Shown here: one piece after another, positions 1 to 64,000 of the stretch
Layout of the letters: each line of letters starts with the position of its first letter
Position numbering within the stretch: position 1 is the first letter of the stretch
From: Roseibium algicola
GTDB taxonomy: Bacteria; Pseudomonadota; Alphaproteobacteria; Rhizobiales; Stappiaceae
Length of the DNA stretch: 64,000 nucleotides
Assembly (NCBI RefSeq): GCF_001999245.1
Contig: NZ_CP019630.1
Location: 4,865,001 to 4,929,000 of the forward strand
Direction of reading: 5' to 3'
Notes under the pieces: model-generated
The model's database searches: none
The model's input: the letters and a program-made list of their open reading frames with translations, nothing else
Told to the model about the DNA's origin: nothing
Translations under genes and position numbers: made by a program

Positions 1-1
1 G

Positions 2-739
2 CCGTTCACGCGCAGCGGACCGGATACCGAGCTGTTCGAAGAAGCGCTGACCCGGCACAAGCCCAAGCTCTACATCACCAATTCCGGCCTTCACAATCCC
101 ACCGGCGCGACGATCTCGCCCCAGGTTGCGCACAAGGTCCTGAACCTTGTGACAGCCCACGGCCTGGTGGTGATAGAAGACGATATTTTCGGCAGCTTTG
201 CGCCAGAACCCCTGCCGAGCCTTGCCGTTCTCGATGGACTGGAGCGTGTCATCCGCATCGGCAGCTTTTCCAAGACCCTGTCTGCCTCCGTGCGCTGCGG
301 TTACATTGCCGCTCGAACGGACTGGATCGAGGCTCTTGTTGACCTGCAAGTGGCCACCAATTTTGGTGGCCCGGGACCGGTTGCAAGCGATCTTGTCTAT
401 GGCGTCCTGAGCGACGGCAGTTATCGCAAGCACATGGAAGCCTTGCGGGTGCGCCTTGCGAAGAAGCGGCGCGAGGTTGCCGGCAGGTTGGAGCGGCTCG
501 GTATAACGCCCTGGCTCAGCCCCAAGGGTGGCTTTTATCTCTGGTGCAGTCTGCCGGACGGCCGGGATGCAGCCGCCATTGCCCGCTCCGCGCTGCGCCG
601 GAACGTCGTGCTTGCCCCCGGCAACGTCTTCAGCGTTTCGCAGACGATGACCGGGTTCCTGAGGTTCAATGTCAGCCAGATGGGCGAGCGCCAGGTTTAT
701 GACGTGCTGGAAAGCGCGATGAAGCCAGCTGGAGGCTGA
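2..739 (+). CDS. PLP-dependent aminotransferase domain, probably C-terminal part of a MocR/GntR regulator (5' truncated)
   Basis: The reading frame is open from the first bases of the window, so the N-terminus lies outside. The visible 245 residues are a fold-type I PLP domain: NSGLHNPTGATIS matches the NPTG loop, EDDIFG carries the aspartate that contacts the pyridine nitrogen, and SFSKTLSASVRCGYIA holds the Schiff-base lysine. The C-terminal half has the usual KGGFYLW segment. In MocR regulators this domain follows a GntR winged helix; stand-alone LysN-type aminotransferases look the same here, so the choice is open. The gene ends in TGA at 737-739 with no close downstream partner on the same strand. 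Confidence 0.8.
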   Translation, partial: PFTRSGPDTELFEEALTRHKPKLYITNSGLHNPTGATISPQVAHKVLNLVTAHGLVVIEDDIFGSFAPEPLPSLAVLDGLERVIRIGSFSKTLSASVRCGYIAARTDWIEALVDLQVATNFGGPGPVASDLVYGVLSDGSYRKHMEALRVRLAKKRREVAGRLERLGITPWLSPKGGFYLWCSLPDGRDAAAIARSALRRNVVLAPGNVFSVSQTMTGFLRFNVSQMGERQVYDVLESAMKPAGG

Positions 740-887
740 GCCTCGCAACCATCCGTGGCTCGCCGCGTTTGCCTGTCAGAAAACTTCAGCCGGCCGGTGC
801 GGAACAGGCATGCTCGCGCAATCAATATCATGTCGAAGTGAGTGGTCGTTTCCCGGTCGGGCCGCGTTTGACTGAGGAGCTTTTCCG

Positions 888-1655
888 ATGAACGGCACTG
901 ACGAGCAAAAGACCGCCAGGCTTTACCGAATGGTCATGCCCGGGCACATCTGTCCCTATGGCCTGAAATCGAAGGACCTTCTGGAACGGCAGGGCTTCGA
1001 GGTTGAAGATCATCACCTCACCACCCGTGAGGAGACAGACGCCTTCATGGAAAAACACGGCGTCGAGACGACCCCACAAACCTTCGTCGGCAACAAGCGG
1101 ATCGGGGGCTATGACTCCTTGCGCGTCTATTTCAAACTTGATCCGCCAGAGGAAGAGCGTAGCGACACGACCTATCGGCCCGTGATCGCCATCTTTTCAG
1201 TGGCCCTGCTTCTGGCGCTTGGCCTCTCCTGGCATCAATATGGAACGCTGCTCAGCTTGCGGGCCGTGGAATGGTTCGTGTCGCTTTCAATGACAATCCT
1301 CGCAATCCAGAAGCTGCAGGACGTGGAGAGTTTTTCCACGATGTTTCTCAACTACGACCTGCTGGCGCGGCGCTGGGTTCCCTATTCCAGGATCTATCCC
1401 TATGCCGAAGCCTTCGCCGGTATCCTGATGACGGCCGGTGCATTGGTCTGGCTGTCGGCGCCGGTTTCCTTCATTATTGGCCTGATCGGCGCTATCAGCA
1501 TATTCAAGGCGGTTTATCTGGAGAAACGGGAGCTGAAATGCGCCTGCGTTGGCGGCAGTTCTTCCGTTCCGCTCGGCTTTGTTTCATTGACCGAAAGCCT
1601 GATGATGACGGCCATGGGGCTGTGGATGCCGGCTCGGGTTTTGCTAATGGGATGA
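888..1655 (+). CDS. Glutaredoxin domain fused to MauE-like membrane protein
   Basis: This 255-residue protein joins two modules. Residues 10-85 are a glutaredoxin-like thioredoxin fold with CPYG at 22-25 (monothiol form of CPYC), TTPQTF with the cis-proline, and GGYDSL, the usual glutathione-binding GG-D motif. From about residue 98 there are four hydrophobic segments typical of the MauE/DoxX-like family, ending with a KCACVGG motif near 217-223 in a cytosolic or periplasmic loop. MauE family members support disulfide formation in periplasmic dehydrogenases. The start ATG is preceded by GAGGAG. The gene stands alone between the aminotransferase and an ArsR gene. The fusion suggests thiol redox transfer across the membrane; the substrate is unknown. 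Confidence 0.75.
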   Translation: MNGTDEQKTARLYRMVMPGHICPYGLKSKDLLERQGFEVEDHHLTTREETDAFMEKHGVETTPQTFVGNKRIGGYDSLRVYFKLDPPEEERSDTTYRPVIAIFSVALLLALGLSWHQYGTLLSLRAVEWFVSLSMTILAIQKLQDVESFSTMFLNYDLLARRWVPYSRIYPYAEAFAGILMTAGALVWLSAPVSFIIGLIGAISIFKAVYLEKRELKCACVGGSSSVPLGFVSLTESLMMTAMGLWMPARVLLMG

Positions 1656-1855
1656 CGGGGTGCGAAGCACGTTGGCTTCTGCAGTCAGGGAGACGGACGG
1701 CAGATTGGCCAGGTTCGTTCTTGCGATTAATTTTCAAGGTTCGGTTATAACTATATGACTTGAAAGACTTTTCTTTCAGTCGCGCTGCCCGTCGCAGGCT
1801 AAAACTTAGCTAATTGACGAAGTTTTTCCTTGCGCCTGATGTGGATTTTGAAATA

Positions 1856-1873
1856 CTTAGCAATATGGCTAAG
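1856..1873. promoter_or_regulatory. Candidate ArsR operator overlapping the arsR-like start codon
   Basis: CTTAGC-6 nt-GCTAAG is a perfect inverted repeat that straddles the ATG at 1865. The same core occurs 50 bases upstream as the palindrome TTAGCTAA (1806-1813). Two copies of one core next to an ArsR-family gene suggest autoregulation. This is inference from symmetry only. Confidence 0.35.
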
Positions 1874-2206
1874 CATGATCCTGATCTCTCCCTGTTGTTC
1901 CACGCGCTGTCCGACCCGACGCGCCGCGCGATGTTGACAAGGCTCGCAAGTGGCCCGGCGCGGGTGACGGACCTTGCGGAGCCGACCGGACTGAAGCTGC
2001 CGACGGTCATGAGGCACCTTTCCGTGCTGGAGGAGGCAGGTTTCATCACCACCGCCAAGGATGGACGCATACGCACCTGCGCCATCGTTCCGGAGGCCAT
2101 GGAGCCGGTGCGGACATGGATCGATGAACAGCGCGCCATCTGGGAGGCTCGCCTCGACAGGTTGGATGCGTTTGTAATGAACGTGATGAAGGAGAACGGA
2201 GAATGA
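1865..2206 (+). CDS. ArsR-family winged-helix transcriptional regulator
   Basis: A 113-residue protein beginning MAKHDPDLSLLFHALSDPTRR, the usual ArsR opening helix followed by a winged HTH (recognition region LKLPTVMRHLSVLEEAGFI). I see no metal-binding cysteine pair in the ELCVCDL position, so it belongs to the metal-independent subgroup that commonly sits in front of an AHSA1/SRPBCC gene. It overlaps the next gene by four bases (ATGA at 2203-2206). A TTG at 1814 could add 17 residues; I prefer the ATG because the family normally starts there. A palindrome covers this ATG, which fits autorepression. Confidence 0.8.
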   Translation: MAKHDPDLSLLFHALSDPTRRAMLTRLASGPARVTDLAEPTGLKLPTVMRHLSVLEEAGFITTAKDGRIRTCAIVPEAMEPVRTWIDEQRAIWEARLDRLDAFVMNVMKENGE

Positions 2207-3129
2207 CGCAGAGCGTGGTTCTGAACAACACTGCCTCCAACGCGGCTGGCGAGGGAAGAAACGGATTTGCGACGCTTTTCTTCGAGCGCGACATGGCCGC
2301 CCCTGCCGAAACCCTCTGGCAGGCCTGGACCGCTCCGGCGGCAAGGGCAGTCTGGGCGGCACCGTCACCTGCCGTTACCGTGGAATTTCTCGAAGCCGAT
2401 ACCAGGGTGGGCGGACGCGAAATTTCGCTCTGCAAGGTGGATGGTCAGCCGGATATGCGCTGCGAATGCGGTTGGCTGGACCTTCAGCCGCCGCTGCGCA
2501 GCGTGAATTACGAGGTGATTTCGTGCGAAGGAGAAACTCAATCCGTCGCGCTGGTTACGGCGTCGATCGCGGATCTGGGTGAAAGCAGCCGCTTGTCCGT
2601 GACCGTGCAGCTTTCCTCGCTGGCCGCGAATATGGAAGGCGGATATCGGGACGGCTTCAATGCGGGCCTGGACAATCTGGCAGGCGCTGCCGAGCGCACG
2701 ATGATCTTGCAGCGGGTGATCCGTGCACCGCGGTCCGTTGTCTGGGGCGCCTGGATGAACCCCGAAACCCTGCCGCAATGGTGGGGACCGGACGGCTTCT
2801 CCTGCCGCACCACCCGGATTGATCTGCGCGCAGGCGGCGAGTGGGTGTTCGACATGATCGCACCTGACGGTACGGTTTTTCCGAACCACCATCTCTATAC
2901 GGACGTTCGGCCAAATGAACGGCTCAGCTATACGCTGCTCTGGGGCGAGAATGGCCCGAAGCATGCCGACGCCTGGGCCTCGTTCGAGGAAGAGAACGGC
3001 GCAACGAAGGTCACGCTCGGCATGGTCTTCAGCACTGCTGCGGAATTCCAGGAAGCCAAGGGCTTTGGCGCTGTGGAACTTGGACAGCAGACATTGGGCA
3101 AATTGGAAAACTTCATCAAGGCGGGTTGA
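2203..3129 (+). CDS. Tandem SRPBCC/AHSA1-domain protein
   Basis: 308 residues with two START-like AHSA1 domains. The first (about 20-145) is divergent: FERDMAAPAETLWQAWTAP. The second (about 160-305) is canonical: ILQRVIRAPRSVVWGAWMNP, then LPQWWGPDGFSC and GGEWVFDMIAPDGT. These domains form a hydrophobic cavity, and members paired with ArsR genes are of unknown ligand. Start codon overlaps the ArsR stop, so the two are translationally coupled and the ArsR protein very likely controls both. The duplication within one chain is moderately unusual; most ArsR-linked AHSA1 proteins have one domain. Confidence 0.8.
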   Translation: MTQSVVLNNTASNAAGEGRNGFATLFFERDMAAPAETLWQAWTAPAARAVWAAPSPAVTVEFLEADTRVGGREISLCKVDGQPDMRCECGWLDLQPPLRSVNYEVISCEGETQSVALVTASIADLGESSRLSVTVQLSSLAANMEGGYRDGFNAGLDNLAGAAERTMILQRVIRAPRSVVWGAWMNPETLPQWWGPDGFSCRTTRIDLRAGGEWVFDMIAPDGTVFPNHHLYTDVRPNERLSYTLLWGENGPKHADAWASFEEENGATKVTLGMVFSTAAEFQEAKGFGAVELGQQTLGKLENFIKAG

Positions 3130-3333
3130 GCCACCGCGTTGTCCCCCTGATCTGCGCAAGCGGCTCGGGGGGATAACCTTTATTGCGGGCTGCTCACTGG
3201 CCGAATGTAAAGTCTTTCAGGTTGTGTTTCGGCCGGGAGAACACCTTTCCGCTTAATCCGCCTTGCCCTTCCGTCCAATCTCCGCAAGTCTCCCGTGGAA
3301 CGTTCCTGCCATCAAGTTCCGCGGAGACCCTCC

Positions 3334-4320
3334 ATGCATGTTCTCGTCATCGGCGCTGCCGGTATGGTTGGCCGCAAGCTGGTTGAAAAGCTGGCTGCGC
3401 AGCCGGAGGTTCTTGGTTTTGAAGTGTCCCGGCTGACGCTGGCCGATGCCGTTTCGCCAACCGCACCAGCGGCGCTGCCCGGTATTGCCGAGGCAGTCAC
3501 CGTGGATCTTTCGAAGGCAGGAGCCGCCCGGACGCTGGTCGCTTCGCGCCCCGATGTCATCTTTCACCTGGCGGCGATCGTCTCCGGCGAAGCGGAGCAG
3601 GAGTTTGAAAAGGGCTATGCGGTCAATCTCGACGGCAGCCGCGAATTGTTTGAGGCGATCCGGATCGAAGGCGCACGGGAGCCGTATTTTCCGAAGGTGA
3701 TCTTCGCATCGTCGATTGCAGTGTTTGGTCAGCCGTTTCCCGAAAAGATCGGCGATGAATTCTTTACAACGCCGCTGACAAGCTACGGCACGCAAAAGGC
3801 GATCACCGAGCTTCTGCTGGCCGACTATTCCCGCAAGGGCTTTTTCGACGGCATAGGTCTGCGCCTGCCAACCATCTGCATTCGCCCGGGCAGGCCAAAC
3901 AAGGCGGCCTCGGGGTTCTTCTCCAACATCATGCGCGAACCGCTTGCCGGGCAGGAGGCTGTTCTGCCGGTGGATGACAGCGTGCGCCACTGGTTCGCCA
4001 GCCCACGTGCCGCGGTCGGCTTTTTCGTTCATGCCGCACGGATGGACGCTGCTGGGATCGGTCCACGCAGAACGGTCACGCTGCCGGGGCTTTCCGCCAC
4101 TGTCGGGGAGCAGATCGAGGCCTTGCGGCGGGTCGCGGGGGAAAAGGCTGTCAGGCTTATCCGCCGGGAACCGGATGAGGCTATTGCACGGATCGTTGAC
4201 GGCTGGCCGAGGAATTTCGATGCCAGGCGTGCGCTTGAGCTTGGGTTCCAGGCGGAAACAAGCTTTGACGACATCATCCGCATACATATCGAAGATGAAC
4301 TGGAAGGCAGAAACCCATGA
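3334..4320 (+). CDS. denD: D-erythronate dehydrogenase-type NAD-dependent epimerase/dehydratase
   Basis: 328 residues. [16 protein letters not shown] is the N-terminal Rossmann GxxGxxG motif. [11 protein letters not shown] and [12 protein letters not shown] supply the S and the YxxxK pair of the extended SDR fold, and [19 protein letters not shown] is a segment typical of the DenD group that oxidises D-erythronate at C2. ATG 3334 is chosen because GGAGA lies about ten bases upstream and the Rossmann strand begins at once; an upstream in-frame ATG at 3295 would add 13 unlikely residues. It overlaps the following SDR gene by four bases. No kinase, isomerase or transporter of four-carbon acid use is beside it, so the exact substrate is inferred. 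Confidence 0.75.
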
Positions 4321-5093
4321 CCGCAGACGGATTTGACGTGAAGGGAAGGATCGCGCTTGTGACCGGTGGCGGCACGGGGGTAGGCAAGGCAGTTGCCGCT
4401 GGTTTGAGCCGCGCCGGCTGGCGGGTTCTGATCACTGGCCGCCGCAAGGATGTCCTGGAAAAGACTGCGACCGAACTCTCCCGCAACAGCGGCAATGAAG
4501 TCTCTTGGATTGCCGCGGATGTCGGTGACCCGGCGTCTGTGAAGGCGCTCTTTGAGGAGATCTCGAAGACTTTCGGCAGGCTCGATCTCCTGGTCAACAA
4601 CGCAGGGATCTCGAATTCGTCCGTTCCACTGGAAGATATTTCTTTCGAGGAATGGAGCGCTGTCGTGGCTGCAAACCTGACTGGTGCCTTCCTTTGCACT
4701 CAGCAGGCCTTCCGGATGATGAAGGCGCAGGAACCAAGAGGCGGGCGCATCATCAACAACGGTTCGATTTCGGCCACGACGCCAAGACCGAATTCGGCTC
4801 CCTACACCTCGACCAAACATGCCATTACCGGCCTGACGAAATCGGCCGCACTGGATGGACGTCCCTTCGATATTGCCTGTGGCCAGATTGACATCGGCAA
4901 CGCGGCCAGTGACATGACGGCCAAAATGAGCGGTGGTGTGCTGCAGGCAAATGGCGAAACCGCTTCCGAGCCGACCATTGATCCGGCCCACGTCGCCAAT
5001 GCCGTCACCTACATGGCCAGCCTGCCGCTGGATGCCAATGTGCTGACGTTGACGGTGATGGCAACCGGCATGCCGTTCGTGGGGCGTGGCTGA
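4317..5093 (+). CDS. SDR-family NAD(P)-dependent oxidoreductase
   Basis: 258 residues with [12 protein letters not shown] (residues 16-27, dinucleotide binding), NNAGIS (adenine-ring motif NNAG), NGSISA with the catalytic serine and YTSTKHA with YxxxK. This is a classical short-chain dehydrogenase. It starts inside the last codons of the denD-like gene (ATGA), so both are one transcript and probably act on the same sugar acid or polyol. It converges on the LysR gene at 5134. The specific substrate cannot be read from the sequence. Confidence 0.85.
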
Positions 5094-5133
5094 TCTAGAC
5101 TTCGGGTTGCATGGGGTTCAGTGCGGAAGGGTT

Positions 5134-6054
5134 TCAGTCCGGGGCAGGGACTTGCGGCTCGTTGCCAAGGCCGGAAAGACAAGCTGCCTGGATCTCCTCC
5201 GCAAACAGGCGCATGCGACGGTTGAGACGACGTTCGCGGGCGTGGAGCAGATAGATGCCCCAGGCCGGCACAGCGATGTCCGGTAGCAGGGGCACCAGCT
5301 TTCCGGCTGCCAGTGCGCCCGTCACGATGAAATCCGGCAGACGGCTGATGCCATGCCCCAGGATGGTTGCATCCAGCAGGAACGCGCCACTGTTGGAATT
5401 GAGTGCGGGCTGAAACTCAAGTTGCTGGCGCTTGCCTTTTTGCGTTTGGAACTCCCAAACGGTCCGCCTGGCCCAGCCGAAATGAAGAAGCCGGTGCTGC
5501 TGCAGATCTTCGATCGATTGCGGCGCAGGGTGCTGGTGCAAGTAGTCGGGGCTGGCAAAGAGGCAATGCTCCACGGTGCCCAGTTTCAGCGTGATGGCAT
5601 CTTCGGGCCGCGTTTGGGTGATACGGATCGCAAAGTCGTAGTTCTCTCTGGCGAGATCGACCAGCCGGTCATCGAAATCCACGGTCAGCTGGATATCCGC
5701 GTGGCGAGCCTGGAAATCGATCAGCGCCGCATTGAGGAAACCGTGGCCGAAATCTCTGGGTATCGAAATCGACAAGGGCCCGGAAGGGGCTGTTCCGCTG
5801 CTCAGGAAATCGTCCTCGATATCGTCGACATCGCTGACAACGCGGCTCGCGCGCTGAAAGAGTTCGCGCCCGGGCTCGGTCAGGTCCCAGTGGCCGGGCG
5901 AGCGGTCGATGAGACGGGTCCCATAGCGATCTTCCAGGAGGGACAGGCGGCGGCTGACGGCCGACTTGGCAATGCCGAGTTCTCCAGCAGCTTTCGAGAT
6001 GCTGCCACTGGCAACCACCTGAACGAACAGGCGCAGGTCTTCTATCTGTCCCAA
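5134..6054 (-). CDS. LysR-family transcriptional regulator
   Basis: 306 residues. The N-terminal HTH (residues 1-60) reads MGQIEDLRLFVQVVASGSIS then AAGELGIAKSAVSRRLSLLE, and the rest is a periplasmic-binding-like effector domain (PSGPLSISIPRDFGHGFLNAAL onward). It is divergent from the hemerythrin gene at 6204, with 149 bases between, so that gene is a candidate target along with its own promoter. It converges on the SDR gene, leaving only 40 bases, so it is not part of that operon. Effector unknown. Confidence 0.85.
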   Translation of the reverse strand: MGQIEDLRLFVQVVASGSISKAAGELGIAKSAVSRRLSLLEDRYGTRLIDRSPGHWDLTEPGRELFQRASRVVSDVDDIEDDFLSSGTAPSGPLSISIPRDFGHGFLNAALIDFQARHADIQLTVDFDDRLVDLARENYDFAIRITQTRPEDAITLKLGTVEHCLFASPDYLHQHPAPQSIEDLQQHRLLHFGWARRTVWEFQTQKGKRQQLEFQPALNSNSGAFLLDATILGHGISRLPDFIVTGALAAGKLVPLLPDIAVPAWGIYLLHARERRLNRRMRLFAEEIQAACLSGLGNEPQVPAPD

Positions 6055-6203
6055 GTGTTCTCCAAATCAGAACGTTGATCCCTGATTTTGATATCTGGTT
6101 ATGAAATTTGCAACTTCCTATCTGTGGCAGGACCTGAAGTGCCGGACCGTTTCACGCCAGGTGTCTTCCGATCCGGCCCGCCAACAATCAGATTGGAAAC
6201 GTC

Positions 6204-6770
6204 ATGAACGCAGATATTGAAATTCGCACCACGGAGATGCCCGCGGACATGCGCATTCTGCTGGATGCGTATCCGCGCGATACCTGGGAGGCACATCCCG
6301 GTTTCAAGGAGAAAACCAGCAACTGGCTGGGGGCACATGTGATGTTCCGGCAGTTGGCGGAACTGGTTCGGCTCGAAACGGAAGCCTATCTGGAGAAGCT
6401 GAGAGACCCGGACGATTTTGCTGCCAGGCTCTCTCGTTACGGCGATCTGCTGGTACGCAATCTCCATGGTCACCACACTTGGGAAGACAAGAGCTACTTT
6501 CCGGAACTCTGTGAGGCCGACCCGCGTTTCGAGAAGGGACTGGAGATCCTGGAGAAGGACCACGAGGCGCTGGATGCGACGCTGTTCCAGCTCTCGCAAA
6601 CCGCCAATCGCGCCATCAAGCTAGTCCAGCTGGACGAAGCGCAGGCGCGCGAGGAAGCCGGCAAGCTGCAGCCGGTAACCGGGACGATTGAAAGCCTGCT
6701 GGCGCGCCACCTGAGTGATGAAGAGGAATTGGCAGTCCCGATCATTCTTCACCATCGCCTGCGCGGATAA
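6204..6770 (+). CDS. Hemerythrin-like HHE-domain protein
   Basis: 188 residues, a four-helix bundle. Likely diiron ligands are His45 (GAHVMFR), His90/His91 with Glu94 (HGHHTWEDKSYFPEL), His120 (EKDHEALD) and His166 (ARHLSDEEE). The spacing matches bacterial hemerythrin HHE proteins, which bind O2 or NO or store iron. It stands alone, divergent from a LysR gene, and is closed by a strong hairpin at 6775. The partner regulator suggests induction by a stress signal, but I cannot say which. Confidence 0.75.
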   Translation: MNADIEIRTTEMPADMRILLDAYPRDTWEAHPGFKEKTSNWLGAHVMFRQLAELVRLETEAYLEKLRDPDDFAARLSRYGDLLVRNLHGHHTWEDKSYFPELCEADPRFEKGLEILEKDHEALDATLFQLSQTANRAIKLVQLDEAQAREEAGKLQPVTGTIESLLARHLSDEEELAVPIILHHRLRG

Positions 6771-6774
6771 CAGC

Positions 6775-6814
6775 AACTAGCGGCCGGGTGCGGTTTTGCC
6801 CCCGGCCGCTAGTT
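6775..6814 (+). terminator. Strong hairpin after hemerythrin gene
   Basis: A perfect 14-base inverted repeat, AACTAGCGGCCGGG and its complement, with a 12-base loop begins four bases after the stop codon. The following bases are GGTTCT, so the U-tract is weak; it may act as a terminator or only as a 3' stabilising stem. Confidence 0.6.
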
Positions 6815-6845
6815 GGTTCTAGACTGACAGCCCCGGAGGAAGACG

Positions 6846-7886
6846 ATGCCCAAGCCGAATGCCGATTTGTCCAAGGAAGAAAACCAGTCTGATGCGGCCG
6901 GCCGACGTGCGCAAGGAGAGTTCGTGCGCGGTGTCAGCGGCTTTCGGTCTGCTATCGGCGATGCGGATTTCCCGGCTGAACCCGGGAGATATCATCTCTT
7001 TGTCGCGCTCAATTGCCCCTGGTGCCACCGTGTAACCCTCGCCCGAAACATCCTCGGGCTTCAGTCCGGTGTTTCCATGGATGTCGCCTTTCCGGGCCGG
7101 ACTGAAAAAGACGATCCGGCAGGGGAGAACCTTTGGGAATTCAATCCCGGACGGATTGCGAGCCTGACGGGGGCGCCCTTGCCGGAATGCACTGAGGAAA
7201 CGGCGACGGGCGAGGGGCTGCGCCTGGTGCAACAGATATACCGCGCCGAAGGATCTGATGAACGATCCGTCCCGGTTCTTTACGACAAGAAGCAGCAGCG
7301 CATCGTCAACAACGAAAGCGCCGAGATCATCCGCATGCTCAACGCGCATGCGGGGGCGCTGGGCAGTACGATAGTCCAGGAAAAAAGGCCTGACCTTTAT
7401 CCGAACGATGTGGATTTGCAGTCGGAGATCGATGCCCTGAACGAGGCAATCTACACACGCATAAACAATGGCGCCTACAAGGCCGGTTTTTCTTCCGACC
7501 AGAGCGTCTATGCGGCAGCATACGAAAGTTACTTCACCATGCTGGCAGAGCTGGAAGACCGGCTGGCAGCGAATGGTGGACCGTTTCTCACCGGGGAGAG
7601 CTTTACGGAAGCCGACCTGAGGCTGTTTCCGACGCTTTACCGGCACGACCCGGTCTATTTTGTGCGCATGAAGTTGAACGGCGCGCGAATCCTGGACTAT
7701 CCCAATCTCTGGCACTGGCTGTGCCGGGTGCATGCCTTGCCGGGTGTTGCCGACAGTTCTTCGCTGGTCCATTGCAGGCAGGGGTATTTCGGGCGCTCCT
7801 GGAACAACGTCGTGCCGCTAGGGCCGTTCCGGCCAATGCCTTATCCGCAGGCCTATTCGCATCCCGAACTGGCAGGGGCGCTGTAA
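6846..7886 (+). CDS. Glutathionyl-hydroquinone reductase (Xi-class GST)
   Basis: 346 residues. NCPWCHRVTLARNI (Cys57 in NCPWCHR) is the signature of glutathionyl-hydroquinone reductases (YqjG/ECM4 family), which strip glutathione from glutathionylated quinols. The thioredoxin domain continues through VPVLYDKKQQRIVNNESAEI, and the helical domain has the family segment with NNGAYKAGF and FTEADLRLFPTLYRHDPVY. Length fits the family. GGAGG lies just before the ATG. Cytosolic, single gene. Role in quinone detoxification is inferred from family. Confidence 0.88.
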   Translation: MPKPNADLSKEENQSDAAGRRAQGEFVRGVSGFRSAIGDADFPAEPGRYHLFVALNCPWCHRVTLARNILGLQSGVSMDVAFPGRTEKDDPAGENLWEFNPGRIASLTGAPLPECTEETATGEGLRLVQQIYRAEGSDERSVPVLYDKKQQRIVNNESAEIIRMLNAHAGALGSTIVQEKRPDLYPNDVDLQSEIDALNEAIYTRINNGAYKAGFSSDQSVYAAAYESYFTMLAELEDRLAANGGPFLTGESFTEADLRLFPTLYRHDPVYFVRMKLNGARILDYPNLWHWLCRVHALPGVADSSSLVHCRQGYFGRSWNNVVPLGPFRPMPYPQAYSHPELAGAL

Positions 7887-7935
7887 GTGGCGTGGAGGCG
7901 AGATACGTGTCGTTGGTCTGTCTTTCAGGCGTCAG

Positions 7936-8961
7936 CTAGCGCGCAGGCGTTCGGCCGTAGCTTTGCCGATACTGCTTCGGAGTCATGCCGGTCTTGCGCT
8001 TGAACGCCCGCTCGAAAGCGGTCTGGTCGGAATAGTCCAGTTCGAAGGCGATCTGCGCCAGGGAATGGCTGGTGTCGACAAGGGCATGGCGGGCTATGCG
8101 GTAGCGGCAGTCGTCCAGAAGCGTGGAGAAGCGCAAGCCTTCCTCACCCAGGTGCCTGTGCAGACTGCGGCGCGACAGGCCGAGGCGCCGGGCAACGGCT
8201 TCCTGGTCGGACGTCCCGGCGCCGAGCCCTTCGTAGATGGCTGTGCGTGTGCGTGCGGTCAAAGACTTGGTGCGGGCCTTGTTGGCTAGCGCCTCGCTCA
8301 AGCTGGCAAGGGCGTTGCGATGGCCACCGCCACTGTCGCGCGGCATTGAGGCGGACAGGACCTTTTCAGGAAAGCTGAGCGCGTTCGTTTCACAGTCGAA
8401 CAGGCAGAAGCTGCCCGCGGTTTCGGCCCAGATCGACAGCGGGCGCGCCGCCGTGTGTTCGAAGCAGATGAGGTCCGGTTGCCAGTTGGGTCCGGCACCA
8501 CGCCGGATGAGCTCTGTCAGAACGGAAAGCGTGAATTCCGCATCCTGCCTGCGCGGCCAGATATCCGGATTGAGGATACGGTAGGTGAGGGTGGCAACGC
8601 CGTCTTCGACGGTCAGCTGCAGATCCGTCTCACTCTGGATGAATTTGATGAAGCGTTCGAACGTTCGCAACGCAGAACCGACGGTGGACGCAGTCAGAAG
8701 GGCTTCGCCCAGTTCGCCGAGGTCGTGAAGGTTGAGCCTGGGGCCTGATTGCCAGCCGATGCCGGGTTGGCCAAGCATGGCGGCGCCGTGCTCGTAGATC
8801 TCGACAAACGCATAAAGCGGGATTTCGAAGTGTGCGTCCTGCCAGGCGTCGACAGGCACGCCGCTCTGGCGTCCCAGAGCTGCCGGCTCCAGCCCCTTGT
8901 CGATCAGCATTGACTGCAGACCGCTCAAGGCACCTGCGATGATCGTGGCACCTGTTGGCAT
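7936..8961 (-). CDS. qhpR: AraC-family regulator of the qhp operon
   Basis: 341 residues with an N-terminal Arabinose_bd-type domain and a C-terminal AraC DNA-binding domain: two HTHs, ending FELDYSDQTAFERAFKRKTG then MTPKQYRQSYG. I chose the ATG at 8961 because GGGAGAGG precedes it by about eight bases; the frame stays open further but has no good start. It is divergent from qhpG with about 240 bases between. In Paracoccus the qhp cluster carries an AraC-type activator, QhpR, that responds to n-butylamine, and position here supports that assignment. The gene name rests on context plus fold, not on specific residues. Confidence 0.8.
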   Translation of the reverse strand: MPTGATIIAGALSGLQSMLIDKGLEPAALGRQSGVPVDAWQDAHFEIPLYAFVEIYEHGAAMLGQPGIGWQSGPRLNLHDLGELGEALLTASTVGSALRTFERFIKFIQSETDLQLTVEDGVATLTYRILNPDIWPRRQDAEFTLSVLTELIRRGAGPNWQPDLICFEHTAARPLSIWAETAGSFCLFDCETNALSFPEKVLSASMPRDSGGGHRNALASLSEALANKARTKSLTARTRTAIYEGLGAGTSDQEAVARRLGLSRRSLHRHLGEEGLRFSTLLDDCRYRIARHALVDTSHSLAQIAFELDYSDQTAFERAFKRKTGMTPKQYRQSYGRTPAR

Positions 8962-9200
8962 GACCCCCGCCTCTCCCGAAAGTCCCGCTTGGCCCACCTG
9001 CCGCAGTAAACGGCAAGTGGAAGCTTCAACTACAGCAGAGTTCCGGAGTTGTTGCAATTGACCAGTTCGGGATTTCAATAGGCCGGCAAAGATTGGCCGA
9101 AATTGTCGAGAAGTACGAAAAAGCCCTCTCTCTAATGGCAGGTACAGAGAGATCCGGTTCAGCACCTTGAAAACTTGGGCGTCCGGACGAGGGAACAGAT
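8962..9200. promoter_or_regulatory. Divergent qhpR-qhpG control region
   Basis: This 239-base gap must hold the promoters of qhpR and of the qhp operon and the QhpR site. I see an inverted pair CTCTCT (about 9127-9132) and AGAGAG (about 9146-9151), but no convincing sigma-70 hexamers, so the sites are not assigned. Confidence 0.4.
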
Positions 9201-10550
9201 TTGGTGACCTGCATCGATGTGGCAGTGGCCGGCGGTGGACCCGCCGGTGCATTCACAGCGCGTGAGCTGGCCTGTGCCGGGCTCAGCGTGCTCCTGATCG
9301 ACCCGGCAACCTGCCGGCCCAGGCTGGAAGGCCTCGGCGAGCGGGTGGCGCAGCTTCTTATTGCCAAGGGACTTGGCAACACGCTGGGTGCTGCCAGCGA
9401 CCCCTTACCCCGACACGTGACATGGGCTGGCCTCGCCGGAGCGGCCAATGGCGAGCGGCTGGTTCGACGCCATGTCTTCGACGAGGCCTTGAGGCGTGCA
9501 GCCATTGAGGCAGGTGCACAAACCCGGCAGGCGCGCCTTGGCCGGATCCTGAGTTCTGACGAACAGCAGGGCGTCGTGTTGAAGCTTACGACTGGTGAGG
9601 AGGTCCGCGCTCGCCTGTTGATCGATGCACGTGGACGGCAGACTTCTACCGCCCAGCGCCTCAAGGGACCACAGACCCTGGCAATTGCAGGACTGGCCAC
9701 GCAAGCTGCAGGCGCCGCCGGTACCCATGTGGAGGCCACCCCTGAAGGCTGGCTCTGGGTGGCGGAAGATCCGGGTTTTGGCCGCTGGCTGCAGATTTCC
9801 ATTGGCGCGGAGGATCTCGTTGGAGCCGGACAAGCAGCCTTGCGGGATCGAATGGCCCGATTCCTTTCCCAGGACCAACTTGCTGGCCGCTTCTCTGACC
9901 TCGTCTTCCAGGATCCATTGATTGCCCGCTCGGCCGGTCTTGTTCTGGCAGCTCCACGGTTGAAGCTGCCGGTCATCCCTGTTGGCGATGCCGCGGTTGC
10001 TATCGATCCCTTGTCCGGTCACGGCCTGTTCTGGGCCCTGTCGTCCGCGCTTTCTGCGGTGCCGAGCGTGTTGACCGTTCTCGAGAACGTGGAGAAAGGA
10101 AGCCATCTTGCCACCCGGTTCTACCGGGACCGCGTCGTGGAAACCTTCTGGCGTCAGGCGCGAACAGGGCGCGATTTCTACCGGTTGGAAACAGGCCTTT
10201 CCGGCAATCCTTTCTGGGCGGAACGGGTCTCATGGCCGGATGACGAACCGTCCCATCCAACCGTGTTCGAGACCAGCCTGCACAAGCGCGTTGTTGTCGA
10301 AAATAACCGCCTGGTCGAGCGCGAAGTGCTGGTGACGCCACAGGATCCCGGCGGCGTTGCTTATGTCGCGGGCATTCCGGTGGGCGACCTGAAGCCTTTC
10401 TTTCCGTCTTCCGCCTTGGCGCAGCCACCGCCAGGCGCACCGTCTCCCGCGCTCAAGGCCGCCTTCGGCTGGCTAAAGAGCCGCGGACTTCTGCATGGCT
10501 CGCTGAGCCGCACAAAACAACAGCAGACCAAAACGAGGGAAACAGCATGA
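9201..10550 (+). CDS. qhpG: Flavin-dependent QhpG hydroxylase for gamma-subunit Trp
   Basis: 449 residues. VAVAGGGPAGAFTARELA is an N-terminal FAD-binding GxGxxG motif, and GDAAVAIDPLSGHGLFWAL is the second FAD motif (GD...DP..G.G) of the tryptophan-halogenase/geranylgeranyl-reductase type flavoproteins. In the QHNDH pathway QhpG hydroxylates the Trp that becomes the CTQ cofactor, acting on the triply cross-linked QhpC in the cytosol. The start is TTG 9201 or the adjacent in-frame GTG 9204; GAGGGA at 9189 suits either. It overlaps qhpA by four bases (ATGA at 10547). Here it is the first gene of the operon. Confidence 0.85.
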   Translation: MVTCIDVAVAGGGPAGAFTARELACAGLSVLLIDPATCRPRLEGLGERVAQLLIAKGLGNTLGAASDPLPRHVTWAGLAGAANGERLVRRHVFDEALRRAAIEAGAQTRQARLGRILSSDEQQGVVLKLTTGEEVRARLLIDARGRQTSTAQRLKGPQTLAIAGLATQAAGAAGTHVEATPEGWLWVAEDPGFGRWLQISIGAEDLVGAGQAALRDRMARFLSQDQLAGRFSDLVFQDPLIARSAGLVLAAPRLKLPVIPVGDAAVAIDPLSGHGLFWALSSALSAVPSVLTVLENVEKGSHLATRFYRDRVVETFWRQARTGRDFYRLETGLSGNPFWAERVSWPDDEPSHPTVFETSLHKRVVVENNRLVEREVLVTPQDPGGVAYVAGIPVGDLKPFFPSSALAQPPPGAPSPALKAAFGWLKSRGLLHGSLSRTKQQQTKTRETA

Positions 10551-12112
10551 TCAAACGAATGCGAAAGGGGCATCTGGCCGGCCTTGCCGGGCTCATGCTT
10601 CTGATGCCTCTTCCGGCGGGGGCGCAGGACGGTGCCACGCTTCTGGAGGAAAATTGCAGCGGCTGTCACATGGCCGACGACAACGGTGCGCTCAGCCGCA
10701 TCAGCGGTCAGCGAAAGACGCCCGAAGGCTGGTTGATGACCATCGTGCGCATGCGGCTCTTCCATGGCATGGAAATAGAGCCTGCCGTGCAGAGCGAGCT
10801 GGTGCACTACCTATCGGACACGCAAGGTCTTGCCCCCAGCGAGACTGAAGGGCTGCGTTACGTTCTGGAACGTGAACCTGCGCATATGGAAGAGGTCGAG
10901 GCTCCGCTCGGCGAAATGTGCTCCCGTTGCCATTCAGCCGCCCGTTTCAAGCTTCAGCGGCGCACACAGGAGGAATGGGCGCTCCATATCGATTTCCATG
11001 TCGGTCAATGGCCAACCCTGGAATATCAGGCGCTCGGGCGTGATCGTGAATGGCTGAAACTGGCTCGTGAGGAAGTGGTGCCGCTTTTGGCCGAGCGCTA
11101 TCCGCTCGAGTCCGACGCCTGGAACACGTGGCTGGAGGCACAGAAGCCGGAGGCCGATGGAAGCTGGGTGTTCGCAACCAGCCTGCCGGAGAAGGGCGAA
11201 GCCTACGGCACGCTTGAAGTCTCAGGTGACAGTCAGCCCTATACGGTTTCCGGCACCTTGATGACCGTCGGCGGCGAGGAGCTGACCCTAGAGGGCAAGC
11301 TGAACGTCTATACCGGCTACGAATGGCGCGCCAACCTGGACATTGGCGGAACGAAGTACCGGCAGATCCTGGCGATCTCCGAAGACGGCAGCAGCCTGAG
11401 CGGCCGCCAGTTCCTGCATGCCGAAGACAGCCTCGGTGGTGCGTTCAGGGCGGTCAGGGCTGGCGGTGCTCCTGCGATCGTCGGCGTCGTTCCGTCCACG
11501 GTTCCGGCCGGCAGCAGCGCTACGGTCCAGATCGTCGGCACAGGGCTTGGCGATGTTGCCCTCAGCGGTGCGCTTGAAGCCACCGGCGGCGCGACCAACG
11601 CCTATGGATCCGCAATTGAAGTCTCTCCCGCGGCGGATACCGATGGCCTGATCACGGTTGCGTCCGGAGACACCACCACGGATGACACGCTGGCGGTCTA
11701 TAGCCATGTCGACAGCCTCAAGGTGGAGCCGGCCTTTGCCGTTGCCCGTGTCGGCGGCGGTGGCGGGTCTGCCGGCAAGGTTCCCGCCCGCTTCGATGCG
11801 GTCGGTTACTGGAATGGTCCGGACGGTCAGCCGGGGACCGAGGACGATATCCGCATCGGCTCCGTGCCGGCATCCTGGTCGGTTGCGCCCTTCAACGAAG
11901 AGGCCGAGCACCTGAAAGATACGGAATATGCAGGTGTGATGGATGAAACGCTCGGCATCTTCATGCCTGGCGTTGCAGGTCCGAATACCGAGCGTCCGTT
12001 CTCCACCAACAATGCGGGCAATCTGAAGGTGCTGGCAACCAGCGGCGAGGCGACCGGCGAAGGTCAGCTCATCGTCACGGTGCAGCGCTGGAACGATCCC
12101 CCGATCCGCTGA
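10547..12112 (+). CDS. qhpA: Quinohemoprotein amine dehydrogenase alpha subunit (diheme)
   Basis: 521 residues. A Sec signal peptide (basic start, hydrophobic 9-22, then PAGAQ) directs it to the periplasm. Two c-type heme motifs are present, CSGCH at 37-41 and CSRCH at 125-129, so two hemes c are expected as in known QHNDH alpha subunits. The rest is beta-rich, with Ig-like tracts around residues 305-395 (GVVPSTVPAGSSATVQIVGTG). The subunit passes electrons from the CTQ cofactor of QhpC to a soluble acceptor. Start overlaps qhpG; qhpD follows 17 bases downstream. Confidence 0.93.
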   Translation: MIKRMRKGHLAGLAGLMLLMPLPAGAQDGATLLEENCSGCHMADDNGALSRISGQRKTPEGWLMTIVRMRLFHGMEIEPAVQSELVHYLSDTQGLAPSETEGLRYVLEREPAHMEEVEAPLGEMCSRCHSAARFKLQRRTQEEWALHIDFHVGQWPTLEYQALGRDREWLKLAREEVVPLLAERYPLESDAWNTWLEAQKPEADGSWVFATSLPEKGEAYGTLEVSGDSQPYTVSGTLMTVGGEELTLEGKLNVYTGYEWRANLDIGGTKYRQILAISEDGSSLSGRQFLHAEDSLGGAFRAVRAGGAPAIVGVVPSTVPAGSSATVQIVGTGLGDVALSGALEATGGATNAYGSAIEVSPAADTDGLITVASGDTTTDDTLAVYSHVDSLKVEPAFAVARVGGGGGSAGKVPARFDAVGYWNGPDGQPGTEDDIRIGSVPASWSVAPFNEEAEHLKDTEYAGVMDETLGIFMPGVAGPNTERPFSTNNAGNLKVLATSGEATGEGQLIVTVQRWNDPPIR

Positions 12113-12129
12113 AACAGGAGTTTGTAATC

Positions 12130-13566
12130 ATGGGATATCTCTTTTTTCAGCCGCAGAATGCGCACCGGGTCGAAGTGGACGGACGCCATCTGCTCTTCCA
12201 CGTGCCGACGACATCTCTGTTCGAGATCGACCGGCTCGACAATGACGTGATTGACCTCTTCAGAGACCGGACCAGGGTTTCCGAAGCCGATGTCCGGGAA
12301 CGGTTCAGCGGCCGGGTCGATCCGCTTGAGGTAACAGAACGGATCCGTTCGTTTCTCGATCTCGACATTATCACCGACGGCCGCCCGCCACGGGCGGAAC
12401 GGCCGCCTATCCACATCCAGAACTTCCCGCTGACGACGATCGTTCTCAACGTCAACACGGGCTGCAATCTTTCCTGTACCTATTGCTACAAGGAAGATCT
12501 GGATACGCCGTCCAAGGGCCGGCGCATGGCGTTCGAAACGGCGAAGCGCTCGATCGAACTATTGCTGGCGGAAAGCCCCGACCGGGATAGCTACAATGTT
12601 GTCTTCTTCGGCGGCGAACCGCTCAGCAACCTGGCCCTGATCAAGGAAGTCGTTGCCTATGCGGAAGACCGCTTCGGCAATCTCGGCAAGCGTGTCGACT
12701 TTACCCTGACGACCAACGCGACGCTTCTGACCGAGGAGATCGTCGACTGGCTCAATGCCCACCGGTTCGGTCTGACCGTTTCGATGGACGGGCCGAAGGC
12801 GCTTCACGACAAGAACCGCAAGACTGTCGGCGGCAAGGGCACCTACAACGTCGTTGCCTCCAAGACCAGGATGCTGCTGGAACGCTACACCTCCCGCCCG
12901 GTCGGCGGGCGAGTGACGCTGACCCGTGGCGTGACTGCCGTCTACGAGATCTGGGATCACCTCAAAAACGAAATCGGCTTTCATGAAGTCGGCTTCTCGC
13001 CGGTGACCTCCGGTCCCATCGCGCCGTTCAACCTGACCGGCGACGAGCTTCAGACAGTGTTCGACGAGATGAAACGTCTTGGACGGCACTACCGGGATGA
13101 AGCGCTTCTTGGTCGCAACATCGGCTTTTCCAACATGCACCAGCTCATGAACGACCTTTACGAAGGCCGGTCAAAGGCACTGCCTTGCGGGGCAGGGCTC
13201 GGCATGCTGGCGGTTGATCACGAGGGCGGTCTCAATCTCTGCCATCGGTTCACCGGGTCCGACATGGAGACCTATGGCACGGTCGACGGCGGCATTGAAA
13301 AGCAGAAGCTTGCCCGTTTCATCGAAGACCGGGCGGATCGCACCGACAAGGGTTGCTCCACCTGCCGCATCCGCAACATCTGTGCGGGTGGCTGCTATCA
13401 CGAGAGTTACGCCCATTTCTCCGATCCGATGAAGCCGACCTACCACTATTGCGACCTCATGCGCGACTGGGTGGATTTTGGCATCGGCGTCTATGGCGAG
13501 TTGATCGCCGGCGCTCCGGCTTTCTTTTCGGATCACATCATGCCTCGGAGGGCATTCGGCAAATGA
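12130..13566 (+). CDS. qhpD: Radical SAM/SPASM maturase QhpD
   Basis: 478 residues. The radical SAM motif is CNLSCTYCY (Cys112, Cys116, Cys119), followed by [11 protein letters not shown]. The C-terminal SPASM-type cluster region includes LPCGAG, LCHRF and [17 protein letters not shown] with a later YHYC. QhpD forms the Cys-to-Asp/Glu thioether bonds inside the QhpC precursor before export. An N-terminal PqqD-like domain (about 10-90) probably binds the QhpC leader. AGGAG precedes the start. Its TGA overlaps the ATG of qhpC (13563-13566), which fits coupled production of enzyme and substrate. Confidence 0.93.
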
Positions 13567-13895
13567 GACACTTGAAACCCCTGAACCAGAAAGCCGACCG
13601 CGTCGTCACTGCGGTCGAAACCGACAAGATGGACGAAGTGCGGGCCATGCAGACCGTTGTGGTTGGTTGCACATCGACCCTCGATCCCGGCTGGGAAGTC
13701 GACCCGTTCGGCGGTGTCGCCGCCCTGTGCCAACCGATGGAGGCCGATCTTTATGGCTGCTCGGACCCTTGCTGGTGGCCGGCCCAGGTGCCGGACACGA
13801 TCAATTCCTACCGGGACTGGAACGCCGATGCCGACAATGCCGGCAAGGACTGGCGCTCGCTCGGAACGGTTTTCCCGTCCGACAGCGAAACCTGA
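13563..13895 (+). CDS. qhpC: QHNDH gamma subunit precursor (CTQ-bearing)
   Basis: 110 residues: a leader of about 29 without signal-peptide character, then a very conserved core. Predicted cross-links from the known Paracoccus pattern fit exactly with an offset of 29: Cys36-Glu45, Cys56-Asp62 and Cys70-Asp78 thioethers, and the cysteine tryptophylquinone from Cys66 and Trp72. The motif [14 protein letters not shown] holds the last two. All four cysteines are used. The leader is removed by QhpE, and the folded gamma subunit is exported, which QhpF is thought to do. The start codon overlaps the qhpD stop. Confidence 0.93.
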
Positions 13896-13931
13896 CCGGC
13901 AGACGCCCTTCAAGATATTCGGAGAAACCCG

Positions 13932-15023
13932 ATGCGAAACCTTATTGCTGCGGCAAGCGCAGCCCTAGCCTTGAGCCTTACCGCTCTGCCAGCCCTCGCC
14001 AAGGATCTGATTGTCACGGCCGCAAAGCCCGACCGGCTTTACGTGATCGACGCCAAGGCAAGGACGATAGAGACCGACTGCAAGCTCGACTTCAACCTGA
14101 TCCCCGGTGTCATCGTCGTCTCGCCGGACAACAAGATCGCCTATATCCTCGGCAATCGCTGGGAGGATGTTTTCGGTATTGACCTTTCCACCTGCGAGAC
14201 GGTGTTTTCCGCGCATCAGTCAGAAAGCGACATCCGGCGCAAATCGATCGCCTCGCTGGCCGTCTCCAAGGATGGCAAGGAGGTCTACACGGTGCGCAAT
14301 CCGGTTCGGCTGCTTGCCGACCGATACGAGGTTCTTGAACCGGAAATCGCGGTCTATGAGACAGCAGCCGGTCTTGACGCCAAACCGGCCCGCACGTTCC
14401 CGAGCCCGCGCCGCATGACGGTGATGGCAACCGGGCGTGACGGCATGCTCTATGCCGCCGGGCACGAGATCTATGCGATTGACCCGAAGACCGGCGAAAT
14501 CTCCATCAAGATCAAGAATGCCACCTGGGACCGGCCGACCTATTCTCCGCCGGACGTCCTTGCCTTCTGGCCTATCGGTACACAGGCAGACGAGTTCATG
14601 CTGCTTTATTCGGCCGCCAAGTTCACCGACGAGTCGATGAGCGAGATTGCCGATTTCGTCTGGGGGTACCAGTCGGTCGATCTGACGACTGGGGAAAGCG
14701 ATATCCAGGATTTCGCCAGCCTGGAAGTGATCATGTTCTCCGCCGTGCGTGACCCCAACGACAAGAGCAAGCTTTACGGTGTCTACACCCAGCTTTCCAA
14801 GCATGATGTCGAGAAGAAAGAGCTGATCAAGCGGGTCGACCTGCCACACACCTATTACTGTGTGAACATCTCGTCCGACGGCAAGGAGATCTATGTCGGC
14901 GGCACCAATGACGACATTGGCGTCTATGATGCAGAAACCCTGGAACGTATCGGTGAAATCCTCCTGCCTTCGGGCGGTGACATGGCCGCCGGTACGATGC
15001 AGGTGATCAGCACCGGAAGCTAG
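13932..15023 (+). CDS. qhpB: QHNDH beta subunit (beta-propeller)
   Basis: 363 residues. A Sec signal peptide of about 22 residues ends in ALA, followed by KDLIVTAAKPDRLYVIDAKA, the first blade of a seven-bladed YVTN-like propeller. Later blades show DNKIAYILGNRWEDVFGIDL and SSDGKEIYVGGTNDDIGVYD. The beta subunit covers the gamma subunit in the periplasm. AGGA-type Shine-Dalgarno (GGAGAAACCCG) precedes the ATG. A 174-base palindromic spacer separates it from qhpF. Confidence 0.92.
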   Translation: MRNLIAAASAALALSLTALPALAKDLIVTAAKPDRLYVIDAKARTIETDCKLDFNLIPGVIVVSPDNKIAYILGNRWEDVFGIDLSTCETVFSAHQSESDIRRKSIASLAVSKDGKEVYTVRNPVRLLADRYEVLEPEIAVYETAAGLDAKPARTFPSPRRMTVMATGRDGMLYAAGHEIYAIDPKTGEISIKIKNATWDRPTYSPPDVLAFWPIGTQADEFMLLYSAAKFTDESMSEIADFVWGYQSVDLTTGESDIQDFASLEVIMFSAVRDPNDKSKLYGVYTQLSKHDVEKKELIKRVDLPHTYYCVNISSDGKEIYVGGTNDDIGVYDAETLERIGEILLPSGGDMAAGTMQVISTGS

Positions 15024-15058
15024 GAGAGAACCGAACCTGCGAGGATCCCGGTTGTCGT

Positions 15059-15147
15059 CCCGATTTACCGCATCAGCGGCAAATCGGGACCCGGTATTCC
15101 CGATGGCAACTGAAGTGCTCCAATCTCATTGCCGGTAGTTACCGGGT
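15059..15147. repeat. Nested palindromic element between qhpB and qhpF
   Basis: CCCGATTTACCGC (15059-15071) pairs with GCGGCAAATCGGG (15076-15088), and ACCCGGTA (15089-15096) pairs with TACCGGGT (15140-15147). The flanks read GTCGTCCCG and GGGGATGACAATGG, resembling the outer ends of the REP copies near 43 kb. No U-tract follows, so it is more likely a REP relic or mRNA-processing or stabilising structure than a full terminator. Confidence 0.6.
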
Positions 15148-15197
15148 CCTCAATTTCGCGGGGATGACAATGGGGAGGTTGCAAACAAGGAACACGG

Positions 15198-16940
15198 ATG
15201 AAACAGGCAGTTTCCTTGAGAGGAGCAGACCGGGCCGGGACCATGTCGACCCGGCCTTCGCTGCTGCGTGGGTTGTTCAACCGGGTCTTCGGCATCCGTG
15301 AGGCGGCGTGGCTGGTGCCGCTGGTCGCGCCATACCGCTGGCCGCTGGCAATGCTGTTCCTGTTATCCCTTGTGGCGGCAGGTGCGGCGCTTGTGCCGCC
15401 TTACCTGACCAAGCTTGTCATCGACCGGGGCCTGATGGCCGGCGACAAGCACGCGCTTGTGGTTTTTGTGGCCATCCTTTTTGGAGTTGGCCTGGCAGCA
15501 CTGGCGCTGGGCGCACTGAATTCCTTGCTGCACCTGAGGTTTTCGGCAAGGCTGCTGAAGGACCTGCGCCGGTCGGCCGTGGACAGGATCCTTGCCCAGT
15601 CGCCCCGCTGGCAGGCCAAACAATCCATCGGCGAACTCATGAGCCGCCTTGATGGCGATGCCGGGGAAGTACAGCAATTCACGTTTGCCGTGCTGGTGAA
15701 CGGTGGTGGCAGCCTTCTGAGACTGGTCGGCGGCCTGGTCATGTTGTTTGTGCTGGCGCCCAAGCTGGCTCTTCTTGCACTGGCGCTGGCACCGGTCGAA
15801 CTGTTGTTTTTCGCCCGTGCACGACCCGTCACCCAGGCGAAGGCAACTGAGGTACGGCAAGCGCGCGGTGTGCTCGCATCCGGGCTTGCGGAGACGATTA
15901 CCGGGCTTTCCGCACTGCGGGCGCTGAATGCGACCGGAGCTGCGGCAAAACGGATCGAAACACGGCAACAGGGCCTTGTCGCAGCATTGATGTCTGCGCA
16001 GATGTGGAACGAAGTAACGCGGGCAGTGCCGATGGTGCTGACGGCGATCCTGCGTGGTGCGGTTTTTCTGGTTGGCGGGCTCGCGGTGATCGACGGCACC
16101 ATGCCGCTCGGGTCCCTGATCGCCTTCACCGCCTATCTCGCCTTCCTGATCGGGCCGATGCAGTCGCTCATTTCCCTCTGGCACGGACAGGCGCGCATGA
16201 AAGCGGCGCTCGACCGGCTCGACCGGATCATGAGTGCCGTACCGGATGTCCAGGACCCGGTATCACCTGTGCCACTGACTGCCGGTGGTGGTGAATTGGT
16301 GCTGGCAGGTGTTGCCTATGCACCGGATGGCGGCGTGCCGCTTTTTGAGAATGTTAGCCTCATTGTCCCAAAAGGACAGAAAATCCGGCTGTGCGGTCCG
16401 TCCGGCATCGGCAAGACGTCGCTTCTGTCGCTGCTTCAACGCCATGACGACCCGAAGGCCGGAACGATCCTTCTGGATGGTACGGACTTACGTCATCTCT
16501 CTCTTCAAGATCTCCGCACGGTTGTCGCCCTTGTGCCACAAAAGGGGCATGTCTTTTCCGGAACAGTGGCGGACAATCTCTGTCTCGGGTCTTCTGAGGC
16601 AGCCGAGGAAGACATGCATGCCGTTCTGCAATTCGTGGAGCTGGAGGACCGGTTTTCTGGCAAGGGACTTGAAACGGTTCTTGGCGAGGGAGGGCTTGAC
16701 CTTTCCGGCGGAGAACGTCAGCGGCTGTGCCTTGCCCGCGCCCTGTTGCAGCCGTTCCAGGTGCTGATCCTGGATGAAAGCCTTTCGGAGGTTGATGCGG
16801 ACCGGGTGTCACGGATCATGACCCGGATCGATACCCGGTTTGGTGATCGTACCCGCCTTGTCGTCACGCATGGGGACACGGAACGGTATGGGATCTTTGA
16901 CAGTGAGCTGGTGCTGCAAGCAAGAGAGGTCGGGGTTTGA
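15198..16940 (+). CDS. qhpF: ABC transporter QhpF (fused permease and ATPase)
   Basis: 580 residues. An N-terminal exporter-type membrane domain with about six segments (roughly 40-330) is followed by one ATPase domain: Walker A GPSGIGKTS near 398-406, signature LSGGERQ, Walker B VLILDESLSEVD, and switch VVTHGD. Note DES in place of the usual DEA/DEP. In the QHNDH pathway this half-transporter is proposed to export processed QhpC without a signal peptide. It is the first gene after the palindromic spacer and overlaps qhpE. Confidence 0.87.
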   Translation: MKQAVSLRGADRAGTMSTRPSLLRGLFNRVFGIREAAWLVPLVAPYRWPLAMLFLLSLVAAGAALVPPYLTKLVIDRGLMAGDKHALVVFVAILFGVGLAALALGALNSLLHLRFSARLLKDLRRSAVDRILAQSPRWQAKQSIGELMSRLDGDAGEVQQFTFAVLVNGGGSLLRLVGGLVMLFVLAPKLALLALALAPVELLFFARARPVTQAKATEVRQARGVLASGLAETITGLSALRALNATGAAAKRIETRQQGLVAALMSAQMWNEVTRAVPMVLTAILRGAVFLVGGLAVIDGTMPLGSLIAFTAYLAFLIGPMQSLISLWHGQARMKAALDRLDRIMSAVPDVQDPVSPVPLTAGGGELVLAGVAYAPDGGVPLFENVSLIVPKGQKIRLCGPSGIGKTSLLSLLQRHDDPKAGTILLDGTDLRHLSLQDLRTVVALVPQKGHVFSGTVADNLCLGSSEAAEEDMHAVLQFVELEDRFSGKGLETVLGEGGLDLSGGERQRLCLARALLQPFQVLILDESLSEVDADRVSRIMTRIDTRFGDRTRLVVTHGDTERYGIFDSELVLQAREVGV

Positions 16941-17614
16941 TCAGGGTCGGGCTGATAGACGGTGCCTTGCCGGGGGACTGGCCAGGCCTGGCTGGACAGG
17001 AATGGTTCTGCAGGCCGGACGGCGCTGAACTTGCCTCAGGGCATGCGGAGGCGATGGTGCAGACCGTGTGCACTCATGCGGAAGATGTTTTGCTTCTCAA
17101 CGCTGTTGTGTTTCCGGGGCAGCTTTCGACCACGCTTGACGCCATCTGCGCTGCCTTGAGCTGGCTTGCCGAAGATCCACCCGACATTGTCCTGTGTGCC
17201 TTCGGCATGGCGCGATCTTCCATCGAGATGTCGGTGGCAGTGGCCCGGCTACAGCAGGCGGGTAGTCTGATTGTCGGTTCTGCTCCGGCGCGCGGTGGGA
17301 ACGCCTATCCGGCGGCAATTACAGGCGTCCTGTCAGTGCAGGGGGATGCCCGCTGCAGGCCGAATGACCTATCGCGGCTGGACCTGCCGCACGCAGCGTA
17401 TGGCGCTTGCCCGATCGCGGCGGGACGAGAGGATATTCGGGGCGCCAGCGCGGCGGCAGCGCATCTCGCCGGACTGCTGGCGAGATCGGTTCAGGGGTCT
17501 GAAAGGAATGCCCTGGTCGGGCTGGAGACCTTTGTCCGTTACCGGGGGCGGGAACGGCGCGGGGATGGGGCGCTTGCGGGCAGCGGAGCGGCCGGGGTAT
17601 CTGCCGGCGGGTAG
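16937..17614 (+). CDS. qhpE: Subtilisin-like protease QhpE
   Basis: 225 residues, a compact subtilase without signal peptide or prodomain. The triad is Asp8 (GLIDGAL), His36 (ASGHAEAM) and Ser171 (RGASAAAAHLAG); Asn122 (GGNAYPAA) is the oxyanion residue. QhpE removes the QhpC leader in the cytosol after cross-linking. The only start consistent with the Asp strand is TTG at 16937, inside the qhpF stop, so translation depends on qhpF. The glycine- and arginine-rich last 20 residues look unstructured. A REP-like element follows. Confidence 0.87.
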   Translation: MIRVGLIDGALPGDWPGLAGQEWFCRPDGAELASGHAEAMVQTVCTHAEDVLLLNAVVFPGQLSTTLDAICAALSWLAEDPPDIVLCAFGMARSSIEMSVAVARLQQAGSLIVGSAPARGGNAYPAAITGVLSVQGDARCRPNDLSRLDLPHAAYGACPIAAGREDIRGASAAAAHLAGLLARSVQGSERNALVGLETFVRYRGRERRGDGALAGSGAAGVSAGG

Positions 17615-17645
17615 TCTTATTTGAAAAGAGGCCGGAGTTTGTGGA

Positions 17646-17763
17646 CCATCCTTCGAGACAGCGCTTCGCGCTTCCTCAGGATGAGGTTGTACTTGTTGCG
17701 AGGCCGAAATCTCCCTTTCGACCTCATCCTGAGGAGGACCGTCAGGTCCCCTTCGAAGGATGG
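17646..17763. repeat. REP-type double palindrome after qhpE
   Basis: Outer arms CCATCCTTCGA (17646-17656) and TCGAAGGATGG (17753-17763) are perfect inverses. Inner arms CCTCAGGATGAGGT (17674-17687) and ACCTCATCCTGAGG (17721-17734) are also perfect inverses. The CAGGATGAGG core is typical of rhizobial intergenic REPs. It lies between convergent qhpE and fdsD and could stop both transcripts, though there is no clear U-tract. Confidence 0.75.
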
Positions 17764-17831
17764 GCCGCATATTCGCAGCGGCAGAATTTCCAAATTTCAG
17801 TATCGTGGCAAAGAAGAGGGAAACCCTCCCG

Positions 17832-18035
17832 TCAGAGCCTGCGCACGCTTTCCAGGACGACCGCGTCGAGACCGGCACCGCCGGCTTCCACATGGGCTCT
17901 CAACTGGTCGCGCATGCGCGGCTCCCAGAAGTCCTTAAGATGGTTCGCGACCTTCTCCGCCTGGTCAACGCCTGGCTGGGTCTTGAAGAAGGTGGCGATC
18001 TGGTTGGCCATATAGACCATCTTTTCAGGCGACAT
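17832..18035 (-). CDS. fdsD: Formate dehydrogenase delta subunit
   Basis: 67 residues beginning MSPEKMVYMANQIATFFKTQ, the family's usual start, and containing WEPRMRDQL. FdsD is a small protein needed for assembly or stability of the NAD-dependent molybdenum formate dehydrogenase. I chose ATG 18035 over the in-frame ATG 18080 because GGAG precedes it by seven bases and family members begin here. It overlaps the end of fdhD by 11 bases. Last gene of the fds operon. Confidence 0.88.
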   Translation of the reverse strand: MSPEKMVYMANQIATFFKTQPGVDQAEKVANHLKDFWEPRMRDQLRAHVEAGGAGLDAVVLESVRRL

Positions 18036-18846
18036 CTGCAACTCCGGATAAGACGCGCTCTGGATGCGCGTAAAGATCAAACCCGCCGTCTCTTGAAAAT
18101 GCAGCGACCGTTATGCCGGCCTCGTCTGCGAGGCGAAGTGCGGTCGACGTCGGGGCCGAGGCGGCAATCAGGGCCGGGCAACCGGCGAAGGCGCATTTCT
18201 GCACCAGTTCCACCGACAGCCTGCTGGTGAGGACGAAGGCGCCGGCTGCGGGGGCGATCCCGGCTTGGGCAAGGGCGCCGATCAGCTTGTCGAGCGCATT
18301 GTGGCGGCCAACGTCCTCGCGCGCCACGACCACGCCCTTGCCCGGTTGGAGGAAACCGGCGGCGTGGGTGGCGCGCGTCTGGTCCCGAAGCGGCTGCAGC
18401 CGGCTGAGCGCATCGGTCGCTCTGGCCACATCCTGGCGGGACAGGACTGTTGTTGCGTCGACCTTCGGCAAAGGCCGCAGGGCCTGATCCAGACTTTCGA
18501 TGCCACACAAGCCGCAACCAACCGGACCGGCCATGGCACGGCGGCGGGCAAGAAGCCGTTTCGAGCGGTCTGCGCGTAACCAAAGTCGAGCCTCTATGCC
18601 GCGGTCATGAGAGACCTCCTCGAAGGCTTCGATTTCGGTGATCGAGCTGATGGTGCCTTCGCTCAGGGCGAAGCCAACGGCAAAGTCGGCAACATCGCCA
18701 GGCGTTGCCATCATCACCGCCTGCGTGGTGCCATCAAAGACGAGCGCAACAGGGCTTTCCTCCGGCAGGCTTCTCGCGACCGCCACCTGGCCGTCCGCGT
18801 GGACGGCACAGCCGGGCATGGAGCGGGAGAGCGGGCGATCCATCAC
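18025..18846 (-). CDS. fdhD: Formate dehydrogenase accessory sulfurtransferase FdhD (FdsC)
   Basis: 273 residues. The paired cysteines Cys111 and Cys114 in VGCGLCGIESL match the sulfur-relay CxxC loop of FdhD, which transfers sulfur from a cysteine desulfurase to the bis-MGD cofactor. GREDVGRHNALDKLIG (seen here as AREDVGRHNALDK) is the conserved C-terminal block, and FVLTSRLSVELVQK follows. It lies 3 bases after fdsA and overlaps fdsD, so production is tied to the enzyme it activates. Confidence 0.93.
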   Translation of the reverse strand: MMDRPLSRSMPGCAVHADGQVAVARSLPEESPVALVFDGTTQAVMMATPGDVADFAVGFALSEGTISSITEIEAFEEVSHDRGIEARLWLRADRSKRLLARRRAMAGPVGCGLCGIESLDQALRPLPKVDATTVLSRQDVARATDALSRLQPLRDQTRATHAAGFLQPGKGVVVAREDVGRHNALDKLIGALAQAGIAPAAGAFVLTSRLSVELVQKCAFAGCPALIAASAPTSTALRLADEAGITVAAFSRDGGFDLYAHPERVLSGVADVA

Positions 18847-18849
18847 CAG

Positions 18850-21729
18850 TTACTCCGCAGCCGGCAGGATCCGCCGGGACATAGCTGCCTGGGCGGCATA
18901 GTCTTCCTGCCAGTTGGTCGGTCCGTTGGACAGGCTGACCTGAACCGCCGTCACCTTGTATTCCGGACAATTTGTGGCCCAGTCGGAGAAGTCGGTCGTG
19001 ATGACATTCGCCTGGGTGTCCGGATGGTGGAAGGTGGTGTAGACGACGCCGGGGCTGACCCTGTCGGTGAGATGGGCCCGCAAGGTGGTCTCTCCGGAAC
19101 GCGATGCCAGCTTCACCCAGTCGCCTTCCTTCAGTCCGCGGTTTTCCGCGTCATGCGGGTGGATTTCCAGAAGATCCTGATCGTGCCAGATAACGTTGTC
19201 GGTTCGCCGGGTCTGGGCACCGACATTGTACTGGGACAGAATACGGCCGGTGGTCAGAAGCAGCGGGAAGCGCGGCCCGGATTTCTCGTCCGTCGCCACA
19301 TATTCGGTGACAATGAACCGGCCCTTGCCACGCACGAAACCATCGACATGCATGAGCGGCGTGCCATCCGGCGAGGCTTCGTTGCAGGGCCATTGCACCG
19401 ACCCTTTTTCCTCCAGCAGATCGTAGGTGACGCCGGCGAAGGAGGGCGTGGTTGCAGCGATTTCAGCCATGATTTCGGACGGATGGCTATAGGTCCATCC
19501 TGCTCCCATGGCGTTGGCGAGCATCTGGGTGATCTCCCAGTCGGAATAGCCGTTGCGCGGCGCCATCACCTTGCGCACGCGGTTGATGCGGCGTTCGGCG
19601 TTTGTAAAGGTGCCGTCCTTTTCCAGAAACGTGGAACCGGGCAGGAAGACATGGGCGTAGTTGGCGGTCTCGTTCAGGAAGAGGTCGTGAACGATGACGC
19701 ATTCCATGGCTGCAAGACCGGCCGCCACATGCTTGGTGTCGGGGTCCGACTGGAGAATGTCCTCGCCCTGGCAATAGAGCCCCTTGAAGCTGCCATCGAC
19801 AGCGGCATCCAGCATGTTGGGGATGCGCAAGCCCGGCTCGGCATCGATCTCAACGCCCCAGATGTCCTGGAAGATCGCGCGGACGTCCCCGTTCTTCACA
19901 TGGCGGTAGCCCGGAAGTTCATGCGGGAAGGAGCCCATGTCGCAGGAGCCCTGGACGTTGTTCTGGCCGCGCAACGGGTTCACGCCAACACCCTTTCGCC
20001 CGACATTGCCCGTGAGCATTGCAAGGTTGGCGATGCCCATGACCGTGGTCGAGCCCTGGCTGTGTTCCGTCACGCCGAGGCCGTAGTAGATCGCGCCATT
20101 GCCGCCGGTCGCGAACAAGCGGGCCGCCTTGCGCAGCTCTTCCGCCGGAACGCCGGTCAGGCCTTCGCTGGTTTCCGGGCTGTGGCGCGGATCGCGAACG
20201 AAGTCGGCATAGGTCAGGAACTCGTCCCAGTCGCAACGGTCGCGAATATAGTCTTCGTCGAAAAGACCTTCGGTAACGATGACATGGGCGAGGGCGGTTA
20301 CAACGGCAACGTTTGTGCCGGGGCGCAGCTGCAGATGGTGGGACGCCTCGATGTGGGCCGATTTCACCAGATTGATGCGGCGCGGATCGATAACGATCAG
20401 CTTGGCACCGGCGCGCAGACGCTTCTTCAGGCGGGAGGCAAAGACCGGGTGACCGTCGGTCGGGTTTGCTCCAATCACGATGACGACGTCGGTATGTTCG
20501 ACGGAATCGAAATCCTGCGTCCCTGCAGAGGTCCCAAAGGTCTGACCGAGGCCATAGCCGGTCGGTGAGTGGCAAACACGTGCACAGGTGTCGGTGTTGT
20601 TGTTGCCGAAGACCGCCCGGGTCAGCTTCTGCACCAGGAAGGTTTCCTCGTTGGTGCAGCGGCTGGAGGTGATCACGCCGATGGACTTGCGGCCGTGCTT
20701 TTCTTGCAGGCCGCGCAGGCGGTTGGCGGCGAAGCTGAGGGCCTCGTCCCAGGAAACTTCCTGCCAGGGTTGATCGATGCTGTCGCGGATCATCGGGTTG
20801 AGGATCCGGTCCTTGTGGGTTGCATAGCCATAGGCGAAGCGGCCCTTGACGCAGGAATGGCCGCGATTGGCCTTGCCGTGCTTGTAAGGCACCATGCGCA
20901 CCAGTTCGTCGCCGTTGAGTTCAGCCTTGAACGAGCAGCCGACGCCGCAATAGGCGCAGGTGGTGACGACGGAACGTTCCGGCGTTCCCAGTTCGATGAC
21001 GGATTTTTCCTGAAGCGTGCCGGTTGGGCAGGCCTGCACGCAGGCGCCACAGGACACGCAGTCGGAAGACAGGAAATCGTCGAACGCCGCGCCCGGCGAA
21101 ACACGGCTTTCAAAACCACGGCCCTCGATGGTCAGGGCAAAGGTGCCCTGAACCTCTTCGCAGGCCCTCACACAACGCGAGCAGACGATGCACTTGGCCG
21201 GGTCATAAGCGAAATAGGGGTTGGACACGTCCTTCGGGATATACTCCGGGTTCGGCCCAACAGAGGTACGCTGTTCGAAGTGGTTGCGGCCCGGCTCGTA
21301 ACGGACATCACGCAGGCCGACCATGCCGGCCATGTCCTGCAGCTCGCAATCGCCATTGGCAGCGCAAGTCAGGCAGTCCAGCGGATGGTCGGAGATGTAG
21401 AGTTCCATCACGCCCTTGCGGATCTGCTTGACCCTGGAGGACTGGGTGTGAACGACCATGCCCGGCGCAACCGGTGTGGTGCAGGAGGCGGGTGTGCCGC
21501 GCCGGCCCTCGATTTCGACCACGCAGAGGCGGCAGGAGCCGAAGGCGTCAATGCTGTCCGTGGCGCAAAGCTTGGGAACCTGAAGACCGATTTCAGAGGC
21601 CGCGCGCATCACCGAGGTGCCTTCCGGCACCGTGACCTCGAAGCCATCGATGGTCAGTGTGACCGGAGCGCCTTCCTTTGCCGGAGTGCCCATGTCGCGA
21701 TCGTCATGGATGTTGGCGAGATCCGTCAT
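18850..21729 (-). CDS. fdsA: NAD-dependent formate dehydrogenase alpha subunit (Mo, bis-MGD)
   Basis: 959 residues. N-terminal [2Fe-2S] ligands Cys55, Cys66, Cys69, Cys83; His115 with Cys119, Cys122, Cys128; two ferredoxin-type [4Fe-4S] sets at 180-190 and 224-234; and the cofactor-proximal [4Fe-4S] at Cys258, Cys261, Cys265, Cys293. The active-site motif TCARVCHSPT gives Cys386 and His387, so this is the cysteine (not selenocysteine) form, numbered as in the Rhodobacter enzyme. It oxidises formate to CO2 in the cytosol and passes electrons to FdsBG and NAD. Start overlaps the fdsB stop. Confidence 0.95.
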   Translation of the reverse strand: MTDLANIHDDRDMGTPAKEGAPVTLTIDGFEVTVPEGTSVMRAASEIGLQVPKLCATDSIDAFGSCRLCVVEIEGRRGTPASCTTPVAPGMVVHTQSSRVKQIRKGVMELYISDHPLDCLTCAANGDCELQDMAGMVGLRDVRYEPGRNHFEQRTSVGPNPEYIPKDVSNPYFAYDPAKCIVCSRCVRACEEVQGTFALTIEGRGFESRVSPGAAFDDFLSSDCVSCGACVQACPTGTLQEKSVIELGTPERSVVTTCAYCGVGCSFKAELNGDELVRMVPYKHGKANRGHSCVKGRFAYGYATHKDRILNPMIRDSIDQPWQEVSWDEALSFAANRLRGLQEKHGRKSIGVITSSRCTNEETFLVQKLTRAVFGNNNTDTCARVCHSPTGYGLGQTFGTSAGTQDFDSVEHTDVVIVIGANPTDGHPVFASRLKKRLRAGAKLIVIDPRRINLVKSAHIEASHHLQLRPGTNVAVVTALAHVIVTEGLFDEDYIRDRCDWDEFLTYADFVRDPRHSPETSEGLTGVPAEELRKAARLFATGGNGAIYYGLGVTEHSQGSTTVMGIANLAMLTGNVGRKGVGVNPLRGQNNVQGSCDMGSFPHELPGYRHVKNGDVRAIFQDIWGVEIDAEPGLRIPNMLDAAVDGSFKGLYCQGEDILQSDPDTKHVAAGLAAMECVIVHDLFLNETANYAHVFLPGSTFLEKDGTFTNAERRINRVRKVMAPRNGYSDWEITQMLANAMGAGWTYSHPSEIMAEIAATTPSFAGVTYDLLEEKGSVQWPCNEASPDGTPLMHVDGFVRGKGRFIVTEYVATDEKSGPRFPLLLTTGRILSQYNVGAQTRRTDNVIWHDQDLLEIHPHDAENRGLKEGDWVKLASRSGETTLRAHLTDRVSPGVVYTTFHHPDTQANVITTDFSDWATNCPEYKVTAVQVSLSNGPTNWQEDYAAQAAMSRRILPAAE

Positions 21730-23243
21730 TCGGCGGCCTCCTTCTGGCGGGCAAAATCTTTAGGGAAGTGGGTAAGGGCGCTCATGACCGGATAGGGCGT
21801 GAACCCACCGAGGGCACATAGCGAGCCGTCTTTCATCGTGTCGCAGAGATCCGTCAGGAGGTGGACAGCCCCTGCATCGCCAGCATCGATCCGGTCGATT
21901 GTCTCGACACCGCGCACGGCGCCGATCCGGCACGGTGTGCATTTGCCACAACTTTCCACAGCGCAGAATTCCATGGCGAAGCGGGCCATCTTCAGCATGT
22001 CCGCCCTGTCATCGAAGACGACAATGCCGGCGTGTCCGATGAGGCCACCCTGGCCGTCGAATTCTTCATAACCGAACGGCGTGTTGAACTTGGAGACGGG
22101 CATATACGCCCCGAGGGGGCCACCAACCTGGACAGCCTTGACCGGCCGGCCACTGGCGGTGCCACCGGCAATATCGTTGATCAGCTCACCCAGAGGCATG
22201 CCGAAAGCGGTCTCGAAAAGACCGCCGTAGCGGACATTGCCTGCGATCTGGATCGGCATGGTGCCCTTGGAGCGGCCGAGGCCGAACCCGGCATAGAACT
22301 CCGCGCCTTTTTCCATAATGACCGGAACAGTTGCCAGCGAGAGCACGTTGTTGACGACGGTCGGCTTGCCGAAGAGGCCTTCAAGCGCCGGCAGCGGCGG
22401 CTTGGCCCGCACGATACCGCGCTTGCCTTCCAGGCTGTTGAGGAGGGACGTTTCCTCACCGCACACGTATGCGCCTGCGCCAGTGCGAATTTCCAGGTCG
22501 AAAGCCTTGCCGGAACCGAGAACGTTTGTGCCGAGCAGGCCGGCCTTGAGACCGATCCTGACAGCAGCTTCCATGACTGCGATGGCGTCCGGATACTCGG
22601 AGCGAATATAGACGAAGCCCTTTGTAGCCCCTGTGGCGAGGCCGGCGATGATCATGCCTTCGATCAGCGTGAAGGGATCGCCTTCCATGAGCATGCGGTC
22701 GGCGAAGGTGCCGCTGTCACCTTCGTCTGCGTTGCAGACAATGTATTTGCGCGCAGAAACTGCCTTACGGACCGTGTCCCACTTGATGCCCGTGGGAAAC
22801 CCTGCGCCACCACGGCCGCGCAGGCCGGAGTTGGTGACTTCCGCAACGATCTCTTCTTCACCGAGAGCAAGAGCGCGTTTCAGGCCGACAAGTCCGCCAT
22901 GGGCTTCGTATTCGGCGAGGCTGAGCGGATCGATCAGGCCGCAACGGGCAAAAGTCAGCCGGGTCTGGCGGGCGAAAAAGGGGATGTCTTCCACCGTGCC
23001 GAGACTTTCCAGCGTGCCGTCCAGAAGAGAAGGAACGTCTTCGGCTGTGACGGCGCCAAAAGCCTTGCGGGTGCCGTCGGTTTCGATTTCGACAAGCGGT
23101 TCCAGCCAGATCATGCCACGGCTGCCATTGCGCACCACGGTGACATCGAGACCACGGTTGCCGGCTTCGATTTGAATTGCTGCGGCAACTTCATCGGCAC
23201 CCAGTGCCTTGGCAGCGCTGTCGAGGGGAACGAAGATCTTCAT
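21726..23243 (-). CDS. fdsB: NAD-dependent formate dehydrogenase beta subunit
   Basis: 505 residues, related to NuoF. A short N-terminal thioredoxin-like region (about 1-90) precedes the FMN/NADH domain with SGLRGRGGAGFPTGIKW and NADEGDSGTFADR. The C-terminal [4Fe-4S] motif is ESCGKCTPCRIG. It reduces NAD with electrons from FdsA. ATG 23243 begins MKIFVPLDSAAKALG; the frame is open upstream but only through fdsG. Overlaps both neighbours by four bases. Confidence 0.94.
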   Translation of the reverse strand: MKIFVPLDSAAKALGADEVAAAIQIEAGNRGLDVTVVRNGSRGMIWLEPLVEIETDGTRKAFGAVTAEDVPSLLDGTLESLGTVEDIPFFARQTRLTFARCGLIDPLSLAEYEAHGGLVGLKRALALGEEEIVAEVTNSGLRGRGGAGFPTGIKWDTVRKAVSARKYIVCNADEGDSGTFADRMLMEGDPFTLIEGMIIAGLATGATKGFVYIRSEYPDAIAVMEAAVRIGLKAGLLGTNVLGSGKAFDLEIRTGAGAYVCGEETSLLNSLEGKRGIVRAKPPLPALEGLFGKPTVVNNVLSLATVPVIMEKGAEFYAGFGLGRSKGTMPIQIAGNVRYGGLFETAFGMPLGELINDIAGGTASGRPVKAVQVGGPLGAYMPVSKFNTPFGYEEFDGQGGLIGHAGIVVFDDRADMLKMARFAMEFCAVESCGKCTPCRIGAVRGVETIDRIDAGDAGAVHLLTDLCDTMKDGSLCALGGFTPYPVMSALTHFPKDFARQKEAAE

Positions 23244-23716
23244 GCACCGGCCTCCTGGAGGATACGCGTCATGCGATCTTCGGTGACACGGCCGATGACC
23301 TTGCCGTCCACCATCGCGGCAGGGGCGCAGGCACACAGGCCGAGGCAGTAGACAGGTTCGAGAGTGACGGCACCGTTGCGGGTTGTGCCGTGCCAGTCCA
23401 GGCCGAGTTTGGCCAGAACCGCCTCGCCAAGGGCTTCGCCGCCGACGGCCTGGCAGGCCTCTGCCCGGCAGATCTTGACGACGTGGCGCCCGGCGGGGGC
23501 CTTGCGGAAATCATGGTAGAAGGAGATGACGCCGTGAACTTCCGCCTTGGAGAGATTGAGCGCCTCTGCAATCAGCTCGACCGCTGCCTGGGGCACATAG
23601 CCGAATTCCGCCTGCAAGCCGTGCAGCATGGGCAGAAGTGGACCTTCCAAGGTAATAAAATCTTCCATCACGGCCGAGATCTGTTCGGCCGTGGGCTCTC
23701 CCGTCGCATACGGCAT
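23240..23716 (-). CDS. fdsG: NAD-dependent formate dehydrogenase gamma subunit
   Basis: 158 residues, related to NuoE. The [2Fe-2S] ligands are in CRAEACQAVGG and CLGLCACAPAAM, the standard four-cysteine pattern. ATG 23716 is preceded by GGGAGGAC; an ATG 33 bases upstream lacks this. First gene of fdsGBA-fdhD-fdsD, all overlapping or within three bases, so one transcript. Confidence 0.93.
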   Translation of the reverse strand: MPYATGEPTAEQISAVMEDFITLEGPLLPMLHGLQAEFGYVPQAAVELIAEALNLSKAEVHGVISFYHDFRKAPAGRHVVKICRAEACQAVGGEALGEAVLAKLGLDWHGTTRNGAVTLEPVYCLGLCACAPAAMVDGKVIGRVTEDRMTRILQEAGA

Positions 23717-23776
23717 GCGCGTCCTCCCGTATATTTCGAGGCGCATCACACCATTAAGTTTGATTTGATATCAATA

Positions 23777-23806
23777 ATGATTTTCCGTTGATCGATTGGA
23801 AATCAT
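23777..23806. promoter_or_regulatory. Candidate LysR-type site upstream of fdsG
   Basis: ATGATTTTCC and GGAAATCAT form an imperfect inverted repeat with an 11-base AT-rich centre containing ATCGAT. It lies in the 127-base gap between the LysR gene and fdsG. The T-N11-A style symmetry suits a LysR regulator; no clear -35/-10 pair is called. Confidence 0.4.
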
Positions 23807-23843
23807 GATCGAAGATGATTTGACCGTTTCGGCTAACTTCCGG

Positions 23844-24731
23844 TCAGACCTCGGAAATACGCCTTGCTTCGGACAGAAGAGCCCGCAAAACCGGGGTGTG
23901 CGGTTCGCGATAGGGGGCCACGAGGCCGACAGTGTGACCGGTGTGAACGCCGACAAGAGGGATCGTCTTCAAGGGTTTTCCGGCTGTCAGAAATTCTGCG
24001 AGATCCGCTGGCAGGACGGTTATCCAGCCACCGTCCAGCACATTTGCCACCAGCACGACCGTGGAATTGGACTCAATCCGGGCTTCCGGCATGATTCCGG
24101 CTTCGCCGAAATGACGGTTGATGATCCGCCGGTTCTGCATGTCGGGCGTCAGGAGGCAGATCCGTTCCTCAGCCAGCTCCTTCCATTTGACCGACTTTCT
24201 GCCCGCGAAGGACGAAGCTTCATTGCATACCAGCATATAGCTTTCATTGTAGAGCGGTTCGGTGCTGACCCTGCCGGTCGGTTCGTTGTCGAGGTAGGAA
24301 ATGCCGGCATCGATATCGAGGTTCTCCAGCATCGACAGGATTTCCATCGAATTTCGCGACAGGATGGTGAAACGCACGTTCGGGTGCTTGTTACCGAACC
24401 ATGTCGTCAGTTTGGCTGCCCAGGTGAGGGCGGTCGGGATGACGGCTATGCGCAACTGTCCCGTCAGGCCGTCGCGGGAGAACCGCATCTCCTCGCGCAA
24501 CTGGCGGGCATCCCCCACGATCTGACGAGCCCAGACCAGGGCACGCTGGCCTTCCGGTGTCAGACCGCCGAACCGGGAGCCTCTGAAAAACAGCTGAACA
24601 CCAAGCTGATCCTCAAGCTGCTTGATGCCGGTCGAGAGCGTCGGCTGGGCGATGCCGAGGCTTTCGGCCGCACGGCCGAAATGTTCTTCCCGGGCCACGG
24701 CAAGAAACATCTCCAGCTTTTCGATCATCAC
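23844..24731 (-). CDS. LysR-family regulator upstream of formate dehydrogenase operon
   Basis: 295 residues. HTH region MMIEKLEMFLAVAREEHFGR then AAESLGIAQPTLSTGIKQLE; effector domain from about 90 with LTGQLRIAVIPTALTWAAKL. Regulators of this type adjoin fds operons in other proteobacteria and respond to formate, but the effector here is inferred from position. It is on the same strand as fdsG, 127 bases upstream, rather than divergent. Confidence 0.85.
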   Translation of the reverse strand: MMIEKLEMFLAVAREEHFGRAAESLGIAQPTLSTGIKQLEDQLGVQLFFRGSRFGGLTPEGQRALVWARQIVGDARQLREEMRFSRDGLTGQLRIAVIPTALTWAAKLTTWFGNKHPNVRFTILSRNSMEILSMLENLDIDAGISYLDNEPTGRVSTEPLYNESYMLVCNEASSFAGRKSVKWKELAEERICLLTPDMQNRRIINRHFGEAGIMPEARIESNSTVVLVANVLDGGWITVLPADLAEFLTAGKPLKTIPLVGVHTGHTVGLVAPYREPHTPVLRALLSEARRISEV

Positions 24732-24900
24732 AAAGGCTCCGAACCGGTCAGTAGTGGGTAGGTCCTTGCTTCATGACATTTGACCAGGGGAATTGAAAGT
24801 GGTGTTTTCAATCAGAATTTTCGATCGATGTTTACTCGCAGCTGCCCACGCCAGGTTGAACAATCTCGCTTGCGTTGCCGCCACCTGCTAAAGGTTGGCC

Positions 24901-25563
24901 ATGAGTGGCACGGTCAGATTTGAAAAATGGCATCACCGGATCGACGCAGCGGAAAATGCGCTGATCTTTCCGGATGGTTGCCGGGATGTGCTGGTGGTGC
25001 GTGAGCAGGGCAAGCGGGAAAAGGTTCTACTGACGGACCTCGATTTCCAGCCGCGCATCGCCGAACTCGCGGCCGGGACGCATATCACGGGGTTCCGGTT
25101 GCGCCCGGGTGGCGTCGTTGAGGACGAGGTTCTTCAGGCCATTGAACGCGACTGCGAACGAGTGGAAGACATCCTTGGCAACGCACTTGACGAGACCAAT
25201 GACCTGGATGACGTGATCGTTGCCCTGACGTTGCCACAGTCGACCGTCGAGCGGGCATCGAAACAGGCAGGCGTGTCGGTGAGAACGTTGCAGAGGCGGT
25301 TTCGGGAGCAGGGCCTGCCTCCACCGGAATACTGGCGCTTGCTCGCGCGAGCGCGCAGGGCTGCAGGACTGCTGGCGACGGAGGTACCGCTGGTGGAGAT
25401 CGCTGCTGTGTGCGGTTTCAGCGATCAGGCCCATATGACGCGCGACCTGCGGCGCTGGTTCGGACGGTCACCGGCGCAATTGCGCCGGGACCCCGATAAC
25501 CTGTCGCTGTTGTCTCAACCAGCACTGGGCAACTGGATCGGCGAGCAGATCTCCACGAGGTAG
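24901..25563 (+). CDS. AraC-family transcriptional regulator (short, N-terminal DUF6597-like domain)
   Basis: 220 residues. Residues 1-110 contain WHHRIDAAENALIFPDGCRD and GFRLRPGG, as in regulators with a DUF6597-type N-terminal domain (often annotated as AraC with FRLRPGA motif). The C-terminal AraC domain has SVRTLQRRFREQGLPPPEYW and IAAVCGFSDQAHMTRDLRRW. ATG 24901 follows AAAGG; a TTG six bases upstream is the alternative. Its 3' end overlaps the convergent VOC gene by 49 bases. Confidence 0.82.
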   Translation: MSGTVRFEKWHHRIDAAENALIFPDGCRDVLVVREQGKREKVLLTDLDFQPRIAELAAGTHITGFRLRPGGVVEDEVLQAIERDCERVEDILGNALDETNDLDDVIVALTLPQSTVERASKQAGVSVRTLQRRFREQGLPPPEYWRLLARARRAAGLLATEVPLVEIAAVCGFSDQAHMTRDLRRWFGRSPAQLRRDPDNLSLLSQPALGNWIGEQISTR

Positions 25564-25910
25564 CCGAAAGGATCGCTCACATAGGATGTGATCTGCCCCC
25601 AGGGTTCCTCGCGTGCATCCTGCAACTTGTTTGCACCGGCGGCGACTGCACGGGCAAGGGAGGCTGCAACGTCATCCGTCTCGAACGCCAGTTCGAACAC
25701 AGGTGCCTTCGGTTCGGGGGTGCCGGGTGTCTTTCCGAGCTGGTTCATCAGTGCTTTGGATGAGAACGCGAGCTTTGTCTCGCCCGTCGCGAGTTCGCCG
25801 TAGTCTCCGGATTCATGAAGGAATAGACGTTCCAGTCCGAAGGCCTTCTCGTAAAAGTCGAGAGCAGCGGCGACATTCTCGACGTAGAGGATGGTGTATC
25901 TCAGAATCAC
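25515..25910 (-). CDS. VOC-family (glyoxalase-like) protein
   Basis: 131 residues from GTG 25910, which has GGGAG six to seven bases upstream and gives the family's usual opening ILRYTILYVENVAAALDFYE. Two betaalphabetabetabeta modules form a vicinal-oxygen-chelate fold; SDPFGYLVEIC is the C-terminal metal-proximal strand. The absence of clear His at the first ligand position makes glyoxalase I activity unlikely. In-frame ATGs at 25961 and 25943 would lengthen it but have poor ribosome sites. Convergent with and overlapping the AraC gene, so the two may be a regulator-target neighbourhood. Confidence 0.75.
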   Translation of the reverse strand: MILRYTILYVENVAAALDFYEKAFGLERLFLHESGDYGELATGETKLAFSSKALMNQLGKTPGTPEPKAPVFELAFETDDVAASLARAVAAGANKLQDAREEPWGQITSYVSDPFGYLVEICSPIQLPSAG

Positions 25911-25997
25911 TTGGGTCTCCCGGTCGGTTGGTTTGGCGCCAGCCATAGAAGGTTGGTGCAAGGCCGTCTTGAAGGATCACGACATCAGAGCCGATTG

Positions 25998-26606
25998 TCA
26001 GTCTGCCAGGATGCCGGCCAATAGCTTACGGGTCGCTGCTTCATACGCTCTTCTGTCGCCGCCATTTGCGATTGCCAGCGCCGCGCGGTCGAACGCGGAA
26101 GAGAGCAGGTCCGCCAAAGGCTCCAGGGGAATATCTTTCAGTGCACCGTGATTGGCTGCATGCCGCAGGCCTTCCAGAAGCGTGGCACCGCCGGTCTGGC
26201 GATCGATCTCCGCCATTTCCGACAGGCCGAGCACTGTCGGTCCTTCCAGCAGCATGATCCTTGCCCGGCCCGCAACGGACATGGCCGAGAAATAGGCGCT
26301 GGCGCCGGACATGAAGGCATCGAGCGGTGTCTGGCCCGTGTTCGTCTGGCTGTTGATTTCCGCCGCGATCGCTTCCGATTCCTGGTGAACCAGCGCCTGC
26401 ATCAGGTCTGCCTTGTCGGCGAAGTGATGATAGAGCGCGCCGCGGGTGACGTCTGCCGCCTTGACGATCTCAGGTGTTCCGGTTTCCGCATAGCCCTTTT
26501 CAACGATCAGCGCCCTTGCCGCATCCAGCAGGGCCTTGCGCGTTTCCGCGCGCCTTTCCGCCTGTGTACGGCGTTCGCCTGACTTCTCGGGGTTTTTGTC
26601 TTGCAT
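25998..26606 (-). CDS. TetR-family transcriptional regulator
   Basis: 202 residues. HTH: ALIVEKGYAETGTPEIVKAA then DVTRGALYHHFADKADLMQA, the standard TetR recognition helix. The C-terminal ligand domain (about 80-202) has GRARIMLLEGPTVLGLSEM. The ATG at 26606 is selected; two operator-like palindromes lie immediately upstream (26607-26652), so longer starts would place the coding region over the operator. Divergent from a VOC gene at 26747, the likely target. Confidence 0.87.
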   Translation of the reverse strand: MQDKNPEKSGERRTQAERRAETRKALLDAARALIVEKGYAETGTPEIVKAADVTRGALYHHFADKADLMQALVHQESEAIAAEINSQTNTGQTPLDAFMSGASAYFSAMSVAGRARIMLLEGPTVLGLSEMAEIDRQTGGATLLEGLRHAANHGALKDIPLEPLADLLSSAFDRAALAIANGGDRRAYEAATRKLLAGILAD

Positions 26607-26652
26607 ACATGCAGCCTGTATGTTAGTTGAAAAATACATACAGACTGTATGT
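26607..26652. promoter_or_regulatory. Tandem TetR operators
   Basis: ACATACAG-A-CTGTATGT (26636-26652) is a perfect 17-base palindrome. ACATGCAG-C-CTGTATGT (26607-26623) is the same sequence with one arm mismatch. Their centres are 29 bases apart, about three helical turns. They lie between the divergent TetR and VOC genes and would control both. Confidence 0.8.
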
Positions 26653-26746
26653 CTTTTTGTTGCGATTGGAAAGTCTCGGAAACAGCCGAAGGCCGGATGG
26701 AACAGGCAATCCACATCCGAAATTGGCGAGGAACAGGAGAAAAACG

Positions 26747-27175
26747 ATGAAATGCACCCAGTATTATCCGGTTCTCATGACCGACAAGGTCGCGGAGACT
26801 ACCCGGTTCTATTCGGAAAATTTCCGCTTCAAGCCGATGTTTGAAGCCGACTGGTACGTGCACCTGCAGTCGGAGGAGGACGAAAGCGTCAATCTCGCGA
26901 TCCTCGACCAGAACCACGAAACCATTCCGGAAGCCGGTCGTGGCCGGGGCGCAGGAGGACTTCTGCTGAATTTCGAGGTTGAGGATGTTGATGCGGTTTA
27001 TGAGGCCGCCCAGGCGAACAGGTTACCCATTCTGCAGGTGCTGCGGGACGAGGCCTTTGGCCAGCGCCATTTCATCACGTGTGATCCGAACGGAGTGCTG
27101 ATCGACGTGATCAAGCCAATCCCGCCCAGCGAAGAGTTCCTGAAGCAGTTTGCCGCTGAAGCTGTGCCTGCCTGA
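26747..27175 (+). CDS. VOC-family protein, TetR-controlled
   Basis: 142 residues starting [20 protein letters not shown] after AGGAGA. One glyoxalase/bleomycin-resistance type repeat pair: [29 protein letters not shown] and [18 protein letters not shown]. Proteins of this look are often annotated as glyoxalase/bleomycin resistance, but ligand residues are weak. The target of the divergent TetR repressor; it ends before a strong terminator at 27263. Function unknown. Confidence 0.8.
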
Positions 27176-27262
27176 CGGGGTGCAGTCATGCTGGTGAATG
27201 CGTCCGGAGTGAGGGAAGTCTCCCACTGCTGTGATCCGCTTCGGAGTAGGCCGGCATGAAAG

Positions 27263-27300
27263 AGGCGTGGCCGGAAACCCGGCCACGCCTCGTCATTTTC
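27263..27300 (+). terminator. Rho-independent terminator after VOC gene
   Basis: GAGGCGTGGCCGG (27263-27275) and CCGGCCACGCCTC (27280-27292) form a perfect 13-base stem with a short loop, followed by GTCATTTT. It also faces the convergent lipoprotein gene. Confidence 0.85.
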
Positions 27301-27319
27301 AAGACTGACTGTTGATGCG

Positions 27320-27814
27320 TCAGGAGGAAACCGGCGGACAGGAGCTACCCTGTTCAGCGCGCGATTTCAGACCTTGGAGGCTCTGCATCGTGTTCGGGTT
27401 GCCCGGCAGAACGAAGCTCTGCTCAAGCGCCGTGCGCACGTTGTTGATCACGGCAAGATCCTGAACAGCCAGCGTCTGGCAAGGCGTTCCGGTAAAGCGA
27501 ACCCGGATGCGGATCACGCGCTGGCCGTTGTCGGATGGGCCGAATTCGGAATCGAGCGCCGGGTTCGCGCCGGTCATCGGCCGTTCCAGAACCACCATGT
27601 TCGGCTGGTCCTGCAGTACGACGGTGCCGCGTTCCTGGGCACTGGAGACCAGTGCGGACCGCACGCTTGCCGGATCGGCTGCGATATTTACCGATTGCGC
27701 GCCGGCCGGCACGTCCAGCCTTGGCTGGTCCGGCTGTGTGGGGCGCTGAGAGGACCCGGACTGGCAGGCGGCAAGAGCAAGAGCGCAAAAAGCGGATAAA
27801 ACGATACGTCGCAT
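27320..27814 (-). CDS. Small lipoprotein of unknown function
   Basis: 164 residues starting MRRIVLSAFCALALAACQSG: a lipoprotein signal with lipobox LAAC, Cys17 the acylated residue, so probably outer-membrane anchored. The mature part contains a region with VRSALVSSAQERGTVVLQDQ and IRIRVRFTGTPCQTLAVQDL; two further cysteines could pair. I do not recognise the family. It converges on the VOC gene terminator and is followed upstream by an unrelated operon. Confidence 0.72.
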   Translation of the reverse strand: MRRIVLSAFCALALAACQSGSSQRPTQPDQPRLDVPAGAQSVNIAADPASVRSALVSSAQERGTVVLQDQPNMVVLERPMTGANPALDSEFGPSDNGQRVIRIRVRFTGTPCQTLAVQDLAVINNVRTALEQSFVLPGNPNTMQSLQGLKSRAEQGSSCPPVSS

Positions 27815-27983
27815 GGGCAGTCCCAAGGTTAAAATGGTCAACTTAAGAGCCGGTCTAGAACACGTCTTCACAAAGCACAAGAAAACTGCATGTGACCGCC
27901 ACCATCTTCTGCCAGTAAACTGACATAACACTCCTAACGAAGCCTTGTGGCTTCACGGGGGCAGGGATTTCAATCGGTGAAGG

Positions 27984-29450
27984 TCAGAATGTATCGCCTG
28001 TCTTGAAACCGCCACCACCAAAACTTCCACCGCCTTTGAAACCACCACCGCCGAAGCCGCCACTGCTACCGGACCGTTTGCCGGAACTTCCGCCAAAGCC
28101 GCCACCGAAGCCTCCCATGGACTTGGGAAGACCCGAACCGTTGGGGAACGCGACCTGGCGTCCCTTCGGTTTGCGGCGCTTGTGCGAACGCTCCGCGCGG
28201 GCCCAGTATTCGGCACCGGTAATCGCACCCTTGACCAACTCGCCCAACAGGACGGTTGTCAGCTTCTCGTCGGAGAAGGTGGACTCCCAGCTGCCATAGC
28301 CGCTGGAACGGAAACGCTTGATGACGTCTGCAAGTTCCGCACGGCGTCGGCCAATATCGCGTTGCAGTTCCCTGTCCTGACGGATCTCGCGTGTAACCTG
28401 GTCGATGCGCTCCTTCAGATCCTCGATCCGCTGAACGATTTTCTCGTCTTCGGGCGAGGGGGTATCGAGCGCGGCGCGCCACAAATCCTTGAGGTCATCC
28501 GCCTGCAGAGAAACGGACAGGTGTTCCTCCGCCTTCTGGAAGTCGGTGTCTTCCCCGCTGGAAAATTCGGCGAGGGCCGAAGACAGCGTTTCGATCCGCC
28601 TGTCCAGATTGTCGAGTTCTCCGTCGATACGGTCGATGTCCGCGCTCAGGGTTTCGATGGTGCCGACAAGATCCGTTCCGGCAGCGTCGGTCATCGCATT
28701 GCGGCTGAACTCCGCGAGCTTGTCCTGTTCTTCCAGTGCGATTTCGGCACAGCGCTCCGCATGGCGCGCCATACGGTCCGGAATGCTGGTCAGCATGGCA
28801 AAATTGGCGCGGGCGTCGTTGAAGCCGACAAGGCCGGCCACCCATCTGTCGAGCGAGCGCACAAGACCGCGGTGCGCGTACGCCGGTGTTCCGAAACCGC
28901 GTTGCCACAGATACATGAACAGCGGATCGGCCTCATAGGCCTTGCCTTTTTCCTTTCGGTCCTTTTCGGACGTAGCCGCCTTGGAGGCGGCTGCCTCCGC
29001 AGTCGCCAGAGCGGCTTCTGTCTTCTCGCGCTGTGCCTGATAACCGGCATCGCCTTCCAGACGGCCGTCGACAGCCTCCATCAACTCGTCCATCTGGTTT
29101 TCGGCGGCATCACGGGCGCTATCGAGCTCGACGCGCTTCTTCTGCAACTGGCTGCGGTCGCTTTCGCACTGGCGCAACTGGTCGGTCAGGACCTTGTAGT
29201 CCGCATTGCGCTTGTCGAGAAGCTTGCGGGCTTCCCGTGCGGCGCTGTCGAGGCGTGTGTTGAGTGCTCCGGCACTGTCGGTATCCAGTCGGAACCGGGC
29301 AAGGTCCCGGTAGGCTTCACTCTGGCGTTCCTGCAGGTCTGTCAGGGCGCGGGTCGAACGCTCGATCCGCTTGCTCAGCTCGGCTTCTTCACGGCGCAAA
29401 TCGGCAAGCGACTGCTCGATGGTGCCCAGGGTCTGGCGTCCCGTCAGCAT
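27984..29450 (-). CDS. Coiled-coil protein with Gly/Phe-rich C-terminal tail, third gene of an unrecognised operon
   Basis: 488 residues, no signal peptide. Residues 5-180 are strongly heptad-like coiled coil (LADLRREEAELSKRIERSTR, LQKKRVELDSARDAAENQMD). A central non-coil block around 180-250 carries DPLFMYLWQRGFGTPAYAHR and LVRSLDRWVAGLVGFNDAR, which looks globular and conserved. A second coil follows (280-390), then a basic stretch and about 55 residues of GGFGGG repeats ending FKTGDTF. It is the last of three genes, 37 bases after the DUF6384-like gene. I do not recognise a catalytic motif. A scaffold or filament role is guesswork. Confidence 0.7.
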   Translation of the reverse strand: MLTGRQTLGTIEQSLADLRREEAELSKRIERSTRALTDLQERQSEAYRDLARFRLDTDSAGALNTRLDSAAREARKLLDKRNADYKVLTDQLRQCESDRSQLQKKRVELDSARDAAENQMDELMEAVDGRLEGDAGYQAQREKTEAALATAEAAASKAATSEKDRKEKGKAYEADPLFMYLWQRGFGTPAYAHRGLVRSLDRWVAGLVGFNDARANFAMLTSIPDRMARHAERCAEIALEEQDKLAEFSRNAMTDAAGTDLVGTIETLSADIDRIDGELDNLDRRIETLSSALAEFSSGEDTDFQKAEEHLSVSLQADDLKDLWRAALDTPSPEDEKIVQRIEDLKERIDQVTREIRQDRELQRDIGRRRAELADVIKRFRSSGYGSWESTFSDEKLTTVLLGELVKGAITGAEYWARAERSHKRRKPKGRQVAFPNGSGLPKSMGGFGGGFGGSSGKRSGSSGGFGGGGFKGGGSFGGGGFKTGDTF

Positions 29451-29487
29451 GCCGGAGCCTCCCGGTGAGGCGGTGCAATCCTAACCG

Positions 29488-30414
29488 CTACCATTTCGTA
29501 ATTGCTCCGTCCTGAACGCCGCTGCGCCATTTGATATCCAGCTCTCCGCGCCGCTTCTGCCCCAGGACGCCTTTCTGCACAATGCCGTCTTCCATCTTGT
29601 CGCGGCGAACGGCGTTGTAGATGGTTTCCGAAACGCGCTGGCCCCATTTGTCGACAAGTTCGACCTTGCTGCTCTCCTCCGACACGATCCTGCGCTCCAG
29701 GATCTTGCCGTCCGCGTCCACGGCTTCGACAACGATGTAGTAGTTCTCGGTGTCTGGATTGGATTCGGGAATGCGGGAAACGCCGGTCGGCACGCCTTCG
29801 CGGGAAATGATCCGAACCTCGAACACTTCCTGCAGCCGTCCGGCAAGATCGCGCAAGTCGGCCTCCGCCTTGAAGGCTGCCTCGTTGTTGCCGTCCGAAA
29901 GGGCAAGGTTGCCGTCGGTGGCCAGACGTGCGGCGTTGGCTTCGATTTCGGTATTTTCGGTCAGGGAATCGATCCGCCCGACCAATTCGGTGTAGGTCGC
30001 GGGCAGGGCCTGAAGCCTTGCCAGCAGGTCCGCTTCCGCACGTTGTGCCGGCAGCTTGACGATGAAGTACCAGGCCGCAATGCAAACGATGACGACTGCA
30101 ACGACCGCCGCCAGCCATTTTGACCAGGTGCTGCGCGAGATGTAGATCATCGCCAGCGTGCGCTGGAAGCCTGCGGAAGGTGGAGAATAGACGAAGCGGT
30201 CGCGCTTCAGGTCCTCGACACCCGCCTTCAGGATATGGTCCGGAACATCGATGCCCTGGGACGCATAGACCTGACGCAGCCGCTCGACCATGGCGGCATC
30301 GCGTTCATCGGTCTTCAGCTCGCGGGCCACCTGACCTTCTTCATGACGCAGCGTGTCGACCACGTCCATCGCCATCATCAGATCGTCAAGCGGGGCGTCG
30401 GATTTGCTTGCCAT
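29488..30414 (-). CDS. DUF6384-like single-pass membrane protein
   Basis: 308 residues. The N-terminal 90 (LDDLMMAMDVVDTLRHEEGQ, ASQGIDVPDHILKAGVEDLK) are helical and cytosolic; a single membrane segment lies at about 101-120 (WLAAVVAVVIVCIAAWYFIV); the remainder is probably periplasmic, with a short coil and a beta-rich end (VPTGVSRIPESNPDTENYYI, DADGKILERRIVSEESSKVE). I associate it with DUF6384 from memory; that label carries no function. It sits between two coiled-coil genes, 62 bases after the first, and would tie the system to the inner membrane. Confidence 0.65.
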   Translation of the reverse strand: MASKSDAPLDDLMMAMDVVDTLRHEEGQVARELKTDERDAAMVERLRQVYASQGIDVPDHILKAGVEDLKRDRFVYSPPSAGFQRTLAMIYISRSTWSKWLAAVVAVVIVCIAAWYFIVKLPAQRAEADLLARLQALPATYTELVGRIDSLTENTEIEANAARLATDGNLALSDGNNEAAFKAEADLRDLAGRLQEVFEVRIISREGVPTGVSRIPESNPDTENYYIVVEAVDADGKILERRIVSEESSKVELVDKWGQRVSETIYNAVRRDKMEDGIVQKGVLGQKRRGELDIKWRSGVQDGAITKW

Positions 30415-30476
30415 GAATGCATGTCTTCTTGAAAAAGGGCGGGCCGGAGGGTCCGGCCTGCCGGATTATCGTCAGA

Positions 30477-31682
30477 TCAAAGGGCCTTGCCCTGGGCGGT
30501 CAGCTTGGCAAGCCGCCGCTTGCCGTCTTCCACGGCGTTGCGGATTTCCTCGGAATTCTTGGTCGACATCTCGCGCATTTCGTCGATGATTTCACGCGAC
30601 TGGAACTGGAAGTTGACGACGGAGTCGACCAGCTTTTTCACCGAGGCTGCGGCAACGGTCGGTCCATAGCCGGCTTCGAGTGCCTTTTTCTGCACTTCGT
30701 CGCCGATGTCCGCCAGCGTTTCCAGGCTCTTGTTGATGCCGTCCTTCATGGCATTCAGCGTCTCGGTGCTTTCGTGCAGGCCCTGCAGGCCGGTGAACGA
30801 GGCGTTGAGTGCGGTGAGAACGGATTCATTGGTGGAGAAGAAACTGACCGACTGGGCGTAAACGCGCTCCTTGGCGTTGGTTGTCTGGACCAGGCGCGCC
30901 ATGATGACCTCTGACGTGTTGTAGCCGATCGTCAGGTTGTCGGAGAGGTCCTTGGCGATCTGATACCGCTTTTCCTCGTCCTGCATTTCACGCAGCTTCT
31001 CGTCGCGTGCCAGTTCTAGGCGTGCCTTCTGCGCCGGGTCGTCACCGGTGTAGGCTTCGACTTCGCCGGAGGCAGCTTCAAGGGCACCCTTGGCAGCGTC
31101 CAGTTTGCCGGTTGCGATATTCAGCAGTTCCAGTGCGGTGACTTCCGCCTGTTTCAAGGCACCGCGGAAATCGCGATAGGCTTCAAGAATGGTCTGTTCC
31201 CGCTCGATCTGGTCCTTGGTTGCCTTTGCAACGTCCTTGTAGGTACCCCGGATATCATCGAAACGATCGGAAATGGTCCCGCGGCGGAAGTCGCGCCACT
31301 TGTTGGACAGGTTCTCGGTGAAGGAGATCTTGCCGTCGGCAAGCTGATCGACCAGCGCCTTCGCGTCATCGCGGATGGAATTGAACGCCTCGGTGATCTG
31401 CTCGTAGCGTTCGCCGATATCCATCTGCTGCACCTGCGAGCGAACAACCTCGTTGAAATTGGAAGCCTGGGCCAGGGTCCGGGTGATGATCAGCACCTTG
31501 TCGGGAGAAAGATCGGTGATCTGTTCCAGAAGGGCGTTGATCGGTGCATCCTGCTCGCTTTCCGGCGTGATGCCGATGTCGCGGAGGGTCGACAGCGCTC
31601 GGTCGAGGTACTGAAGCGGGGAAATGCTTCCCGCCGGAGCCGTTGCAGTCTGCGGGTTTTCAGGGGTTGCCGCGTCTGTCAT
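30477..31682 (-). CDS. All-helical TelA-like protein, first gene of an unrecognised operon
   Basis: 401 residues starting MTDAATPENPQTATAPAGSI after a perfect AAGGAGGT. Almost entirely helical: IERE...AYRDFRGALKQAEVTAL, EARDEK-type coil around 200, and a C-terminal half with NLTIGYNTSEVIMARLVQTT, LQGLHESTETLNAMKDGINK and VNFQFQSREIIDEMREMSTK. The arrangement of long helices and the internal 'I-N-K-S-L' style repeats recall the TelA/KlaA tellurite-associated family, but I cannot confirm homology. It leads the three-gene operon and is divergent from an MscS channel. Confidence 0.65.
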   Translation of the reverse strand: MTDAATPENPQTATAPAGSISPLQYLDRALSTLRDIGITPESEQDAPINALLEQITDLSPDKVLIITRTLAQASNFNEVVRSQVQQMDIGERYEQITEAFNSIRDDAKALVDQLADGKISFTENLSNKWRDFRRGTISDRFDDIRGTYKDVAKATKDQIEREQTILEAYRDFRGALKQAEVTALELLNIATGKLDAAKGALEAASGEVEAYTGDDPAQKARLELARDEKLREMQDEEKRYQIAKDLSDNLTIGYNTSEVIMARLVQTTNAKERVYAQSVSFFSTNESVLTALNASFTGLQGLHESTETLNAMKDGINKSLETLADIGDEVQKKALEAGYGPTVAAASVKKLVDSVVNFQFQSREIIDEMREMSTKNSEEIRNAVEDGKRRLAKLTAQGKAL

Positions 31683-32032
31683 GTCTGACCTCCTTGAAGG
31701 ACGCGGCTTGTTTTCAGGTATTTTGCCGCAACGTCCTGTTAACGTCATAATTTCGCATGTTAGGGCAGGCTTACGCCGCTCTGTCAACGGCTTGGCACGC
31801 ATTTCGGGCCAAAGCCGGGCAGCCTTGAAACCTGCCAGAGCCTTTCCTTAGGCCCGTTTTGCGACAAATGTGTTTCCATGGTGAAAGATCTGCCGAAATT
31901 CGCGCATAAGCTGATTGTTCGAATCGGACCGCGGATGGATGCATAAGCCTTGAAGCCCACCTGGCTTCCCTGGCGAAGCGATCGGACTGCGAACCGGAAC
32001 CGGGGCCTTGTCCCAAAAGTGATGGCGTCTTC
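31683..32032. other. Gap between the coiled-coil operon and the mscS-type gene
   Basis: This 350-base divergent spacer must hold two promoters. Apart from the ribosome-binding site of the minus-strand gene (AAGGAGGT) I see no palindrome or credible coding frame. The long minus-strand frame over it has unnatural codon choice. Confidence 0.5.
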
Positions 32033-34459
32033 ATGAAGTTTCTCAAGTGTATCCTGCTGGTTCTGGCCTTATCCATCACTTTTTCCGGCGGTATGCCGGC
32101 CGGAACGCTGCTTGCCCAGGAGGCCGGGCAGGTTCCGCCGGAGCCCATCGCGCGGTCGACCGAATTGTTCAACCGGGCGGCAACGGCGCTCGAAGAAAGA
32201 AGCGTTTCTCCAAAGACCCTCGATCAGCTCAGGTCTCAGCTCGTCGAGGTTCGGGACGCCAGTGCGGCGGTCATCGATCGCGGGAACATTCGGGCCAGCG
32301 CCCTGCAAGCCCAACTGAACAGCCTCGGTGCACCGCCCGCAGACGGGCAGAAGGAAGCTGACGAAGTTGCCGCAAGACGTCTCGAGCTTACCAATGCGCT
32401 GGCGGCCGCAAATGCACCGGTCCGAGTGGCCGGTGAAATCAACAATCAGGCTATCTTCTACATTCGCCAGGTCGACAGGCAGCTTCGCGCACGGCAACTT
32501 TCGACACTGCTGGACAGGTATCCTTCGCCGCTTGCGCCGTCGACCTGGGCCGCGGGCTTTCAGGAAATAGGGGAATTCATAAAGCGGTTCGAACGCGGTG
32601 TGCAGAACGAGCTGGCCCGCCCAAGCGTCTCGAAGAAACTGCATGAGACGGTGCCGCTTTCCCTCGGTCTGGCAATTTTCGGGATCTTGTTCCTGACGGT
32701 TCTGCAGCATCCGATTTCGCGAGCACTGAAGCTCTATTGCGAAAAGCCGGCCACCGGTGCAAAGGCGTTGATGCTGGCGGTGCTCTACAATGCCAGCTTT
32801 ATCGTGCTGCCGACCATCGGTGCCGCCGCTCTGATCTCCATATTTCCCATTCTCGACATCTATCCGAACTCGGTCCGCACGGCAGTGATCGCCGTGCCGG
32901 TGATGGCTCTCGTGATGATCATAGCGAACTGGCTGGGGCACACGATCTTTGCCCCCGGGCAGGATCGTTGGCGTCTGCTGGAGCTGGGGGACCGGGAAGC
33001 AAAACTCGGGTTGCGTCTCTGCCAGGGACTGGGAGTCTTCATGGCCCTTGAAGTGGCGGTCGAGGCATTCGAACTCGATAACGCCTTCGGTACGGCAGCG
33101 ATTTCGGTGCTTTCGGCTCCCCCCATTGCGATGGCGGCGGTACTGCTTTGGTCTCTGGCCAGCGTCATCAGATCCAACAAGTCCGTTGAGAGCAATGCCG
33201 TGGAGAGCGAGCAGACAGCGGAAGAACCCGAAGAGGCATCAGTAAAACCCCAGGAATCTGGCTTTCTGCTGTTCTTGTCGCTGCTCATGAAGACATCCGC
33301 CGTTCTTGCCGTCTGCGTAACGCTGGTCGGTTATGTCCAGCTTGCCCGGGTTGCGATCCTGCCGGTAATCATGACGGTTGCGGAGCTCGGTTTCGGCTTC
33401 ATGCTTTACCATCTCATTCTCGTTGTCGTGAAAACGGCTATCGGCAAGCGGGAAGACGAGCCCGCTCCGGTCCTCGTTGCCTTTGGGCTGATCTGTGTTC
33501 TGACACTGATTTTCGCGCCCCTGATCGCCATGACTTGGGGCGCACGCGGAACGGATATCGTCGAGGTCTGGTATCTGCTCACAAACGGGGTACAGCTGGG
33601 CGACATTCACCTGTCGCTGGACTCCTTCATCGTCCTGGTTGCCATTTTCGGCATTGGCGTTGTTGTGACGCGTTGGCTGCAGAACCTGCTGAAGGCGACC
33701 GTGCTGCCACAAACGCGGATGGACAGTGGCGCTCAGAATGCTGTTGTGACGGGCACAGGCTATGTCGGGCTTACGCTGGCGGCTTTGATTGCGATTTCCA
33801 CCGCCGGATTGAACCTGTCCAGTCTTGCGGTCGTGGCCGGTGCCCTTTCGGTCGGTATCGGTTTTGGTCTTCAGACCATCGTTTCCAACTTCGTTTCCGG
33901 CATCATCCTGCTCATCGAACGGCCGATCAAGGAAGGGGACTGGATAGAAGTATCCGGGCAATCCGGATATGTCCGCAAGATCTCTGTCCGTTCAACGCGC
34001 ATCGAAACCTTCGACCGCCATGACGTCATCATTCCGAATTCGGAGCTGATTGCCGGCACGGTCAAGAACATGACGCTGACCAGCAAGTCGGGCCGGCTTA
34101 TCCTGCCGGTTGGCGTTGCTTATGGCAGTGATCTGGAAAAGGTGAAATCGATCCTGTTCGATGCAGCGCGCGGGCACAGCACGATCGCGCGTTATCCGAC
34201 GCCGCAGGTTCTTTTCATCGGGCTGGGCGACAGCTCTCTGAATTTCGAACTGAGATGTTTCCTGAAAGACATCGGCAATGTGATGATTACCAAGTCGGAC
34301 CTTTACTTTACGGTCTACAACGAGCTTGGCAAGGCGGGTATCGAGATACCGTTCCCGCAGCGGGACCTGCATTTCAAGGATATCGACCGGTTGGCGGCGG
34401 CGCTTGAGCGCCGTCAGGCGCCGGAAGTGCCTCAACCGGTGGAAGACAAACCGTCCTGA
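32033..34459 (+). CDS. MscS-family mechanosensitive channel with DUF3772 N-terminal domain
   Basis: 808 residues. A signal peptide (MKFLKCILLVLALSITFSGG then AQEAGQ) and a periplasmic helical domain of about 170 residues of the DUF3772 type are followed by roughly ten membrane segments. The pore helix region is ALSVGIGFGLQTIVSNFVSG, then the MscS beta domain with IKEGDWIEVSGQSGYVRKIS, RHDVIIPNSELI and a C-terminal domain (PFPQRDLHFKDID). This is the large MscK/YbdG-like layout for osmotic protection in the inner membrane. It ends at a terminator 10 bases after the stop. Confidence 0.88.
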   Translation: MKFLKCILLVLALSITFSGGMPAGTLLAQEAGQVPPEPIARSTELFNRAATALEERSVSPKTLDQLRSQLVEVRDASAAVIDRGNIRASALQAQLNSLGAPPADGQKEADEVAARRLELTNALAAANAPVRVAGEINNQAIFYIRQVDRQLRARQLSTLLDRYPSPLAPSTWAAGFQEIGEFIKRFERGVQNELARPSVSKKLHETVPLSLGLAIFGILFLTVLQHPISRALKLYCEKPATGAKALMLAVLYNASFIVLPTIGAAALISIFPILDIYPNSVRTAVIAVPVMALVMIIANWLGHTIFAPGQDRWRLLELGDREAKLGLRLCQGLGVFMALEVAVEAFELDNAFGTAAISVLSAPPIAMAAVLLWSLASVIRSNKSVESNAVESEQTAEEPEEASVKPQESGFLLFLSLLMKTSAVLAVCVTLVGYVQLARVAILPVIMTVAELGFGFMLYHLILVVVKTAIGKREDEPAPVLVAFGLICVLTLIFAPLIAMTWGARGTDIVEVWYLLTNGVQLGDIHLSLDSFIVLVAIFGIGVVVTRWLQNLLKATVLPQTRMDSGAQNAVVTGTGYVGLTLAALIAISTAGLNLSSLAVVAGALSVGIGFGLQTIVSNFVSGIILLIERPIKEGDWIEVSGQSGYVRKISVRSTRIETFDRHDVIIPNSELIAGTVKNMTLTSKSGRLILPVGVAYGSDLEKVKSILFDAARGHSTIARYPTPQVLFIGLGDSSLNFELRCFLKDIGNVMITKSDLYFTVYNELGKAGIEIPFPQRDLHFKDIDRLAAALERRQAPEVPQPVEDKPS

Positions 34460-34468
34460 CAAGTCTGC

Positions 34469-34510
34469 CGGGCTTTCAATCCGATTGAAGTGAAAGCCCG
34501 ACGAATTTTT
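34469..34510 (+). terminator. Terminator after mscS-type gene
   Basis: CGGGCTTTCA (34469-34478) pairs with TGAAAGCCCG (34491-34500), followed by ACGAATTTTT. It faces the convergent psuG gene. Confidence 0.8.
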
Positions 34511-34543
34511 GGGGTCCAGTTGGTTTCTCGAGAAAATGTGCCG

Positions 34544-35476
34544 TCAGACCAGTTCAGCAGCAATACGCGCGGCCAGGCGGGCATTGTTACGCACCAGCGC
34601 GATGTTGGTGTCGAGGCTGCGGCCGCCGGTCAGCTCCAGGATGGCGCCGAGAACGAACGGGGTCACGTCCTTGCCGCGAACACCCTTCGCAGTGGCATCC
34701 GCAATGGCGGCATCGATATAACCAGTCATTTCATCCCGCGGGATCTGGTCGGCTTCCGGTACCGGGTTGGCGATCAGGACACCGCCATGATCCGGGAAAC
34801 GGGACCGCATCTTCAGGAGCGAACCGATTTCGGCGGCCGAATTCAGGGAGTAGGGGGCCTTGAGGCCACTGGCCCGCGACCAGAATGCCGGTAGTTCTTC
34901 CGTGCCGAAAGCAATGACGGGAACGCCCTTGGTTTCCAGAACTTCCAGGGTCTTGGGAATGTCGAGCAATGCCTTGGCACCGGCGGACACCACACAGACC
35001 GGCGTGCGGCCAAGTTCATCAAGGTCGGCGGAAATGTCGAAGCTGTCTTCCGCGCCCTTGTGAACGCCGCCGATGCCGCCCGTGGCAAAGACCTTCAGAC
35101 CAGCGGCATGCGCCGCCATCATCGTGGCGGCGACGGTTGTCGCGCCGTAGCGTCCGGTGGCAAGTGCGAAGGTCAGGTCGGCACGTGAACACTTCATCAC
35201 GTCCTTGGCCTGTGCCAGGCGGTCGAGATCCTCATCGGAAAGGCCCACCATGATCTTGCCGTCCATCAGCGCGATGGTGGCCGGAACGGCGCCTTCCGCG
35301 CGAATATCGGCTTCCACCTCACGGGCGGTCTCAACGTTCTTCGGAAAAGGCATGCCATGAGTGATGATGGTCGATTCCAGCGCAACGACCGGCTTGCCGT
35401 TCGCAAGTGCCTCGCGCACTTCATCGCTGTAAACGATCAGATCCCTGATGGCGGAGGGCGTTGTCGGAGTGGTCAC
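34544..35476 (-). CDS. psuG: Pseudouridine-5'-phosphate glycosidase
   Basis: 310 residues from GTG 35476 (AAAGG upstream), close to the usual length. The family blocks are all present: VVALESTIITHGMPFPKN, GRYGATTVAATMMAAHAAGL, VFATGGIGGVHKGAEDSFDI and DELGRTPVCVVSAGAKALLD, the last containing the catalytic Lys region. It splits pseudouridine 5'-phosphate into uracil and ribose 5-phosphate. The in-frame ATG at 35560 would overlap the psuK region and is not favoured. It is 105 bases downstream of psuK on the same strand. Confidence 0.93.
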   Translation of the reverse strand: MTTPTTPSAIRDLIVYSDEVREALANGKPVVALESTIITHGMPFPKNVETAREVEADIRAEGAVPATIALMDGKIMVGLSDEDLDRLAQAKDVMKCSRADLTFALATGRYGATTVAATMMAAHAAGLKVFATGGIGGVHKGAEDSFDISADLDELGRTPVCVVSAGAKALLDIPKTLEVLETKGVPVIAFGTEELPAFWSRASGLKAPYSLNSAAEIGSLLKMRSRFPDHGGVLIANPVPEADQIPRDEMTGYIDAAIADATAKGVRGKDVTPFVLGAILELTGGRSLDTNIALVRNNARLAARIAAELV

Positions 35477-35581
35477 GGCGTGTGCCTTTCTGTTTTCGTC
35501 CGGCAGCTCGGGCCGGGTCAATTCTGCGGGTCTTATAGGCGCAAGGCGGAGCAGCGCCAAGATTGGAATTTGTCCATATGG

Positions 35582-36535
35582 TCAAAAGTTGGCGAGGGCA
35601 TCCCAGGAGAGCTCTTCCGCTAGGGCGCCGGTGCTGCGCAGGGTCAGGGCTGCAGCTGCAAGGCCAAAAGGGACTGCTTGCGTCAGGCCATAGCCTCTGG
35701 CGAGCGCCGCGACTGTTCCGGCGGTTAATGCATCGCCTGCTCCGGTGACATCGACGATATCTGTTTGAAGCGGTGCGAACCGGTGAAGTTTCCCGCTTTC
35801 GAGCACCAGCACATCAGATGCTGCACTGGTCAGGACAAAACTCTTGAGACCGGTCTGCGACAAGGCCGCCGCCAGGTCTTCGGAAGACGTGTCACGGGAA
35901 AGCCCGGTAAGCGTGACCGCTTCGCCGCGGTTCAGCATCAGGCAATCCAGTTTGCCGAGAACCCCACGCAGCCGGACTGCCTTGGCATCCGAAACGGCAT
36001 TGGCAACAAGACGCCCGGGCAAGGCACGCCCCGTCAGCCGGATCAGCATTGCAGCGGTCAGGTTGGCATCCAGAAACCAGATCGTATCGTCCGTCGCGTT
36101 TGCTGCAAGATCCGCGACGATACCGTCAAAGAGATCCTCGGGGGCTTGGGACAGAACACGGTCGTCAACGCAGGCGGCGGCAAGATCACCTGCCGGATTA
36201 TGCAGCGCGAGGTACTGGCCTGTTGCGAAACCTTTCCGGGCCTTCACATGCAGCTCGAGCCCTTCCTGGCTGAGCTGGCGGGAAAGCATGTCGGCAGCGC
36301 CGTCTTCTCCAACCGCTCCCACGAGGCGTGTTCCAACCCCGAGCCGAACCAGTGCACGGGCAATGTTCGTGGCAACGCCGCCAGGCTTTGCGTTCAGCCT
36401 CGATGGGGTCGAGGTCTCGGGGCGGATCGGCTCGCTGGCATGGGCGATCGTATCGTAATGGATCGCACCGATTGCGATGACGGGGGAGGAGATGGCTGAA
36501 GTCACGTTCTGGACTGTCTCATGAAAAGCCGGCAT
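35582..36535 (-). CDS. psuK: PfkB-family kinase, probably pseudouridine kinase
   Basis: 317 residues. PfkB ribokinase fold: AKPGGVATNIARALVRLG (sugar binding) and the C-terminal DVTGAGDALTAGTVAAL with the catalytic aspartate. Next to psuG, the assignment as pseudouridine kinase follows. The first 15 residues are not conserved-looking, so a later start is possible. It phosphorylates pseudouridine for PsuG. No dedicated nucleoside transporter adjoins. Confidence 0.85.
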   Translation of the reverse strand: MPAFHETVQNVTSAISSPVIAIGAIHYDTIAHASEPIRPETSTPSRLNAKPGGVATNIARALVRLGVGTRLVGAVGEDGAADMLSRQLSQEGLELHVKARKGFATGQYLALHNPAGDLAAACVDDRVLSQAPEDLFDGIVADLAANATDDTIWFLDANLTAAMLIRLTGRALPGRLVANAVSDAKAVRLRGVLGKLDCLMLNRGEAVTLTGLSRDTSSEDLAAALSQTGLKSFVLTSAASDVLVLESGKLHRFAPLQTDIVDVTGAGDALTAGTVAALARGYGLTQAVPFGLAAAALTLRSTGALAEELSWDALANF

Positions 36536-36667
36536 CAGAACAGAAGCGTTCGATGCGCCGGTACTGGCAACCGTTGAAAGCGCGGGCTAGCAGATTAAGC
36601 GGGGGGCGGCAACGGGCTCTGTGTATGCACCGGTAAGAAGCATCCGTTGATAACATGAAACGACGGA

Positions 36668-36691
36668 TCAGCGGCCAACGGGGCCGCTTTT
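36668..36691 (+). terminator. Possible hairpin between methyltransferase and psuK
   Basis: AGCGGCC and GGCCGCT pair around ACGG and are followed by TTTT on the plus strand. The nearest genes lie on the minus strand, so its use as a terminator is uncertain. Confidence 0.3.
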
Positions 36692-36696
36692 CGCAG

Positions 36697-37500
36697 TCAT
36701 TGTGCTTTTGTGCCGACGATGAGGCCATTTCGGCGCGTAGTTACTAATCTGCCTTGCAAGCTGTCGCTTTCCTCGCGCATCAGCTTTGCAAGATGCCTCT
36801 GTTGTGCCTCGGGCGCAGAAATGCCTGGTGGACAGGACAACAGGAACATCACCGCATCTTCTGGATCGGTGCACGTCATAGTGTCGGTCAGATCAAATCG
36901 CCGTACATCGTCGAAGAGCTCACCCACAAACTGCTCGGCATCATCGAGCGAGAACATTGCGGCCCCTGGATCAACGGGCCTGCCTCCAAATGCCTTGGCG
37001 CCAATTGAATGCAGTTCGCTCATATTTTCCAGTGCGTTTGTGCTTACGAACACCTGCCCGCCTGGGCGCAAGACACGTCTCGCTTCATGCAAGGCTAATC
37101 TTGGATCCTCTACGTGGTATAGGACGTGCAAAAGAAGCACCGTGTCAAAGGTTTGATCTAGGTGCGGCAGGTCGATTGCATCTGCCACCTTTGCGCTGAC
37201 GACCTCAATCTTCTCCACCGTTGCCAGGTTCGCCGAGACCTCCTCAATCATGCCGGGAGAGGAATCTATAAGAGAAAGACGAAGTTCGTTCGGCAGACGG
37301 TCTGCCTGGGAACGCCATATCCAGCCAGGACCACATCCGACGTCCAATACATCCATTTTTGTTTGTAAGTTCAAATGCCCAATCAGCCAGCCAAACCAGC
37401 TTACAGTTGCATATTTCGCTTGAAACGAACCACGTGTCGCGAGATGGCGGGGCGTCGCGTAGTGGTGTTGAACTTCTTCACTTCGAGACGTGTCATTCAT
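36697..37500 (-). CDS. Class I SAM-dependent methyltransferase
   Basis: 267 residues. Motif I DVLDVGCGPGWIW, then acidic loop after LSLIDSS, and HVLYHVEDPRLALHEARRVL followed by RPGGQVFVSTNA, the usual class I features. The substrate is not visible. The gene and its flanks (to about 37.85 kb) use more A/T-ending codons than the surrounding genes, and both flanks are empty, which suggests a recent arrival. It is not operonic. Confidence 0.8.
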   Translation of the reverse strand: MNDTSRSEEVQHHYATPRHLATRGSFQAKYATVSWFGWLIGHLNLQTKMDVLDVGCGPGWIWRSQADRLPNELRLSLIDSSPGMIEEVSANLATVEKIEVVSAKVADAIDLPHLDQTFDTVLLLHVLYHVEDPRLALHEARRVLRPGGQVFVSTNALENMSELHSIGAKAFGGRPVDPGAAMFSLDDAEQFVGELFDDVRRFDLTDTMTCTDPEDAVMFLLSCPPGISAPEAQQRHLAKLMREESDSLQGRLVTTRRNGLIVGTKAQ

Positions 37501-37847
37501 AAGAAGATACTACGCTAATTATGGGTCTTTATCCATAATGGGCTCTGCGCAGGAACTTGAACTGCAATTGTTTTGAGCGGGCGGTTGTTCTTGAACCGAA
37601 CCATTGGTCGCATCGCGACTTCGGCAACAAAGTTGGCGCTCATCTGCCCCAGACAGGTCATGCAGTTCCAGGCAAGGGCGTCGCCAGAGCCTGACCGACT
37701 GCAGCGGCGAGATTGGAAGATAGGTCGTTACCTTTCACAAGGTTTTTGTCTTCGGGAACTTGGTTTATGTCTCGCATCGGATCTCGTTTTTAGAGGCCCA
37801 ACATCTCGCGATCTGGAGATCTCAGGCCTCTAGGTTGTCTCGGCTAT
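37501..37847. other. Non-coding stretch upstream of methyltransferase
   Basis: No credible gene. An 86-codon plus-strand frame (37573-37833) has no ribosome site, an odd composition and no recognisable motif. The AT-rich part near 37500-37560 (TACGCTAATTATGG) may hold the methyltransferase promoter. Confidence 0.45.
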
Positions 37848-38342
37848 CTAGACCCCACCCGACTTCCGCATCACGGCTTCTTCCTGGGCACGCTGTTTTG
37901 CGGCGATCTTTTCCTTGATTTCGGAGAGATCACCCTTGGGGGTTTTCGGGTTCCTGGGGTTGTTGGGGACCAGCTCAACGAGGACCGGATTGGGCGAGTG
38001 GTCGAGCGTAGCCCCCGAAACGCTGTCGACACCGACGCCGATAACGCCGCCGATCAGCACGTTGCCCGCCATGCCGGCGACGCCGCCGGGGGCAACCTTG
38101 GTGTTCACCTCGACGGTCTGGGTCTTGTAGCCTTCCTTGGAAACCGTAACGGTGAATTCCTGTTTGCGGGACACCTGGAGCGAGCAGGGGGACGTGTTGC
38201 AGGTGAGGCCGATGGACGTGGCGATCTGCGCTCCTTCCGGCGAAGCGTAGACCTTCACGGTCTCATTGGTGCCGCGTGTCGCGGTAGCGCAAGCCGACAA
38301 GCCAAGCGCAAGCGCCAGGCACAACAGTTTGTTTGTTTTCAT
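37848..38342 (-). CDS. Lipoprotein with PEGA-like domain
   Basis: 164 residues. MKTNKLLCLALALGLSAC is a lipoprotein signal with lipobox LSAC. The mature protein has VKVYASPEGAQIATSIGLTC followed by CSLQVSRKQEFTVTVSKEGY, a PEGA-like beta domain with a cysteine pair, then a Gly-rich membrane-prone run GGVAGMAGNVLIGGVIGVGV and a charged tail. Similar proteins are annotated as translation-initiation-factor-like lipoproteins; that name is misleading. Probably cell-envelope associated. Monocistronic. Confidence 0.75.
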   Translation of the reverse strand: MKTNKLLCLALALGLSACATATRGTNETVKVYASPEGAQIATSIGLTCNTSPCSLQVSRKQEFTVTVSKEGYKTQTVEVNTKVAPGGVAGMAGNVLIGGVIGVGVDSVSGATLDHSPNPVLVELVPNNPRNPKTPKGDLSEIKEKIAAKQRAQEEAVMRKSGGV

Positions 38343-38779
38343 GTAAATAGCTTCCCCGCCGAGTGAAACGAAAGTGGCGTAGACCTAGCCGAACCGAAAT
38401 TCTTTGCAAATCTGTTTTTCAAGGTATGGTTGAAAGATGCGCTAACTGCCACCCGATATTCACGTGCTCTCCCTGCAAAACCAGCCTTTGTTTCTGATTT
38501 GATCCGGAAAACCCTAGCCCGTCCCGGGGCATGTTGGGTCGCACTCAAATACGTCCTTGGAGCTAGTGTATGCTGTGGGACGGCGTGCATAGCGCAAATT
38601 GGTGATGGGTCGTCGTTTGTCTACGGCTATCAGTGTAGGCGCTGGTGATTCTGCCCGATCGCGGAATCACGGGATGTTCCGATCAATAGATTACGCTAGG
38701 TAAGTTCTAAAATCGATAAGTGAGAACATATTGGAAACAAACAGCCATTTTCATTTTAATACCAATCGGTTTTGCCGAC
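38343..38779. other. Non-coding region upstream of recA
   Basis: No gene. It contains one small inverted repeat, GTGATTC (38645-38651) with GAATCAC (38664-38670). A 72-codon plus-strand frame at 38430-38648 lacks a ribosome site. AT content rises toward the recA promoter. Confidence 0.45.
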
Positions 38780-38808
38780 TTGTCAAATGAGAACAAAATG
38801 TGTACAAA
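38780..38808 (+). promoter_or_regulatory. recA promoter with LexA-type SOS box
   Basis: TTGTCA (38780-38785) and TACAAA (38803-38808) are spaced by 17 bases. Between them, GAAC-N7-GTAC (38791-38805) differs by one base from the alphaproteobacterial LexA box GAAC-N7-GAAC (GTTC-N7-GTTC on the other strand). The site overlaps the -10, as expected for SOS repression. Confidence 0.6.
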
Positions 38809-38856
38809 GGCTCTCATTGAAACGGCGCGTCCATCGTGGAATAAGGAGCGTAAGCC

Positions 38857-39927
38857 ATGTCGCAAAGTACACTTCGTCTCGTAGAAAGCAGCCAGATGGA
38901 TAAGACAAAAGCGCTGGACGCAGCGCTCAGCCAAATCGAACGCGCCTTCGGCAAAGGTTCCATCATGAAGATGGGTCAGGGCCAGGTGGTTGAGGTGCAA
39001 GCCGTCTCGACCGGATCTCTCGGGCTTGATATTGCGCTCGGGATCGGCGGTCTGCCGCGCGGCCGTATCGTCGAGATCTACGGGCCGGAGTCTTCAGGTA
39101 AAACTACGCTTGCCCTGCATGCGGTTGCCGAAGCCCAGAAGACCGGTGGTATCTGCGCCTTTGTCGATGCGGAGCACGCGCTGGATCCGATCTATGCGCG
39201 CAAGCTTGGCGTCGATATCGACAATCTGCTGATCTCCCAGCCGGACGCCGGTGAACAGGCGCTGGAAATTGCCGATACGCTGGTGCGCTCCGGCGCCATT
39301 GATGTTCTGGTCATCGACTCGGTTGCGGCACTAACGCCGAAGGCCGAACTCGAAGGCGAGATGGGCGACAGCCTGCCGGGCATGCAGGCCCGTCTGATGA
39401 GCCAGGCTCTTCGCAAACTGACCGCGTCGATTTCCAAGTCGAAGTGCATGGTGATCTTCATCAACCAGATCCGCATGAAGATCGGCGTCATGTTCGGTTC
39501 TCCGGAAACCACGACCGGCGGTAACGCGCTCAAGTTCTATGCCTCCGTCCGCCTGGATATCCGCCGTATCGGTGCGATCAAGGACCGGGACGAAGTCGTC
39601 GGCAACCAGACCCGCGTGAAAGTCGTCAAGAACAAGCTTGCGCCTCCTTTCCGTCAGGTGGAATTCGACATCGTCTATGGTGAAGGTGTCTCCAAGACCG
39701 GCGAACTCATTGACCTCGGCGTCAAGGGCAACATCGTTGAAAAGTCGGGTGCCTGGTTCTCCTACAATAGCCAGCGTCTTGGCCAGGGCCGGGAAAACGC
39801 CAAGCAGTTTCTGAAGGACAATCCGGAAATTGCCGATGAAATCGAACTGGCGATCCGCCAGAACGCCGGCCTGATCGCCGATGCGATCATTGATCCGGAC
39901 GCTGCATCGGAAGAAGCCGAGGACTGA
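38857..39927 (+). CDS. recA: Recombinase RecA
   Basis: 356 residues. [20 protein letters not shown] is the family's opening, Walker A is [10 protein letters not shown], and the L2-containing block is [20 protein letters not shown] then [15 protein letters not shown]. It carries out homologous pairing and activates LexA cleavage. AAGGAGCG precedes the ATG by about six bases. The acidic C-terminal tail (ASEEAED) is typical. Followed by a terminator and then alaS, the usual alphaproteobacterial order. Confidence 0.98.
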
Positions 39928-39984
39928 TCCTCAGCTTCCGGTTAGCGCTTACAAGAGCTCCGGACGTTTGTCCGGTCTTCCAAG

Positions 39985-40017
39985 GGCCTCCTTCCGCACT
40001 CCGGAAGGGGGCCTTTT
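39985..40017 (+). terminator. recA terminator
   Basis: GGCCTCCTTCCG and CGGAAGGGGGCC pair (one G-U) around CACTC and are followed by TTTT. A smaller stem, CCGGAC-GTTT-GTCCGG, lies just upstream at 39960-39975. Confidence 0.8.
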
Positions 40018-40280
40018 GCTTTTCGGGTCCCGCAACGAAGCGAAATTGGAAGAGGTCAGATCCCGTCGGAGCAGTTGTCCTGCGCGTGAGGGCAGCCTTC
40101 ATTCCGGAAATCGCCTGTTTCCCGGCAGCTTTCCGTTAGGTCGGGTCCGTGCAACCGCTGGACAGGGTTGGAGGTGAAAGTTAAAAGGCTGTTCCGGCGC
40201 GGATCGGCGACCCAGATCCAGCGCCTTCAAGATTTTCAACAGGCCCTCATATGCGGGGCTGTGACCGATGCGAGATCCGA
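40018..40280. other. Leader region of alaS
   Basis: No gene. This stretch must contain the alaS promoter and 5' leader; I cannot assign hexamers with confidence. Gram-negative alaS genes lack T-boxes and none is seen here. Confidence 0.4.
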
Positions 40281-42938
<2,658 letters not shown>

Positions 42939-42964
42939 CGGTTCTACAGGCAATCAAAATTGAA

Positions 42965-42994
42965 AAGGGCGGTCCCATCAGGGCCGCCCTTGTT
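42965..42994 (+). terminator. alaS terminator
   Basis: AAGGGCGGTCC and GGCCGCCCTT pair around CATCAG and are followed by GTTCGTTT. Confidence 0.8.
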
Positions 42995-43037
42995 CGTTTA
43001 AGGCGCTCGGGCACGTCCCAGGGCGAAATTACGCAAG

Positions 43038-43186
43038 CCCCTCCTTGGTCATCCCGGACACAGCAAAGCGAAGATCAGGGATTGGGGAGCCCTATCGCTC
43101 TCGGTATCGCCTCTTGAGGTCCTGCAAGGCTTGTCGCTCCCCGGTCCCGGCTCGCGCTTCGCTTGGCCGGGATGACGACGGAGGGG
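43038..43186. repeat. REP-type element, copy 1
   Basis: A 149-base unit with ends GGTCATCCCGG (43047-43057) and CCGGGATGAC (43067... at 43167-43176) in inverse orientation, and internal GAGGTCCTGCAAGGCTTGTCG. A second copy lies at 43282. It is non-coding and lies between alaS and a small membrane-peptide gene. Confidence 0.82.
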
Positions 43187-43281
43187 ATATTGGTTGTTTT
43201 GTGGGGAAGGCGGCCCTACTGGCGCTTTTCCCGCTCGCCTGAAGGCATCAGGTCTCTTCCTCGCTACCGAGTTCAAACAAA

Positions 43282-43426
43282 CCCCTCTTTGGTCATCCCG
43301 GACGCAGTGAAGCGAAGATCCGGGATCGGGGGGGTATCGCTCTCGGCATGGCCCCTTGAGGTCCTGCAAGGCTTGCCGCTCCCCGGTCCCGGCTCGCGCT
43401 TCGCCGGGATGACCATGGAGGGGGGG
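43282..43426. repeat. REP-type element, copy 2
   Basis: This direct repeat of the 43038 unit has ends GGTCATCCCGG (43291-43301) and CCGGGATGACC (43404-43414) and the same internal GAGGTCCTGCAAGGCTTG. It lacks about five bases (TTGGC) before the right end that copy 1 has. The two copies are separated by 95 bases of unrelated sequence. Confidence 0.82.
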
Positions 43427-43478
43427 CGTCGTTTGAGGTGGCCTGGTCAGGTCTGCCTCCGGCGGCCTGCCGGTTGGT

Positions 43479-43604
43479 TCAGTTCAGCAAAGCAGTCACT
43501 GCCAGGGCGGCGGCTGCGAAGAACGTCGAGACCAGCAACATTTTCAGCACGATATGGTGAGGCGTGGTTTCTGCGGCGCGAACCTTGTCGGTGTCTATGG
43601 TCAT
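43479..43604 (-). CDS. 41-residue single-span membrane peptide
   Basis: A short gene with a near-perfect ribosome site: AAGGAGGACACC directly before ATG 43604. It reads MTIDTDKVRAAETTPHHIVL then KMLLVSTFFAAAALAVTALL and ends N-TGA. A charged 16-20 residue N-terminus precedes one membrane segment of about 20 residues, giving a likely cytosol-in inner-membrane peptide. Neighbours are the REP repeats and, on the other strand, a K+ channel gene starting 155 bases away. I do not recognise a family; it could be a regulator or a small oxidase-type subunit. Confidence 0.65.
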   Translation of the reverse strand: MTIDTDKVRAAETTPHHIVLKMLLVSTFFAAAALAVTALLN

Positions 43605-43759
43605 GGTGTCCTCCTTCCGTTCGGTTGGCTATCCATGGAGATGGGGCCTGCGACAAAATTGCCCAATCACGTTCCGCTCACCCCTATGCACAGCTTCGTG
43701 CGGCATGGTGAGGGCTGTCCGCGTGGAGAGCTTTGTCGTAGCCTGTCTTTCGGCTATTC

Positions 43760-45127
43760 ATGAAAACGCGAGCAAAATCAGAAACGGGGGGCTCGGTGTC
43801 CGGCCACGAATTCAAACGGGCGCTCTATGAGGTGCTTGAGGACACGGGCAAACGCCGCATCGGCGCGCGCGTGCTGCGGAATTTCCTGATCGTCCTCATT
43901 CTGATCAACATCGCGCTTGCGGTGCTGGAAACCGTGCCGGAAATCCGCGACATCCTGAGCACGCATCTGCGTCTGATCCAGTTGGGCAGCGGACTTGTCT
44001 TTCTGGCCGAATACGTCATGCGTCTTTACGTGGCCGATCTCCATCCGCCGCTGCGCCGTTACGGGCCGGTGTTTTCCAGGCTGCGCTATGCGATGCAGCC
44101 GGACGCGATCATTGACCTGATAGGGGCCCTGCCGCTGTTGTGCGTGGTTTTCCTGCCCAATCAGGCGGTCACGATGGTCGTCATCCTGAGGCTGCTGCGC
44201 TTCCTGAAGCTGGCTCGGTATTCACCGGCGTTGCGTTCGTTGATTTCCGCTGTCGGCAACGAGCGCAGGGCGCTGCTCGGATCGAGCATGATCATCTGCG
44301 GTGTCATCCTGATGGCTGCCACCTTGATGTATCTGATCGAGCATGACGACCAGCCGGAAAAGTTCCGCAGCATTCTGCACGGCATCTATTGGGCAATTAC
44401 CACTGTGACGACCGTCGGCTATGGCGATGTCGTGCCGGTCACCAATCTCGGCAAGACGGTTGGGGGTATCGTCATGCTGATGGGCTATGGGCTGATAGCC
44501 TTGCCGGTCGGCATCATTGCTTCGGCCTTTGCCCGGGAAATCCATAGCCGGGATTTTGTCGTCACCTGGTCGATGGTGGCGCGCGTGCCTCTGTTCGAAG
44601 ACTTGAAGGCGACGGAGATTGCCGAAGTTGCGAAGCTGCTGCAGTCGCTTCGCGTGCGCAAGGGTGGCACGATTGCCGAGCAGGGCGATGTTGCGGACAA
44701 GATGTATTTCATCGCCGACGGAGAAGTCGAAATCCGGCTGCAGCACGACACGGTCTATCTGGGAGAAGGCAGTTTCTTTGGCGAATTGGCGCTGATCAAT
44801 CAGACACCCAGAACCGCGAAAGTGGTCGCTTACAAGGATTGCCAGCTTCTGGTGCTGGAAGCGGAAGCCCTCAAACACCTGATGGACAGGGATGAAGGGC
44901 TGGCCAAGAAGATCATGGATGAAGCGCGCGACCGTGTGGCGGCGGGAAAACGCGTGCTGGGCGAGCTGGCGGAAGAGGAACTTCAGCAGTCGGGCGTGTT
45001 TGCATCTTCAGAGAACACCGACCAGGAGCCGGAGCTCTTCCAGGGGGACGATTCCAAGGACGAAGCCGACTCTGAAGATGACATGATGGAGGAAGTTGCC
45101 GGAACGCAGAAGGATCCGGCAAAGTAG
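43760..45127 (+). CDS. Voltage-gated-like K+ channel with C-terminal cyclic-nucleotide-binding domain
   Basis: 455 residues. Six membrane segments: S1 near 41-60, S4-like VVILRLLRFLKLARYSPALR, pore with selectivity filter TTVGYGDVVP, S6 IVMLMGYGLIALPVGIIASA. Residues 275-395 form a CRP-like domain (VPLFEDLKATEIAEVAKLLQ, GDVADKMYFIADGEVEIRL, FFGELALINQTPRTAKVVA), where FGELAL..PRTA is the phosphate-binding cassette. The last 50 residues are acidic. The layout matches the rhizobial MloK1 channel. ATG 43760 lacks a good ribosome site; GTG 43796 is an alternative. Confidence 0.88.
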   Translation: MKTRAKSETGGSVSGHEFKRALYEVLEDTGKRRIGARVLRNFLIVLILINIALAVLETVPEIRDILSTHLRLIQLGSGLVFLAEYVMRLYVADLHPPLRRYGPVFSRLRYAMQPDAIIDLIGALPLLCVVFLPNQAVTMVVILRLLRFLKLARYSPALRSLISAVGNERRALLGSSMIICGVILMAATLMYLIEHDDQPEKFRSILHGIYWAITTVTTVGYGDVVPVTNLGKTVGGIVMLMGYGLIALPVGIIASAFAREIHSRDFVVTWSMVARVPLFEDLKATEIAEVAKLLQSLRVRKGGTIAEQGDVADKMYFIADGEVEIRLQHDTVYLGEGSFFGELALINQTPRTAKVVAYKDCQLLVLEAEALKHLMDRDEGLAKKIMDEARDRVAAGKRVLGELAEEELQQSGVFASSENTDQEPELFQGDDSKDEADSEDDMMEEVAGTQKDPAK

Positions 45128-45144
45128 GCCAGTCAGAAAGGCGC

Positions 45145-45582
45145 TCAGTAGGGTGTCAGGCCGCGGGGTACCTGGGCGTAGAGCGGATCGCCCTGCCAGA
45201 AGACATCTGTCGGGCCGACGACAAAGTCGACCAGGTTCCATCGGTTGAACTGGTACCGCAGCAAGGCGAAGGTGACGAGGCCATCCATATAGTCCGCCTG
45301 CGAGGCGAAAGTCGTGCGGGACAGGTCAATGGCGCCACCACCTGGGCGCTGCGGCGAGACCTGGACGAAAGCCCAGCCATGGCCGGAACGCATCCAGTTG
45401 ACGACGAACTCGACCGGCGGTCCCACCCTTGCCTCCATCATCGGACGCATTGCATCGAGTATGTCCTTGCGCTCGGCAGTGCCGCGGGAAGGCTCGTGGA
45501 CGGTTTGTGCCGATGCTGCCAAACCGGCACACATCAGCAAAAGGCTGCTCAAGAAAACAATTGCAAGCTTTTGAAACCTCAT
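45145..45582 (-). CDS. Secreted protein of unknown function
   Basis: 145 residues. Sec signal peptide MRFQKLAIVFLSSLLLMCAG then LAASAQ; predicted cleavage after SAQ or nearby. The mature part is about 120 residues with RKDILDAMRPMMEARVGPPV, NWMRSGHGWAFVQVSPQRPG and LRYQFNRWNLVDFVVGPTDV. The layout (helix, then beta strands) resembles small periplasmic proteins often linked to ABC or toxin genes, but I do not recognise it. ATG 45582 follows GAAAGGG; an in-frame ATG at 45645 would lengthen it without a site. Convergent with the K+ channel. Confidence 0.72.
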   Translation of the reverse strand: MRFQKLAIVFLSSLLLMCAGLAASAQTVHEPSRGTAERKDILDAMRPMMEARVGPPVEFVVNWMRSGHGWAFVQVSPQRPGGGAIDLSRTTFASQADYMDGLVTFALLRYQFNRWNLVDFVVGPTDVFWQGDPLYAQVPRGLTPY

Positions 45583-45730
45583 CAAAAAATCCCTTTCTTC
45601 ATAAAATGATTCAATGTTGTGCCTGCCTGAAGATAAATGGAACAACGGGCGTCGTGGAACGGCAAAAGACTAACATGTTTGCAATGGATCTGACCTGCGG
45701 AAAAGATAAAGGCCTGACGCGTAATCGCGC

Positions 45731-46363
45731 TCAACCAGACAATCCGGTTTTTCTGAAACTGTCGCGTTCCTTGAACATCCGTAGCCATGAAGACAGCTTC
45801 GGCGCCGAACGCAGCAGCAGCCGGCCTTCTTCTGACAGCTCGAAGAGAGCAAGCATCGGGACCGCATGGCAGTCGGCGAGGGTGAGCTGATCCCCCATCA
45901 GGAACGGACCTTCCGTCACAAGCGTTTCCAGTGTTTTGACGATCGTTCTTGCCCGGCCGAGCGCCGAGGCGATCTTGACTTCATCCGCGGGGGCGCCGCC
46001 AGAGGGCTTTGACACCCGTTCGACGAAGATGTCCCAGACGAGGGTCTTGTAGGCGTAATTGTCGAGGATGGAGAGAAGCTGAGCCATGCGCGCCCGTGGT
46101 TGCGGAGAGGCTGGCTGAAGCGGAGGGCCGTCGAAGGCTTCATCGATGTAGCGCAGGATGGCCGCTGTTTCGAACAGGGTGAAGTCGCCATGCTTCAGTG
46201 TGGGGATCTTGCCGAAAGGCTGCAGCTCAAGATAGCTTTCCGGCGATCCGCCCGGAGCAAACACATCGATCGGGACAAGCTCGTAAGCAATCCCCTTTTC
46301 GATAAGTGCCATTCGGGCCGAGCGCACATAGACCGAATAGTCCGCACCATAAAGTTCAATCAT
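45731..46363 (-). CDS. Glutathione S-transferase family protein
   Basis: 210 residues. N-terminal thioredoxin-like domain MIELYGADYSVYVRSARMAL with the Ser/Tyr active-site region, cis-Pro in FGKIPTLKHGDFTLFETAAI, and a helical C-terminal domain including FLMGDQLTLADCHAVPML. Third gene of a tight unit: its ATG overlaps the fetB stop by four bases. The association with a metal exporter suggests oxidative or metal-stress response. Confidence 0.87.
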   Translation of the reverse strand: MIELYGADYSVYVRSARMALIEKGIAYELVPIDVFAPGGSPESYLELQPFGKIPTLKHGDFTLFETAAILRYIDEAFDGPPLQPASPQPRARMAQLLSILDNYAYKTLVWDIFVERVSKPSGGAPADEVKIASALGRARTIVKTLETLVTEGPFLMGDQLTLADCHAVPMLALFELSEEGRLLLRSAPKLSSWLRMFKERDSFRKTGLSG

Positions 46364-47166
46364 CGAGACCCTCCGTTCAAACGGTCGAGACGCAGCCTGT
46401 CACGGTTGTCAGTCAGGCGCCACACACTGGCGAAGGTAGCGCCAAGGACGCCGAGGCCGGTAGCGCCGCCTAGCAAAAACATGATCATGAGCTGGTATTT
46501 GACTGCTTCACGCGGATCGACCCCGGACAGGATCTGCCCTGTCATCATTCCGGGAAGCGACACGACGCCTGTTGCCGCCATGGCGTTGATGATCGGCGTG
46601 AATCCTGACCGCAGTGCCTGACGGGAGAAGGGGCGTGTCGCTTCCCAGCGGGTGCGCCCCAGCAGCAACTGGGCCTCCACATCGCGCCGCCCGCGGGCAA
46701 GCGACGTGTGAAGCGTATCAAGGCCGAGGCTGACGCCGGTCATGGTGTTGCCGAGCACCATGCCGAAAAGCGGCAGTGCATATTGGGGCATCCAGACCGG
46801 ATCGGGGCGGATGAGCCCTGCCAGGGCGTAGATCGTGACGAGGGTGCCTGCGACCAGCATGACGGCAACGCCCAGCCCCGGGCCCCAGAGGCCAGCCAGG
46901 CGACGGTCCTGCCGCGCCCAGATTTCGCGCCCTGCAAAAGCCAGCATCACTGCAGCAGCCAGCAGTGTCCACAACAGGGATCCGGCAAAGAAGATTGCCT
47001 TGAGGACAAGCCCAACCAGGATCAACTGCACGCTCATTCTCAAGGCCGAAATGATGAGCGTGCGGGTGAGGCCGAGATCAAGCACGATCGAAAAAACCGC
47101 GTTCAACAGCAGGAACACCGAGGCGGCCACGAGGTCCCAATAGGTGAGGGCGAGATAACCGGTCAC
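46360..47166 (-). CDS. fetB: FetB-type (YbbM) iron exporter permease
   Basis: 268 residues with about seven membrane segments, beginning at GTG 47166, which overlaps the fetA stop. The block RRDVEAQLLLGRTRWEATRP and the following ALRSGFTPIINAMAATGVVS then LPGMMTGQILSGVDPREAVK are characteristic of the UPF0014/FetB family. FetAB exports iron and helps survive peroxide in E. coli. Confidence 0.88.
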   Translation of the reverse strand: MTGYLALTYWDLVAASVFLLLNAVFSIVLDLGLTRTLIISALRMSVQLILVGLVLKAIFFAGSLLWTLLAAAVMLAFAGREIWARQDRRLAGLWGPGLGVAVMLVAGTLVTIYALAGLIRPDPVWMPQYALPLFGMVLGNTMTGVSLGLDTLHTSLARGRRDVEAQLLLGRTRWEATRPFSRQALRSGFTPIINAMAATGVVSLPGMMTGQILSGVDPREAVKYQLMIMFLLGGATGLGVLGATFASVWRLTDNRDRLRLDRLNGGSR

Positions 47167-47771
47167 GCGGGCGCCCCTTGGCCAGCACCTGCCTTCAGCT
47201 GGCCTTTTTCCATGACAAGCCGTCGTGCCCCGAGCCGTGCGGGCTGGCCGGGGTCGTGCGTGACGATCAGAAGGGCGCGGTTGGCAGCAAGCTGGTGTTT
47301 CAGGAGAGTTTCGACCAGGTCAACGGAAGGCGGGTCCAACGCGGAGGTGGGTTCATCCAGCAGAAGAACCTGCGGTGCTGTCTGGAGAGCGCGCACAAGG
47401 GCAAGGCGTTGGCGCTCACCGGTGGAAAGTCGGGAGACCTCCCAGGCAAGCGCATCGGCAAGACCAACCTGGTTCAGCAGGTTGGGAAGGTCGGAAGTTT
47501 CGGCAAAATGATCCTGAACACGGTCCGCCCACCAGCCGCTTTCGGCAGGTACATAAGCCACCTTTCGGCGCCATTCAGGAGCCGGCATGGCGTCGCGCAC
47601 CGTGCCATCCAGGGCAACATGGCCGGCGCTTTCATCGAGATCGGCAATTGCTCTGAGAAACAGGGATTTGCCTGCGCCGGAGGGACCTGAAATCGCAACG
47701 GCTTCACCCGCCTGCAAGGCAAGGCCCAGGGGGCCGATCAGAGGCGTCTTCAATTCGCGGATCGTCAACAC
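47163..47771 (-). CDS. fetA: FetA-type (YbbL) ABC ATPase
   Basis: 202 residues. Walker A GPSGAGKS near 30-37, signature LSTGERQRLALVRAL, Walker B VLLLDEPTSALD and switch LIVTHDPGQ. Small ATPases of this kind pair with FetB. GTG 47771 follows GAGGAGAGGACG. Start of the fetA-fetB-GST unit. Confidence 0.9.
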   Translation of the reverse strand: MLTIRELKTPLIGPLGLALQAGEAVAISGPSGAGKSLFLRAIADLDESAGHVALDGTVRDAMPAPEWRRKVAYVPAESGWWADRVQDHFAETSDLPNLLNQVGLADALAWEVSRLSTGERQRLALVRALQTAPQVLLLDEPTSALDPPSVDLVETLLKHQLAANRALLIVTHDPGQPARLGARRLVMEKGQLKAGAGQGAPA

Positions 47772-47857
47772 CGTCCTCTCCTCTGGCTACCGGCCAGGTG
47801 AGACTAGCGCGGGCCGGGAAGAGGGACAATCGGCAGGTTGTTGTTAGGCCGAAAGGC

Positions 47858-47885
47858 AAAACACCGCGGACAATGTCCGCGGTGT
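47858..47885 (-). terminator. Terminator of isocitrate dehydrogenase or fetA promoter side hairpin
   Basis: ACACCGCGGAC and GTCCGCGGTGT form a perfect 11-base stem around AAT. Read on the minus strand it ends in TTTTGCC, which fits termination of the minus-strand icd transcript, whose stop is at 47914. Confidence 0.75.
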
Positions 47886-47913
47886 CGCTACCTCAGCCTG
47901 GAAAGCCAGTTCT

Positions 47914-49131
47914 TCAGTTCGCAGCCATGGCCTTGGCCAGGTTCTCGTCGATCTTGTCCAGGAAGCCAGTGGTGGTGAGCCAGGCCTGATCCGGGCCGAC
48001 GAGCAGGGCAAGATCCTTCGTCATGTGACCGGCTTCCACCGTGTCGATGCAGACCTTTTCCAGCGTCTGGGCGAAACGGGCAAGCTCCTGGTTGTTGTCG
48101 AGCTTGGCCCTGTGCGCGAGCCCGCGGGTCCAGGCGAAGATCGAGGCGATGGAGTTGGTCGAAGTGCTCTCGCCCTTCTGGTGCTGGCGATAGTGGCGTG
48201 TGACCGTGCCGTGGGCGGCTTCCGCTTCCACGGTCTTGCCGTCCGGTGTCATCAGAACGGACGTCATCAGGCCGAGCGAGCCGAACCCCTGGGCAACAGT
48301 GTCGGACTGGACGTCACCGTCGTAGTTCTTGCAGGCCCAGACGTACCCGCCGGACCATTTCAGAGCGGAGGCGACCATGTCGTCGATCAGCCGGTGTTCG
48401 TACCAGATGCCGGCTTCCGCGTACTGGTCCTTGAATTCGGCTTCGTAGATTTCCTGGAACAGGTCCTTGAAGCGGCCATCATAGGCTTTCAGGATCGTGT
48501 TCTTGGTGGAGAGGTAGCAGGGCACCTTCCTGTTGAGCGCGTAGTTCAGCGAAGCGCGGGCAAAATCGCGGATCGAGTCGTCGAGATTGTACATCGCCAT
48601 CGCGACGCCGGCGGACGGCGCGTCATAGACTTCGTGTTCGATCACCTGGCCGTCTTCCCCGGTGAAGGTGATGGTCAGCTTTCCCTTGCCGGGGAAGCGG
48701 AAGTCGGTGGCGCGATACTGGTCGCCAAAGGCATGGCGGCCGACGATGATCGGCTGGGTCCAGCCCGGCACCAGGCGCGGCACGTTCTGCATGATGATCG
48801 GTTCGCGGAAGATCACGCCGCCGAGGATGTTGCGGATCGTGCCGTTGGGCGAACGGTACATGCGCTTCAGGCCGAATTCCTCAACTCGCGCTTCATCCGG
48901 CGTGATGGTGGCGCATTTGACGCCGACGCCATGTTCCTTGATGGCGTTGGCGGCATCGACCGTGATCTGGTCGTCGGTCTCGTCGCGTTTCTGGATCGAC
49001 AGATCGTAGTAGAGCAGGTCGATGTCGAGATAGGGGTGGATCAGCTTGTCCTTGATAAAGGCCCAGATGATCCGGGTCATCTCATCGCCGTCGATCTCGA
49101 CGACCGGATTGTCGACTTTGATCTTTGCCAT
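47914..49131 (-). CDS. icd: NADP-dependent isocitrate dehydrogenase, homodimeric type
   Basis: 405 residues, the eukaryote-like subfamily common in alphaproteobacteria. [18 protein letters not shown] and [20 protein letters not shown] are the substrate region; [20 protein letters not shown] and [20 protein letters not shown] then [14 protein letters not shown] carry the metal and NADP sites. TCA cycle: isocitrate to 2-oxoglutarate and NADPH. ATG 49131 ([14 protein letters not shown]) is preferred over 49140. A second, unrelated isocitrate dehydrogenase occurs at 62601. Confidence 0.95.
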
Positions 49132-49335
49132 GATGCGCATTGCCTCGCGGGTCTAGAAGAAGGGAGGGCGAAACGGAAATCTAAACGATTTGAGTTGTAT
49201 CGGATTTCTATTGTGTGCGCTTGTATACAATGCTGCGCTGCTAGGCAAGGGGGCGCTTCGGTTTGCTCCAGATAATGCCCGGAATTTTGCCTCCAAGAAA
49301 TAACTTGCAGCTTGCCCAAGGGTTGCGCCCGAATT

Positions 49336-49782
49336 TCAGGTTTCCAGCTTTTCCTGATGCTGCCGGATTTCCAGTGCATGGGGCCGCACCAGATCCGCCA
49401 CCGTCACTTGCCCGAGCTGTTCCTGAAACGTCTCCCGTGTTGCCTCCAGGGCCGCCGAGGTCGCCCGGTTGGCCGCCTGTTCCAGGAGGCAGGTGGGAGC
49501 ATCGGCGGACTTGCCGACGGCGAAGAGCTGCGGTGAGCCGAGCGCGGAATAGACCTCGGCAAGCGAGATGCTGTCTAGGGGCTTGGCCAGCACCCAGCCG
49601 CCGCCATGGCCCTTGGTGGCCCCGACGAAACCGGCCTCGCGCAACCCTGCCATGGTTCGCCGGACGAGGGACGGGTTGGTGTTGAGCATCTTCCCGATCT
49701 GGTCGGACGTCACCGGGTCTTGTGTCTGGTCCAGATGTAGGAGCACGTGAAGCACGCGCGGCAATCGGCTGTCGGTTCGCAT
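49336..49782 (-). CDS. Rrf2-family transcriptional regulator without FeS cysteines
   Basis: 148 residues. Winged HTH with VTSDQIGKMLNTNPSLVRRT then MAGLREAGFVGATKGHGGGW, the Rrf2 signature. IscR and NsrR carry three cysteines around residues 92-104; here only Cys98 (APTCLLEQ) is present, so an [Fe-S] sensor is unlikely and a thiol or small-molecule switch (as in YwnA-like members) is more probable. Divergent from an MFS exporter, its likely target. Confidence 0.82.
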   Translation of the reverse strand: MRTDSRLPRVLHVLLHLDQTQDPVTSDQIGKMLNTNPSLVRRTMAGLREAGFVGATKGHGGGWVLAKPLDSISLAEVYSALGSPQLFAVGKSADAPTCLLEQAANRATSAALEATRETFQEQLGQVTVADLVRPHALEIRQHQEKLET

Positions 49783-49818
49783 GGAAGTCTCCGTTTGAAA
49801 AACCTTATGTCGGATTCA

Positions 49819-49893
49819 GTTACGTGACAATTCAAGGCACATGAGATTGACGGATCTAAATATGTAACTTTATAAGTAACAAAATTAGGTTAC
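49819..49893. promoter_or_regulatory. Candidate Rrf2 operators in the divergent promoter
   Basis: GTTAC or its complement GTAAC appears four times in 75 bases: 49819-49823, 49864-49868, 49876-49880 and 49889-49893. The last two form an inverted pair, GTAAC-N8-GTTAC. The repeats sit in an AT-rich gap upstream of the MFS gene, where an autoregulated Rrf2 protein would bind. Confidence 0.5.
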
Positions 49894-49912
49894 GCGTTTC
49901 CAGGAGTTCTGA

Positions 49913-51334
49913 ATGTCCCTTTTGTTTGTCGGCGCAGCCGGGGAAAGGCGCAATCGCTGGGCGGCACTCGCCGCGCTTTATCTTGCCATGTTCATGAATG
50001 TTCTCGATGTGTCGGTGGTCAATCTGGCGCTGCCCTCCATCCGTCACGGGCTCGGTGCTTCGGATACCCAGCTCGAATGGGTGCTGGTGGTCTATGTGCT
50101 GGCCTTTGCCGCCGGATTGCTGCCTTTCGGCCGATTTGGAGATGTTGCGGGCAGGGGGAGGATGTTCCGCTGGGGTGTGGCCGGATTTACCGCCAGTTCG
50201 CTGGCGTGTGGACTGGCGCCCGATATCACCTTCCTGATTGCCAGCCGGGCGCTGCAGGGGCTCTGCGCGGCGATGATGGTGCCACAGGTGCTTGCCATCG
50301 TTCATGTGATCTTTCCTGCAGAGGAAAAGGGCAAGGCCATCGGCCTGTTCGGCTCCGTCAGCGCGCTTGGGGCCGTCGCGGGGCCGCTGGTGGGCGGGGT
50401 GATCGTGGCTGCCGATGTCTTCGGGCTGGGCTGGCGGCCGATCTTCCTGATCAATCTGCCCGTGGGCCTGATCTCCCTTGCCGGTGCTCTTCGCTTTCTG
50501 CCGCATATCGAAAACGAGAGCCGGGTGATGCCGGACTGGTCCGGAACGTTTCTTTTCACCCTCGCAGTGCTGGCGCTGGTGTTTCCTCTCGTGGAGGGCA
50601 GGCAGTTCGGCTGGCCTGCCTGGTGTTTTGCCCTGATGGGACTGAGCGTCGTTCTGGCCGTATTGTTCTACCGGCTGCAGCAGCGCAGGGCGCATCTCGG
50701 CAAGGCGCAGCTTCTGCCGGTGCTGTTGACGCGGGACCGTGTGTTTGTTGCCGGGGTCGCATTTGTCGCGCTGTTCTTTTCCGGTCTTGCCGGACTGTTC
50801 TTCATGATGGCACTCTTCCTGCAGGCCGGCCTTGGGTTGTCGCCGATGACTGCCGGGCTCATCCTGGCGCCGCACCCGGTCGGTGTGATGCTTGCGTCCA
50901 CGCTGACAGGCCGTTTTGGAACCCGCTTTCAGAGCGCGCGGGTCTGCCTTGCCATGCTGGCGGTCTTCTGCGGATTGCTTGCAGCTCGGCTGCTGGTTTC
51001 CGATGGAATGAGCGCAAGCCTGCTGGCGATGCCGTTCCTGATTGTCGGCCTTGGAACGGGAACGGCGATCCCGGCCTTGTTCCAGCTTGTGTTGTCTCGG
51101 GTCTCCGGGCCGGATGCCGGTGCGGGGTCCGGCGTGCTCCAGGCCTTCCAGCAGATCGGCATGGCGCTTGGCATCGCTGTGCAAGGCCAGATCTTCTTCC
51201 AGGTTCTGGCGGCTGGTCGTAGTGAGGCTCTGTACCGGGATGCTGCGGCTGCAGCGTTGCTCTATCCTGCGAGTTCGTGTTTCGCGCTTGCTGTGCTTGC
51301 CTTTGGTCTTGCCTGTAAATTCCGCTCTGGATGA
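49913..51334 (+). CDS. MFS drug-efflux transporter, DHA2-like
   Basis: 473 residues with about 14 hydrophobic segments. ALYLAMFMNVLDVSVVNLAL at the start and WVLVVYVLAFAAGLLPFGRF then GDVAGRGRMFRWGV (the loop 2-3 motif A) are typical of the 14-TMS DHA2 family, exporting lipophilic drugs or dyes by proton antiport. CAGGAG precedes the ATG. Divergent from and presumably repressed by the Rrf2 gene. Confidence 0.88.
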   Translation: MSLLFVGAAGERRNRWAALAALYLAMFMNVLDVSVVNLALPSIRHGLGASDTQLEWVLVVYVLAFAAGLLPFGRFGDVAGRGRMFRWGVAGFTASSLACGLAPDITFLIASRALQGLCAAMMVPQVLAIVHVIFPAEEKGKAIGLFGSVSALGAVAGPLVGGVIVAADVFGLGWRPIFLINLPVGLISLAGALRFLPHIENESRVMPDWSGTFLFTLAVLALVFPLVEGRQFGWPAWCFALMGLSVVLAVLFYRLQQRRAHLGKAQLLPVLLTRDRVFVAGVAFVALFFSGLAGLFFMMALFLQAGLGLSPMTAGLILAPHPVGVMLASTLTGRFGTRFQSARVCLAMLAVFCGLLAARLLVSDGMSASLLAMPFLIVGLGTGTAIPALFQLVLSRVSGPDAGAGSGVLQAFQQIGMALGIAVQGQIFFQVLAAGRSEALYRDAAAAALLYPASSCFALAVLAFGLACKFRSG

Positions 51335-51343
51335 ACTGCGTGT

Positions 51344-52144
51344 TCACGGCTGCTGGTAGCGGACAGCAAAGGCGCGTGCGGGCAGGCGGATTTCTCCACC
51401 GGTGTCGAGTTGGTCCCGGAGCTTTGCTTTCAGCTCATCCCGTTTTTCCTCGGTCAGGTTCATGCAATACCCGGGCGCCGGCCCTGCGCCGAGCGTGAAG
51501 GGATGCCAGAATTCCTCAAACCCCGGAAAAACTGTGTCCACTTCAAGGGCGTGAATACTTGCACCCGGCAACTGGGCTTCAGTGCAGAGTGTCTGGAGCC
51601 CTTCCGGGGTGCAGAATGGAAACCGGAGTGCCTCATCAAGATCTTCGGCAGCTGGGTCGATTGAAGCGGCTGCTTTCCAGAAGGCGTCAATGAAGCCCAT
51701 GCCACCTCCCGGGTAGTCCCAGACATAGAAGGATATTGTTCCACCAGGGCGGGTAATGCGACGCAACTCGGCCAGCGCCTGCAGCTTGTCCGGCACAAAG
51801 TTGAGCGCGAGCGCGGACGTTGATACGTCAATGGTGTTGTCGGGAAGCGGCAGGTCCTGTGCAGACCCGACTTCAAAGCGGGCTCTCTCGTCGGTGATCG
51901 CTTCCCGCGCATGCATCACGAAGCCTTCCGAAAGATCGAGACCGACAACCGATTTTGGCTTGGCCATATCGAGTATGGTTTCGGTCAAGGCTCCGGTGCC
52001 GCACCCTATGTCCGCCCAGTCTGCATCAAGAGGCGCGTTGAGCCAGGACACGAACTCTCTTGCGATCAATCGGCTCCATCTGCCCATGTAGTGATCGTAA
52101 CTGCGACCTGCACTCCAGGAATCGTGTTTCCCATTGCCGGACAT
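51344..52144 (-). CDS. Class I SAM-dependent methyltransferase
   Basis: 266 residues. WADIGCGTGALTETILD (motif I), VVGLDLSEGF (motif II acid) and LRRITRPGGTISFYVWDYPG then GGMGFIDAF (motif post III). It looks like a UbiE/small-molecule methyltransferase type. Convergent with the MFS gene, 9 bases apart. The substrate is not apparent. Confidence 0.85.
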   Translation of the reverse strand: MSGNGKHDSWSAGRSYDHYMGRWSRLIAREFVSWLNAPLDADWADIGCGTGALTETILDMAKPKSVVGLDLSEGFVMHAREAITDERARFEVGSAQDLPLPDNTIDVSTSALALNFVPDKLQALAELRRITRPGGTISFYVWDYPGGGMGFIDAFWKAAASIDPAAEDLDEALRFPFCTPEGLQTLCTEAQLPGASIHALEVDTVFPGFEEFWHPFTLGAGPAPGYCMNLTEEKRDELKAKLRDQLDTGGEIRLPARAFAVRYQQP

Positions 52145-52885
52145 GTCCTTGGCCTCCCGCCCAGGATTGATATTCCAGATACGAAAATAGTGCCTTTGAA
52201 AGTGGAATTGGACAACGGCAATCTATCTAGCGCCGGACCTAAACCGCGAGAAAACCGCTCAGATGGGGCAGGACATTCGAGAGCTGCAGGTCAGATCCTA
52301 ACCGGCGGGCGAACCGGCGCACTTCGATCTGGCGATTGAAGGCCGCACCAGGTTCACCGCGCGGCAACTGGGCTTCTGCAATCCAGGTGTCCACGTAGGG
52401 CCGCGCCTGCACTGCGCCCGTGCCAATATGCCGAATCCGGTCCCGGTAAAGTGAAAACTATTTATAGTTGCCCTTGCTCGACAACAAACCACGAAAATTG
52501 CCCACGAACCAACAACGCCGAGAACAGTATGTTCGGAAGCTACTCAGACGCGCGTCGATTTGGGGTGTTGGTTGAAAATCGCACCTTTCGGTACAGAAAT
52601 CGGGCCAAGTTGAGAGTGTGATCGATTCAAATCTTCCGTAGATGCCGGTCCGGCTTGGTAATTCTACGCGCACAAGGTTTCTCGTGAATTCAGTAGTGCC
52701 TAGGAAAATTTGACGAGCAATTTGGCCGGTGTGAAAGAAATAGATGCTCGTAGGTTCAATAGTTCCAGAATAGGGCCGTGTTTCCTCTTTCAGGTTCAGA
52801 ATTTGTTGAGGCCGGTGCCGAAACACTGCTGGTATCGGGTCGCACTTCGACCCGGGCAACGCAATGGACCGAAAGGGCTTGTTTC
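52145..52885. other. Large intergenic region with gene remnant
   Basis: No intact gene. It has uneven composition: 52239-52457 (minus) is GC-rich and coding-like, while 52458-52780 is AT-rich with many stop codons on most frames. The minus-strand 149-codon frame at 52458-52907 runs into the next gene and lacks coding codon bias. Confidence 0.45.
52239..52457 (-). pseudogene. Possible 3' remnant of a decayed gene
   Basis: An open frame of 72 codons between two TAG stops, without a plausible start, reads like real protein: YRDRIRHIGTGAVQARPYVD, then TWIAEAQLPRGEPGAAFNRQ and EVRRFARRLGSDLQ with strong third-position G/C. Everything upstream of 52457 is AT-rich and broken. I do not recognise the family. 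It fits the tail of a gene whose front was lost. Confidence 0.35.
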
Positions 52886-54988
52886 GTGCTCGAAACCGTT
52901 CGATCAAGAGGAAACGCGCTGTTCAAGCGCGTCTTTGTGCGGGCAACGCTTTATGGCGTGTTCGGATTGCTGGCTTTTTCGCTGGTTCTGATCGGCATCG
53001 ATTATCTGACCCAGACGGACAAGATCGAGGAACGCCTTGCTCGGACTGCTCACGACAAGGCGCTGTTTGTCACCAATATTGCGGCGCGCGAAATCGCCAA
53101 CAAGAACTATGGTGAAGTCGAGCGGCTTTTGAATGCGATTGCGGGTGACAAATACATTATCGCAGCCAAGGCCTATAGCCGCTTCGGTCAGGAGTTCGCC
53201 AGCGATTTCACCTCCGCAGAACCTTCGAGCGCCGTGCAGTTCAACGAAGGCGCCCTGAATGTCGCGCAGTCGGGCAAGGCTCAGTATTCGGAAACCGCCG
53301 ACATGATCGAATACATCCTGCCGGTTTCCCGCAGCGGGGAAGTGGTGGGGTCCGTGCTGGTGCGCATTTCGAAGCACGAGCTTGCGGGTGTTCTGAGGGA
53401 AAAGATTGTTCAGGTGGTGTTGATCCTGGCGGTTCTTCTTCTTGCCTTCGTTCCGGTGATTGCTGCGCTGATGTACCGGGCAACGGCAGGTGTCAGCCGC
53501 GTGACGCAGGCAGCCAATGAGGCTGCAGCCGGTTACCTCGACTGCAATCTGGAAACTGATGCACCAGGTGAGGTGGGTGACCTGCAAACCGCGTTCCGCG
53601 GAATGATGGTCAAGCTGCGCGAGAATATTCTGCGGATCGAGGAACTCGCCTACACCGATCGCATTACCGGTTTGCCCAACAGGGCCAAGCTGGACAATGT
53701 CGCGATGACGCTGATCGACCTGCGCCCCAAGGAAACGGGCAGTGTTCTTTACATCGGACTGGACCGCTTCAAACTGATCAACGACATGCACGGACATGCC
53801 GTAGGCGACAAGCTGTTGCGGCTGGTCGGCAACCGGTTGGCCGTCCTGGTCGACGAGCTGGCCAAGCCACTGACGTCAAAACCCCCCTGCGTTGCCCGGT
53901 TTTCCGGCGACGAATTCGTCGTACTGTTACCCGGCGTCGATGATCTGCAGATGCTTGCCAAGTTGTCCAGAACGATGGTCGAGCGGCTGGGCGGGGCCTA
54001 CAGAATTGGCCGGCTTTCCCTTTCTCTGACCGTCAGCGCGGGAATCGCGAGATACCCGGAGCACGGTACAACGGCCGAGGAAGTCCTGCGAAACGCCAAC
54101 ATGGCCATGTATGAAGCAAAGGGTGCCGGCAGGGCTCAGTCGATCGCCTACAACGATATCATTCGCGAACGGATGACCGAGCGCGAACAGATCCGGCACA
54201 GGCTGCAAAGCGCACTGAGAGACCGCACGCTATCCGTTCACTACCAGCCGAAGGTCGACATTTCGTCCGGCAAGATTGTCGGTTCAGAAGCGCTGCTGCG
54301 CTGGAACGATGCCGAACTCGGGTCCGTACCACCCTACAAGTTCATTCCCGTGGCAGAAGAATGCGGTCTGATCGTTCCGATCGGAGAATTCGTGCTGGCA
54401 TCCGCGCTCTCCGACATGAAATCCCTACACCGGCAGAACGTCGATGTATCTGTCGCCGTGAACGTTGCGCCGGCGCAGCTGCAGGCAAAGGGATTTACCG
54501 GCAGAATGCTCGGGATCATCGGCGAGAGCGGGTTTTCGACGGAGAAGCTGGAACTGGAAGTGACGGAATCGAGTCTTGTCGACTATTCGCAGAACCTTCT
54601 GGATCAGATCCTGCCGATCAAGAAAGAAGGCGTCAAATTTGCAATCGACGACTTCGGCACCGGCTATTCCTCGCTGCACAGTCTCGCGAGCATGCCGTTC
54701 GACACGCTGAAGATCGACCGGTCCTTCATCATGGACATTGCCAATTGCGAGGATCGCCGGACCATCGTCGAGCTGATCCTGATGCTGGCAAGGCAGCTCA
54801 ATCTCAACACAGTTTCCGAAGGGGTCGAGACCCAGTTGCAGATGGATTACATCAATCTGTGGGGCGGGACGCTCGGCCAGGGCTACTTGTGGAGCCCGGC
54901 AGTGCCGTTCGGCGAGTTCTCGCGAATGGTCACGAAGCGGGAAGAAGAGGCGAATGCGGCCGAGCCCTGGAGGCAGGCAGCCTCCTGA
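52886..54988 (+). CDS. Membrane-anchored GGDEF-EAL signalling protein
   Basis: 700 residues. A membrane segment (about 20-42), a periplasmic sensor region, a second membrane segment (about 174-195) and a HAMP-like linker are followed by a diguanylate cyclase domain with RFSGDEF at about 338-344 and an EAL domain with EALLRW near 468, DDFGTGYSSL and KIDRSFI. The first GGDEF glycine is serine, which is tolerated in active enzymes; the EAL catalytic set looks complete, so phosphodiesterase activity is likely. GTG 52886 follows AAAGGG; GTG 52778 would add 36 residues. Confidence 0.86.
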   Translation: MLETVRSRGNALFKRVFVRATLYGVFGLLAFSLVLIGIDYLTQTDKIEERLARTAHDKALFVTNIAAREIANKNYGEVERLLNAIAGDKYIIAAKAYSRFGQEFASDFTSAEPSSAVQFNEGALNVAQSGKAQYSETADMIEYILPVSRSGEVVGSVLVRISKHELAGVLREKIVQVVLILAVLLLAFVPVIAALMYRATAGVSRVTQAANEAAAGYLDCNLETDAPGEVGDLQTAFRGMMVKLRENILRIEELAYTDRITGLPNRAKLDNVAMTLIDLRPKETGSVLYIGLDRFKLINDMHGHAVGDKLLRLVGNRLAVLVDELAKPLTSKPPCVARFSGDEFVVLLPGVDDLQMLAKLSRTMVERLGGAYRIGRLSLSLTVSAGIARYPEHGTTAEEVLRNANMAMYEAKGAGRAQSIAYNDIIRERMTEREQIRHRLQSALRDRTLSVHYQPKVDISSGKIVGSEALLRWNDAELGSVPPYKFIPVAEECGLIVPIGEFVLASALSDMKSLHRQNVDVSVAVNVAPAQLQAKGFTGRMLGIIGESGFSTEKLELEVTESSLVDYSQNLLDQILPIKKEGVKFAIDDFGTGYSSLHSLASMPFDTLKIDRSFIMDIANCEDRRTIVELILMLARQLNLNTVSEGVETQLQMDYINLWGGTLGQGYLWSPAVPFGEFSRMVTKREEEANAAEPWRQAAS

Positions 54989-55023
54989 ACTCCGATGAGG
55001 GATGTCCTGATGGCCGTATGTGT

Positions 55024-55548
55024 CTAGTCGTGTACGTCGACCAGACCTTCAAACAGAGCGTTCTTTGATCCGTCGGACAGGCATTCCACGGTCAGCGCCT
55101 CCGTGAAGGCCTGCTGGTCAGAGGCTTCGACGGGGCTTTCTGCGAGTAGCGTCAGGATCTCGTTGCCGAGGCGCAACAGCTCCGGACGGACATCCTTGAT
55201 CAGGTCGGGTACGTTCTGCGGACGAGCTTCACCGCTCTCCCAGCGTTCGATCCAGCAGGTTTGAATGTCCTTGGCCGCATCGATCTGCGCCTGGAAAAAC
55301 AAGGTGACATTGTCAGCCGACAGGCCGTTTTCGACTGCCTTTTCGCGGGCAGCATCCAGCACCACCTTTTCCCTCGGCAGATCCTCGACAGGTTTGTCGT
55401 TATCCGCTTTCCAGGCTGCAACCGACTGCATGAACGACAGACGTTCGTTGATGGCGCCGAAAAGCTTGTCAGGTGCCGCCCAGCCAGGAGTGACGGTGGA
55501 AGCAAGAAGAGATACCGCAAGAGCGGTCAGGGGGATCGATTTCAACAT
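55024..55548 (-). CDS. Secreted chorismate mutase, AroQ gamma class
   Basis: 174 residues. Sec signal peptide (MLKSIPLTALAVSLLASTVT, PGWAAP) and then the helical bundle INERLSFMQSVAAWKADNDK, PVEDLPREKVVLDAAREKAV, DNVTLFFQAQIDAAKDIQTC. Arg36, Lys47 and Arg59 have the spacing of the catalytic Arg49, Lys60 and Arg72 of the secreted M. tuberculosis enzyme (numbers from memory), and Gln96 takes the place of its Glu109, as Gln88 does in E. coli. The C-terminal half contributes a further Cys pair. It would convert chorismate to prephenate in the periplasm. No aro or phe genes are nearby. Confidence 0.8.
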   Translation of the reverse strand: MLKSIPLTALAVSLLASTVTPGWAAPDKLFGAINERLSFMQSVAAWKADNDKPVEDLPREKVVLDAAREKAVENGLSADNVTLFFQAQIDAAKDIQTCWIERWESGEARPQNVPDLIKDVRPELLRLGNEILTLLAESPVEASDQQAFTEALTVECLSDGSKNALFEGLVDVHD

Positions 55549-55598
55549 GGTCGAAGACTTTCACAGGTCACCGCCTGCGGCAAGTCTTTGGTTGTGGT

Positions 55599-55832
55599 CT
55601 ACTTCTTTTCAACCGAGCGACTAATCTCGGTGATCACGCCGAATGCGACGGCGGCCATGATCTTCAATAGTCCGCTGTCGAGCGCCTGTTCGCGTGTCAG
55701 ATTGCCAAGGAAAAAACCCGGTCTTGGTTCAGTGACTGCTCCAAGAGTAACGCCGGCCAGAAGTGCCAGCTGAATGCAGCCAAGGAAAAAGACGACACCA
55801 GCGATAAGCGTTCCCAATTTGGTAAAGGGCAT
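55599..55832 (-). CDS. Small membrane protein, 77 residues
   Basis: One clear membrane segment (FTKLGTLIAGVVFFLGCIQLALL), a Pro/Gly loop (TEPRPGFFLGNLTREQAL) and a second hydrophobic stretch (ALDSGLLKIMAAVAFGVITE) ending in a basic tail. Two-span topology with both ends inside is likely. GAGAG lies before the ATG. It follows upstream of the chorismate mutase by 50 bases on the same strand, so they may be co-transcribed. I do not recognise the family. Confidence 0.6.
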   Translation of the reverse strand: MPFTKLGTLIAGVVFFLGCIQLALLAGVTLGAVTEPRPGFFLGNLTREQALDSGLLKIMAAVAFGVITEISRSVEKK

Positions 55833-56189
55833 TGCAAACTCTCATGATGTGCTTTGTATTCGAGTGAGGTTATCTTTCGTTAGGGTTTCTGCAAGTAAAA
55901 ATCACAATTACCCTAAATACAGAAAAGTTTAATAAACAAAGGTTTTGATTTTCATCTTTGATTGGATTCTGCAAAGTTCAGAATTTTCAGGTGGCTGACG
56001 CAATTTCCTGAAGAAGTGTTTTGAGATCTGAAGCTTGTCGGTGATGCTGATCCGGCTGATTTCGGTGGCGGTCTTCAGGCGGCAAAATTTCGGTGCAATG
56101 TCGCATTCAGACCGAATATGGCGAAAATTCGCTTGCAGAATATCGCCAATCCTTGCAAATCTAGACGATGCGATGGTTTCGCCCGAACA
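55833..56189. other. AT-rich gap upstream of the riboswitch
   Basis: The part from 55850 to about 55990 is markedly AT-rich (CACAATTACCCTAAATACAG, AAGTTTAATAAACAAAGG). It has no supported gene. A 104-codon minus-strand frame crosses the riboswitch and is rejected. Promoters for both flanks probably lie here. Confidence 0.45.
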
Positions 56190-56351
56190 AGCGTAAGGGC
56201 GGATGAAATGGGAACACGGTGAGGCGTACCCAACAGGGACCAATACCGTGGCTGCCCCCGCAACTGTATGCGACGAGCAAAGCCCTTCAAGCCACTGGAG
56301 CGATCCGGGAAGGCGGGCAGCGCAGAGACTCGCGAGCCAGGAAACCTGCCA
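56190..56351 (+). ncRNA. Cobalamin riboswitch
   Basis: The conserved elements are in order: GGGAA-C-CGGTGA (56210-56222), GGCTGCCCCCGCAACTGTA (56250-56268), GCCACTGGAG (56291-56300), GGGAAGGC (56307-56314) and the B12 box AGCCAGGAAACCTGCC (56335-56350). The spacing fits the AdoCbl-binding core. A hairpin GCGCAC-GGAGG-GTGCGC lies just before the Shine-Dalgarno AAAGGAG of the next gene, so regulation is probably by hiding the ribosome site. Confidence 0.93.
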
Positions 56352-56421
56352 TCCAGCGGTCCCATCGGGGCCGGTTCACACCATCTGCTCGCGCACGGAG
56401 GGTGCGCAAAGGAGAAATGAC

Positions 56422-57099
56422 ATGCATATCGAACCGGGCATCGTCGACGGTGCCAAAATCGTACTCAGCTACGGCACCGCGGCTGCTTCCTTCGGCCTTC
56501 TGGGCAAAATGGCTCTCGACACAATCCGCAAAAGCGGCGTGCTCAGCCTTGCCGTCCGTTCCGTCATCACGACGGTTGCCGTATTCTGCTTCTTCGAAAT
56601 CCTGCCGCATTACCCGGTCGGTGTTTCCGAAGTGCACTTTATCCTGGGCTCCACCCTGTTCCTGATGTTCGGCGCTGGTCCGGCAGCAATCGGCCTCGCT
56701 GCAGGCCTTCTGCTCCAGGGGACGCTGGTTGCTCCTTTCGACCTGCCGCAGTACGGCATCAACGTCACCACGCTGCTCGTGCCGCTGTGGGCTGTCAGCA
56801 TGCTGGCAAACCGCATCATTCCGGAAAAGACCGCCTATGTTGACGTTTCCTACGTTCAGGCACTGGCTCTTTCCACCACGTTCCAGGCTGGTATCGTTGG
56901 CTGGGTTGCTTTCTGGGCATTCTACGGCCAGGGCTTCGGTGCCGAGAACATGGCTTCCGTCGGTTCCTTCGGCTTTGCCTATATGCTGGTGATCCTGGGC
57001 GAGCCGCTGGCTGACCTGGCTGTTCTGGCCGCTGCCAAGACCCTGGCGCCGCTGACCCGGAACCTTGCTTTCGAAAATCGGCTGCACAACGCGGCTTAA
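56422..57099 (+). CDS. CbiM-like ECF-type cobalt/cobalamin permease subunit
   Basis: 225 residues starting MHIEPGIVDGAKIVLSYGTA after AAAGGAG. The N-terminal Met-His-Ile-Glu is the CbiM/NikM signature in which His2 binds the metal; about six membrane segments follow. CbiM proteins are the substrate-specific subunits of cobalt ECF transporters, but no cbiN, cbiQ or cbiO is beside it. A member acting alone, controlled by a B12 riboswitch, suggests cobalt or corrinoid uptake in the inner membrane. Terminator at 57131. Confidence 0.87.
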   Translation: MHIEPGIVDGAKIVLSYGTAAASFGLLGKMALDTIRKSGVLSLAVRSVITTVAVFCFFEILPHYPVGVSEVHFILGSTLFLMFGAGPAAIGLAAGLLLQGTLVAPFDLPQYGINVTTLLVPLWAVSMLANRIIPEKTAYVDVSYVQALALSTTFQAGIVGWVAFWAFYGQGFGAENMASVGSFGFAYMLVILGEPLADLAVLAAAKTLAPLTRNLAFENRLHNAA

Positions 57100-57130
57100 G
57101 TCTTCGGGCTTTTGCCGAAATCAAGTGACG

Positions 57131-57158
57131 AAGGGCGGCCCTGGGGCCGCCCTTTTTG
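57131..57158 (+). terminator. Terminator after the CbiM-like gene
   Basis: GGGCGGCC and GGCCGCCC pair around CTGG and are followed by TTTTTGTTTG. Confidence 0.87.
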
Positions 57159-57189
57159 TTTGTCGTTCCGACGCCTTGACAACGAACAA

Positions 57190-57675
57190 TCAGAGCTTCG
57201 TTGCCTCGGTGGAGCGGATCTTCTTCCAGTTGGCTTCCGCCTTGGTGATCGTGCCGGACTGGTCTTTCTGGAACTCGCGGAAGATGGCCTCGTTCAGGAA
57301 CAGATAAAGCTTGCCGTCCACAACAGCTGCGAACTGCGGATCGCCGTCGAACTTCTTGCCGACTGAAACACCGAAGGTGCAGAAGCCGCCGTTTTGCGGC
57401 AGGTACTGATCCGGATGCGCGGTGAAGGCATCCATGGCTTCCTGGGATGCGAAGTAATAGGCAACACCGTCGTGGACGGCCGTATATTGCGCGGTTCCGT
57501 CAATCCGGTTGCCCAGGCTGACAAAGGCCACGGGATCGACACCATGAAGACCGAGCGGGCTGCCGGCGGCCGTCAGGCCGCTGGAGGTGTTGTATTCGTC
57601 CGCGGCCATTGCCGGGGCAGAGAGAGCGGCAAGAGACAGCAGCGTTGCGGCAATGGCGGATTTCATCAAGGACAT
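57190..57675 (-). CDS. Secreted YHS-domain protein
   Basis: 161 residues. Signal peptide MSLMKSAIAATLLSLAALSA then PAMAADEYN. The mature part is a YHS domain: SPLGLHGVDPVAFVSLGNRI, VAYYFASQEAMDAFTAHPDQ and YLPQNGGFCTFGVSVG. YHS domains bind metals, often copper. A periplasmic copper or metal-handling role is inferred. Monocistronic; faces the terminator at 57131. Confidence 0.84.
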   Translation of the reverse strand: MSLMKSAIAATLLSLAALSAPAMAADEYNTSSGLTAAGSPLGLHGVDPVAFVSLGNRIDGTAQYTAVHDGVAYYFASQEAMDAFTAHPDQYLPQNGGFCTFGVSVGKKFDGDPQFAAVVDGKLYLFLNEAIFREFQKDQSGTITKAEANWKKIRSTEATKL

Positions 57676-57857
57676 GTTCTACTCCTGAAAGGGTATGAAG
57701 GTTGAAGGCCGGATTTGCTCCGGTGCCTCTACCTTGCGTCCGAAGCTCAGGCGTCTCCATGTTCGTAAGTTCCCGAGGATTTGCAGATCGTCCGGATTGC
57801 AGTTCAAAAAAAGACACCGGCGTGAGGGCCGGTGTCATTGTGCGTTGACGGGGGCTG

Positions 57858-58229
57858 TCAAGCGGCCTGTGCAACCGTTTCCTGCGGTTTGGCAAGGCTG
57901 ACCACTGTCAGAACGGCAATGGCGTTGACCAGGTAATAGGCGAAGTCGAGGCCGGTGAAGCCGAGTGCGAAGGGAGCTGCCAGGAACACGATGCCGACGG
58001 CAAAATCGACCGCCAGATGAACCGAATAGGGCAGAATGCGGATGATGCCGGTCTGGTGATCCGTCAGGATCGTCAGGGCCAGGGCCGCAAAGCCTGTCAG
58101 GAAGGATAGCCAGAAGGCGATCGGGTTGGATTGGCCGAGATCAAGGAATACGGGCAGGGCAATAAGGCCGATCGCGACGGGATAATCGAGATAGGCGTGC
58201 ATGGTCTTGGTGACGAAGCGAACAGACAT
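57858..58229 (-). CDS. SPW-repeat-like small membrane protein
   Basis: 123 residues with four hydrophobic segments (YPVAIGLIALPVFLDLGQSN, PIAFWLSFLTGFAALALTIL, HLAVDFAVGIVFLAAPFALG, AYYLVNAIAVLTVVSLAKPQ). The layout matches the SPW/DUF-type four-span family. ATG 58229 or the internal ATG 58202 both give full helices. Divergent from an AraC gene at 58413, which may control it. Confidence 0.7.
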   Translation of the reverse strand: MSVRFVTKTMHAYLDYPVAIGLIALPVFLDLGQSNPIAFWLSFLTGFAALALTILTDHQTGIIRILPYSVHLAVDFAVGIVFLAAPFALGFTGLDFAYYLVNAIAVLTVVSLAKPQETVAQAA

Positions 58230-58412
58230 CTTTCAGGTGCTCCAGGTTGGTTTCCTGCGGGCGGATTGCCCACGAGCCCAAAGATGTTGGTCGACTTCGG
58301 TTCCATCCATGCACGAAAGTCCCTGAAAATTGACCAATCGTCCGGGAGCCTTGCGCTTTGCGGTGTTGAGGCAAAAATGCGGGAATGAGACTTCAACCGG
58401 AACCGGCCTTTC

Positions 58413-59360
58413 ATGAAACATGACGCCCTGACCCAGATCCTGGATGCCTTGAAGCTACGGGGATCCGTCTATTTCCATACCTGCTTTTCGCCGCCCTGGG
58501 CCGTGCGGGTGCCGGCTTTCGGCAATGTCGCGCGGTTTCACATGGCAATGCGTGGTGGCTGCTGGCTGGCGGTGGACGGTGTTGACAAGCCGATCCGCCT
58601 TGCGACCGGTGACCTGGCCGTCATTCCGCACGGGGCCGCTCATATCCTGAGTGATGAACCGGGCCGTCCCGCCGCCGAAGTGGACGAGGTCGTGCGGCAA
58701 TCCGGTTATACGGGGGAAGGTGCGCTCTATTACGGCGGTCCGGACGAGGAACTGGCCTGCAAACTGTTCTGTGGCCATTTCGAATTCGAGGAAGGCTCGG
58801 TACATCCGCTGCTCGATGCCTTGCCATCGGTCATTCATCTGCCCAACACACAGACGATGAACGCCTTCTGGCTGGAAGCAGTGATGCGTTTTGTTGCCAG
58901 CGAGGTGCGCGCCGGGCAGCCGGGGTCCGAGGCGATCATCCACCGATTGACGGAGATCATCTTCATCCAGGTGGTGCGAACGTTCGTCGACAGGGAGGGG
59001 GACAGGGCCGGATGCCTGGCGGCGGTGCTCAATCCGAAGCTTGGGCGCAGCATGTCCAAGATCCATCTGGCGCCGGAAAAGCCCTGGACGGTGGAGAGCC
59101 TTGCCCGGGAAGCCGGCATGTCCCGGACGGTTTTTGCAGACAGGTTTACGAACCTCGTCGGCATGACGCCGCTGGCCTATGTCACCCACTGGCGCATGGA
59201 ACGGGCACGGCGCGACATTCGGGAGACGGATCTGCCCCTGATCGATATTGCCGAAAATATCGGCTACAGCTCGGAAGCCGCCTTCAACCGGGCCTTCAAG
59301 CGTCAATTCAACCAGACACCCGGACAGGTGCGACGGCAAGGCGCGTCAGTGCCGGCCTGA
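58413..59360 (+). CDS. AraC-family regulator with cupin N-terminal domain
   Basis: 315 residues. The N-terminal cupin_6 type domain (8-170) contains LKLRGSVYFHTCFSPPWAVR, FHMAMRGGCWLAVDG and GDLAVIPHGAAHIL. AraC HTHs: LAREAGMSRTVFADRFTNLV and IAENIGYSSEAAFNRAFKRQ then FNQTPGQVRRQG. Members of this group commonly control divergent oxidoreductase or membrane genes. Convergent on the HAD gene at 59367 with 6 bases between. Confidence 0.86.
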   Translation: MKHDALTQILDALKLRGSVYFHTCFSPPWAVRVPAFGNVARFHMAMRGGCWLAVDGVDKPIRLATGDLAVIPHGAAHILSDEPGRPAAEVDEVVRQSGYTGEGALYYGGPDEELACKLFCGHFEFEEGSVHPLLDALPSVIHLPNTQTMNAFWLEAVMRFVASEVRAGQPGSEAIIHRLTEIIFIQVVRTFVDREGDRAGCLAAVLNPKLGRSMSKIHLAPEKPWTVESLAREAGMSRTVFADRFTNLVGMTPLAYVTHWRMERARRDIRETDLPLIDIAENIGYSSEAAFNRAFKRQFNQTPGQVRRQGASVPA

Positions 59361-59366
59361 TTTGAA

Positions 59367-60083
59367 TCAGTTGGCGGCCAGATAGGCCGGCAGATCGGCA
59401 ACGCTCTCCAGAACGGCATCTGCCAGGGTTTCCAGGTCGTGGCGCGCGCTTGTGCCCGTCAGGACACCGATACAAAGTCCGGCGCCCGCCGAACGGGCCA
59501 TTTCCAGATCATGCGTGTTGTCACCGATAACGGCGATCCGGTCCAGTGCAAGACCTGTTGCCTCGGCAAAGCCGCGAACCATGCCCGGTTCCGGCTTCGG
59601 GCCAAAACCTGTGTCGTAACCCGTGACGAAAGCAAATCGGGGCGCAAGCCCGGTGCCGGCGAGAAAGGCCCTTATGGCCGCTTCGCTGTCGCTGCTGGCA
59701 ACACCCAAAGTGAACCCGGTTCCGCTCAAGGTCTCGACAGCTTCCGGAATGCCAGTAAGGGGCGCAGCATCATGCATGCAGCCGATGAACACCCGGTCGA
59801 GGTCTGCGGTCAGCGGGCCTTCCTGAAAATCAGCACCGCAGGCAATCCAGGCAGCCGCGATTTCCGCAGAGTTGCCGGCTGCAAGCAGAGACCCGGCCGC
59901 GGACTTTCCGGTCACCAGATCCATGCCGGTCTGTTCCAGGAGCCTGTCGGCCAGGGCGCGGTCGCCTCTGGCTGCATGGAGCGAGGTTTCGCGATAGGCC
60001 GGTGCCCATGTCGCGTCGAAATCCAGCAGGGTGCCGTCCTTGTCAAACAGGATGGCGGTGATGTTGCCTGTGAGGTTGTTCAA
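59367..60083 (-). CDS. HAD-family phosphatase
   Basis: 238 residues. ILFDKDGTLLDFD holds the two catalytic aspartates, GVASSDSE the motif II Ser, KPEPGMV the motif III Lys, and VIGDNTHDLEMARSAG the motif IV acids. Phosphoglycolate-phosphatase-like. The start is TTG 60083, whose codon overlaps the MarR stop (TTGA) with GGGAGA about seven bases upstream; no ATG is properly placed. So it is translated by coupling to the MarR gene. Substrate unknown. Confidence 0.8.
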   Translation of the reverse strand: MNNLTGNITAILFDKDGTLLDFDATWAPAYRETSLHAARGDRALADRLLEQTGMDLVTGKSAAGSLLAAGNSAEIAAAWIACGADFQEGPLTADLDRVFIGCMHDAAPLTGIPEAVETLSGTGFTLGVASSDSEAAIRAFLAGTGLAPRFAFVTGYDTGFGPKPEPGMVRGFAEATGLALDRIAVIGDNTHDLEMARSAGAGLCIGVLTGTSARHDLETLADAVLESVADLPAYLAAN

Positions 60084-60580
60084 GTCCGGTCTCCCGTGGA
60101 TTTCAGGTTGGACCGCAATGTGTCGAGGGCGGATTTCAAATCCTCGAAAGCCTGTTCCGAAAGACCGGATGCCTCGGCAACACATTGCGGCACGGCAGCC
60201 GCCTTTTCCCGAAGCGCGTTACCCTTGGCTGTCAGGCAGACATTGACGACGCGCTGGTCTTCCAGATCGCGGACGCGGGAGACAAGCTCCATTGCTTCCA
60301 GGCGCTTAATCATCGGTGTCAGCGTGTTGTATTCCAGGCTGAGCGCGTCGCCGATATCCTTGACCGTTCTCTCGTTTCTGCGCCAAAGCAGGGTCATCAC
60401 CAGATACTGCGGATAGGTGAGGCCGAGCTCTTCCAGCAAAGACCGGTAAAGGTGATTGAAGGCCAGATTGGCCTCATAGACGGCAAAACAGAGAAAATCG
60501 TCGAGATCTCCGCCCAAGGCGTCCGGGCCGGCGTTCTTCAAGGGCTTCGAGGCGCCTTTGTTTTCAGTGCGTTCTGACAT
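60080..60580 (-). CDS. MarR-family regulator, OhrR-like
   Basis: 166 residues. DLDDFLCFAVYEANLAFNHL contains the redox cysteine (Cys31) in the same sequence setting as OhrR, and LLEELGLTYPQYLVMTLLWR is the conserved OhrR block. The wHTH has VKDIGDALSLEYNTLTPMIK. OhrR senses organic peroxides by oxidation of this Cys. It is divergent from a haloperoxidase-type hydrolase, with a palindromic site in the gap, and coupled to a HAD gene. The usual partner ohr is not seen in the window. Confidence 0.85.
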   Translation of the reverse strand: MSERTENKGASKPLKNAGPDALGGDLDDFLCFAVYEANLAFNHLYRSLLEELGLTYPQYLVMTLLWRRNERTVKDIGDALSLEYNTLTPMIKRLEAMELVSRVRDLEDQRVVNVCLTAKGNALREKAAAVPQCVAEASGLSEQAFEDLKSALDTLRSNLKSTGDRT

Positions 60581-60618
60581 GAAACGTTCCTAAGCAGCAT
60601 TTTTTTTCTTGGCAAGCG

Positions 60619-60669
60619 TTGACAGAGCGAACTTGCCGATACATATACATCGCACACGATTAAATCGTG
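60619..60669 (+). promoter_or_regulatory. MarR/OhrR-controlled promoter of the hydrolase gene
   Basis: A consensus -35 TTGACA (60619-60624) and a -10-like TATACA (60644-60649, 19-base gap) or CATATA (17-base gap) precede the palindrome CACGATT-A-AATCGTG (60655-60669), perfect over 15 bases. Its position just downstream of the -10 suits repression. Confidence 0.75.
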
Positions 60670-60693
60670 CACGAGTTAAATGAAGATCATCCC

Positions 60694-61650
60694 ATGGGAA
60701 ACAAGATCGTTGGGCCGCAGGTCAACCGTCGCCAGGCGCTGATTGGCGGCGGTGTCCTTGGGCTCGGTCTGGTGATGGCACCGAAGTTCGGTGCCGCAAA
60801 ACAACTGCTTGAACAGGAGAATCTGAAAATGACGACTTTCACGACATCCGATGGTGCAGAGCTTTTCTACAAGGACTGGGGGCAGGGGCAGCCGATTGTC
60901 TTCTCCCACGGCTGGCCGCTGTCGGCTGATGCCTGGGACGCGCAAATGCTGTTTTTCGGCCAGAACGGTTTTCGGGTGATTGCCCATGACCGCCGCGGCC
61001 ACGGCCGCTCCAGCCAGCCTTGGGACGGCAACAACATGGACCGCTACGCGGACGATCTTGCCGAACTGATCGAGCATCTGGATTTGAAGAACGTGATCCT
61101 GATCGGTCATTCCACCGGTGGTGGCGAGGTTGCCCATTATGTCGGCCGGCATGGCAATGACCGGGTCGCCAAAGTCGTTCTCGTCGGTGCTGTGCCGCCG
61201 CTGATGCTGAAAACGGCAGACAATCCGGACGGCACGCCGATGGACGTGTTCGACGGTATTCGCCAGGGGACCGCCTACAACCGGTCGCAGTTCTACAGGG
61301 ATCTGACGGTGCCGTTCTATGGTTTCAACCGCGATGGGGTCGACACCAATCAGGGTCTGCAGGAAAGCTTCTGGCTGCAGGGCATGGCCGGCGGCATCAA
61401 GGGTCAGTACGACTGTATTCGCGAGTTCTCGGAAGTCGACTACACCGGTGACCTGAAGGCCATCAAGGTGCCGACGCTGATCGTGCATGGCGACGACGAC
61501 CAGATCGTGCCCATCAAGGCTTCTGCCCACCGGGCGGCGGAAATCGTCGATGACGCCACTTTGAAGATCTATGCTGGCGGCGGTCACGGTCTTGCACAAT
61601 TGCAGGCCGAGGAGTTCAACAACGACGTTCTGGCATTCATCCGCGGATAA
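60694..61650 (+). CDS. Tat-exported alpha/beta hydrolase of non-heme haloperoxidase type
   Basis: 318 residues. [20 protein letters not shown] is a twin-arginine signal; after about residue 45 comes a cofactor-free haloperoxidase fold: [32 protein letters not shown] with the nucleophile Ser in GHSTGG, the acid in [10 protein letters not shown] and the His in [11 protein letters not shown] 60694 is chosen because the GTG at 60667 lies inside the operator palindrome. Close relatives are cytosolic; here a Tat leader is fused. It is probably induced by organic peroxides through the MarR gene. Confidence 0.82.
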
Positions 61651-61668
61651 GCGGCGTCGGTAAAAAAA

Positions 61669-61695
61669 CGGGCGGCTCGGTGAGCCGCCCTTTTT
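61669..61695 (+). terminator. Terminator after the hydrolase gene
   Basis: GGGCGGCTC and GAGCCGCCC pair around GGT and are followed by TTTTTCG. Confidence 0.88.
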
Positions 61696-61838
61696 CGTTG
61701 CCAGCCTCAAATCGTCTCCCCGCACGGAGCGCAACAAATAACCGGACCCGGATCTGCGGCTCGGGAAGGCCAACAAAGGCAACCGATCGTCATGAGCCCC
61801 GGGGATCTCCTGCACCCAGGCAATAGCGCTTTTCCGGG

Positions 61839-62525
61839 CTAGTGTCTGACTGTTGCCCCACGCTCGTTGAGAAGCAGATCGAAGAGAAACGGCACATTCA
61901 TGGAGCCGAAACGGCTTGCGCGTGCGACACCTTCGTCGGAGATCTCCACAATGCCGAACATCTTGTAGAGGCGGAAAAGATAGTTCGAAGACTGGTCCAG
62001 ATCGAAATCGTAGCGTGGATCGGAAAAGAACATCCGGAACGTGTGCAGCGCCTCGAGCGGGAAACCCGTGTGATGCTCCCGCAGATTGTCGAATTTCGTG
62101 CAGAAGTCTTCCAGCGTTTCCCTGTTGCCATCCAGCTCTTCCATCTGGATGCGCTGGGCGATTACAAAGTCGGCGATATGTTCCTTGCCGTAGTCGGTCA
62201 GCCCGCGCTCGATCAGGTGCCCCTGCATCTCTTCGGGCAGGGGCTTTTCCGTGGTTCTCATGTAGCCGAGGTGTTCCAGGCGGGCATAAAGTTCGTTCGT
62301 GACGCTGCCGGGCCCGGTCAGAAAGACTGGTTCGTGCTCATCGTCCATGAGCTGTATGGCACCGCGCAGGGTCGAAAAATCGCCATCGCTGAGAGCATGC
62401 ACCAGAAAGCTCGTGTCCGGCCACCATTTGGCGGATTGCGGGTCGTTTGTCGCCGAGAAGAGGGTGAACTCTTCCCCGGCTCCATTCCGGACAACCGGCT
62501 GATGGTTCTCGTTTTGAAGGACCAT
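61839..62525 (-). CDS. Protein of unknown function, 228 residues
   Basis: ATG 62525 begins MVLQNENHQPVVRNGAGEEF; an upstream in-frame ATG at 62585 would be inside the terminator of the preceding gene and is rejected. No signal peptide or membrane segment. Recognisable only as helical with conserved-looking WWPDTSFLVHALSDGDFSTL, MQGHLIERGLTDYGKEHIAD and RYDFDLDQSSNYLFRLYKMF. The C-terminal RFGSMNVPFLFDLLL may be a dimer helix. No domain name known to me. Confidence 0.7.
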   Translation of the reverse strand: MVLQNENHQPVVRNGAGEEFTLFSATNDPQSAKWWPDTSFLVHALSDGDFSTLRGAIQLMDDEHEPVFLTGPGSVTNELYARLEHLGYMRTTEKPLPEEMQGHLIERGLTDYGKEHIADFVIAQRIQMEELDGNRETLEDFCTKFDNLREHHTGFPLEALHTFRMFFSDPRYDFDLDQSSNYLFRLYKMFGIVEISDEGVARASRFGSMNVPFLFDLLLNERGATVRH

Positions 62526-62546
62526 TTGAAATGAGCTCCCTGGCGC

Positions 62547-62573
62547 AAAAAAGAGGGCGGCCGGAGCCGCCCT
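62547..62573 (-). terminator. Terminator of the monomeric isocitrate dehydrogenase gene
   Basis: GGGCGGC and GCCGCCC pair around CGGA; read on the minus strand the stem is followed by TCTTTTTT. It lies 28 bases downstream of the icd2-type stop. Confidence 0.85.
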
Positions 62574-62600
62574 ACTTCTACCCAAGGGTGCATTTGCAAA

Positions 62601-64000
<1,400 letters not shown>

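Follow-up and report, generated by a model that had tools for sequence, protein, structure and literature searches.

PspA/IM30 envelope stress systems are ESCRT-III-like and use a helical hairpin protein with a presumed role at the inner membrane, and KlaABC (FiwB) of RP4 is a three-gene fertility inhibition system whose KlaB component is TelA. One account of KlaABC describes it as plasmid-borne and composed of three proteins, all of which are needed (PMC5696584). A study in Listeria reports that a membrane-active bacteriocin induces the TelA and XpaC genes and that a TelA-gene mutant shows higher nisin sensitivity, and it calls the mechanism of such TelA-like membrane protection unknown (PMC12791056). 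The window (the whole 64,000-nucleotide stretch of Roseibium algicola DNA analyzed here) carries a three-gene cassette that the original prediction regarded as a candidate undescribed envelope system; in keeping with this, we found neither clear homology to a characterized system nor a description of the cassette in the open literature. Its features are the following:

31682..30477, minus strand: gene 1 (P0001), 401 aa, predicted all-helical, without a membrane segment
30414..29488, minus strand: gene 2 (P0002), 308 aa, DUF6384 (PF19911), a single-pass membrane protein by its PF19911 match and hydropathy
29450..27984, minus strand: gene 3 (P0003), 488 aa, a long coiled coil whose middle part (approximately residues 165-235) is conserved
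30058..30114, minus strand: predicted transmembrane segment, gene 2 residues 101-119, mean hydropathy 2.87
27987..28133, minus strand: Gly/Phe low-complexity tail, gene 3 residues 440-488, pLDDT below 50
27987..28007, minus strand: gene 3 C-terminal peptide F-K-T-G-D-T-F, near-invariant across the family
30442..30458, minus strand: GC-rich stem-loop, located between genes 1 and 2
31759..31788, minus strand: conserved upstream block GTTGACA...CCTAAC, putatively promoter-like, from 18 aligned upstream regions
32033..34459, plus strand: MscS/MscK-like channel that faces the operon, a mere neighbor outside the unit

Conservation and carriage of the cassette

The gaps between the genes measure 62 and 37 bases, as had been claimed, and the ribosome sites, claimed to be strong, are good for genes 1 and 3 (AGGAGGTC, GGGAGGC) and weaker for gene 2 (AAGAAGAC). 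The three genes probably share one common transcript; the GTTGACA...CCTAAC block is absent from the output of a simple sigma-70 scan. A single-protein DUF6384 query recovered at least 76 loci, and since DUF6384 was the means of finding them, co-occurrence within this set is conditional and the count a lower bound. All 76, with no exception, display the order 1-2-3 on one strand, 71 of them with a single copy of each gene, which bears out the predicted operon-like unit and, because order and strand are kept throughout, shows a grouping beyond chance. Independent searches of 297 genomes, which address the co-occurrence of genes 1 and 2 alone, found gene 1 in 81 and DUF6384 above the cut-off in 80, with 80 common to both; DUF6384 matches lacking an accompanying gene 1 in G489 and G604 fall below the cut-off. 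The 81st genome (G594) features a lone divergent gene 1 (profile E 8.5e-42), with no gene 2 or gene 3 match in the 10 kb examined, and as this is a single open frame of 349 aa, we reject its interpretation as a remnant. Pairwise identities correlate among the three proteins (Spearman 0.85-0.89, 77 sets), and outside Stappiaceae identity to the window proteins is 59-69% for gene 1, the most conserved of the three, 34-44% for gene 2 and 28-34% for gene 3. The three genes constitute a near-obligate unit. A conserved neighborhood is found in relatives: in Stappiaceae the cassette has constant neighbors, and outside this group conservation is confined to the three genes themselves, with no recognizable stress context in the flanks of the loci.

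A second set of 63 loci from 54 genomes, including the window's own, partly overlaps the 76 and often has an incomplete gene 3; it draws on the 30 best of 66 in one search, the 30 best in the gene 1 genome search, and others. Left out of the family counts were rows L099, L104 and L107 for gene 1, L104, L105 and L107 for gene 2, and L036, L081 and L097 for gene 3; an apparent gene 1-gene 2 fusion in L107 was dismissed as an artefact caused by reading an N-run as X. Loci named as non-Pseudomonadota come from metagenome bins and are possibly misbinned.

Copies are also present on megaplasmids and in the jumbo phage phiR1-37 (g190-g192), and the cassette is likely to be self-contained and portable. 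Gene 1 occurs on 11 plasmid records, and all 8 that were read contain the three genes. The laboratory strain Methylorubrum extorquens AM1 is one such host, its megaplasmid bearing the complete cassette. The phage gene 3 (g192) escapes the gene 3 profile at E 0.1; its assignment relies on position, length, a coiled-coil appearance and the ending FSSSDSF, and it is counted among the 81 tail rows discussed below. Among viral contigs, window gene 1 as query retrieved no relative, and the phage copy retrieved only one contig of 262,391 bases, 100% identical to itself. A term search of the main text of PMC13030884, directed at the question of virion proteins, did not return the names g190-g192.

The stem-loop between genes 1 and 2 recurs in 26 of the 36 Stappiaceae-type loci against 3.5 expected (an earlier count of 20/25 was a subset of these loci) and is not conserved outside Stappiaceae (3/34 against 1.6 expected). 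The window gap folds with a z of -2.39, and the stems of relatives differ in sequence. A terminator was considered for this gap and rejected: the window stem is followed by a T-run, but in a scan of 73 relatives the gap yielded no terminator-like site (1.2 expected); the recurring element is a stem devoid of a T-run. Rfam at gathering thresholds yields no match in 27200-32300.

Protein components

Gene 2, originally described as DUF6384-like, is a full-length member of that family (PF19911, E 2.2e-125, 418 bits against a cut-off of 25, profile 2-308 of 308). It alone has a membrane segment: the family medians of the maximum 19-residue hydropathy are 2.24 for gene 2 and 0.87 each for genes 1 and 3, and the latter two reach 0.80 and 0.85, respectively, in the window. 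The anticipated arrangement of one membrane protein with two helical partners free of membrane segments is borne out, and the structure models are helical. Lysine and arginine are more frequent before the gene 2 segment than after it in 50/83 rows and equal in 21.

Gene 1 had been called TelA-like, which fails at the level of sequence and could at best apply to the fold, with TM below 0.4. The Pfam TelA model (PF05816) does not match gene 1 even with E allowed up to 1, and it finds nothing elsewhere in the same genome. Alignment of gene 1 to TelA with hhalign returned a non-significant probability of 0.9% with 22 rows, 2.2% with 31 rows (the score was 26, and reversed controls reached 15 and 13) and 0.7% in a third round, in which 9/72 block-shuffled controls scored at least as high as the real alignment; of the 36 among these 72 that have reversed blocks, one reaches the real TelA score. 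In profile comparison, the score of gene 1 is higher with gene 3 than with TelA. With Pfam and all three controlled hhalign rounds non-significant, we reject TelA by sequence. In a viral fold search, TelA-named phage proteins occupy ranks 2, 3, 5, 9 and 23 (E 5e-5 to 2e-2, query TM 0.29-0.37) when the query is a gene 1 model with a mean pLDDT of 65, which is consistent with a possible TelA-like fold. Comparison of the same model with the PDB is led by ClyA-type bundles, and searching solved structures by sequence, with the single gene 1 and with three profiles, produced nothing convincing.

Gene 3 has the coiled coil and Gly/Phe tail that had been proposed, as seen in its model and sequence, and ends as described in TGDTF (...GFKTGDTF). 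The C-terminal peptide has the near-invariant consensus F-[KR]-T-G-[GD]-x-F, with F at -7 and T at -5 each present in 79 of the 81 rows and F at -1 in 76, and the searched form has no other occurrence in this genome. Its PDB fold search recovers a wide variety of coiled coils and helical bundles, and neither gene 3 nor gene 1 fits a named family.

Candidate functions

The best reading, which we advance tentatively, is that of a DUF6384-anchored cytoplasmic scaffold protecting the inner membrane. The DUF6384 protein would sit in the inner membrane, the conserved first 85 residues facing the cytoplasm and the C-terminal domain lying on the outer side, and would recruit to the membrane a cytoplasmic oligomer of gene 1, which is perhaps overproduced. 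The gene 3 coiled coil might bridge or cap the gene 1/DUF6384 assembly, with its flexible tail and F-[KR]-T-G-[GD]-x-F peptide acting as a docking tag. Such an assembly would support the inner membrane against insults in the manner of TelA, rather than by catalysis. We consider it possible, if somewhat doubtful, that the cassette is an undescribed portable membrane scaffold of chromosomes, megaplasmids and a jumbo phage that assembles via the C-terminal peptide, with the Stappiaceae hairpin setting an excess of gene 1.

Carriage on megaplasmids and phiR1-37, along with the possible TelA-fold member, would also suit a role in replicon competition or defense, in which the cassette, acting at the inner membrane, would keep rival plasmids or phages from entering or being transferred, comparable to KlaABC. 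In PADLOC, gene 3 matches two SMC-like defense models, LmuB (E 5e-10, 37 bits, profile 181-482 of 611) and JetC (E 3e-5), but these may reflect mere coiled coil, as Pfam and NCBIfam place gene 3 in no ATPase family; gene 2 has no PADLOC match and gene 1 only a weak one to ZorA (E 0.006). The constant neighbors in Stappiaceae are likewise unlike those of a transient defense gene, and we regard this role as unlikely. Quite unlikely is a condensate or filament for positioning large DNA or membrane domains, for which the megaplasmid and jumbo phage copies, the coiled coil of gene 3 with its FG-like low-complexity tail (G+S make up a median of 43% of the last 70 residues, and 30/81 tails have at least two F-motifs) and its matches to SMC, MukB and Rad50 arms could speak; against it, the SMC matches are far below the cut-off (30 bits vs 567), and Pfam and NCBIfam place none of the three proteins in an ATPase or DNA-binding family. 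A multi-component pore formed by genes 1 and 3 is very improbable: the gene 1 model shares the helical-bundle arrangement of the ClyA/YaxAB alpha-pore formers, from which both proteins differ in lacking a strongly hydrophobic segment. The proposed tie to the mechanosensitive channel (PF00924, E 3e-23, also PF21082 and PF12607), divergent from and adjacent to the cassette in the window, is largely refuted and hardly tenable as an osmotic module, as an MscS homologue lies within the available flanks (up to 10 kb on either side) at only 13/76 loci, all among the 36 of Stappiaceae type.

Relationship to described systems

Through this analysis an unnamed Pfam family becomes part of a defined system of three components. 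Its boundaries are exact, its host range is wide and its tail peptide is short and mutable, which makes its function directly testable. DUF6384 itself is a family with no assigned function, and neither of its two constant partners exceeds the cut-off of any Pfam model. The cassette resembles PspA/IM30 in the notion of a helical protein serving the inner membrane, but the suggested PspA manner finds no counterpart, as no PspA model is among the Pfam and NCBIfam matches of the three proteins (E up to 1). With KlaABC, which inhibits conjugation, it shares three proteins and plasmid carriage. Should the TelA-fold link be true, the cassette would provide a second, plasmid- and phage-borne lineage for working out TelA-like membrane protection. 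Like TelA, gene 1 is predicted to be all-helical, of similar length and without a membrane segment; unlike TelA, which goes with XpaC, it is partnered by DUF6384 and by a coiled-coil protein that ends in a tail peptide.

A near-obligate three-gene cassette

The three genes, read as one cassette in the original prediction, are confirmed as such, and more strongly than could be known from the window itself: the cassette is a near-obligate unit, with gaps in the window of 62 bases between genes 1 and 2 and 37 bases between genes 2 and 3.

31682..30477, minus strand: gene 1, all-helical protein (401 aa)
30414..29488, minus strand: gene 2, DUF6384 (PF19911) single-pass membrane protein (308 aa)
29450..27984, minus strand: gene 3, coiled-coil protein with a Gly/Phe tail (488 aa)

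A search with gene 2 against one genome per species (84,980 species) recovered 76 loci, of which 75 contain gene 1 and 74 gene 3, always on the same strand and in the order 1-2-3. Each gene has a single match in 71 loci; among the five deviating loci, L074, L083 and L104 lack one gene at a contig end (gene 1 of L104 is additionally split over two frames), gene 3 of L081 spans two overlapping frames, and an N-run is present in L107. An apparent gene 1-gene 2 fusion at L107:8747-10882 was rejected as an artefact of that N-run in the record. Counted from the first start codon, genes 1 and 2 are separated by at most 100 bases in 66/71 loci and overlap by four bases in 11/71, and none of the 71 has more than 100 bases between genes 2 and 3. 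A second set of 63 loci from 54 genomes, overlapping the first in part (same species), shows the order 1-2-3 in 62 and gene 3 in two frames in the other.

Among 297 Rhizobiales genomes, the gene 1 profile is positive in 81 and the DUF6384 model in 82, with all 80 genomes above the DUF6384 cut-off falling among the 81. A divergent gene 1 open frame of 349 aa (E 8.5e-42; L183:4588-5634, minus strand) in the genome G594 has neither DUF6384 nor gene 3 within the 10 kb read, and gene 1 can thus occur on its own; this lone relative adjoins a transporter-like gene. The pairwise divergences of the three proteins are correlated (Spearman 0.85-0.89; 77 sets).

Protein anatomy and the gene 3 tail peptide

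Gene 1 is the most constrained of the three proteins, with 80 invariant alignment columns (38 rows); outside Stappiaceae, identity to the window is 59-69% for gene 1, 34-44% for gene 2 and 28-34% for gene 3. No convincing match to gene 1 was found by sequence in Pfam, NCBIfam, PADLOC, PHROGs or PDB. In its model, helices 137-210 and 216-313 form a long hairpin, with pLDDT of 85-97 at residues 161-250 and mostly below 50 at residues 291-381. The latter stretch is conserved despite its low pLDDT, a pattern that might arise if its folding needs an oligomer.

Gene 2 is a complete Pfam DUF6384 member (418 bits), 94% identical to its Roseibium aggregatum IAM 12614 counterpart; the window itself belongs to a chromosome closely related to that species. 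It has a single hydrophobic segment (residues 101-119), flanked on either side by conserved patches, and an invariant final Trp (44 rows). An N-in, C-out topology is likely, because K/R residues are more numerous before the segment than after it in 50/83 rows, against 21 with equal numbers and 12 with fewer. In a Hydrogenedentes bin (L105:9941-11275), the DUF6384 protein carries near-identical tandem repeats of ~67 residues between the membrane segment and the outer domain, and the DUF6384 open frames of Pseudomonas plasmids and a phage are also longer (444-511 aa); the length of the outer stalk is therefore variable.

The gene 3 model is confident, with long helices (mean pLDDT 83) and a disordered tail from residue 440. 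The tail ends in what looks like a docking tag: across 81 family rows, position -7 is Phe in 79, position -5 is Thr in 79 and Ser in 2, and the last residue is Phe in 76. The strict C-terminal form GF[KR]TGxxF occurs in 62/81 rows and a looser form in 74/81; the looser ending is seen in 1/5,798 other open frames of the same loci. A loose form, searched as a DNA pattern, occurs once in the genome of the window, within gene 3 itself, and its reversed control does not occur there. The Pseudomonas plasmids and the phage have a Ser-richer low-complexity part and retain endings like STSDSF or SSSDSF.

Intergenic hairpin, upstream block and neighborhood

The gap between genes 1 and 2 holds a stem with 7 or more base pairs, at least 5 of them G-C, in 26 of the 36 Stappiaceae-type loci, where shuffling in two-base blocks predicts 3.5; after gene 2 the same criterion yields 5/36. 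Among other loci with room for it, 3/34 have the stem (1.6 expected). Pairing is retained although the stem sequences vary between loci, and the window gap itself folds with z -2.39 (4/200 shuffles fold equally well). Most of these stems lack a T-run, a terminator scan of 73 loci returned none between genes 1 and 2, and the phage record has a terminator annotated in the corresponding gap. If gene 1 were made in larger amounts than genes 2 and 3, this would fit a polymer subunit.

Upstream of gene 1, a block GTTGACA..CCTAAC is conserved across 18 aligned regions, including channel-less loci, and may be the promoter, although it is absent from the sites reported by a simple promoter scan. The originally proposed link to the facing MscS channel falls. 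Two further flanking stretches of the window hold the following genes.

27320-27931, minus strand: small lipoprotein-like gene downstream of the cassette (homologue search of 76 loci)
34544-36535, minus strand: Indigoidine_A (PF04227) pseudouridine-5'-phosphate glycosidase-like and sugar-kinase-like genes (Pfam for PF04227; sugar kinase by reading)

Homologues occur in 34/36 (lipoprotein), 35/36 (PF04227) and 35/36 (sugar kinase) Stappiaceae-type loci, and each in 0/40 others, where flanking genes are common to close relatives only. The lipoprotein-like gene is perhaps a lineage-specific addition to the cassette. Judged by reading their sequences, the sixteen neighbor proteins examined seem to be unremarkable products of genes for metabolism, transport and the envelope.

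Host range and known systems

The cassette is patchily distributed, as DUF6384 is present in 66/87 Stappiaceae genomes versus 2/398 of an even Pseudomonadota sample. Record titles of the 76 loci include Alphaproteobacteria and Gammaproteobacteria, and carriers include metagenome bins named Deltaproteobacteria, Desulfobulbaceae, Thermodesulfovibrionia, Nitrospirae and Hydrogenedentes. Gene 1 is found on 11 plasmid records (Pseudomonas 7; Microvirga, Bradyrhizobium, Methylorubrum extorquens AM1 and Rhizobium 1 each), annotated as 'cell surface protein', 'merozoite surface protein 3b' or hypothetical, and all three genes are present in 8/8 of those read. In the jumbo phage phiR1-37, g190 is gene 1 (42.5% identical over 96%; profile E 7e-120), g191 is DUF6384 (E 2e-27) and g192 is a coiled-coil-looking protein ending in FSSSDSFGGGGGFSSSDSF, which the gene 3 profile search did not detect.

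We found no description of the cassette as a whole in the open literature searched. The full text of 5.39 million open-access papers yielded no mention of DUF6384, none of 'merozoite surface protein 3b' together with Pseudomonas and nothing for scaffold-related wording. Gene 3 has many weak matches to coiled-coil models, the top one being the Lamassu defense protein LmuB (E 5e-10). Of the suggested relationship of gene 1 to TelA, no more than a weak, possible fold resemblance survives. On two Pseudomonas megaplasmids (L110 and L114), genes close to the cassette encode a protein with a StiP cysteine-protease domain, a peptidyl-tRNA hydrolase and a dCTP deaminase, a gene context known from tellurite-stress (Ter) modules.
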